Source: Spirochaetes bacterium GWB1_36_13 (GTDB lineage: Bacteria; Spirochaetota; GWB1-36-13). From it: a stretch of DNA of 35,431 bases. Positions 1 through 35,431 of the stretch are shown one piece after another. The notes beneath the pieces are model-generated. The model was not told where the DNA came from, ran no database searches, and was given only the letters and a program-made list of their open reading frames with translations. The translations under genes were made by a program, and so were the position numbers. Positions within the stretch are counted from its first letter, which is position 1. Each line of letters opens with the position of its first letter. The stretch spans positions 1 to 35,431 of the forward strand of contig MIAO01000122.1 of the NCBI GenBank assembly GCA_001829155.1. Direction: 5' to 3'.

Positions 1-32
1 AGATAAGGAGCTGGGGGTTTGTGGGTAAAAAA
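1..32. repeat. Fragment of a REP-like dispersed repeat
   Basis: The first 32 bases match the reverse complement of 20261-20292 at 29 of 32 positions. The shared core is GCTGGGGGTTTGTG preceded by AGATAAGG. The window therefore begins inside a repeat that recurs within it, which suggests that the left boundary is a repeat-induced contig edge. The unit probably continues to the left of base 1. Confidence 0.7.
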
Positions 33-112
33 TCTTTAGGGTTTTCCAGGGTTGACAAACTGATTGATAGAAGAAAGATTCCTAATCCTTGCCACAAAAA
101 AAATTGCTACCT
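33..112 (+). repeat. Left copy of terminal inverted repeat (about 80 bp)
   Basis: Bases 33-112 match the reverse complement of 35351-35431 with about four substitutions and one A-tract length difference. Shared blocks include TCTTTAGGGTTTTCCAGG and AAAGATTCCTAATCCTTGCC, and both copies end in TTGCTACCT. No transposase is encoded next to either copy. It is a dispersed repeat of unknown type. From 113 to 303 I see no gene; that stretch happens to be open in the frame of the downstream phosphatase but has no sign of being translated. Confidence 0.85.
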
Positions 113-303
113 CCAGAGCAAGCAATCGGTTATTTTTTAAAACCCGTTTCTTTCACCCTCTTTTTATGGTTAAATTTTCATTGATGAAAAATAAAATCAG
201 CCAAAACTATGGCGCTGCCTATAAACATCTCTTTCATCAAAAAATTGCAATTTTTATAAAAACTCTTTCTCTTTATAAAAAAAGTAAAATACAGGTAGAA
301 ACA

Positions 304-1905
304 ATGCCTTTTTTTCTTAAAATAAAAAAAAGCCTGAAAGTGAAAACAACCCTGATTATTGTTTTTGTTCTTCTGATAGGGATTGGAGTCAGTTCAGGAA
401 TTAATATGATAAAGGTAAAAAATAAAATCAAGGAAGCTTTGCAGAGAGAAATTTATGCCAGCGGACTCCTGGTTAGAAACACAATAGAAGTGAATCTGGA
501 ATATTTCAGCCTGGAAAACCTTTCGGGTATGTCTGAATTCTTTCACTCTATTCTGGAAAGCAATAAAAAACTCTCCCATCTTTTTGTAAGCGATATTCAT
601 CACAATATTCTTTATTACACTGATTACCAGAGTGCCCATGATTCTCTCAATCGCCCGATCCATAATCCTTCCGAAAGTTTCAGCAGTGAATGGGATATTA
701 CAGAGTGCGAAAACTACTATGAAACCATTCTCCCCCTCTTTGTCTTGAAAGGAAAAAGACGGGAGGTCATTGGCTATATTCATCTGGGAGTAGAAAAAAA
801 AATTATTGACCAGGAAGTTTTTGATCTAATTGTCAGTAATCTGGCTGTTTTCATTTCTTCTTTGATTGTTTCCATTATCCTTCTTCTTTTTTTTATTTCC
901 AGAAAAGTGACTCATCCGATTTCCACTCTTTCTTTAGAAATGAAATCAATCAGAAAAAATATGAGTTTTAAGCGGAAACTATTGATAAAAGGCGAAGATG
1001 AGGTAGGAGAGCTTGGAAAAAGTTTTAACAGCATGCTGGAAGAGATAGAAAAATATTCTGACCATCTGGAAGAGCTGGTAACACTGCGTACGGAAAATTT
1101 AAATGCCGCCAACCGTGAGCTGAAGAAAAACAGCGATCAAATTCAAAAAGAACTGAAAATGGCACAAAGGATTCAGCTTGCCATTATTCCCAATCAAAAA
1201 ACTTTTCCTAAAACAAAAGAAATGAATTTTGGAGGGCAGTACTCTGCCTTAGAAGATGTGGGAGGCGATCTTTATGATATTCTGAGGGTGGGGAAAAACG
1301 CTTACGGATTTTTAATGGCGGATGTGTCGGGGCATGGGGTTCCGGCAGCGCTGGTCACAACAATGGCAAAAGTTTCTTTTTATACAAATACCAGCTGGAA
1401 TAAAACCACCGGAGAAACCTGCGCCGGAGTAAATCAGGAAATATACAATTTTATCGGGGATCTGGAACATTATCTGACAGCCTATTATTGCGTATTCAAT
1501 CTGGAAACCGGAATATTATCCTATACAAACGCAGGACATCATCCTGCGATTTTATTTAATCCGGAAACAAAAAAAACAGTTACTCTGGATACGAAGGATT
1601 TTTTTATAGGATGCCTGAAAAATGTAGAGTACAAAACAAGAGAAATCAAGGTGGAGAAAAACGACAGGCTTCTTCTTTTTACGGATGGAATCGTAGAAGC
1701 AAGAAACGGGAAACGCCAGAGTTATGGATATGAAAGGCTGATGAAGTGTATCGATCAATTCGGGGGGCTTCCTCCTTCCGATTTTACCGCTAAAATCACA
1801 GAGGATGTCCTTTTGTTTGAAGACGGGCATCCCACTCATGATGACAAAGCGGTTCTCTGTATCGAGTTTTTAGAACCCCTTCTTTTGGAAAAGACAGAAG
1901 AATAA
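304..1905 (+). CDS. Membrane sensor phosphatase, sCache-like/HAMP/SpoIIE (RsbU-type PP2C)
   Basis: The 533-aa protein has a TM helix (about 15-37), an extracytoplasmic PDC/sCache-like domain (about 40-170), a second TM (about 178-200), a HAMP domain, a short coiled coil, and a C-terminal SpoIIE/PP2C phosphatase. The metal-binding Asp residues are all present: D322 in VGGDLYD, D340 in ADVSGHG, D461 in FTDG and D513/D514 in HDDKAV. Such phosphatases dephosphorylate anti-sigma-factor antagonists in partner-switching pathways; no such partner lies in this window. The frame is open back to a TTG at 64, but I chose ATG 304. It has an AGGTAG ribosome site, and from there the N-terminus aligns with the paralogue at 3448 (SLKVKTTLII against SLKLKTIIMV). 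The sensor domain is shared with the proteins at 3448 and 5840. Confidence 0.88.
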   Translation: MPFFLKIKKSLKVKTTLIIVFVLLIGIGVSSGINMIKVKNKIKEALQREIYASGLLVRNTIEVNLEYFSLENLSGMSEFFHSILESNKKLSHLFVSDIHHNILYYTDYQSAHDSLNRPIHNPSESFSSEWDITECENYYETILPLFVLKGKRREVIGYIHLGVEKKIIDQEVFDLIVSNLAVFISSLIVSIILLLFFISRKVTHPISTLSLEMKSIRKNMSFKRKLLIKGEDEVGELGKSFNSMLEEIEKYSDHLEELVTLRTENLNAANRELKKNSDQIQKELKMAQRIQLAIIPNQKTFPKTKEMNFGGQYSALEDVGGDLYDILRVGKNAYGFLMADVSGHGVPAALVTTMAKVSFYTNTSWNKTTGETCAGVNQEIYNFIGDLEHYLTAYYCVFNLETGILSYTNAGHHPAILFNPETKKTVTLDTKDFFIGCLKNVEYKTREIKVEKNDRLLLFTDGIVEARNGKRQSYGYERLMKCIDQFGGLPPSDFTAKITEDVLLFEDGHPTHDDKAVLCIEFLEPLLLEKTEE

Positions 1906-1930
1906 TAAATAACAGATAAAATTTTTAATA

Positions 1931-2018
1931 GCTTAACTTTGGTTATTGAGCACAGCCGAAGTGACACCTCGACTCCGCTCGGTGTCCGAGTTAATTTAAA
2001 TAATAATCGACAGCCTGA
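1931..2018 (+). repeat. Truncated copy of the 204-bp MITE-like element
   Basis: The stretch from AGCCGAAGTGACACC to AATAATCGACAGCCTGA matches the reverse complement of the left half of the element at 7642-7845, with one mismatch over about 64 bases. The first bases (GGTTATT) also match, but about 25 bp of the hairpin arm found in the other copy are missing here. It occupies the gap between the phosphatase and the substrate-binding protein. Confidence 0.75.
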
Positions 2019-2182
2019 CTAAGTAAATCATTTAAAAATAAAATAAATATAAATAGAAGCGTTTATATCTTTTTAATAGTTTCGATTTGTTATATTAAAA
2101 AAACTGGAGATTGACAATAGAATGTATTTTCATTAAATTTCATTTTAGATTCTCGCAAAAAAATATCAAAGGAGTCTCTTAA

Positions 2183-3199
2183 ATGAAAAAGCGGATGAAA
2201 TTATTGCTTCTGGCACTAGGAATCCTTTTTGTAGGAAGCAGCTTGTTTGCCAAATCTTACAAAATGCTGATTATAGATGGACAGGATGCTGAACCCTATA
2301 AAAGCGCAAGGGAAACGATGCTGAAAACTTTGGAAAAAGAAGGGTTTAAGAAAGGGCAAAATCTTGAATACGATTATTTCGCGATCGGAAACGATGTCAA
2401 AAAAGCGGAAGAAGTACTAAACGCAAATCTCAAAAATAATTACGATGTTATTTTTGTCAACGGAACCGTTCCGACCATTGCGGCAAAAAATGTAGGGTTT
2501 AACAAAGCCGCTTACAATTTTGTTTTTGCCTGCGTGACAGATCCTGTAGGAATAGGTGTTATCAAAGACTTTAAAAGCAACCCGACTGCCAATTTTACGG
2601 GTGTCAGCTATCCGGTGCCGGTTGAATCCAGATTTAAATTTATCAAGCAGGTTTTTCCAAAAGCAAAGATATTTGCTTTGATTTACGCGGATATGCCCCA
2701 GTCCCACAGCTACAAAAGCTGGGTTGAGGAACTTCTGAAAACCAAAGAATATAAAGATTTAAAAGTCATTTTTGAATCGGTTCCGTTGGTTACTGGTGAT
2801 GAAGGGGGGCGGAAAATGGCAGATGAAACGAAAAAAATTATTAAAAAACTAGATTCATCGGTAGATGCTTTTATCATCCCAAATGACCAGATGGGAGTTC
2901 AGAAGTTTTTTGCGCAGGCGGTGTTTGAAACAGCTACCAAACCTCTTGTTGGTTTAAATCTCAAAGATATTATGGAAGAATGGGGAGCGATTGCGACCAT
3001 TTATCCTTCCCACGAAAGCATGGGAGAGCAGGCTGCCGGAATGATCAAAAAAATATTTGAAGGAAAATCAATCAAAACAATTCCCGCTGAACAGCCTAAA
3101 AAAAGCGGATTTGCCTTCAACCTGAAACTGGCTAAAAAATTCGGCATCAATATTCCTGTCCAGCTCCTTCAGCTGGCGGGTCAAAATATTGTAAAATAA
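2183..3199 (+). CDS. ABC transporter substrate-binding protein (ABC_sub_bind / TrpX-like family)
   Basis: The 338-aa protein starts with a signal peptide (KKRMK, then a hydrophobic run LLLLALGILFVGSSLFA, then cleavage near AKS). The mature part resembles the ABC_sub_bind family (PF04392): a Rossmann-like lobe with YDVIFVNGTVPTIAAK and FACVTDPVGIGVI, a hinge, and a second lobe with DAFIIPNDQMGVQKF and PLVGLNLKDIMEEWGAIATI. Members bind small ligands such as amino acids in the periplasm. A GGAG ribosome site precedes the ATG. No permease or ATPase gene adjoins it, whereas family members usually sit with both. Instead it lies between membrane receptors that share a periplasmic domain, so it may present ligand to receptors; that is inference. 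No lipobox Cys is visible. Confidence 0.8.
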   Translation: MKKRMKLLLLALGILFVGSSLFAKSYKMLIIDGQDAEPYKSARETMLKTLEKEGFKKGQNLEYDYFAIGNDVKKAEEVLNANLKNNYDVIFVNGTVPTIAAKNVGFNKAAYNFVFACVTDPVGIGVIKDFKSNPTANFTGVSYPVPVESRFKFIKQVFPKAKIFALIYADMPQSHSYKSWVEELLKTKEYKDLKVIFESVPLVTGDEGGRKMADETKKIIKKLDSSVDAFIIPNDQMGVQKFFAQAVFETATKPLVGLNLKDIMEEWGAIATIYPSHESMGEQAAGMIKKIFEGKSIKTIPAEQPKKSGFAFNLKLAKKFGINIPVQLLQLAGQNIVK

Positions 3200-3232
3200 T
3201 TTTTTGATTTATTTTGACCGTTTTATTTACTC

Positions 3233-3335
3233 TGTCATTCCCGCCCTTCAATTCTATTCAGGGTCGGGAATCTATTGTTAACAAATTGTTTACAATTTAG
3301 ATTCCGGTTTTTTGCAAGCAAAAACCGGAATGACA
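3233..3335. repeat. Two-hairpin palindromic repeat, copy 1
   Basis: This 103-bp unit begins TGTCATTCC and ends GGAATGACA. The first half folds as ATTCCCGCC against TCGGGAAT, and the second as ATTCCGGTTTTT against AAAAACCGGAAT around GCAAGC. Similarity to copy 2 (5675-5777) continues into both flanks, from about 3209 to 3360. The ATTCCCGC...GGGAAT core resembles the dRS3-type palindromes known from other bacteria. Confidence 0.85.
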
Positions 3336-3447
3336 GGCGGTCATTCTATAATCAGTTTACTCTATAAAGTATTTTTTATTTAATTTTGACAAATTTCTTT
3401 GTCATCTTATTCCTTAAGTTTAAAAAAAAAACAATGAGGTATTATAA

Positions 3448-5577
3448 ATGTTTTATTTTAAAAAGATAGGCAAAAGCTTAAAATTAAAAACGATTATCAT
3501 GGTGATATCTATTTTATTTATTACTATCAGCATTACATTGACAATTAATTTAATACAAATTAAAGACAGGCTGAAAGCCGCTTTAGAACGGGAAATTTAT
3601 ACCAGCGGGTTGTTAGTAAAAAAAATTGTGGATACCAACCTCAGTTTTTTTGCTTTAGAAAATCTTTCAGGCATGAATCTTTTCTTAAATGAAGTTTTAA
3701 ACAGTAATGAAAATATCTCTTATGTTTTTATCAGTAATAAAAAAAGAATCATTCTTTATCACAATAACCTGTCTTACGAAAATACTCCTTTAGATCAGGC
3801 AATTTATACAGACCGTATTTTAACAGACAGCTGGAAAATTCTGCCTATAGGACAATATTATGAGAGTGTTACGCCTGTTTCTTTTGATAATCAGACAATA
3901 GGGTATATTCATGTTGGAGTAGATAAAAGCATTATAGATAAAGAAATTATTAAAATTATTTTAAAAACAGTTTTAATTTTTATAGGTGCGCTCATTTTTA
4001 CAATTTTGATGCTTATTTTTTTCATTTCAAAAAAAATTGTGTCTCCTATCACCGCATTATCCCAGGAAATGAAAGGGATTACAAAAAATATGAATCTGAA
4101 GAAACAGGTTCATGTGATAGGACAGGATGAAATCTCGGTACTCGGAAAAGAATTTAATTTAATGCTGGAAGAGATTCGAAATTATTCTGAAAATCTGGAA
4201 GAAATGGTTGAGGAAAGAACAGAAGAACTAAAGAAATCCCTTGATCAGGTCAATATGCTGAATCTTCAGCAAAGCGGAGATTATTTTTTAACTTCTTTAC
4301 TAATCAATCCTTTAATGGAGGAAAATAAACAGCACAGCAAAAATATAGAAATGGATGTTTATCTTTCACAGAAAAAAAAGTTTGACTTCGGTCATAGAAA
4401 AGGAGAAATTGGAGGGGATATTTGTATTATTGATGAAATTGAGCTTCAGGGAAAACAGTATACTGTATTTGTAAATGGCGACGCAATGGGAAAATCGCTT
4501 CAGGGAGCAGGCGGGGCACTGGTAATGGGAGTCGTTTTTCGTTCTTTTATTACCCGTACAAAACTGATGAAAATAATGCGGAATTTTTATCCTGAAAGAT
4601 GGCTTAAAAATTGTTATGAGGAGCTGCAGAATATTTTCGTTTCTTTTAACGGAAGCATGATGATATCGGCTGTAGTCGGTCTAATAGATACGGAGACTGG
4701 ATTTATCTGTTATTTTAATGCAGAACATCCCTGGTCTGTTTTATATCGTGATAAAAAAGCGGTTTTTACAGATGAATCCCTCTCTCTGAGAAAAATAGGG
4801 ATTGACATTGAAAAACAAAACCTGATTATTCATTCTCTCCAGCTTGAGTATAAAGATGTTTTTTTAGTAGGTTCAGATGGACGGGACGACATTATGATAG
4901 GTTATGACGAAAAAACAAACACTCGAATTATCAATGAAAATGAATATCAATTTTTAGAAATTGTAGAACGGTCAGAAGCGGATTTAAATCAAATTATTTT
5001 AGAAATTAAGAAAATGGGTGAAATAACAGATGATTTATCTTTGATCAGAATTTTTTATAAAAAAGAGATAATGCCGGAAATATCTGAAGTAGAAGCTTTT
5101 AAAATTAAAATGAAAGCAGAAAAAGCTTTTCAGGAAAATCGTCTTGAAGAAGCGGTGAATATTTTTTTAAATTTAGCTTCAAAATACAAAAAACAAGCGG
5201 TTTATTCAAGGATTATAGACTGTTACCGATTACTTGGAAACAATTATTTAGAAAAAGAAGCTGAAATCCTAGAAACTGCTCTTATTCAATTTCCAAGTAA
5301 TTTAGATTTTATTTTTAATATCTCGCTTGTTTATAAAAAATTGAAAAACTATGAAAAAGCGTTGGATTATGGCGAAAAATTCAGACTTTATCAAGAGTAT
5401 CATATTAATAATCTTATTAATCTTGCAGATATTTATCGACTGGCGAAAAATGATATTGGATTTTTGAAAATAATGAATATTCTTAAAATGATAGCTCCAA
5501 ATAATGTTAATTATATAAAATTAAAAGAAATAACAGAAAAAGAATTTATTTCTTCTCAAAATAGCCGGATAAAATGA
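3448..5577 (+). CDS. Membrane sensor phosphatase, sCache-like/HAMP/SpoIIE with TPR tail
   Basis: The 709-aa protein has the same N-terminal layout as the one at 304: TM, sensor domain with NISYVFISNKKRIILYHNN and YYESVTP, TM, HAMP and coiled coil. A SpoIIE-type phosphatase (about 290-540) and a helical TPR-like tail (about 545-700) follow. Acidic metal ligands persist (D324 in IGGD, D345 in NGDAMGKS, D477 in GSDG, D528/D529), but the usual D-SGHG motif is replaced by GDAMGKSLQGAGG. I recall that form from other spirochaete SpoIIE proteins. The TPR tail suggests a tethered protein partner. The reading frame looks richer in A/T-ending codons than its neighbours, and the gene is flanked by near-identical repeats at 3209-3360 and 5650-5810, so it may be a late insertion or a deletable segment. 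Confidence 0.85.
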   Translation: MFYFKKIGKSLKLKTIIMVISILFITISITLTINLIQIKDRLKAALEREIYTSGLLVKKIVDTNLSFFALENLSGMNLFLNEVLNSNENISYVFISNKKRIILYHNNLSYENTPLDQAIYTDRILTDSWKILPIGQYYESVTPVSFDNQTIGYIHVGVDKSIIDKEIIKIILKTVLIFIGALIFTILMLIFFISKKIVSPITALSQEMKGITKNMNLKKQVHVIGQDEISVLGKEFNLMLEEIRNYSENLEEMVEERTEELKKSLDQVNMLNLQQSGDYFLTSLLINPLMEENKQHSKNIEMDVYLSQKKKFDFGHRKGEIGGDICIIDEIELQGKQYTVFVNGDAMGKSLQGAGGALVMGVVFRSFITRTKLMKIMRNFYPERWLKNCYEELQNIFVSFNGSMMISAVVGLIDTETGFICYFNAEHPWSVLYRDKKAVFTDESLSLRKIGIDIEKQNLIIHSLQLEYKDVFLVGSDGRDDIMIGYDEKTNTRIINENEYQFLEIVERSEADLNQIILEIKKMGEITDDLSLIRIFYKKEIMPEISEVEAFKIKMKAEKAFQENRLEEAVNIFLNLASKYKKQAVYSRIIDCYRLLGNNYLEKEAEILETALIQFPSNLDFIFNISLVYKKLKNYEKALDYGEKFRLYQEYHINNLINLADIYRLAKNDIGFLKIMNILKMIAPNNVNYIKLKEITEKEFISSQNSRIK

Positions 5578-5674
5578 TTTTAAAAAAAATTACTCTATTT
5601 TAGAGCAAAAAAACTCGATTCTATAATGAAATTATAGTAAAATAAATTTATTTTGACCGTTTTTATATTTACTT

Positions 5675-5777
5675 TGTCATTCCCGCCCTTCAATTCTATT
5701 CAGAGTCGGGAATCTATTGAAAATAAAATAATTAAATTGTAGATTCTGGTCTTTTGCAAGCAAAAACTGGAATGACA
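5675..5777. repeat. Two-hairpin palindromic repeat, copy 2
   Basis: This 103-bp unit has the same TGTCATTCC / GGAATGACA ends and the same two hairpins as copy 1. The flanks match too: TTATTTTGACCGTTTT upstream, and ACAGGCGG plus TTCTATAATCAGTTTACT downstream. Copies 1 and 2 form direct repeats of about 150 bp or more on either side of the phosphatase-TPR gene. Confidence 0.85.
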
Positions 5778-5839
5778 GGCGGTTATTCTATAATCAGTTT
5801 ACTATAAATATTAAATTTATCAGGAAAAAAGGGTTAAGC

Positions 5840-7561
5840 ATGCTTCATCTGAGTATTAAAACAAAAATTACGCTGGCCGTTGTGCCTGTAGTGACTGCGG
5901 TTGTTCTTTCCATTACCGTTTTTATGGTTTCAAGATTTTCAACTTCCTATAAAAGCGCTCTGGAACAGAAATCGATGGCAGTCTGCAACAGTATTTCCAA
6001 TACAGTTTCCAATAATTTAAGTTATTTTACTTTAGACAGTTTTTCCCAGATGAGCGAATACCTTCAAAATATTCTCAAAGTCAACGAAGGAATTGAATAT
6101 GTTTTCATCACGGATGAAAATAATAAAATTCTTTATCACAATGATGAAGCCAAAAACGGCACTCTGCTTCAAAGCGCTCAGGAAAAGGTTTTAAAACCCG
6201 TTACAATCCCTTTTGGAGACTATTATGAATCGATTCTTCCTATTATTTGGGAAGAGAATCATATCGGGAGCATCCATTTAGGAATTCAGAAATCTTTAAT
6301 TGATTTCAAAATTAAGGATATGATTACGATCAGTGTTTTAATTTTTTTTATTTCTGTTATTATTATTGTTTTAGCTTTGCATTACACGGTTAAACTGATT
6401 TTAAAACCTTTAAAAAAATCGGTCTCTCTTTTAAAACAGTTTTCACAGGGAGAAGGGGATTTGACTCAGGTACTGAGCGTGAAAACCCGGGATGAAATCG
6501 GCGATATGGCTTCGTATTTTAATCTTTTTGTTGAAAAACTGAGAAAAATGCTTCAAGAGGTTAAAAAAGACAACGAAAAAGTTTCTCTCTCGGCAAACGA
6601 ACTAGCCTCCAATGCTCATGAAAACGCAGCTTCTATTCAGGAAATCACCGCTTCAATCAAATCTGTGGCAGAAAACATTCTTACTGAAAAGGAAAAAACA
6701 GAAGAAGCGACAAAAAATATTCAGATGATTATTGAAAATATGAATCAGATCAATAAGATGACAGAAGATATCAATGATCAGATCAGCCAGTCCTCTTCCG
6801 CTATTGAAGAAATGGCGGCAAATATAGCCAGTTCTTCCGATATGGCGAGTCAGGCAAACCGGACATCCGAAAATCTGGAAAATGTTTCTGAAGAGGGGCG
6901 CAAAGCGATTCAGACTCTTTCTGTATCGATTGAAGAGGTGTCAAAAGACTCAACCCAGATTCAGGAAATGGTGCAGCTGATTATGGATATTGCCGAACAG
7001 ACCAATTTACTGGCGATGAATGCTGCGATTGAAGCGGCTCATGCGGGAGACTATGGAAAAGGATTTGCAGTAGTTGCGGAAGAAATCAGGAAACTGGCCG
7101 ACAATTCTACAACAAGCGCAAAAGAAATTCAGGGAGTGGTGAAAAAAATTACGGAAAGAATTCAGGGCAATTTAAAACTTTCTGATAAAACAAAAGACGG
7201 CTTTAATCTTTTAAAAAGAGAAATTGACAAGGTCAAACAGGCCAATCATGAAATCGCAGAATCGATGGAAGAACAGAAAGATGCCAATTCTTCTATTCTG
7301 GAATCTATTTCCAAACTGAATGCTTTCAGCCAGAAAATCAGCGGTGAATTAAATAATCAGGTCAGATATGGAGAAGGGATCAATCAGATGCTTTCTAATC
7401 TGAATATTTTGAGCGAAGAAATTGCGACCGCAATGGATGAAGAAAAAACAGCGCTTCAGGAAGCTTCTCTTTCAGTGGAGCATATCAGTAAAATCTCGAA
7501 TTATCTGCGTGAAATCTCAAATAAAGTGGAAGAAGATTTTCATAAGTTTAAAACAGAGTGA
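5840..7561 (+). CDS. Methyl-accepting chemotaxis protein with sCache-like sensor
   Basis: The 573-aa chemoreceptor has TM1 (about 10-30), an extracytoplasmic domain (about 35-155) homologous to those of the two phosphatases upstream ([33 protein letters not shown]), TM2 (about 163-185), HAMP (about 187-240) and a long signalling coiled coil. The hairpin tip [15 protein letters not shown] lies near residues 388-402 and is the CheA/CheW-binding region. No C-terminal CheR-tethering pentapeptide is visible; the protein ends KFKTE. No che genes adjoin it, so it probably feeds an array encoded elsewhere or the operon at 20.8-31.2 kb. It lies downstream of repeat copy 2 and upstream of a MITE-like element. 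Confidence 0.92.
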
Positions 7562-7641
7562 AAATTTGCTTTAAGGATTTTCTAAAAACAGCCAAAATTG
7601 TCATTGTCCATTGCTTGTACCAAGCAGAGTTGAATATATAA

Positions 7642-7845
7642 TCAGGCTGTCGATTATTGTTTAAATTAACTCGGACACCGAGCGGAGTCGAGGTGTCACT
7701 TCGGCTCCGCTCAGTGACCGTACTGCTCTGATTAATAACCAAAAAAAGCTATGAAAGATTGCATAAGAAAAGACAACTACCTTTTCTAATAAACTTACAA
7801 ATATCAATGATAACAAGGTATAGTTTTCAATAATCGACAGCCTGA
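7642..7845. mobile_element. MITE-like element, 204 bp with perfect 18-bp inverted ends
   Basis: The ends TCAGGCTGTCGATTATTG (7642-7659) and CAATAATCGACAGCCTGA (7828-7845) are exact reverse complements. Inside, 7676-7716 folds as a long imperfect hairpin (CACCGAGCGGAG against CTCCGCTCAGTG). No credible ORF is inside. A truncated inverted copy lies at 1931-2018. The architecture fits a non-autonomous miniature element, but I see no clear target-site duplication and no transposase in the window. Confidence 0.75.
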
Positions 7846-7890
7846 ATCTATACTGAAATGATTTTAAATTGCAAAAAAATGACCCCTTCC

Positions 7891-7978
7891 TGTCATTCCC
7901 GCGAAGGCGGGAATCTATTGAAGATAAATATTTTAAATTACAGATTCCGGTCTTTTGCAAGCAAAAACCGGATTGACA
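7891..7978. repeat. Two-hairpin palindromic repeat, copy 3 (shorter)
   Basis: This 88-bp unit begins TGTCATTCCCGCGAAGG and ends with GGATTGACA. Its first hairpin is compact (ATTCCCGC GAAG GCGGGAAT). The second keeps GATTCCGGTCTTTTGC and GCAAAAACCGGAT. The downstream flank (ATTTTATCATCAAATTACTATA) is a diverged version of the flanks of copies 1 and 2. It lies just upstream of the TetR promoter and, with the MITE-like element, fills most of the 567-bp gap at 7562-8128. Confidence 0.85.
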
Positions 7979-8060
7979 GTCGGACATTTTATCATCAAAT
8001 TACTATAGAGTCCTTGCTCAAGTCCCAAACACAGTTTAATTTAATTTTTTTAAAAAAAAA

Positions 8061-8089
8061 TTTACTCTTTTGTTTTTTTGTATTATATT
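8061..8089 (+). promoter_or_regulatory. Putative promoter of the TetR-hcp operon
   Basis: A TTTACT box (8061-8066) and a TATATT box (8084-8089) are separated by 17 bases. The predicted transcription start falls inside the operator palindrome at 8089-8116. Confidence 0.5.
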
Positions 8090-8116
8090 TAAGTTAGTGA
8101 GCGTTTACTAACTTAA
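8089..8116. promoter_or_regulatory. Palindromic operator, likely TetR autoregulatory site
   Basis: The site is TAAGTTAGT-GAGCGTTT-ACTAACTTA. Both 9-bp arms are exact inverted repeats and pair one base further outward. Its position, 13 bp before the ATG and over the presumed transcription start, is typical of autorepression by a TetR-family protein. Confidence 0.72.
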
Positions 8117-8128
8117 GAGAGAGAAAAA

Positions 8129-8722
8129 ATGAATTTGACAGAAAGACAGAAAGAAATTATTGAAGCATCGATTAAAATCATTTCGGAAAAGGGAATCCAG
8201 AAACTGACTACCCGGATGATTGCGGAGGAAATGGGAATGACTGAGGCAGCTCTTTACAGGCATTTCAAGAATAAAAGCGATATTATCTTGTCCCTTTTGA
8301 CTCAGTTTGAGGAAAATGTTGATTCTTTTTTCAGGGCAAGCGAGAAATCCCCGGATTTAGGATTAGAGTATCTGAGAAAAAATTTCAGGCAGAGAACTGA
8401 AATGCTTTCTAGCCGCCCTCATTATGCAAGGGTTATTTTTTCGGAAGAGATTTTTCAGGACGATCCCCGTTTTGCGGAAAAAGTTCTCCAGATTATGGAA
8501 AAACACAGAAGCCTGCTTTTAAAAATTCTTTCAGGAGCAAAAGAAAAAAAAGAAATTCCGGACAACCTCCCTCTTGAACAGACTGCTCTTGTGATTATGG
8601 GCAGTTTCAGATTATTGGTCACCCGCTGGAAGCTTTGCCGTTTCCAGTTTGATATAAAAGAAGAGACTGAAAAGATTCTGGATTTTCTTTTAAAAAAAAT
8701 ACTTCAAGGAGAAAAATTATGA
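8129..8722 (+). CDS. TetR/AcrR-family transcriptional regulator
   Basis: The 197-aa protein has the TetR N-terminal helix-turn-helix (about residues 8-54; KLTTRMIAEEMGMTEAALYR then HFKNKSDII) and an all-helical C-terminal ligand/dimer domain. A 28-bp palindrome lies just upstream. The gene opens an operon: its TGA overlaps the next ATG as ATGA, and cupin, ferredoxin and hcp follow. Known hcp regulators include Fnr, NsrR and HcpR, so TetR control would be a different arrangement. The ligand cannot be predicted from sequence. Confidence 0.9.
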   Translation: MNLTERQKEIIEASIKIISEKGIQKLTTRMIAEEMGMTEAALYRHFKNKSDIILSLLTQFEENVDSFFRASEKSPDLGLEYLRKNFRQRTEMLSSRPHYARVIFSEEIFQDDPRFAEKVLQIMEKHRSLLLKILSGAKEKKEIPDNLPLEQTALVIMGSFRLLVTRWKLCRFQFDIKEETEKILDFLLKKILQGEKL

Positions 8723-9042
8723 AAATCATAACATTAGAAGAAACGAAACAGAAAGAAACCCCTTTTAAACTGGATGCAAAAGTTTTCTGGTCTGCAGAAG
8801 ACGCTGATGCAATCAGGCTTACAGTTGAGCCTGGGAAAACAATTCCCCCGCATAAAAGCCCGATGCCGGTTTTATTTTATATCCTGGAAGGAGAGGGAAA
8901 AACAATCGGGGGGAGTGAAGAAGTGAAAATCCGGAAAGACACACTTCTTCATAGTGAAGTTGACGAGCTTCACGGATTTGAGAATACAGGGGAAACGCCC
9001 CTTCGTCTTCTGGTTATTAAACTCAAAGGATGCCTCTCATGA
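8719..9042 (+). CDS. Small cupin-domain protein
   Basis: The 107-aa single-domain protein has a cupin beta-barrel pattern: motif 1 PGKTIPPHKSPMPVLFYILEGEG, and motif 2 HSEVDELHGFENTG. Likely metal ligands are the His in PPHK, a Glu in LEGEG and the His in ELHGF. It overlaps the TetR gene by four bases and its own stop overlaps the ferredoxin ATG, so the genes are probably translationally coupled. Small cupins of this kind often sense or bind small molecules near redox-stress genes; its substrate is unknown. Confidence 0.82.
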   Translation: MKIITLEETKQKETPFKLDAKVFWSAEDADAIRLTVEPGKTIPPHKSPMPVLFYILEGEGKTIGGSEEVKIRKDTLLHSEVDELHGFENTGETPLRLLVIKLKGCLS

Positions 9043-9893
9043 AACGGCAGATTATTAAAATAGACGACGACAAATGCAACGGCTGCGGTCTTTGTGTCCC
9101 GAATTGTGCGGAAGGCGCCCTTTTGATGATTGACAACAAGGCAAGGCTCATCAGCGATTTGTTTTGCGACGGACTGGGAGCCTGCATCGGGCATTGCCCT
9201 CAGGGCGCTATCTCGATTGAAGAACGGGAAGCTGAGGCTTACGATGAGAAAAGAACGATGATTGAAAATATTATCCCCAAGGGGGAAAATACGATTATCG
9301 CTCATTTAAAACATCTTTATGATCATCAGGAAGAAGGATATCTTTCTGAGGCTGTCGATGTATTGAAAGAAAAAAATATTCCTGTGGATATGAAAACCAT
9401 TACGGGAAAGGAGGAAAAAATGAATCACCACCATGGGGGAGGATGTCCCGGTTCAAAGATAGTTGATTTTGCGGGAGAAAAAAAAGAAACTGCCAATCAG
9501 GGGAGCCAGCCTTCCGAACTGACTCATTGGCCTGTCCAGCTTCATCTGGTTATGCCGACAGCGGCTTATTATAAAGGGAAGGATCTGCTTCTGGCGGCAG
9601 ACTGCGTGGCTTTTGCGATGGGAAATTTTCACAGTGATTATCTCAAGGGAAAAAGCCTTGCGATTGCCTGCCCGAAACTGGATTCTAATAAAGAAGTTTA
9701 TGTGGAAAAAATCAGGATTATGATTGATGAGGCGAAAGTCAACACCATTACAGTGATGATGATGGAAGTGCCATGCTGCGGCGGACTGGTTCATATGGTA
9801 AAAGAGGCTTGTGCAAAAGCGAAGCGGAAAGTGCCTGTTAAAACGGCTTTGATCAGTCTCAGGGGCGAAATTTTGAATGAAGAGTGGATTTAA
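9039..9893 (+). CDS. 4Fe-4S ferredoxin-domain protein accompanying Hcp
   Basis: The 284-aa protein starts with a ferredoxin fold: CNGCGLCVPNC gives one full 4Fe-4S cluster. A second set, CDGLGACIGHCP, has the altered spacing seen in this family. A linker with HHHGGGCPG follows, then a domain with DCVAFAMGNFH, ACPKLD and EVPCCGG that could hold further metal. An earlier in-frame ATG exists at 9030, but AAAGGA at 9025-9030 is spaced correctly for ATG 9039, which overlaps the cupin stop as ATGA. Family members are typically next to hcp in anaerobes and probably pass electrons to it; that role is inferred from context. Confidence 0.86.
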   Translation: MKRQIIKIDDDKCNGCGLCVPNCAEGALLMIDNKARLISDLFCDGLGACIGHCPQGAISIEEREAEAYDEKRTMIENIIPKGENTIIAHLKHLYDHQEEGYLSEAVDVLKEKNIPVDMKTITGKEEKMNHHHGGGCPGSKIVDFAGEKKETANQGSQPSELTHWPVQLHLVMPTAAYYKGKDLLLAADCVAFAMGNFHSDYLKGKSLAIACPKLDSNKEVYVEKIRIMIDEAKVNTITVMMMEVPCCGGLVHMVKEACAKAKRKVPVKTALISLRGEILNEEWI

Positions 9894-9921
9894 TTATATT
9901 TAATTTAAATAGGAGGTTACT

Positions 9922-11583
9922 ATGAGTATGTTTTGCTATCAGTGCCAGGAAACGGCAGGAAACAAGGGGTGTACGGTAAGGGGAGTCTGCGGAAAAACAG
10001 ACAGTACTGCCAATCTTCAGGATCTTTTACTGGCGGTTCTTCGGGGGATTTCTTTTTTCTCATCGAACTTGAAAGAATTGGGAGTGGAAAGCGAGGATAA
10101 AACTGATCAATTTCTCATTGAAAGCACATTTACCACTATTACTAACGCAAACTTTGACAATCAGATTTTTTATCAGAGAATTGAACAAGGGCTTGCTATT
10201 AAAAAGAAACTGAAAGATCTTTTTTTGAAGACTTATGAAGCTCAAAAAGGGAAAAAATATGACGGTATTATTCCCCTCGAAGCTGCCTGGGAAAATCAGG
10301 ACTCAGAAGCATGGGGCAATGAAGCTGGAAAACAGGGAGTTTTGAGAACTGAAAACGAGGATATCCGTTCTTTAAAAGAACTCCTTCATTATGGGCTCAA
10401 AGGAATGGCAGCCTATGCCAAGCATGCTTTTGTGCTGGAAAGAAAAGATAAGGCTGTTTTTCATTTCATGTACCGCGCAATGTCGGCTCTCGCAAAAACG
10501 GATATCACGGCGGACGAGCTGGTAGGGCTTGTTTTAGAATGCGGCTCTGTGGGAGTGACCACGATGGCGCTTTTAGATGAGGCTAATACCTCTACTTACG
10601 GGCATCCTGAACCGACAAAAGTTAATATAGGAGTCCGTAACAATCCCGGAATCTTAATCAGCGGTCATGACCTGAAAGATATGGAAGAGCTTCTGATTCA
10701 GACCGAGGGAACAGGGGTGGATGTTTATACCCATAGCGAAATGCTTCCTGCCAATTCATACCCTGCTTTTAAAAAGTACGCTCACTTTGCTGGAAATTAT
10801 GGAGGTTCATGGTGGAAACAGGGGGAAGAGTTTGAAAAATTCAACGGACCAATTCTCATGACAACTAACTGTATTATTCCGGTAAAAGATTCTTATAAGG
10901 GAAGAATTTTTACTACGGGTGTATCTGGGTATGAGGGAGTCAAACATATTCAAGACAGAATCAAGGGAAAGATGAAAGATTTCAGTGAAATAATCGCTCT
11001 GGCAAAAACTTGCCAGTCTCCGGTTTCTCTTGAGGAAGGTTTTATTATGGGCGGTTTTGCCAGAAATACGGTTTTAAGCGTGGCTGATAAAGTGATTGAT
11101 CTGGTCAAACAGGGGAAAATTAAAAAATTTGTGGTGATGGGCGGATGCGATGGAAGACATCCGAGCCGAAACTATTACACCGATTTTGCGAAAGCTTTGC
11201 CGAAAGATACGGTGATTTTGACAGCCGGATGCGCAAAATACAGATACAATAAATTAAATCTGGGTGAGATAGAGGGGATTCCGAGAGTGCTTGACGCAGG
11301 TCAGTGCAACGATTCATACTCTTTAGCCTACATTGCGTTGAAACTTCAGGAAGCTTTAGGACTAGATGATATTAACCAGCTTCCGATCGCTTACAATATC
11401 GCATGGTATGAGCAAAAAGCAGTATTGGTTTTACTGGCGCTCCTCTCTCTTGGAGTGAAAAAAATTCATCTGGGACCCACGCTTCCAGCCTTTGTTTCTC
11501 CCAATATTTTAAAAGTATTGGTCGAGAAATTTGAAGTGGCGCCCAGCGCTTCTGTTGATGCGGATATAAAAACGCTGATATAA
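9922..11583 (+). CDS. hcp: Hydroxylamine reductase / hybrid-cluster protein Hcp
   Basis: The 553-aa protein has the length of the family. The N-terminal Cys motif (C5, C8, C17, C23 in [14 protein letters not shown]...GVCGK) binds the Fe-S cluster. Hybrid-cluster region motifs include [48 protein letters not shown] and [10 protein letters not shown]. Hcp reduces hydroxylamine in vitro and acts as a high-affinity NO reductase and in protein S-nitrosylation in enterobacteria. It is cytoplasmic and oxygen-sensitive, which fits an anaerobic or microaerobic host. AGGAGG lies upstream of the ATG, 28 bp after the ferredoxin gene. It is the last gene of the TetR-headed operon and is followed by a hairpin. 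Confidence 0.96.
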
Positions 11584-11595
11584 TGATCAATTTAC

Positions 11596-11632
11596 GATAA
11601 ACGGTCTATTGAATGACCGTTTATCTTCATTC
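11596..11632 (+). terminator. Hairpin terminator after hcp
   Basis: GATAAACGGTC and GACCGTTTATC form a perfect 11-bp stem around an 8-base loop, followed by TTCATTCTT. It lies 12 bp after the hcp stop codon. Confidence 0.8.
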
Positions 11633-11700
11633 TTAAAATAGACAATTTTAAATTATTTCAATATATTTTATAAATCAAATTATCAAAGAAAGGATTTTTT

Positions 11701-14700
11701 TTGAAAACTTGTAAAAAAACAAAAAAATATGATTTTTATCATTTAGCAAAAAAAATTTTATCTTATATTGATTTAAACGAGCTTTTAGATTTGCTGGGAA
11801 AAGAAATTGAAAAAATTAATCCTGTATCAGGATATTCAATTTCTATGCTTGATGAAAACCAAAAAAATCTTGTCATTCAAAAAATATCCATGCCTCCTGA
11901 TTTTAAAAATATTGAAAAAGCTTATTACCGCTATTCAATGCCGATTGACAGCACTGATATTCTTGCAAAAGTCTTAAAAGAAAAACAAACGCTTTATACT
12001 AATTTAAACCATCTTGATAAAGTGGGGGAGACTGTCCGATCCAGATTTATGTTGTGGAAGATTAAAGAAGCTTATACTCTGCCAATATCTGATGGCAGTC
12101 GTATTCTTGGAAGTCTTTTGATTTATGTGAATGATGAGGTTCAAGGTTCTTTTAATCCAAATGACATAAGCCTTTTGGAAGAAAAATTAACTCTTTTTGC
12201 CCCTCAATTGGCACATTCTCTTTTTTATTCGAGACTGAAAGAAAAAGAGATGATTTTAAAAACAGCCGCAGAAAAGAATAAAAAAGTATTAGCCATTGCC
12301 TATAAAATCAATAACCTGACTTCTGAAAAACTGATTTATACCCAGATTATTAAAGAACTTTTGCAGCTTTTTGATTTTGATTTTGGAGGTTTTTTTCTTT
12401 ATAAAAACGGAGTTTTAGAAGTTATTGATTATTTTGGACTGAAAAGCGAATATAATCAAAAATTTCAATCTATGAAAAACCTTCCTTTAAACAGACCCTT
12501 TCAGATTACAGTCAATGAAAGCGCTGTTTCAATCTGTTTTCTCCAGAATGTTCATTTTTATCTCAATGATTACCAGCAGTTGAAACACCTTCCTGTTCTT
12601 CCAAGAGACAAGGAATTTATTGATTTTCTAGGATATGATATCAGGACGCATTTTTTGATGCCGGTCAGAAAAGACGGGATTCCGATCGGGGTCATTACTT
12701 TGACCAGTCTTGAAAAACCGCTCAATTTGCCGGGGGAAGACATTCAGACTATTTCGGAAATTTGTTCTTTTATCAGTTCCGCAATCGATAATTCGAGGCT
12801 TTACAGCCTGATTGACCATCAGAAAGAAGAAATCAGAAAAACAAAGAATTTTGTCGAAAGCATTGTTGAGTATGCCCCTATTGCTATTTACACAATTGAT
12901 AAAACAGGCGTTATCACCAGTGAAAACCCGATGATGAAAAAACTTTTGGAGGATTTTGAAGGCAAGGCGGTAGGCTCAAATGTTTTTGAGCTGGAAAGCA
13001 TCCGGAAAGCCGGGATTTACGATTCTTTTCATGAAGCTTTAACTCATGGGAAACATTTTGACTTTATGAACCTGAAATTCCTTTCTTCCCTGACAGGGAA
13101 AAAACTGGTTTTGAATGTCAGTATTTCTCCTATCTATCAAAATGAAGAAATATCCGGCGCTATCTGCATGTATTACGATAATACGGAAAAAGCGGCGGCT
13201 GAGGAAGAAATTCAGAAACTTTCGCACCTTACGATCCTGATCAACTCAACCTTAGATATTGAAAAAATATTTGATATGGTTTTTATTTACATTAATAATG
13301 AATTTCATTTTGAAGGCTTGATCTTTTATCTGCCGGATGAGAAAGAAGAAAATCTTTTTCCGGATAAGATTCTGGTTCAGAACCTGAGTCAAAACTTTGT
13401 GGATGAAATTAATCATATCAAAATCCCTTTGACTGAAGAAGGAAGAATCCCTTACGCTTTTAAAAATAATAAAACTCTCTATTTTAACCAGCATAATATC
13501 AAGCAGATTTATAAATCTTCTTATGATAAAATGATGGTGGAAAAATATTCCTTGATGACCGATGTCGTTTTGCCGATTGAGATTTATAATCAGGTAATCG
13601 GGATTATTGAGCTGGTCAATTTTTCTGATTTTCTTGAGCTTTCACAGGAAAATCTGGAGAAAATCAGGGGGTTTATCTCACACATTACTTCAGCTATCTA
13701 CAATTCCAGGCTTTATCAGAAAATGAAAGAAAATAACCTTGAACTGGAAAAAGCGAAAAATGAAATTCAGGCCATGAACGAAATTGCCAAACAGATTAAT
13801 ATGAAACTCAGCCTTCCGATTGTACTTGAGAAAATTCAAAATTATCTGATTGAAAACTATGGTTTTGAAGGGATCAGGATATCATTGGTGCAGCCGGATA
13901 AAACACATTATCAGATTCATATTGCAAAAATATTTGTTGATATGCCCCGTGAGATCAAGGATTTTCAGGAAAGCGAGACGGGAAAAATATATCCTCTTGA
14001 TGAAAGGGGAGGAAGGGTAACCGAGTGCATCCTTTCCAATCAAATTTCATTTTTTACCGATATTTGTCCGCGGGAAATTGAAAACAAAGTCAGCCGTGAA
14101 ATTGTGGAAAAACTTCAGATGAAATCAGTATTAAACATGCCGATTCATATCGAGGATGAAGTGATCGGAGCTTTTACTTTAAGCACTCATACCCGCTTTA
14201 TTTATTTGAATCAGGAAGATATTGCCTCTATCAAGCGGTTTGTCGAGCAGATTTCAGTCGTCCTTCGGAATGCCAAACTCTATGATGAAATTGAAAAGAC
14301 TAAAAATGCTCTTTTAGAAAAAGACAGGGTCATTTCAGAAGACCTGATGATGGCAAAGAGAATCCAAAATAATGTGATTTCCGATAGTTATAAAACCATC
14401 GGCGAGCTGGATTTTTTTGTTCACTATCAGCCCCAATTCGAAGTAGGCGGAGATATTTATGATATTTTCCAGTTGAAAGAAGGCGTCATTCGTATTTTTA
14501 TTGCCGATGCAACCGGACATGGAGTTCAGGCAGCGCTTACAACAATGATTATTAAAACAGAATATGAAAAGGTGAAAATTTTTGAACTTTCAGTAAACCA
14601 TATTTTAAAAACCCTTAACCGGGCATTTCTAAACCAGTATGCCAATTTAACGGTTTTTTTCAGCTGTATTCTCATCGATATTGATCTGAATCAAATGAAG

Positions 14701-15054
14701 CTTTATTACTCATCAGCCGGTCATCCGGTTCAGTATCTGATCCGCGGGGAAGAGCTTGTAGAATTAAAAGCCGGAGGAAAACTCATTGGACTTTTTGATT
14801 CTTTCGAATACGAAAAAGTGACCATGGATATTCAGAAGGAAGATAAAATATTTCTTTTTACAGACGGGCTTTTTGAGGAATTTAATGATCAGGAAGAAGA
14901 ACTGGGGATTGATGAATTAAAACGAATCATTGAAAAAGCTTCTATTCTGCCTTTGAATGAAATGGGAAAAGAAGTTTTAAAAGATGTTGAAAATTATATT
15001 GGTAAGATGGATTTAAATGATGATATTTCTGTACTTGGGGTAAGAATCAAGTGA
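11701..15054 (+). CDS. Cytoplasmic multi-sensor phosphatase, GAF-GAF-PAS-GAF-GAF-SpoIIE
   Basis: The 1117-aa protein lacks TM helices. It appears to carry two GAF domains (about 20-180 and 205-365), a PAS domain (about 385-500; VEYAPIAIYTIDKTGVIT), two more GAF domains (about 510-680 and 695-865), a coiled-coil linker, and a SpoIIE/RsbU phosphatase (about 880-1115). Catalytic Asp residues are present: D918 in VGGDIYD, D936 in ADATGHG, D1055 in FTDG and D1107/D1108 in NDDIS. The start is TTG, set by AGGA six bases upstream. It should integrate several cytoplasmic signals and dephosphorylate an anti-sigma-antagonist-like protein, but no STAS or HPK partner lies in this window. It is monocistronic, 117 bp after hcp. 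Confidence 0.88.
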   Translation: MKTCKKTKKYDFYHLAKKILSYIDLNELLDLLGKEIEKINPVSGYSISMLDENQKNLVIQKISMPPDFKNIEKAYYRYSMPIDSTDILAKVLKEKQTLYTNLNHLDKVGETVRSRFMLWKIKEAYTLPISDGSRILGSLLIYVNDEVQGSFNPNDISLLEEKLTLFAPQLAHSLFYSRLKEKEMILKTAAEKNKKVLAIAYKINNLTSEKLIYTQIIKELLQLFDFDFGGFFLYKNGVLEVIDYFGLKSEYNQKFQSMKNLPLNRPFQITVNESAVSICFLQNVHFYLNDYQQLKHLPVLPRDKEFIDFLGYDIRTHFLMPVRKDGIPIGVITLTSLEKPLNLPGEDIQTISEICSFISSAIDNSRLYSLIDHQKEEIRKTKNFVESIVEYAPIAIYTIDKTGVITSENPMMKKLLEDFEGKAVGSNVFELESIRKAGIYDSFHEALTHGKHFDFMNLKFLSSLTGKKLVLNVSISPIYQNEEISGAICMYYDNTEKAAAEEEIQKLSHLTILINSTLDIEKIFDMVFIYINNEFHFEGLIFYLPDEKEENLFPDKILVQNLSQNFVDEINHIKIPLTEEGRIPYAFKNNKTLYFNQHNIKQIYKSSYDKMMVEKYSLMTDVVLPIEIYNQVIGIIELVNFSDFLELSQENLEKIRGFISHITSAIYNSRLYQKMKENNLELEKAKNEIQAMNEIAKQINMKLSLPIVLEKIQNYLIENYGFEGIRISLVQPDKTHYQIHIAKIFVDMPREIKDFQESETGKIYPLDERGGRVTECILSNQISFFTDICPREIENKVSREIVEKLQMKSVLNMPIHIEDEVIGAFTLSTHTRFIYLNQEDIASIKRFVEQISVVLRNAKLYDEIEKTKNALLEKDRVISEDLMMAKRIQNNVISDSYKTIGELDFFVHYQPQFEVGGDIYDIFQLKEGVIRIFIADATGHGVQAALTTMIIKTEYEKVKIFELSVNHILKTLNRAFLNQYANLTVFFSCILIDIDLNQMKLYYSSAGHPVQYLIRGEELVELKAGGKLIGLFDSFEYEKVTMDIQKEDKIFLFTDGLFEEFNDQEEELGIDELKRIIEKASILPLNEMGKEVLKDVENYIGKMDLNDDISVLGVRIK

Positions 15055-15062
15055 TTTTTTCC

Positions 15063-15080
15063 CCTCCCCTTGCGGGGAGG
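15063..15080. terminator. GC-rich hairpin between convergent genes
   Basis: CCTCCCC-TTGC-GGGGAGG is a perfect 7-bp stem in the 67-bp gap between the stops of the multi-GAF phosphatase (+) and flaB (-). No clean T tract follows on either strand, so it is a possible bidirectional terminator or REP-like hairpin. Confidence 0.55.
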
Positions 15081-15121
15081 AAGAAAACACGGTTTAAAAA
15101 AGTTTGAACAAGAGACTAGTC

Positions 15122-15982
15122 TTATCTCAATAACTGAAGAACAGACTGGGTCTTCTGGTTTGCCTGCGTAAGCATAGAAGTAGCAGACTGAATCAGAATG
15201 TTGTTTTTAGAGTAGTTGACCATTTGGGCAGCCATATCAGTATCTCTGATTCTGGATTCAGCAGCCTGCATATTTTCAGCAGCGCTCATAATTCCTTTGG
15301 TTGCGAATTCAAGTCTGTTTTGGTACGCGCCTAAGTCAGCTCTTTGTTTAGAGATGTTTTTCAAAGCCAGATCAAGCGTTCCGATAGCCTGGTTTGATTT
15401 ATCAGAAGTAGAAAGAGAAAGCAGGTCGTTGGTTGCAACATCTTTTAATCCAAGAGATTTTGCAGTCATTGTTCCAATGAAGACTTTTTCTCTTTGATCC
15501 ATGTTTGACCCAATGTGAAACCACATGCTTCCTACAGCGCTGTTTCCCATCACCGGCTGAGCAAATCTTCCTGTGAGCATGTTCAGACCGTTAAATTGCG
15601 CATGGGATGCGATTCGATCCACTTCATCCACCAGCTGAGAAACTTCAACTTGAATCTGCATTCTGTCTTCAGCAGTATAAATACCGTTTGAAGATTGAAC
15701 AGCAAGTTCTCTGACTCTCTGGAGAATATCCTGAGTATTCTGAAGGTATCCTTCTGCTGTCTGGATAAAAGAAATTCCATCCTGTGCATTTTGAGCGGCT
15801 CTGTTTAAGCCTCTGACTTGTGATCTCATTTTTTCAGATACAGCAAGCCCGGACGCATCGTCGCCCGCTCTGTTGATTCTCATTCCTGAAGACAGTTTTT
15901 CAATGTCTTTCTGAAGTGCATCGTCGTTCATCTTCAGCTGTCTGTTTGAGTAAATGGCGCTCATGTTGTGATTAATAATCAT
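15122..15982 (-). CDS. flaB: Periplasmic flagellar filament core flagellin FlaB (copy 1)
   Basis: The 286-aa protein is a minimal flagellin with only the conserved N- and C-terminal D0/D1 helices, as in spirochaete FlaB. The N-terminus is [16 protein letters not shown], then [20 protein letters not shown]. The C-terminus is [20 protein letters not shown] ending SVLQLLR. I set the start at 15982 rather than the upstream in-frame codon at 16024, because AGGAGG is correctly placed and FlaB proteins begin MIINHN. It is divergent from flaA. It closely resembles the flaB at 31474, differing mainly in the central 140-210 region. Export is by the flagellar type III system, not a signal peptide. Confidence 0.97.
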
Positions 15983-16030
15983 GGCGTAAACCTCCTTGTT
16001 TTTTGTAAGTGTCATCCTTGACATTTTAAT

Positions 16031-16059
16031 ATTTCGGAAAAGTGGTTTTCGTTTCTTTA
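16031..16059 (-). promoter_or_regulatory. Possible sigma-28-like promoter of flaB copy 1
   Basis: On the minus strand TAAAGAAA (16052-16059) is followed 14 bases later by a CCGAAAT block (16031-16037). The sigma-28 consensus is TAAAGTTT-N11-GCCGATAA. Spacing and the -10 region are imperfect. A similar TAAAGAAT/CGAAAATA pair precedes the other flaB, which is the main support. Confidence 0.33.
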
Positions 16060-16195
16060 ATTTTTTTTTTAAATATTTTTTCTTTGCCCCTTTAATAAAT
16101 CATAAAATAACCGAAAATCTTTTTTATTAACTTATGTTAAAAATAATTTTTATTAAAAAACCGTATTCAGATACTTGATAAAAAAGGGGATCAGA

Positions 16196-17131
16196 ATGAA
16201 AAGAGCTTTAACAGGAGCGCTGATTTTTTTTCTAGCTACCAATCTATTGATTTATTCTTACACACCTTCAGGTGAAACCAAGGTCGGAAAAGAAAATATT
16301 AAAACCATTATGCTGGATGATTTTGAAAGTCCCGCTCAGTGGACTGCAAAATATTCCAAGTACAGAAGCCAGACTTGGAAAGATACCGGTGCAGGAGGTT
16401 TTGAAGATGCTGGAAAATGGATGATCTGGAAAACAATTGACGACCTTCCTGTCAAAATTGAAACACTTACTTTTGAATATCATGTTCTTGGGAAAGTAGA
16501 AGACGCTGAAAAAAACTTTTTGCTCAGTATTTATAAAAAAGACGCGACTGGGAAAGAATATGTTTTAAAAGATAATCTGACCGAGGAAGAAAATAAAAAA
16601 GTCAGAGATATTATGAATATGATCCGCTTCCGTTCCGCCAATTTTTTATACAGTTCAAGACCTGAAATCAAGGGGATGGAAGGCAAGCAGGGGACAACCA
16701 TTATGGGGGTCAGGGGAAAGTTTAATATCGGCGGTTATAACCGGATTTATCTTGAGCCGAAGCAGGATCTTTATATGATGGGGCTGGTGGATTCTATCCG
16801 TGTCTGGGTATGGGGCGGAAACTATGATTATGATCTTTATGTGGTGATAAAAAATTTTCGGAATAAGTATTATACCCTTTATCTTGGAAACTTGAGATTC
16901 AGAGGATGGAAACAGATGAGCGTGAAGTTTCTGGGCTATAACATAGAACAGGTAGATCAATGGGTGCCTCAGATTAAGCCGCTTCAGTTTGTCCGGTTTA
17001 TGATTGTCAGTAAAATCAATGAGAAGCCTGATCGGTTTGGTATCTGGCTGGATGATCTTCAATATGACGCAGATTTGTTTGATCAAGTTTATCCTGGAAA
17101 AGCTTTGGAAAAAGAACTGGACTGGGATTAA
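16196..17131 (+). CDS. flaA: Flagellar filament outer-layer (sheath) protein FlaA
   Basis: The 311-aa protein has a signal peptide (MKRALTGALIFFLATNLLIYS) and the FlaA-family hallmarks: MLDDFESPAQWTAKYSKYRS near the mature N-terminus, a central GVRGKFNIGGYNRIYLEP, SIRVWVWGGNYDYDL, and a C-terminal GIWLDDLQYD. FlaA coats the FlaB core of spirochaete periplasmic flagella and is exported by Sec. ATG 16196 was chosen over the upstream TTG at 16175 because a GGGGA ribosome site precedes it and the signal peptide begins there. It is divergent from flaB, with 213 bp between starts. Confidence 0.92.
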   Translation: MKRALTGALIFFLATNLLIYSYTPSGETKVGKENIKTIMLDDFESPAQWTAKYSKYRSQTWKDTGAGGFEDAGKWMIWKTIDDLPVKIETLTFEYHVLGKVEDAEKNFLLSIYKKDATGKEYVLKDNLTEEENKKVRDIMNMIRFRSANFLYSSRPEIKGMEGKQGTTIMGVRGKFNIGGYNRIYLEPKQDLYMMGLVDSIRVWVWGGNYDYDLYVVIKNFRNKYYTLYLGNLRFRGWKQMSVKFLGYNIEQVDQWVPQIKPLQFVRFMIVSKINEKPDRFGIWLDDLQYDADLFDQVYPGKALEKELDWD

Positions 17132-17137
17132 AATACA

Positions 17138-17169
17138 GAGCTGAGGATTAAAAATCCCGGCTCATTCTT
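17138..17169 (+). terminator. Probable terminator after flaA
   Basis: GAGC-TGA-GGATT-AAA-AATCC-CG-GCTC folds as an interrupted stem 6 bp after the flaA stop and is followed by ATTCTT. The T tract is weak. Confidence 0.5.
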
Positions 17170-17255
17170 AAAAATTCTAATATTTTACTCGGCAAAGCTT
17201 TTTTGCCATATTACCGCAAATTCGATAAATTTATGATCATCAAAATTTAAATAAT

Positions 17256-17296
17256 TTATACTGAACCCTATTTTAAGTTGAGTTTATTCAGTATAA
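17256..17296. promoter_or_regulatory. 10-bp perfect inverted repeat before the radical SAM gene
   Basis: TTATACTGAA (17256-17265) and TTCAGTATAA (17287-17296) are exact reverse complements with 21 bases between. The right arm ends just before the AAAGGA ribosome site of the gene at 17311. It could be an operator or an RNA stem controlling translation; the function is unknown. Confidence 0.45.
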
Positions 17297-17310
17297 TTTA
17301 AAGGATTCCA

Positions 17311-19026
17311 ATGTTTTTACCCGTCAATCTTGATGAGATGAAAAAAAAAGGATGGGAGCAGTGCGACTTTATTCTGGTTACTCCCGATGCCTATGTGGAT
17401 CATCCGTCTTTTGCCATGGCTGTTTTGGGGCGTTTTCTGGAAAAAAACGGGTATAAAGTGGGTATTCTTTCCCAGCCCGGATGGCAGGACCCGAAATCTT
17501 TTTTATCCCTTGGAGAGCCGAGACTGGCGTGGGGAGTATCGGGCGGCAATGTGGACTCAATGGTATTAAACTATACGGCCAATAAAAAAAGGCGGATGGA
17601 AGATGAATACAGTGAAAACGGAAACGCTTTTTTTGCCGGAACCGAAAAATCCATTAAAAATAAAATAAGACCCGACCATACGGTACTGGTTTATACCAAT
17701 GCCATCCGTCAGATTTCAAAAAATAAACCTATTATCATAGGGGGGCTTGAAGCTTCTTTAAGGCGGCTTGCACATTACGACCACTGGTCGGAAAGTGTGA
17801 AAAGAAGTATTTTATTTGATGCGAAAGCGGATATTTTAGGCTATGGAATGGGCGAGTACCCTCTTTTGGAAATCCTTCAAAACCTTGAAAAACAAATACC
17901 TTGTTCAGCGCTTCAAATTGCTTCGACAGCGGTGATTCGAAGCAGTTTAGACAGTCTTTCGGATTATCTGATTCTGCCTTCTTATGAAGAAGTCAAAAAA
18001 GACAAAAAAGCTTTTGGAGAAGCTTACCGTATTTTTTATGAGAACAAGGATCAAAAAATCCTGGTTCAAAAACAAGATACCCGTTATCTGGTTCAATTTC
18101 CAAGAAGAGAGATGAGGAGGGAGGAACTGGATCAAATTTATGACCTGCCTTTTGAAAGAAATCCTCATCCCGTTTATAAAAACCCGATTCCAGCCTTTGA
18201 TATGATCAAAGAATCCGTTACTTCCCACAGGGGTTGTTTTGGAAACTGTTCTTTCTGCTCAATCACATTTCATCAGGGTTCAAAAATTATTTCAAGGACG
18301 CCTGATTCAGTCTTGAATGAAGTCAAAAAACTGAGTCAAATGAGTTATTTTCATGGAGCGGTCAGTGATATTGGCGGACCTTCCGCCAATATGTATGCAA
18401 GTTATTGTAAAATAGGGGGCTGCGCTTCTTTCGAGTGTTTGAATCAGAATGGGAAAGCCTGCCGAAATCTGGTGTCAGGAATTCAAAACTACTCTGAGCT
18501 TTTAAAAAAAGCCTGCCTGGTCAATGGGGTCAAGCATGTTTTTATCGGTTCGGGGCTCCGGTTTGATCCGGTTTTAATGGATGAAGGCTTTTTAACTCAA
18601 GTAATTGAAAAACATACTTCCGGTCAGTTGAAAATCGCTCCGGAATCGGGAAGTGATAAAGTTTTAAAACTGATGAAAAAACCAGCAAAAGAAGTTTTTG
18701 AAGAGTTTAAAAAAATTTTTGACCGGATTCTAAAAAAGCTTCATTTAAGAAAACGGCTGATCCCTTATATTATCATCGGGCATCCGGGAGAAGGGGAGAA
18801 GGAGGTTTTGGAAACGCTTTCTTTTTTGAAAAAAAACGAGCTGGAAGGCAATCAGTTTCAGATTTTCACCCCATCGCCGATGACGCTTTCAAGTACAATT
18901 TATTATCTAGGTTACAATCCTTTAACAGGTGAGGAAATTAAAACAGAAAAACAGATGAGAGTTTTAGAATCAGCCAAAAAGAAACTGGTAAACCGAAATC
19001 CGGGAAAAGACTCTTATGGAAAATAA
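17311..19026 (+). CDS. YgiQ-family radical SAM protein (UPF0313)
   Basis: The 571-aa protein carries the family signatures: N-terminal LVTPDAYVDHPSFAMAVLGR, then IIIGGLEASLRRLAHYDHWS, and the radical SAM cluster motif CFGNCSFC (about residue 309 onwards; CxxxCxxC). Later blocks are GGPSANMY and IAPESGSDKVLKLMKKP. The reaction catalysed by this family is not established. It is shorter than E. coli YgiQ, lacking most of the C-terminal extension. AAAGGA lies upstream of the ATG. It overlaps the next gene by 11 bases, so the two form one operon. Confidence 0.92.
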   Translation: MFLPVNLDEMKKKGWEQCDFILVTPDAYVDHPSFAMAVLGRFLEKNGYKVGILSQPGWQDPKSFLSLGEPRLAWGVSGGNVDSMVLNYTANKKRRMEDEYSENGNAFFAGTEKSIKNKIRPDHTVLVYTNAIRQISKNKPIIIGGLEASLRRLAHYDHWSESVKRSILFDAKADILGYGMGEYPLLEILQNLEKQIPCSALQIASTAVIRSSLDSLSDYLILPSYEEVKKDKKAFGEAYRIFYENKDQKILVQKQDTRYLVQFPRREMRREELDQIYDLPFERNPHPVYKNPIPAFDMIKESVTSHRGCFGNCSFCSITFHQGSKIISRTPDSVLNEVKKLSQMSYFHGAVSDIGGPSANMYASYCKIGGCASFECLNQNGKACRNLVSGIQNYSELLKKACLVNGVKHVFIGSGLRFDPVLMDEGFLTQVIEKHTSGQLKIAPESGSDKVLKLMKKPAKEVFEEFKKIFDRILKKLHLRKRLIPYIIIGHPGEGEKEVLETLSFLKKNELEGNQFQIFTPSPMTLSSTIYYLGYNPLTGEEIKTEKQMRVLESAKKKLVNRNPGKDSYGK

Positions 19027-20257
19027 ATTATACCCTCCCGTACGATTTATCGTTATTTCGGATCTGCATTATTACTCTAAAATACTGGGGATAGAAGGGA
19101 AAGAATTTGAAAGGTATAAAGACAATGACCCGAAATTTCTTGAAAAAAGCGAAGAAGTAATCGATCAATTATTGGCAGAAATAAAAAAAGAAGAAGCGGA
19201 TTTTATCCTGATAGCCGGAGACCTGACGAAAGACGGCGAAAAAATCTGTCATCTCAAACTTCTGGAAAAATTACAAAAACTCAAAGATTCAGGTGAAAAA
19301 GTATTTTTAATCAACGGAAATCATGATATTTTAAATAAAGATGCATTGTCTTTCTCGTCTTCGGGTGTGAAAAAAGTAGAAACGGTCAATGGAAAAGAAT
19401 TTGAGGAAATTTATCGGGATTTTGGCTTTCAAGATGCTTTTGAAAAAGACACGGATTCCCTCAGTTATGTGGTCGAGCCTGTGAATGGTTTGTGGGTGCT
19501 GGCTCTGGATTCCTGTCTCTGGAAAAAGCAAAACCCGAATAAAAAACCGATTACAGGGGGTGAAATTTCTTTGAAAACCCTTTTCTGGGTAGAGAAAATC
19601 CTGAAAAAAGCTTCAGATGAGAAAAAATCAGTGATTGTTTTTACCCATCACGGTCTTTTTGAACACTACAAAGGAAACAAAAAATACTACCCTGAGTTTA
19701 TCCTTTCCAATCCTGAAAAACTGATTCAGCTTTTTCATTCTTATCAGGTTTCATTTGTTTTTACAGGGCATTTTCATGCACAAAATATTGCGGTGCATCA
19801 AGATGAGAAAGGTCATGAGATTTTTGATATTGAAACAGGCTCTCCCTTAACCTTTCCCTGCCCCTATCGGATTGTTGAAATCAGCCCGGACAGCGTGTTT
19901 GCTGTGATGACTAAAACAATTCAATCCATTCAAAGCGACCCGGATTGGGAAGAAACCCTTTTTCATTTTACGCTTCAAAGAGTTTATGCAAATGCAGATA
20001 AAACCCTGAAAAAATTTCTGGTGCCTTTGAAAGACAGAAAAATATTAAGTCTGGCCGCTGCAAAAGCCTATCTTTCTCATCTTGAAGGCAGTGTGAACCG
20101 GGAAAAAGTGGAAATTCCTTTCAAAAAGCTCTCTTTAAGGGGAAAAGCGGCGGCATGGATGAAAAAAGATCTGATTGAGGCATGGCAGGAAAGCCCATTT
20201 CCTGATAACAATTTTTTTTGTTATGACCTTGTGAGTCAAAAAGTCATTAAAAGCTGA
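19016..20257 (+). CDS. Calcineurin-like metallophosphoesterase
   Basis: The 413-aa cytoplasmic protein has the complete dinuclear metal motif set: ISDLH near the N-terminus, AGDLTKDG, NGNHD, FTHHG and TGHFHAQN. The first 270 residues form the phosphoesterase domain and the remainder is a helical C-terminal extension of unknown role. The substrate cannot be assigned; relatives include cyclic-nucleotide phosphodiesterases, nucleotidases and pyrophosphatases. Given two cyclase genes downstream on the opposite strand, a cyclic-nucleotide substrate is possible but unsupported. It starts within the end of the YgiQ-type gene. No signal peptide is visible. Confidence 0.87.
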   Translation: MENKLYPPVRFIVISDLHYYSKILGIEGKEFERYKDNDPKFLEKSEEVIDQLLAEIKKEEADFILIAGDLTKDGEKICHLKLLEKLQKLKDSGEKVFLINGNHDILNKDALSFSSSGVKKVETVNGKEFEEIYRDFGFQDAFEKDTDSLSYVVEPVNGLWVLALDSCLWKKQNPNKKPITGGEISLKTLFWVEKILKKASDEKKSVIVFTHHGLFEHYKGNKKYYPEFILSNPEKLIQLFHSYQVSFVFTGHFHAQNIAVHQDEKGHEIFDIETGSPLTFPCPYRIVEISPDSVFAVMTKTIQSIQSDPDWEETLFHFTLQRVYANADKTLKKFLVPLKDRKILSLAAAKAYLSHLEGSVNREKVEIPFKKLSLRGKAAAWMKKDLIEAWQESPFPDNNFFCYDLVSQKVIKS

Positions 20258-20862
20258 AATTTTTTTGCTCACAAACCCCCAGCCCCTTATCTCCCAGAGG
20301 AAGACAAGGGGAGTTTTAGGAATTAAAACATTGCTTTTCAATAACTATTCATTTAAACTACCTGACGGTAAAAAAAGAAATTAATTTCAAAATTCCTTCT
20401 ATTCAGGTTTTTAATTTTATTTTCATTTTAGCATTCATCTGCCCCTCCGTTCGGCGTCCTGCCGAAAGTCGGGAAAACTTTTTTTGTTTGAAATTCTCGT
20501 ATGCAAATCCTCCTGATTTGCAGTAAAACCATTTATTATCAAAATTTCGTTTATGATTTTTATTTCTTTAACCCTGCACGAGGCTCTTTTTCCCCGTCCG
20601 ACTTGTCCTTAAAGACTTAAGGATAAGGGGTTAGGGGGTTTGGATTTGAAAGTAGCTGGAATAGTCTTGAAATAAGATGATTTGAGTCCAATCAGATTAA
20701 ATCTTCAAGACAGTTCAAAAAAGAATGTGTTGGAAAAAACTTCCATTTTTTACCGGGTTATTGACAAAGAGATAGAAAATTATGATTTATTCTTTACTGT
20801 AAAGGATTTTTTTACTTTTTCAGGGTCGACTATCTATGATCTGCTTTAAATGTTGCATAATT
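20258..20862. other. 605-bp non-coding gap with REP-like hairpins
   Basis: The gap lies between convergent genes and has no credible ORF. It holds an inverted copy of the window's left-edge repeat (20261-20292), then CCCCTT...AAGGGG (20283-20311), a TTCGGC-GTCCT-GCCGAA hairpin (20450-20466), and CTTGTCCTTAA-AGAC-TTAAGGATAAG followed by GGGGTTAGGGGGTTTGG (about 20609-20642). The last block looks like a diverged, oppositely oriented relative of the first. The final 200 bp show nothing I can assign. Confidence 0.6.
20261..20311. repeat. REP-like repeat related to the left window edge
   Basis: The reverse complement of 20261-20292 matches bases 1-32 at 29 of 32 positions. It continues into a CCCCTT/AAGGGG stem (20283-20311). 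It begins four bases after the metallophosphoesterase stop codon, where it could also act in transcript 3'-end formation. Confidence 0.65.
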
Positions 20863-22626
20863 CTATTTAAAATCCAAGGCAATGGCTCCGTTCCAGTCTG
20901 GAGGGGGATTTTGCATGAGTTCTTCGGAGCGTTTTAAATAGAGATTGACCAGAAAATCTTTTGAGTTTAAGCGGGAAGACTCTGAAAAATACTGATGAGC
21001 CAGAAGAAAATTTCCCATTTTAAACATTTTGACCGCTTTATGATAAGAAGATAAAAAAGCCGGGTCGAATTCACCCGGAAAAAGAATGGTGTAAAGAGTA
21101 GTGGGGGTGTCTTTGCCTTTGACCATCACTGTATCCACCTCGCGGAATAAAAATTCTTTATTTTTGGCTTCTCGGTAAATCTCTTCAGACACCAGAATCC
21201 GGGTCTGATAGTATTTATTCAGGGATTCAAGCCGTGCGGCGAGGTTGACCGTATCCCCGATAGCGGTGTAGTCAAAATTATCGCTGGATCCGATGTTTCC
21301 TACAATTACTTTGCCTATATGAAGACCGATTCCGATCGAATATCCTTTTTCTCCGAAAACCAGATCCTGAAACTCTGTTTTTTTGACGAGTCGAATCATA
21401 TCAATAGCGGATTTTACAGCTCTCATCTCATTATCTTCATAGCTTTCCGGCGCCCCAAACATCGCAAAAACAGCGTCTCCAATAAATTTATTGATTTCTC
21501 CCCCGTGTTTTTTAATACAGTAGGACAATCCTGAAAAGTGAAGATTTAAAAAATCAACCGTGTTTTCAGCTGAATTGTTATTTTCAATTGAATGAAAATC
21601 CATGACATGAGAAAAAAGAACGGCTACTTCCCTTTTTTCTCCGATTTTCAGGCTTTTGAGATCGCTTCTTTGTAAAAGGTCGTCAATGACTTTCACAGGA
21701 AGAAAGCGGGAAAACAAAAAACTCAGTCTTTTTTTTGCAAATTGATTGTCTTGGTATTCGATGACCTGGTAAAATAGTTTAAATAAAAACGGGAGAAAGT
21801 TTTTAAAAAAAACAAGTTCTTCTTCTTCCATAGTGTGGGTAAAAAAAATTCCGCCGACCCGATTTTTATCTTTGGAAAAATACTCTTCCACTTCTTCTAC
21901 TCTGTCTCTTTTTTTTAAGGGAAGAGAAATTAATTTTTTATGCTCTTCCATTTTCAGATAAGAATGCTCATCCAGATAAGTGTCGAAGTTTTTAAGAAAA
22001 AAAGAAACAGCGCTGGTGTAATTGTCTTCCGGCAAAAGCGAGTGAAAAACAAGCGTGCTTTTAGAATAATAAGCAAAGCTGAAAAAAGAAAGGGAAAAGT
22101 ATTCGTAAAACATCGATGCAATATTTTCAAAAAAAGAAGCAAAGTTTTCAATACTGGTGATTTTTTCTATGATTTTATCGTACAAAAAAGAATGGTAAAA
22201 ATAAGTGTTCAAAATTTTGAGTATATTTTTTTCTACGCGTTCTTTTTTTTCCTGATCACATACAACTGGTTTTTTTTTCAGCATTTTCAGGACAGAGGGC
22301 AGCAGTTCTTCAATAGAGTTTTTTTGAAATAAAATCATTTTATCCACATCACTGAAAAAAATATTTTCTTTTTCCCTTTTATCAAATAACAGCATAATAA
22401 TGGGAATGTCTAAAGATTTTAATAAATAAATCACTAAAAAAATAGGAATATCATAGATATGGGAATCGATAATCACCAAATCCGGATTAATTTCTTTGAT
22501 ACTGTTTAATCCTATTTTTGCCTGATAAAAATAAAAGACTTCCATTTCCTGTGTCTGGAGTTTTTTGTCGATCCAGTCTGCGGCTTTTGGAGAAGAAAGT
22601 ATTGATAAAATCTTTTTTTTCATCAT
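20863..22626 (-). CDS. Class III nucleotidyl cyclase B, receiver-like N-terminus, first metal Asp replaced by His
   Basis: The 587-aa protein has a receiver-like domain (1-120; PDLVIIDSHIYD keeps a candidate phospho-Asp, but the acidic pair after strand 1 is lost), a GAF-like middle (about 135-310), the linker LPVKVIDDLL, and a class III cyclase domain (about 330-510). In the catalytic domain the first metal ligand, Asp in almost all active enzymes, is His340 (VLFSHVMDF; codon CAT at 21607-21609). The second metal Asp384 (GDAVFAMFG) is present, as are Lys380, Thr454 (adenine-type pair), Asn461 and Arg465 (GDTVNLAARLE). A short helical tail follows. ATG 22626 or 22623 fits better than the TTG at 22647. 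The gene follows cyclase A with one base between. Alone it should be inactive or weak; it complements cyclase A. Confidence 0.88.
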   Translation of the reverse strand: MMKKKILSILSSPKAADWIDKKLQTQEMEVFYFYQAKIGLNSIKEINPDLVIIDSHIYDIPIFLVIYLLKSLDIPIIMLLFDKREKENIFFSDVDKMILFQKNSIEELLPSVLKMLKKKPVVCDQEKKERVEKNILKILNTYFYHSFLYDKIIEKITSIENFASFFENIASMFYEYFSLSFFSFAYYSKSTLVFHSLLPEDNYTSAVSFFLKNFDTYLDEHSYLKMEEHKKLISLPLKKRDRVEEVEEYFSKDKNRVGGIFFTHTMEEEELVFFKNFLPFLFKLFYQVIEYQDNQFAKKRLSFLFSRFLPVKVIDDLLQRSDLKSLKIGEKREVAVLFSHVMDFHSIENNNSAENTVDFLNLHFSGLSYCIKKHGGEINKFIGDAVFAMFGAPESYEDNEMRAVKSAIDMIRLVKKTEFQDLVFGEKGYSIGIGLHIGKVIVGNIGSSDNFDYTAIGDTVNLAARLESLNKYYQTRILVSEEIYREAKNKEFLFREVDTVMVKGKDTPTTLYTILFPGEFDPAFLSSYHKAVKMFKMGNFLLAHQYFSESSRLNSKDFLVNLYLKRSEELMQNPPPDWNGAIALDFK

Positions 22627-22627
22627 T

Positions 22628-24238
22628 TTATCCGTTTTTTTTATCAATATCGGGCAGAGTATAGACAGGAAATTTTTTTTCTTCCAGTTCTATATTTCCC
22701 AGATAAAGAGAATCAGTATTATTATTTAATTTTTCTTTGACTGCTTGAGAAAACAAAATAGGGGTATGAAAATTTTTAGTGGAGGCCTCTAATTCTTCTG
22801 CAATTCTCACAACATCACCTACGGCAGTGTAAGCTTTTTTTTCATTTGATCCGATTTTGCCTAAAATCAGCTCGCCGATATGGATCCCGATTCCGTTATT
22901 GACTTTCTCATCGGGTAAATACAAGCCTTCAATATCCACTTTGTTCAGCTGGCCGACCATTTTTATTGCAGCCCGCACGGCTTGAAGGGCTGGATTTTCC
23001 GCATGATTTACTCCAAATAAGGCGACCACAGCGTCTCCAATCAATTTATCGATTATTCCGCCTTCTTCCCGTATGCAGCCTACCATCAGTTCAAAATAAT
23101 TGTTTAAAAATTGAACCACATTTTCAGCTGTGTTTTTTTCTGTAATCGTGGTAAAAGAGCGGATATCTGAAAACAAAACGCAGATTTCCCTTCTTTCCCC
23201 TTTTTCATTCTCTTCTTGTTTATCAAACATTTGATTAATGATGGTTTCAGGGACAAATTTTTGAAACACTTTTTTGACTTCTGTTTTCTTTTTTTCCGCA
23301 TTTTGATAATTGAAAGCATTGCCCATAATTTTTCCGGCTTTTGATGAAAAATCCTCTAAAATATTCAAAATATTATCAGAAGTAAAAAAATGATTGATCT
23401 GACTTCCGATATGAAGCGTGCCGATGATATCATTTTCGCTATTGAATATCTGATTGTAATAATAAGAACTGACTGTCTTTTTTCTGCCGGAGGAAAGATG
23501 CTCGAAAAAAGCCTCCTGTTTTTCCAGTGAATCAATATAAATCATGTCTTTTTCAAAATAAAAATACTTTTCTATTTTTTCATAATCAGAGTTTTTAAAA
23601 TTGGAAAAATGGTTGTGAAAAGCGACTTTAAAAAAATTTTCATAGCTTTTTTCTGATATTTCCTGCTGAATCAAAATAAATGCGGCTGTTTTTTTCTCTT
23701 CTTCCAAAAAAAAGATCAGTATATCAGGAGAAATTAAGATTTTCAGTTCTTCGAAAATATGGTACACGCATTCAGATAACGAATCCATCTTTTCAAAAGC
23801 TTTAAATAAATAAGTGTTTTTGATCATTTTCTTGGAATAGTTTTCAGGAAAATCTAAAATCTCTTTGTTTCTGAGAAAATCATATAATTTTTCCAATACT
23901 TTTTCAGGAAGCTCTGATCCTTCTTTTTTTTCCGAAAGTTTTTCTTCTATCAGGGGAAGTTCAGAGTAAAGATAAATTTTATTCAACCCAAGGCTTTCAA
24001 TACGCAGTTTATCAAAGGGGAGAATCTCATCCGCCAGAATATAAATAGGGATTGAATACGGCTCCAGTAAAAAATGAAGGGTATTGGCAATAATAAAAGC
24101 ATCGGGCATTTTTTTCCCGATAAAGACAGCATCGATAAAACTATTTCTTCTTCCAGAAATAGAAAGCAGATCATATTTTTTTAAATCAAAAAAAGGATTA
24201 TTCTCATCAATGAGAAGAATCTTCAGTTTTTTCATCAT
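22628..24238 (-). CDS. Class III nucleotidyl cyclase A, metal Asps intact but transition-state Asn/Arg lost
   Basis: The 536-aa protein has a degenerate receiver-like N-terminus (1-105; LLIDEN keeps acidic residues, but the phospho-Asp position reads PDAFIIANTL), a GAF-like middle (about 130-320), the linker FVPETIINQMF and a class III cyclase domain (about 345-520). Both metal ligands are present: Asp358 (VLFSDIRSF) and Asp402 (LIGDAVVALFG), 44 residues apart as in known enzymes. Lys398 and Thr471 are the adenine-type specificity pair. The transition-state residues are replaced: Asn by Arg478 and Arg by Glu482 (GDVVRIAEELEA). Homodimers should therefore be inactive. It overlaps the end of cheA by 32 bases and is followed directly by cyclase B, which supplies exactly the missing residues. 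Confidence 0.9.
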   Translation of the reverse strand: MMKKLKILLIDENNPFFDLKKYDLLSISGRRNSFIDAVFIGKKMPDAFIIANTLHFLLEPYSIPIYILADEILPFDKLRIESLGLNKIYLYSELPLIEEKLSEKKEGSELPEKVLEKLYDFLRNKEILDFPENYSKKMIKNTYLFKAFEKMDSLSECVYHIFEELKILISPDILIFFLEEEKKTAAFILIQQEISEKSYENFFKVAFHNHFSNFKNSDYEKIEKYFYFEKDMIYIDSLEKQEAFFEHLSSGRKKTVSSYYYNQIFNSENDIIGTLHIGSQINHFFTSDNILNILEDFSSKAGKIMGNAFNYQNAEKKKTEVKKVFQKFVPETIINQMFDKQEENEKGERREICVLFSDIRSFTTITEKNTAENVVQFLNNYFELMVGCIREEGGIIDKLIGDAVVALFGVNHAENPALQAVRAAIKMVGQLNKVDIEGLYLPDEKVNNGIGIHIGELILGKIGSNEKKAYTAVGDVVRIAEELEASTKNFHTPILFSQAVKEKLNNNTDSLYLGNIELEEKKFPVYTLPDIDKKNG

Positions 24239-26342
24239 TCATCCCTAATAATTGTTTTATATCTTCAATAAAAATATCTCGATCAAAATCAGCTTTGAAA
24301 TGAATCTGATCGGCTCCGGCTTTTTGATAAAAATCCCTGTCAATCGCTTCTTGAGAAGGTGCAAGGACGACAATCGGGGTTTTTTCATATCCGTTTACTT
24401 TCCTGCAGTTTTCAATAAAGGTCAAGCCGTCCATTCTCGGCATATTGGTGTCGGTAATAATCAAATGATAGTTTTTTCCCTTTATTTTCTGAAGTCCCTC
24501 AATTCCGTCAATTGCTGTTTCCACTGAAAAACGATTTCTCTTGAGCATAACAGTTGTGATCTCACGGTTGACAGCACTGTCATCAATGATGAGAACCGAT
24601 TTATATGAAATATTATTTTCTGAATATTGTTCTTTATAATCAATATTTTTTGTTTCTTTGAGCATCTGAATAATTTTAGGAATATAAAGGATATTGACGA
24701 TTTTAAAATCTTCATCAAAGACAATACCCTGAAGCGCTGAGATTGATTGAAGAAGCTGAGGAAGCGGTTTATAGATGGCGACTGTATGATACAAGACTTC
24801 ATCCACAATAATTCCAATAGTCTCATTATGGGATTTTACAATGAGAAGCGGAAATTTAGTTGAAGAAGAATTTTTTCCTTCTGAAAGAGCGGTTAAAGGA
24901 TAAACAGGAACAATATCTTTTCGAAGCTTGACCGCCTGCATAGTGCTTAAGTCTAAAATATCATTTTGATGCACAATCAGTATTTCTGAAATATAAATAG
25001 AAGGGATAAAAAATTTCTCGCCGCCCGATTTGATAAAATATCCATAGAAAGTAGTCAGGGATTTAGGAAAAGAAAGATGAAACCGAACCCCTTGAGTTTT
25101 TCTGTTTTTCAGGCTGATTTTTCCTTTGATCGCTTTTATGCTTTTGATTGAGTCCGATAGCCCGAATCCTTTTCCTTCTTGATTGTGAGCAGCCGTAATA
25201 CCTTTGATAAACAAAAGCCGGTTTAATTTTTCAGGAATGGTTTTCAAAATCTGATTTTTCCGGTGGGGAAAAAGCTGGATAGCGGATTGGCGGATTGCAT
25301 CATAGTGAATCCCGTTCCCGTCGTCTTCAACGATTAATCTGATTCTTCCGCTGGATTCAAAAGCCCTGATCTGGAGCTTCCCCTGTCTTTTTTTCCCTTT
25401 CGACTCTCTTTCCTCAGGGCGTTCTATTCCATGTTCAATTGCATTGGTAACAATATTGAGAAGAGGTATTTTTAAATTTTCTAAAATAATTTTATCCACC
25501 ATAATAGAGTTATGAATTGTGTTCAATTCTATTTCTTTATTGAATTCCTGGGCAGTTTTCAAAGCTATTAGCTGTATTTCATCTGTCAGAAGCGAGAGAG
25601 GAACCATACGGAGGGAAAGGATATATTCCTGCATCTGAAAACTTGAGGTATCCAATTTTAAAATATAGCTGTTTATTTCATTTTCAATTAATTCCAGTTT
25701 TTTTTGTTCTCTTTTAAAGTCGTCAGCGGTGGTCTGAGGATGGTTTAAAAGTTTTTTAAAATTGGCTCCAAACTGGTAAATTTCTTCTATCTTTTTCTTC
25801 ATTTGATACTGAGTGAGGATCAGCTCGTTCAATTTTACGACAATATTGTCGATGGTCTTGATCTGGACAGGAACCTGTTGGGTAAGATCTATTTTTACTT
25901 CATCTTCTTTTTCTGCCCTTTTGAGTTTAAAACTCACAATATCTTTCATATAAGTTTCATCCACATCGACTACGGTGCCGGAGGCGGCTTTATTCAGCAT
26001 TTCCAGTATTTTTTCAATAGAGGCGTGAAATTCAGGGTCGTGAATGGAAGATAATAATTGTTTAATATACACTTTTGCGATCAGGATAATATCAAAAAAG
26101 TTTTGAGTAACCGGAGCTTGAAGATAATCAATATGCTCAAAAAACAAAACCATAGCCTGAGATAATTTATGAATCAAAGGATATTCGTTGAAAGAAGCCA
26201 GCCCTTGAATATTTTGAAATAAATTTTTAACCATAAAAACAGGAAGTTTTTCAATTTCCTGAGTATTTACTAAAATACTTTCTATTTCTTCTAAATTTTC
26301 TTCCATTTCTTCGATAAAATCTTCTTCTCTGATTTCCAGCAT
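24207..26342 (-). CDS. cheA: CheA-type histidine kinase fused to a receiver; HPt histidine missing
   Basis: The 711-aa protein has an HPt-like domain (1-125), a dimerisation helix pair, HATPase (N box NIVTNAIEHGIE near 295, DDGNGI near 342, GKGFGLSD near 390), a CheW-like domain (about 430-560) and a C-terminal receiver (about 578-700; IIDDS, ITDTNMPRMDG, FKADF). The HPt sequence FQNIQGLAS aligns with FRAAHSIKGG of E. coli CheA, putting Gln46 (codon CAA) at the phosphorylated His48, and the conserved Lys is lost too. ATP-binding motifs look intact. The receiver keeps its phospho-Asp and Lys, but the switch Thr position reads LAPS. ATG 26342 is placed by AGGAG; the GTG at 26348 is too close to it. 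The central kinase of the operon, it may signal by conformation or phosphorylate another protein. Confidence 0.92.
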   Translation of the reverse strand: MLEIREEDFIEEMEENLEEIESILVNTQEIEKLPVFMVKNLFQNIQGLASFNEYPLIHKLSQAMVLFFEHIDYLQAPVTQNFFDIILIAKVYIKQLLSSIHDPEFHASIEKILEMLNKAASGTVVDVDETYMKDIVSFKLKRAEKEDEVKIDLTQQVPVQIKTIDNIVVKLNELILTQYQMKKKIEEIYQFGANFKKLLNHPQTTADDFKREQKKLELIENEINSYILKLDTSSFQMQEYILSLRMVPLSLLTDEIQLIALKTAQEFNKEIELNTIHNSIMVDKIILENLKIPLLNIVTNAIEHGIERPEERESKGKKRQGKLQIRAFESSGRIRLIVEDDGNGIHYDAIRQSAIQLFPHRKNQILKTIPEKLNRLLFIKGITAAHNQEGKGFGLSDSIKSIKAIKGKISLKNRKTQGVRFHLSFPKSLTTFYGYFIKSGGEKFFIPSIYISEILIVHQNDILDLSTMQAVKLRKDIVPVYPLTALSEGKNSSSTKFPLLIVKSHNETIGIIVDEVLYHTVAIYKPLPQLLQSISALQGIVFDEDFKIVNILYIPKIIQMLKETKNIDYKEQYSENNISYKSVLIIDDSAVNREITTVMLKRNRFSVETAIDGIEGLQKIKGKNYHLIITDTNMPRMDGLTFIENCRKVNGYEKTPIVVLAPSQEAIDRDFYQKAGADQIHFKADFDRDIFIEDIKQLLGMNDEKTEDSSH

Positions 26343-26344
26343 GA

Positions 26345-27163
26345 TCACTTCTCCTTTCGTTTTTTGAAATAAAAAGCATTGTTATAATGAAGCAGTTCAA
26401 GATTGGGGTGCTGGATAAAAGCGGTATTTGAACTGGAAACAATCAGATATCCGTCTTCTTTCAAAACATCAACCGCTTTCCGGATAATTTCGTTTCTTAT
26501 CGTTGAGTTGAAATAAATCAGCACATTGCAGATGAAAATAATATCAAAATACGACTGGAGAACCGGAAAATAAAGGTCTTTTAAAAGGTTGATCTGTTTG
26601 ATTTGAATCAGGGAGAGGACTTCGGGGGCAATTGTAATGCTGTCATTGCTGATAACTGCGTTTTGTTTGATCAGTTCATGGAAGATTTCTCCGTCTTTTC
26701 TCATGGAAATCTTTTTATAAACGCCATTTTTGAGTTTATTCAGCGTGTTCAAATCAATATCAGTCGCAACCACTGGAGAATGAGATATTTTTTTTTCTCC
26801 CCACAAAGATTTTAAAAAAAGCGCGGCAGAGACGGCTTCTTCTCCGGATGAAGCGGCAGCGCTCCAGATCATGGGAGGAAAAGTTTTTTGTTCTTTATAT
26901 TTGGGTAAAATAATTTCCTTTAAGAGTTTGTAATATTTTTCTTCCCGAAAAAAATAAGTCTCATGAATCGTAAAAATCTCAATCAGGGCATTGAGTGCGT
27001 CCGTATTATGCTCCAGTTTTAATAAATATTTTTCAGGGGATTGATTCAAAAACTGATGATCCAGATAGCGTTTCACTGCTTTTTCATTGGATTCAATGAG
27101 CTGCAAACCGGTTTTGAGATAAATGTATTCAAAAATCGGCTGGTAATGGTTTTTATTTTCCAT
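26345..27163 (-). CDS. cheR: Chemotaxis methyltransferase CheR
   Basis: The 272-aa protein has an N-terminal helical domain followed by the SAM-dependent methyltransferase fold. Signatures are HETYFFREEKYY, WSAAASSGEEAVSAA (SAM-binding loop), ATDIDLNTLNKLKNGVY and CNVLIYFN. It methylates glutamates of the signalling domain of MCPs, here presumably the operon MCP at 29188-31188. The start overlaps the cheB stop by 11 bases and the stop is followed by cheA after two bases. The catalytic motifs look intact, unlike the phosphotransfer residues of CheA and CheB. Confidence 0.94.
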   Translation of the reverse strand: MENKNHYQPIFEYIYLKTGLQLIESNEKAVKRYLDHQFLNQSPEKYLLKLEHNTDALNALIEIFTIHETYFFREEKYYKLLKEIILPKYKEQKTFPPMIWSAAASSGEEAVSAALFLKSLWGEKKISHSPVVATDIDLNTLNKLKNGVYKKISMRKDGEIFHELIKQNAVISNDSITIAPEVLSLIQIKQINLLKDLYFPVLQSYFDIIFICNVLIYFNSTIRNEIIRKAVDVLKEDGYLIVSSSNTAFIQHPNLELLHYNNAFYFKKRKEK

Positions 27164-28154
27164 ATTGATTCCTGTTTTTCACAATTGAAATCAAATAATC
27201 CGCAATTTTTTCTAAAGGAAGTATGACCGATGCGCCGTTTAACTCAATCGCTTTTTTAGGCATTCCGAAAACAGTGGAAGTTTTTTCATCCTGAACCAGA
27301 GTAAATCCGCCGTTTTGAATAATTTTGAGACATCCGTTGGCTCCGTCCTGCCCCATTCCAGTCAGCAAAATCCCGACTAAATTTTTTTTAAAAGAATTGG
27401 CAGCGGTCTCAAAAAGCCTGTCCACAGCGGGTTTTTGGAAATTAACCTGCTGGGTGTCTTCATAATAAAAAACTTTATTTTTTACGACTAAATGGTTTCC
27501 CTGTAAAGCTAAAATCACTTCTCCCGCTTTGGGTTTGTCCTCATTGACGGCTGTGCGGATTTTTAATGGACTTTCCTGATCCAGATATTTGACCAGACCT
27601 TCCTCATGTCCTTGCTCCAGGTGCTGGACAATTGAAATGGAAACAGGAAAATCAGCCGGCAGATTATCTAAAATCATTTTTAAAGCTTTGGGTCCGCCCG
27701 TGGAGGAACCAATCACAATATGCTCGATTTTTTCTGTGTATTCTTGATGGGAAGCGTTTTGATTGTGTCTGGTCAAGGCTGGGAAAAGTTTTTTAAACTT
27801 GTTGAATAGTTCTGTTTGATAAAACTTGTCCTGAATCTTTTCCATGCTCGGATAATCAATGATTTTGGTAAAATTGAGTTTTTCAAGAGAAAGAATCTCT
27901 TCATTTTTCCATCTGCCTGTAAAAAGAATTTCAGTGAGAGAAGAAGCGTCTTTGAGTTGAGAAAAAAACTGGGTATCGGAAAAAGAAAAAGTATTCTCTC
28001 CCAAAATCAAGACATCGACCGAATTCTGTAAACAGAATTTCAAAGCTTCCTGTGAAGAGGAAGTCATAAAAACAACTTCTTCGTTTTGTTCTGCGAAAAT
28101 ATCTTTTAAAATATTCCGCATGATAGCAGAGGTGAGGGTCAAGACAATTTTCAT
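27153..28154 (-). CDS. cheB: Chemotaxis methylesterase CheB with a dead receiver domain
   Basis: The 333-aa protein has a receiver-like domain (1-115), a linker and the CheB esterase/deamidase domain (about 140-330). The catalytic triad is present: Ser in IGSSTGGPKAL (near 149), His in VQHLEQGH (near 175) and Asp in TGMGQDGANG (near 270). In the receiver the usual VDDS becomes TLTS (L7, T8) and the phospho-Asp position is Gly52 (VLILGENTF), so it cannot be phosphorylated conventionally. The esterase should therefore be uncoupled from CheA phosphate. It starts with an ATGA overlap of the cheW-like stop and has a GGAG ribosome site. Confidence 0.92.
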   Translation of the reverse strand: MKIVLTLTSAIMRNILKDIFAEQNEEVVFMTSSSQEALKFCLQNSVDVLILGENTFSFSDTQFFSQLKDASSLTEILFTGRWKNEEILSLEKLNFTKIIDYPSMEKIQDKFYQTELFNKFKKLFPALTRHNQNASHQEYTEKIEHIVIGSSTGGPKALKMILDNLPADFPVSISIVQHLEQGHEEGLVKYLDQESPLKIRTAVNEDKPKAGEVILALQGNHLVVKNKVFYYEDTQQVNFQKPAVDRLFETAANSFKKNLVGILLTGMGQDGANGCLKIIQNGGFTLVQDEKTSTVFGMPKKAIELNGASVILPLEKIADYLISIVKNRNQYGK

Positions 28155-28681
28155 AAAAGCGCTCCGTTTTTTTCTTGCAAAGCAGTGATCATTATTTTTT
28201 CTAAATCAATAAAATAAATTATTTTTTTTTCAATAAAAGAGCAGGCGGCAATTCCATGCTGATAAAGGCATGAAAAAAAATAGGAAGAAAGTAATTTAAG
28301 GTTTGAAAGAGAAATGTTTTTTATTTCCAGAGATGAGGGGAGAAGACAGGCAATGAGATGGGGAGAAAAAGATTGTTTGTCTTTTCTGAGGCTTTGTTTT
28401 AAAAGGCGTTGACTTTCTTTGGAATAATTTTTTGTATCGGTGATGATGCATAAAAGAGAAGAATCTTTTTTTTCTGTTTTAAAATGCCTGCATAAAAACT
28501 GATCCAAATCAAAAAGCAGAATTTTTTCTTCTCCGTACTGAATGATTTCCTGAAAATAAGGAATTGCTTTTTTCCTTTTTCCCAGAATATCGGGAGTAAC
28601 GCTCGCAAAAAACTGACTCCGGTTGATGTAAAAATCCATATTGGAATAATGAATGGATAAAAAATAGTTTTTTTTACTCAT
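28151..28681 (-). CDS. Divergent CheW-like protein
   Basis: The 176-aa protein has no clear family match, but its layout fits a CheW-type double barrel: YFLSIHYSNMDFYINRSQF at the start, an ILLFDLDQFL strand, and a closing GIAACSFIEKKIIYFIDLEKI. The RGLIN/G-x-I-P-V-V-D core of typical CheW is absent. The gene lies between a typical cheW and cheB with overlaps on both sides (its start lies within the cheW stop region; ATGA at its end). ATG 28693 is an alternative start. It may be a second coupling protein or an adaptor to the cyclases. The CheW assignment is moderate. Confidence 0.65.
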   Translation of the reverse strand: MSKKNYFLSIHYSNMDFYINRSQFFASVTPDILGKRKKAIPYFQEIIQYGEEKILLFDLDQFLCRHFKTEKKDSSLLCIITDTKNYSKESQRLLKQSLRKDKQSFSPHLIACLLPSSLEIKNISLSNLKLLSSYFFSCLYQHGIAACSFIEKKIIYFIDLEKIMITALQEKNGALL

Positions 28682-29174
28682 ATTCAATATCATGATGAAT
28701 TTTTTTTATTATTTGCCGAGTGTCCAATACAGGGATTTCTTCCTTCTCTAATGAGATAAACTGAGCAAAATAATTGTCTTTGGCATTTGAAGAAAGAATA
28801 GTGTGGATATTGTCTTTTTCAATAAAAACAATCTTTAAAACATCTGTGATGAGAAATGCTATTTTATCTATTTTATCCCGGAGAATAATAAATTTTTTCC
28901 CATCCAGCTTTTCATTATTGATTAATAAATGAATATCCACAACCGTATAAGGATCTCCCTGGCGGTTAATAAGCCCCCTGATATATTGAGGCACAAAAGG
29001 GAGATAGTAGATTTCGCTGTTGATAATAATTTCCTGCACCAGATTTTCCGCTAGAGCAAAATATTTTTCAGCAATCAGAAAGATGACAAATTTCTGCCCT
29101 TCATGAATTTCATTTTTTTCTTTCAGCTGATTTTCAGAGCGTTGTATTTCTTTAATAATTTCTGAATTTTCCAT
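28674..29174 (-). CDS. cheW: CheW chemotaxis coupling protein
   Basis: The 166-aa protein has a short N-terminal extension and a CheW domain: KFVIFLIAEKYFALAENLVQEII, then YYLPFVPQYIRGLINRQGDPYTVVDIHLLI, IAFLITDVLKIVFI and EEIPVLDTRQII. CheW links the MCP signalling tip to CheA. An upstream in-frame ATG at 29222 lies inside the MCP gene. I prefer ATG 29174, 13 bp after the MCP stop and preceded by GAGAG. It overlaps the next gene slightly. Confidence 0.9.
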   Translation of the reverse strand: MENSEIIKEIQRSENQLKEKNEIHEGQKFVIFLIAEKYFALAENLVQEIIINSEIYYLPFVPQYIRGLINRQGDPYTVVDIHLLINNEKLDGKKFIILRDKIDKIAFLITDVLKIVFIEKDNIHTILSSNAKDNYFAQFISLEKEEIPVLDTRQIIKKIHHDIEYE

Positions 29175-29187
29175 TGACTCTCTCAAT

Positions 29188-31188
29188 TTAATTTTTTTCA
29201 GTATTGGATTCTTTCGTGGCATCTATTTTGTATCTGCTGACCAGATGAGCGGATGTTTCTGAAACATTGTAAAGGTCTTCTGTCACTCCTGAAATTTCTC
29301 TTGTGGCAACGGCGATATTGTCCGCCCCCTCAGAAATCTGTTTAATGGCAATGGATACCTGTTCAAAAGTAACCACCTGCTGCTGAATCGATTTCGCGAT
29401 CTGATTCATGGATTCAGTCGATATTTCAGAACTGGATAAGACATCTTCAAAAAGTGCGTGGATATCTTTGGCAAACTGGTTGCCTTCTTTAATTTTTTCA
29501 GTTCCTGTTTCAGAAGTTAAAATCAGGCGGTCGGAAGATTTTTGAATCTCGGTGATTCTTTCTTTAATTTCACGGGTGGAAGTAACGGTGGAATCAGCCA
29601 GTCTTCTGATTTCAGCCGCAACAATCTGGAAATTTTTTCCCGCTTCTCCAGCTGAGGAAGCTTCCAATTCCGCATTAAAGGCAATGATTTTTGTCTGATC
29701 GGCAATGTTATTAATCATGTTGACAATATCCCAGATATTGTTTATTTTTTCACTTAAAAACTTGATCCCATCGATGGTGACCCGGTTTGCGTCGTTGATC
29801 TCAGACATTTTTTTAAGCGTATCCTGAACTTTATCAAATCCGTTTTTAACTGTTTTCTGGGTATTGGTACTGATATTGACTATTTCGTTGATTTTTTTCT
29901 CAATTGATTTTGATAAAATATCCAGATCTTCCATAGTGCTGACAATTTCTTTAACCGCTGCCGCCTGTTCGTTGGAAGTGGAAGAAGTTTCCTGTGATGA
30001 GCTTGCCAGGGTCTGAATCAGATCCAGAAGTTTATGGGTGACATTGCGCAAATTCATGAGAAGCTCGCGGTAGTTTGCCAAAAACTGGTTGAAAGACAAG
30101 CCCATATCATCAATTTCATCTTGAAGAATTTTATGAGAAACACTTTGATAGCCTTGAGTAAGGTCTCCTTTTTCCGCTACTGAAAAAATATGCCTGAATT
30201 TTTCGATTTTTTTTGCCAGCAGTTTTCCGGTCATGGAAGAAATCAATAAAGATATGATAAAAGCTACCAAAACTCCCAGAATAATGAAAATTTTTAAAAG
30301 AAACAAGGGAGCCATGAGTTCGTCATAAGACAATCCGCTGACAGCAATCCAGTCCAGTTCTGGAATATAACTGAAAAAAGCGATGTAGTCTTTGCCTTCT
30401 TCTTCAATCAAATAGTGAAGCTTGCCGTTTTTTTCCTGAAGCATTTTTTTAATATAAGGTTTATCAGATAGATTTTTTCCTTCCAGTTTTTCGTGAATAA
30501 GAGCATTGCCTTGATTGTCAATAATGTATATAAATCCAGTTTCACCCAGTTTAATGGAGATCAGATTATCCCTGAAATCAGCCGTATTCACCAGTGAGTT
30601 AAATTCACTCTTATAGGCAGAAACCCAGAGAATTAATTTCAAGGGTTCAAAATAGGTGATGTATCCTACTTTTTTTCTCGCCTGCTGTTCATTTTTATTT
30701 TTCCATTCATACTCAAAATACCCTTCTTTTTCAGGACTCTGTAAAATATTTTCTACCTTTTGCCAGAACGGCGCCTTGGAAACATTGACTCCTTCAGAGG
30801 CCGGATGAATCAATAAAGTTCCATCATCTTTCACTCCGGCAAGATAACCGGTCTCTCCTACTTTCATAAAAGCGGGGTAAAGAAAAATATTCCGGAGCAT
30901 TGCGATAACTTCTTTTTCACTTCTATTTTGCTTCTTTTTGTATAACTCGTAGTAGTACTCAGTCATGTTTTTTGTTTTTTGAGAAAAGGTTCTCAAATGG
31001 TTTTTGATTGAAACATCCAGAATAGCGGTTATTTTTTTATTAATGGTTTGAGACAAAAGACCAATATTATCTTCTTGTATCTGAATGATCTGAGATTTTG
31101 AATAAAAATAAACAACAATTCCTGTCAAGAGTAAAATAATAAACATGGTTCCGCCAAAAGTGATAAACAGCTTATTCCGGGTTTTCAT
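29188..31188 (-). CDS. Methyl-accepting chemotaxis protein with dCache-like sensor
   Basis: The 666-aa chemoreceptor has TM1 (about 10-30), a large extracytoplasmic domain (about 35-290), TM2 (about 294-318), a HAMP-like linker and a signalling coiled coil. The sensor has two similar halves typical of dCache: KVGETGYLAGVKDDGTLLIH and KLGETGFIYIIDNQGNALIH. The signalling tip (near 490-530) reads NNIADQTKIIAFNAELEASS and GKNFQIVAAEIRRLA, a somewhat divergent form of the conserved core. AAGGAG lies upstream of the ATG. It is the first gene of the chemosensory-cyclase operon and is presumably its dedicated receptor. No C-terminal CheR pentapeptide is visible. Confidence 0.94.
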   Translation of the reverse strand: MKTRNKLFITFGGTMFIILLLTGIVVYFYSKSQIIQIQEDNIGLLSQTINKKITAILDVSIKNHLRTFSQKTKNMTEYYYELYKKKQNRSEKEVIAMLRNIFLYPAFMKVGETGYLAGVKDDGTLLIHPASEGVNVSKAPFWQKVENILQSPEKEGYFEYEWKNKNEQQARKKVGYITYFEPLKLILWVSAYKSEFNSLVNTADFRDNLISIKLGETGFIYIIDNQGNALIHEKLEGKNLSDKPYIKKMLQEKNGKLHYLIEEEGKDYIAFFSYIPELDWIAVSGLSYDELMAPLFLLKIFIILGVLVAFIISLLISSMTGKLLAKKIEKFRHIFSVAEKGDLTQGYQSVSHKILQDEIDDMGLSFNQFLANYRELLMNLRNVTHKLLDLIQTLASSSQETSSTSNEQAAAVKEIVSTMEDLDILSKSIEKKINEIVNISTNTQKTVKNGFDKVQDTLKKMSEINDANRVTIDGIKFLSEKINNIWDIVNMINNIADQTKIIAFNAELEASSAGEAGKNFQIVAAEIRRLADSTVTSTREIKERITEIQKSSDRLILTSETGTEKIKEGNQFAKDIHALFEDVLSSSEISTESMNQIAKSIQQQVVTFEQVSIAIKQISEGADNIAVATREISGVTEDLYNVSETSAHLVSRYKIDATKESNTEKN

Positions 31189-31402
31189 AGAGACTCCTTG
31201 TGAGATGTTTCATAAATTCAGTTTTGTATAAACAATAATAAAGATAAAGAAAAAATCAAGAGATTTTTTTATAAAATTTATATTTGTTTAAAATAATATT
31301 TAATGTATTGTAAATTAATTTATAATAAATTTGTTTAGACGGAAAAAATTTCTTGCATTTTCCTGTTTTTCCTGAAAGTGCAAAAAAATTAAAAAAAAAT
31401 GT

Positions 31403-31430
31403 TAAAGAATTTACAAATCCATCGAAAATA
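31403..31430 (+). promoter_or_regulatory. Possible sigma-28-like promoter of flaB copy 2
   Basis: TAAAGAAT (31403-31410), ten bases, then ATCGAAAATA (31421-31430) resembles TAAAGTTT-N11-GCCGATAA. It lies 44 bp before the ATG. A related pair precedes the other flaB. It is weak on its own. Confidence 0.38.
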
Positions 31431-31473
31431 GTATTAACACGGATGTTAGAAAAAAGTTTCAAGGAGGAGACTA

Positions 31474-32337
31474 ATGATCATCAATCATAATATGAGTGCT
31501 ATTTACACTCAGAGACAACTCAATATCAACGACGGCGATTTACAGAAAGATATCGAAAAACTTTCTTCAGGACAAAGAATCAACAGAGCAGGCGATGATG
31601 CGGCAGGACTTGCTGTATCTGAAAAGATGAGAGCCCAGGTGAAAGGACTTTACCGGGCGAGTCAAAATGCTCAGGATGGTATTTCCTTTATTCAGACAAC
31701 TGAAGGATACCTTCAGAATACTCAGGATATTCTTCAAAGAGTCAGGGTTTTGGCTGTACAGTCTTCAAACGGTATTTATACTACTGAAGACAGAATGCAG
31801 ATTCAGGTGGAAGTTTCACAATTAATTGATGAAATCGACCGGATTGCGTCACACGCACAGTTCAATGGTCTTTCCATGCTGACAGGACGGTTTGCATTCA
31901 ATACTGTGGATCCTCAAAATACAGCAGCCAGCCTCTGGTTTCATATTGGAGCAAATATGGATCAAAGAGAAAGAGTCTATATTGGCACCATGACTGCAAG
32001 AGCTTTAAATATCAAGGAACAGGCGTCCAATGATATTCTTTCTCTTTCTACTATGGAAAAAGCAAATCAGGCAATCGGAACTCTGGATGTAGCGCTGAAA
32101 AAAGTCAGCAAACAACGAGCGGATCTCGGCGCTTATCAAAACCGGCTTGAATATGCGATCAAGGGACTGGAATCAGCCGCTGAAAATATTCAGTCTGCTG
32201 AATCGAGAATCAGAGATACAGACATGGCTCACCAAATGGTGGAATATTCTAAAAATAATATTCTCCTTCAGTCTGCCAATGCGATGCTGGCTCAGGCAAA
32301 TCAAAGAACTCAAAGCGTTCTACAGCTTTTAAGATAA
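31474..32337 (+). CDS. flaB: Periplasmic flagellar filament core flagellin FlaB (copy 2)
   Basis: The 287-aa minimal flagellin begins [20 protein letters not shown] and ends [10 protein letters not shown]. It is nearly collinear with the copy at 15122-15982 and diverges mostly around [18 protein letters not shown] and the following 40 residues. AAGGAGGAG sits seven bases upstream of the ATG, a strong ribosome site expected for an abundant filament protein. A terminator follows directly. It is divergent from the chemosensory operon. Multiple FlaB paralogues that co-assemble are normal in spirochaetes. Confidence 0.97.
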
Positions 32338-32347
32338 TTTTTTTTAT

Positions 32348-32374
32348 ACCCTCTCAAGGATGAGAGGGTTTTTT
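32348..32374 (+). terminator. Rho-independent terminator of flaB copy 2
   Basis: ACCCTCTCA-AGGA-TGAGAGGGT is a perfect 9-bp stem followed by a T run, 10 bp after the flaB stop codon. The next ribosome site begins just after it, so readthrough would express the downstream gene. Confidence 0.93.
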
Positions 32375-32392
32375 CTTTTCAAGGAGGAGGGG

Positions 32393-32944
32393 ATGGTTTT
32401 TGAGCCGGCACAATCCAATTCTATTCAGACTTATAAAAATTCAATTGCGGTGGAATCAAAAAAAATAAAGGTTAAAAATGTTCCTCTTTATTTTTTTTCA
32501 GGTCTGATAGTTCTTTTTTTTATTACTTCATTTGTTTATCTCCAAAAAGTCTATTTCAATATTGATGAGAAAAAAAAATCAATTGAAAAACTTCAGGGAG
32601 TTGAAAACAGTCTAAATATCCAGAATGAAAAGATCAAAATGATCCTTTCCCAAATCAAAAACGGGATAGAAAGCGATCAAAAACTGATCAAGATTATCGG
32701 TGAAAGCCAGTTTCAAAAAGAATCAGAAATGATAAAAGAAAATTTTGAAAAAATGAACCAGGAACCTCAATCCCGTTCTTCTTTTTATATTATCCTTTTC
32801 GGGATCCTGTTTTTAGTTGTTTTGCGCCTTCTTTACCTTGAATTTTCAAGCGAGTCGGAGTGGAAAAGAAAAAAGAAAAACAAAGCCGGTTTTTTCGGTG
32901 CTGTTTTTCAATGGGTCAATCATTTTAAAATGCAGAAAAGATAA
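32393..32944 (+). CDS. Unknown protein, two TM helices around a coiled coil
   Basis: I do not recognise this 183-aa protein. It has a short polar N-terminus, TM1 (PLYFFSGLIVLFFITSFVYL, near 35-55), a charged segment likely to form a coiled coil (about 62-125; EKLQGVENSLNIQNEKIKMI), TM2 (FYIILFGILFLVVLRLLYL, near 130-150) and a basic C-terminal tail (KRKKKNKAG). That topology places the coiled coil outside the cytoplasmic membrane. ATG 32393 follows AAGGAGGAGGGG; an in-frame ATG at 32360 lies inside the flaB terminator and is unlikely. Position after flaB suggests, but does not show, a link to periplasmic flagella. Confidence 0.7.
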   Translation: MVFEPAQSNSIQTYKNSIAVESKKIKVKNVPLYFFSGLIVLFFITSFVYLQKVYFNIDEKKKSIEKLQGVENSLNIQNEKIKMILSQIKNGIESDQKLIKIIGESQFQKESEMIKENFEKMNQEPQSRSSFYIILFGILFLVVLRLLYLEFSSESEWKRKKKNKAGFFGAVFQWVNHFKMQKR

Positions 32945-32957
32945 TTTTTTTTAAATT

Positions 32958-32977
32958 GGAGGGGAAGTTTCCCCTCC
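32958..32977. terminator. Bidirectional terminator between convergent genes
   Basis: GGAGGGGA-AGTT-TCCCCTCC is a perfect 8-bp stem between the stops of the two-TM protein (+) and ilvN (-). On the minus strand it is followed by AATTTAAAAAAAA, and on the plus strand by GGTTTCTT. Confidence 0.72.
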
Positions 32978-32983
32978 GGTTTC

Positions 32984-33262
32984 TTAAGTCAAAAACTCAT
33001 CCATTTTCCTGATCAGCTCTTCTTTTTCATCGTGTCTGAGAGAAACCTCCAATACATCATGAAGTTTTTCAAGCTGTTTGATGATCTGGGAAATTTTCTC
33101 ATTTTCCTCGACTGCCAGAAGCATCCGGCTTTTTTCCGTGTTTTTCAGACGGTTGACAAAAATTCCTTCCAGATTGTAGGCCCGTCTTGAAAAAAGACCT
33201 GTAATATGAGACATAACGCCCGGATGATTCCGGACGGTGAGTTCAATAATCGCTGTTTTCAT
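32984..33262 (-). CDS. ilvN: Acetolactate synthase regulatory (small) subunit
   Basis: The 92-aa protein is a single ACT domain: IELTVRNHPGVMSHITGLFSRRAYNLEGIFV is the conserved valine-binding and dimer region. It is of the short type, about the length of E. coli IlvN (96 aa), without the C-terminal domain of IlvH-type subunits. It confers stability and usually valine feedback inhibition on the catalytic subunit. The gene starts three bases after the ilvB stop, and AGGAG overlaps the end of ilvB. Confidence 0.95.
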   Translation of the reverse strand: MKTAIIELTVRNHPGVMSHITGLFSRRAYNLEGIFVNRLKNTEKSRMLLAVEENEKISQIIKQLEKLHDVLEVSLRHDEKEELIRKMDEFLT

Positions 33263-33265
33263 GCT

Positions 33266-34924
33266 TTACTCCTGAATCATTTCAATATTTGATTTTCCCG
33301 GGGGAACAATGGGAAAGACATTTTCATCCGGGTCTGTCATCCATTCAACCAGAAAAGGGGTTTTGGATTCAATCATATCGTCAAAATACTTTGCTTCTTC
33401 TGTTTCATTCTCTATTCGGATACTCCTGATGCCGAATCCTTTCCCGATTGAATCAAAATCCGGCGTATAGTGAAATTGAGAGGCAAAATAGTTTTTAGCA
33501 AAAAAAAGTTCCTGCTGCTGTTTTACCATTCCCAATTGTCTGTTATTCAATATAATAATGGTAATATTTAAGTTCCATTCATGGACAACCGCAAGTTCTT
33601 GAATATTCATGAGAAATGACCCGTCTCCCGTGAAAAGAATAATCTTTTTATCCGGATTTGCCAATGCTGCGCCAATTGCTGCCGGAAGACCGAATCCCAT
33701 AGTCCCCAGTCCTCCCGATGTCAAAAACGATCTCGGTTTTTGAAAAGGGTAGTGCTGGGCAGTCCACATCTGATGCTGACCGACATCGGTAATAATAATT
33801 GCATCATCGGGCAGCTCTCTTCCGATTCTTTGAATCAGAGAAGCGGGATGATACTTTTTTTTAGGAAAAGGCATAGGATGTTCTTTTTTCAGTTTTTCAG
33901 TTTCCTGTATCCAGTTTTCCCGTTTTGAAGATTCTATCATCGGGATCAATTTTCCGATTATTTTTTTCAAGTCTCCTGCCAGATACAAATCCGTTTTCCT
34001 GATTTTATCGATTTCGGCTTTATCTATATCGATATGAATAACAGAAGCTTTTTTACAAAACGCGTCCACTTTTCCGGTTGCCCGGTCGTCAAACCTTGCG
34101 CCCGTTACAATAATCAGATCCGCTTCCTCCATCATCATATTCACACAGGGGGCGCCGTGCATTCCGATCATTCCGGAAAATAAAGGGTGGTCTGAAGAAA
34201 TAGCCCCCAGTCCCATTAAAGTGGAGACAACCGGAATCGAGTTTTTCTCAGAAAGTGTTTGAATCTCTTGGGAGGCTTCTGCTGAGAGAACACCCCCTCC
34301 GATATATAAAACCGGTTTTTGAGCCCGGTTGATTTTTTCAGCGGTTTTTTTCAAGTCTTCTTCGTTCCATTCTTCTTTTGGCTCAAATCGGCTTTCGTCC
34401 TCCATAGAAATAAAATCAATGATTTGATTTTGAACATCTTTTGGAATATCGATCAAAACCGGTCCCGGACGACCTGATTCAGCGATCCAAAAAGCTTCAA
34501 AGAGAGTTTTTTCAATTTCATCAGCATTTTTAATAAAAAAATTGTGCTTTGTAATCGGGAGGGACAGCCCGTAAGTATCGACTTCCTGAAAAGCATCGGT
34601 GCCTAAAAGGCTGGAGGCGACCTGCCCTGTAATCGCAATCATCGGGATAGAGTCCAGTTTGGCATCTGCAAGTGCTGTTAAAAGATTGGTAACTCCGGGA
34701 CCTGAAGTAGCAATACAAACCCCTGCTTTTCCGGTGGTACGGGCAATTCCCTGTGCGATAAATCCTGCCCCCTGTTCATGACGGGCAAGGATATGGGTGA
34801 TTTTTCGGCTCTTTGAAAGAGCATCGTAAATAGGGAGGTTTGATCCCCCCGGGATCCCTGATACCAGACGGACTCCTTTTTTTTCTAAAGTTTCTATAAT
34901 AATCTCAGCGCCTTTTTTTTCCAT
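33266..34924 (-). CDS. ilvB: Acetolactate synthase catalytic (large) subunit
   Basis: The 552-aa ThDP enzyme condenses two pyruvates to acetolactate, or pyruvate and 2-ketobutyrate to acetohydroxybutyrate, the first shared step of valine, leucine and isoleucine synthesis. Visible motifs are the catalytic Glu50 in RHEQGAGFIAQG, ATSGPGVTNL, ITGQV, and the ThDP/Mg motif GDGSFLMN followed by ILNN. Length is normal. GAGG precedes the ATG. It forms an operon with ilvN and is preceded by an attenuator leader, so expression should fall when branched-chain aminoacyl-tRNA is plentiful. Confidence 0.97.
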   Translation of the reverse strand: MEKKGAEIIIETLEKKGVRLVSGIPGGSNLPIYDALSKSRKITHILARHEQGAGFIAQGIARTTGKAGVCIATSGPGVTNLLTALADAKLDSIPMIAITGQVASSLLGTDAFQEVDTYGLSLPITKHNFFIKNADEIEKTLFEAFWIAESGRPGPVLIDIPKDVQNQIIDFISMEDESRFEPKEEWNEEDLKKTAEKINRAQKPVLYIGGGVLSAEASQEIQTLSEKNSIPVVSTLMGLGAISSDHPLFSGMIGMHGAPCVNMMMEEADLIIVTGARFDDRATGKVDAFCKKASVIHIDIDKAEIDKIRKTDLYLAGDLKKIIGKLIPMIESSKRENWIQETEKLKKEHPMPFPKKKYHPASLIQRIGRELPDDAIIITDVGQHQMWTAQHYPFQKPRSFLTSGGLGTMGFGLPAAIGAALANPDKKIILFTGDGSFLMNIQELAVVHEWNLNITIIILNNRQLGMVKQQQELFFAKNYFASQFHYTPDFDSIGKGFGIRSIRIENETEEAKYFDDMIESKTPFLVEWMTDPDENVFPIVPPGKSNIEMIQE

Positions 34925-35037
34925 TGATTTTTCCTCGTTTGTTTGATTTGATGAAAGATGATTGAATTAAGAAATAGATTGAGCGCCGCAAGGCGCACAG
35001 TGAGAAGAATTAAGAGGATTTGGATTATTGATTTCAT
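34894..35037 (-). CDS. Small Ile/Leu-rich ORF between attenuator and ilvB
   Basis: The 47-codon ORF begins MKSIIQILLILLTVRLAAL and is rich in Ile and Leu codons. AGGAG lies six bases before its ATG, one of the best ribosome sites in this region. It ends 31 bases inside ilvB in another frame, so its translation could be coupled to ilvB. A GCGCC-TTGC-GGCGC hairpin (34984-34997) lies within it. It may be a second leader peptide, a small membrane protein, or a chance ORF. Confidence 0.45.
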   Translation of the reverse strand: MKSIIQILLILLTVRLAALNLFLNSIIFHQIKQTRKNQWKKKALRLL

Positions 35038-35091
35038 AAGAAACTCCTTTTTTTTGTTTTTTTATCAAAAAAACCTGAAAGGAGCCTGAAA

Positions 35092-35136
35092 TAAAAAAAG
35101 CCCCCGTCAGGTTTTGGTAAACCCGAGCGGAGGCTT
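35092..35136 (-). terminator. ilv leader attenuator terminator
   Basis: On the minus strand AAGCCTCCG-C-TCGGGTTT, a four-base loop AAAACC-containing return strand and CGGGGGCTT form a long stem with only G-U wobbles and one bulge, followed directly by TTTTTT. The arms are at 35119-35136 and 35098-35114. It lies 26 bp after the Val-rich leader ORF and before ilvB, as in transcription attenuators. Confidence 0.88.
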
Positions 35137-35161
35137 CGTCTTTTTTTCTTTAAATGTTTTT

Positions 35162-35266
35162 TTAAAGATTCTCCACCGGGCATTCCCGTAAAAGATTGAC
35201 GACCACCACGACTGTGATATTCATGCTGTTTATAAATGAAGAATGGCTTTGAGAGTTGAAAAACAT
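35162..35266 (-). CDS. ilvB operon leader peptide with five consecutive Val codons
   Basis: The 34-aa ORF starts MFFNSQSHSS and ends with MNITVVVVVNLL followed by eight residues. The control codons are GTC GTG GTG GTC GTC plus Ile and two Leu. AGGA is spaced six to seven bases from ATG 35266; an internal ATG at 35224 would give a 20-aa form. Valine-rich leaders are the hallmark of ilvB-type (ivbL) attenuation: ribosome stalling at Val or Leu codons prevents the terminator at 35092-35136. A CGGG-AATG-CCCG mini-hairpin follows the Val codons, and GTGGAG just after it can pair with CTCCGC in the terminator arm as an antiterminator. Confidence 0.85.
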   Translation of the reverse strand: MFFNSQSHSSFINSMNITVVVVVNLLRECPVENL

Positions 35267-35296
35267 TTTTTTTCCTGTGCAATAAATATACTTTTA

Positions 35297-35325
35297 AAAT
35301 TACGAAATTTTTTTAATACGGTCAA
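35297..35325 (-). promoter_or_regulatory. Promoter of the ilv leader-ilvBN operon
   Basis: On the minus strand TTGACC (35320-35325) and TAATTT (35297-35302) are separated by exactly 17 bases, about 30 bp upstream of the leader-peptide ATG. Confidence 0.65.
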
Positions 35326-35350
35326 GTTTTATTTTTAACTGTCAGGAAAA

Positions 35351-35431
35351 AGGTAGCAATTTTTTTTTGTGGCAAGGATTAGGAATCTTTGTTCTATCAA
35401 TCTATTTGTCAATCCTGGAAAACCCTAAAGA
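35351..35431 (-). repeat. Right copy of terminal inverted repeat (about 80 bp)
   Basis: This is the reverse complement of 33-112 with about four substitutions and one A-tract length difference, and it runs to the last base of the window. It lies just upstream of the ilv promoter. The unit may extend beyond the window. Confidence 0.85.

Follow-up and report, generated by a model that had tools for sequence, protein, structure and literature searches.

The locus described here raises the question of whether two adjacent bacterial class III cyclases, each lacking a different part of the catalytic set, could make up a single enzyme together. The window (the whole stretch of DNA analysed, 35,431 nucleotides from Spirochaetes bacterium GWB1_36_13) carries both genes, referred to as A and B, in a chemosensory operon. 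The active sites of class III cyclases are located at a dimer interface, with the metals bound by one chain and the Lys, Thr or Asp, Asn, and Arg supplied by the other. According to a 2022 review, bacterial class III cyclases homodimerise (PMC9552081). The evidence presented below makes it likely that A and B are the subunits of a class III adenylate cyclase that works only as a heterodimer and has a single active site, with both dimerisation and activity being inferred. The two genes are as follows.

22628..24238, minus strand: cyclase A, 536 aa, with a degenerate receiver-like N-terminus, a probable GAF-like middle, and a class III catalytic domain
20863..22647, minus strand: cyclase B, 594 aa from TTG, with a degenerate receiver-like N-terminus, a class III catalytic domain, and a C-terminal tail

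The open reading frames of A and B overlap on the minus strand, and B comprises 587 aa if counted from the ATG at 22626, just past the stop of A. Its C-terminal tail is common to the single-copy relatives. Both proteins match PF00211 (Guanylate_cyc) above the Pfam cut-off (6.3e-19 for A and 1.9e-26 for B). The models of A (pLDDT 73) and B (pLDDT 77) have catalytic domains that compare with CyaC (1wc1) at TMt 0.75 and 0.77–0.78, respectively, and the fit to CyaC, Cya2, and CyaB, with TMt of about 0.7–0.8, satisfies the class III fold. Since only single chains were modelled, the fold is supported, with no information on the interface. The receiver-like N-termini of the A proteins have no canonical phospho-site. 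In B of the window D61 is present and the acidic pair is absent; across the eight B proteins discussed below the acidic pair is mostly gone, with the receiver Asp kept in six and replaced by N or S in two. Neither A nor B meets the criterion for a response-regulator-type cyclase (acidic pair, phospho-Asp, Thr/Ser, and Lys).

The positions of the active site residues, set by alignment with OaPAC, CyaB, and Cya2, as well as with complete single-copy relatives, are listed below.

23165..23167, minus strand: A, metal Asp 1, D358 (GAT), invariant in 8/8 A
23033..23035, minus strand: A, metal Asp 2, D402 (GAC), invariant in 8/8 A
22805..22807, minus strand: A, where the catalytic Asn is lost, R478 (AGA); over 8 A: R, G, S, S, S, T, E, E
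22793..22795, minus strand: A, where the catalytic Arg is lost, E482 (GAA); five E and one each of A, G, and L over 8 A
21607..21609, minus strand: B, where metal Asp 1 is lost, H347 (CAT), His in 8/8 B
21487-21489, minus strand: B, adenine-type Lys, K387 (AAA), invariant in 8 B
21265..21267, minus strand: B, adenine-type Thr, T461 (ACC), invariant in 8 B
21244..21246, minus strand: B, catalytic Asn, N468 (AAC), invariant in 8 B
21232..21234, minus strand: B, catalytic Arg, R472 (CGG), invariant in 8 B

The adenine-type pair of A, K398 (AAA) and T471 (ACT), and the second metal Asp kept in B, D391 (GAC), were identified by direct reading of the codons on the minus strand. The full set (two metal Asp, Lys with Thr or Asp, Asn, and Arg) is met only by the A:B combination. 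A full catalytic set on a single chain, as expected of a bacterial homodimer, is found in none of the eight pairs, with A lacking Asn and Arg and B lacking Asp 1. The complementary distribution of residues over two chains that yields one complete site, characteristic of the C1/C2 type, is met, at the sequence level only.

A preliminary description, made from the sequence alone, had assigned D358, D402, Arg478, and Glu482 in A, and these assignments hold to the codon. Its residues of B hold as well, with shifted numbering: B had been counted from Met8 (the ATG by the stop of A) and not from the TTG, so that its His340, Asn461, and Arg465 are H347, N468, and R472. The statement that both proteins keep the Lys/Thr pair is also correct. 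The claim that A:B has exactly one complete site is now supported by the same complementary loss in all eight homologous pairs. The residue losses agree with the further claim that the homodimers are dead or weak; their inactivity, as well as the association of A with B, is still inferred.

The search for co-occurring pairs in other spirochaetes, proposed in that description, identified the same adjacent A–B pair in seven further genomes, with the same order and the same losses, giving eight pairs including that of the window. Two genomes among 60 relatives (G015 and G043) carry A and B side by side, three more pairs (G063, G314, and G244) were added from 393 genomes of the phylum, and two others, in Spirochaetales SZUA-382 and ZodW_Metabat.93, came from the matches of a pattern scan built on an alignment of six B proteins and run against one genome per species (84,980 species). 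The other paired genomes are what we take to be Spirochaetes GWE1_32_154, Spirochaetia UBA12135, Spirochaetes GH29, Ja_bin-4832, and RH-23may17-786. The number of pairs is at least eight; most of the genomes are MAGs. Single-sequence scans gave no matches for A against genome contigs or for B against viral contigs. One of the paired genomes, G244, has both a paired (L134) and a single-copy (L135) chemosensory cyclase operon.

When the six catalytic positions (Asp1, Lys, Asp2, Thr, Asn, and Arg) are read by profile alignment, all eight B proteins show H-K-D-T-N-R, and all eight A proteins show D-K-D followed by Thr (Ala in one), with Asn and Arg both lost. The latter two positions in A are occupied by R/E, G/E, S/E, T/E, S/A, S/E, E/G, and E/L, that is, by five residue types at the Asn position and four at the Arg position. 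In A, 82% of the catalytic core is more conserved than the Asn position, and in B both Asn and Arg are invariant. Taken together, the six residues of the sole composite complete site are invariant in 8/8 pairs while the unused positions of A drift, as selection on a heterodimer predicts. The gene order is always A then B, adjacent, on one strand and in a fixed position of the operon, and the reading frames are open in eight divergent genomes. Separate homologues with the same substitutions would have refuted the preliminary claim, and no lone gene with an A-type or B-type lesion was found among the cyclases read.

In the arrangement that we propose, A would provide the metal-binding D358 and D402, and B would provide K387/T461 for adenine recognition and N468/R472 for the transition state. 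The A:B dimer would then contain one complete site and one without Asp1, Asn, and Arg; A:A would lack Asn and Arg twice and B:B would lack Asp1 twice, the inactivity of both homodimers being inferred. Certain class III enzymes can work with atypical residues at the Asn or adenine-binding positions, and weak homodimer activity is therefore possible. The opposite site of the heterodimer (H347 and D391 of B with K398, T471, R478, and E482 of A) would be catalytically dead and free for another role. His347 and Asp391 of B and Lys398 and Glu481 of A are invariant in all eight pairs, which argues that this site is not merely eroding and that it likely has a regulatory or structural function. Metal or nucleotide may still bind there. 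Glu481 (22796-22798) adjoins the lost Arg of A, at a position where Ala or Ser is usual.

The genes upstream of the pair, starting with the chemoreceptor, are as follows.

29188..31188, minus strand: Cache-domain chemoreceptor (MCP), start of the operon
28674..29222, minus strand: CheW
28151..28693, minus strand: conserved 180-aa protein with no Pfam match, found in paired and single operons
27153..28154, minus strand: CheB methylesterase
26345..27163, minus strand: CheR methyltransferase, 272 aa
24207..26348, minus strand: CheA-like protein, 713 aa, with a degenerate Hpt, a weakened kinase core, a CheW-like domain, and a C-terminal receiver with Asp

REC–mononucleotidyl cyclase regulators occur in ACF chemosensory clusters (PMC3447774), and the content of such a cluster (MCP, CheW, CheA, CheR, and CheB together) is present at this locus; the output of the cluster is inferred to be cAMP and not motility. 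In the CheA-like protein, QNIQG is found where HTIKG is expected, and the criterion for a CheA histidine kinase (HTxKG) is not met. The Hpt His is gone in the CheA of all seven checkable paired operons, that is, those with the CheA N-terminus available (QNIQG, DSIRS, TAMIG, DILAA, EALAA, TSIIG, and VTIMG), and kept in 9 of 11 single-cyclase operons. In these seven (the window, L069, L070, L133, L134, L146, and L148) the kinase core is also weakened, and most paired-operon CheA have a shortened ATP lid. Four of the other CheA-like proteins of the window genome have an intact Hpt motif. The degeneration of CheA had been missed in the preliminary description, as had the second family of pairs described below.

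With CheA lacking the phospho-accepting His and A lacking a phospho-site, the output probably does not depend on phosphotransfer from the neighbouring CheA; such transfer to the cyclases appears unlikely, as far as can be inferred, and gating of the cyclase by contact is inferred in its place. The complex of Cache-MCP, CheW, and the CheA-like protein would probably control the cyclase without phosphotransfer from its CheA. We can speculate further that an array with CheA as a pseudokinase scaffold gates the single-site heterodimer directly, with the dead site (His347/Asp391 of B and Lys398/Glu481 of A) serving as an allosteric pocket comparable to the forskolin side of mammalian adenylyl cyclase; this bolder reading is no more than possible.

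The idea that loss of the Hpt His marks paired systems alone was rejected, as the single operons of G328 and G387 have a CheA without a kinase core. In the single-cyclase operons at L141:7675-9186 and L143:4697-6256, the CheA-like proteins, of ~500 aa, lack both the kinase core and the Hpt His, and the cyclase is complete. The protein encoded at 28151-28693 was likewise rejected as specific to paired operons, since its relatives occur in single ones; it is located between CheW and CheB in both types and could possibly be a divergent CheW. CheR comprises ~270–300 aa in paired operons (26345-27163 in the window), and most single operons (L071, L135-L140) have a long C-terminal extension, with open frames of ~470–590 aa.

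The origin of the pair can be approached through its single-copy relatives. In a catalytic-domain tree, built with the three telling active-site columns left out, A is monophyletic (100/99), B is monophyletic (100/98), and both are found inside the single-copy clade, with the closest single-copy relative of B in G212. All 35 che-clade cyclases examined outside pairs are complete, with Ser replacing Thr in some. In the 11 operons checked, a few of which lack one che gene in the available stretch, a single gene occupies the place of the pair downstream of MCP, CheW, CheB, CheR, and CheA. Since these relatives in the same operon are complete, a homodimer was probably duplicated and its halves then specialised; we regard duplication of one complete homodimeric cyclase, followed by complementary loss, as the likely origin. 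The placement of A versus B is unresolved, and two separate recruitments are thus not excluded.

A complementary split is also present in a second family, consisting of five adjacent pairs of CHASE2 cyclases in G036, G025, G044, G014, and G103 (pair loci L240:2988-7150, L241:1985-6053, L242:2069-6142, L243:2115-6191, L252, and L282). The lead was a cyclase of G036 with T/D at Asn/Arg, which adjoins a cyclase with Ala at Asp1. Here the order is the reverse of that in the che-linked pair: the first gene retains Asn and Arg and has Ala or Ser at Asp1, with Asp2 also replaced, by Glu, in three genomes, and the second gene retains both Asp, with Thr/Asp or Ile/Glu at the Asn/Arg positions. In a joint tree obtained by a quick method, both CHASE2 groups are placed with complete single-copy CHASE2 enzymes, far from the che-linked clade, which implies that the split evolved at least twice. 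Both families are known from one phylum only.

Three other explanations of the pair may be considered. B, with the fuller catalytic core, could be active as a homodimer through His347, with A as a regulatory partner. In favour of this proposal, B retains five of the six catalytic residues, the VKGK loop, and a C-terminal tail of the single-copy type, and His is able to coordinate metals. It leaves unexplained, however, why both metal Asp of A persist in 8/8 cases while its Asn/Arg positions drift, and why Ala or Ser, which are poor metal ligands, are found at the matching position of the CHASE2 pairs. We therefore consider it unlikely.

Still less support can be found for A and B both being decaying pseudogenes or non-catalytic signalling proteins. 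Residues essential to a homodimer are indeed lost in both, and the receiver-like domains and the adjoining CheA are degenerate as well, but the frames remain open in eight divergent genomes, the six residues that make up exactly one composite site have stayed unchanged along long branches, and the split originated repeatedly and independently. Least probable is the possibility that the main partners of A and B are other class III cyclases in the same cell. The genome does encode six more of them, yet A and B are invariably adjacent, with overlapping genes, and are jointly present in eight genomes. The obligate A:B heterodimer thus remains the preferred reading.

Among known systems, the mammalian transmembrane adenylyl cyclases (C1/C2) and soluble AC (AC10) are similar in having one live interface site, with metals from one half and Asn/Arg from the other, a degenerate second site, and an origin by duplication. 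They differ in carrying both halves on a single chain and in their cyclase subgroups, whereas A and B have receiver-like N-termini and are encoded separately, by two bacterial genes of a chemosensory operon. Animal soluble guanylate cyclase alpha/beta (PMC3591389) and the fungal heterodimeric rhodopsin cyclases NeoR/RGC (PMC7655827) are obligate heterodimers of separate homologous subunits, although both are eukaryotic and GTP-specific and carry other sensors. The single-copy REC-type cyclases of spirochaete che operons (G041, G009, G169, G218, G224, and others) are direct relatives from the same operon and catalytic clade, but consist of one gene with the complete set, several with intact receiver residues and the CheA Hpt His. 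The CHASE2 tandem pairs, from other spirochaetes, share the complementary split between adjacent cyclase genes and differ in clade, sensor, gene order, and the residue replacing Asp1.

Such a pair in a bacterial chemosensory operon had been thought undescribed, and no account of a bacterial complementary cyclase pair was found in the open-access literature searched, which excludes most subscription papers. The heterodimeric one-site design is treated as a eukaryotic step; at the sequence level, it is seen here at least twice in bacteria. It is likely, with activity and dimerisation inferred, that adenylate cyclases made of two obligate subunits arose in bacteria as they did in animals. A and B would constitute a natural two-subunit bacterial adenylate cyclase, its activity being inferred, tied to an array whose CheA is without the phospho-accepting His. 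As single-gene relatives survive in the same operon, the transition from homodimer to obligate heterodimer becomes directly amenable to study.

In the window genome (3.04 Mb), which its FlaA and its named relatives mark as that of a spirochaete, there are eight PF00211 matches. Besides A and B, which alone were seen as a pair on a contig, six further class III cyclases are present. The eight matches to cNMP-binding domains in this genome indicate that candidate cAMP receptors exist. Another of its cyclases (L008, G000 C99) has Ser at the position of the adenine-type Lys, as read by profile alignment. Elsewhere in the window, three SpoIIE-type phosphatases with HAMP, Cache or GAF/PAS sensors are encoded inside 15 kb (64-1905, 3448-5577, and 11701-15054), near the genes for flagellin (15122-16024) and FlaA (16175-17131).
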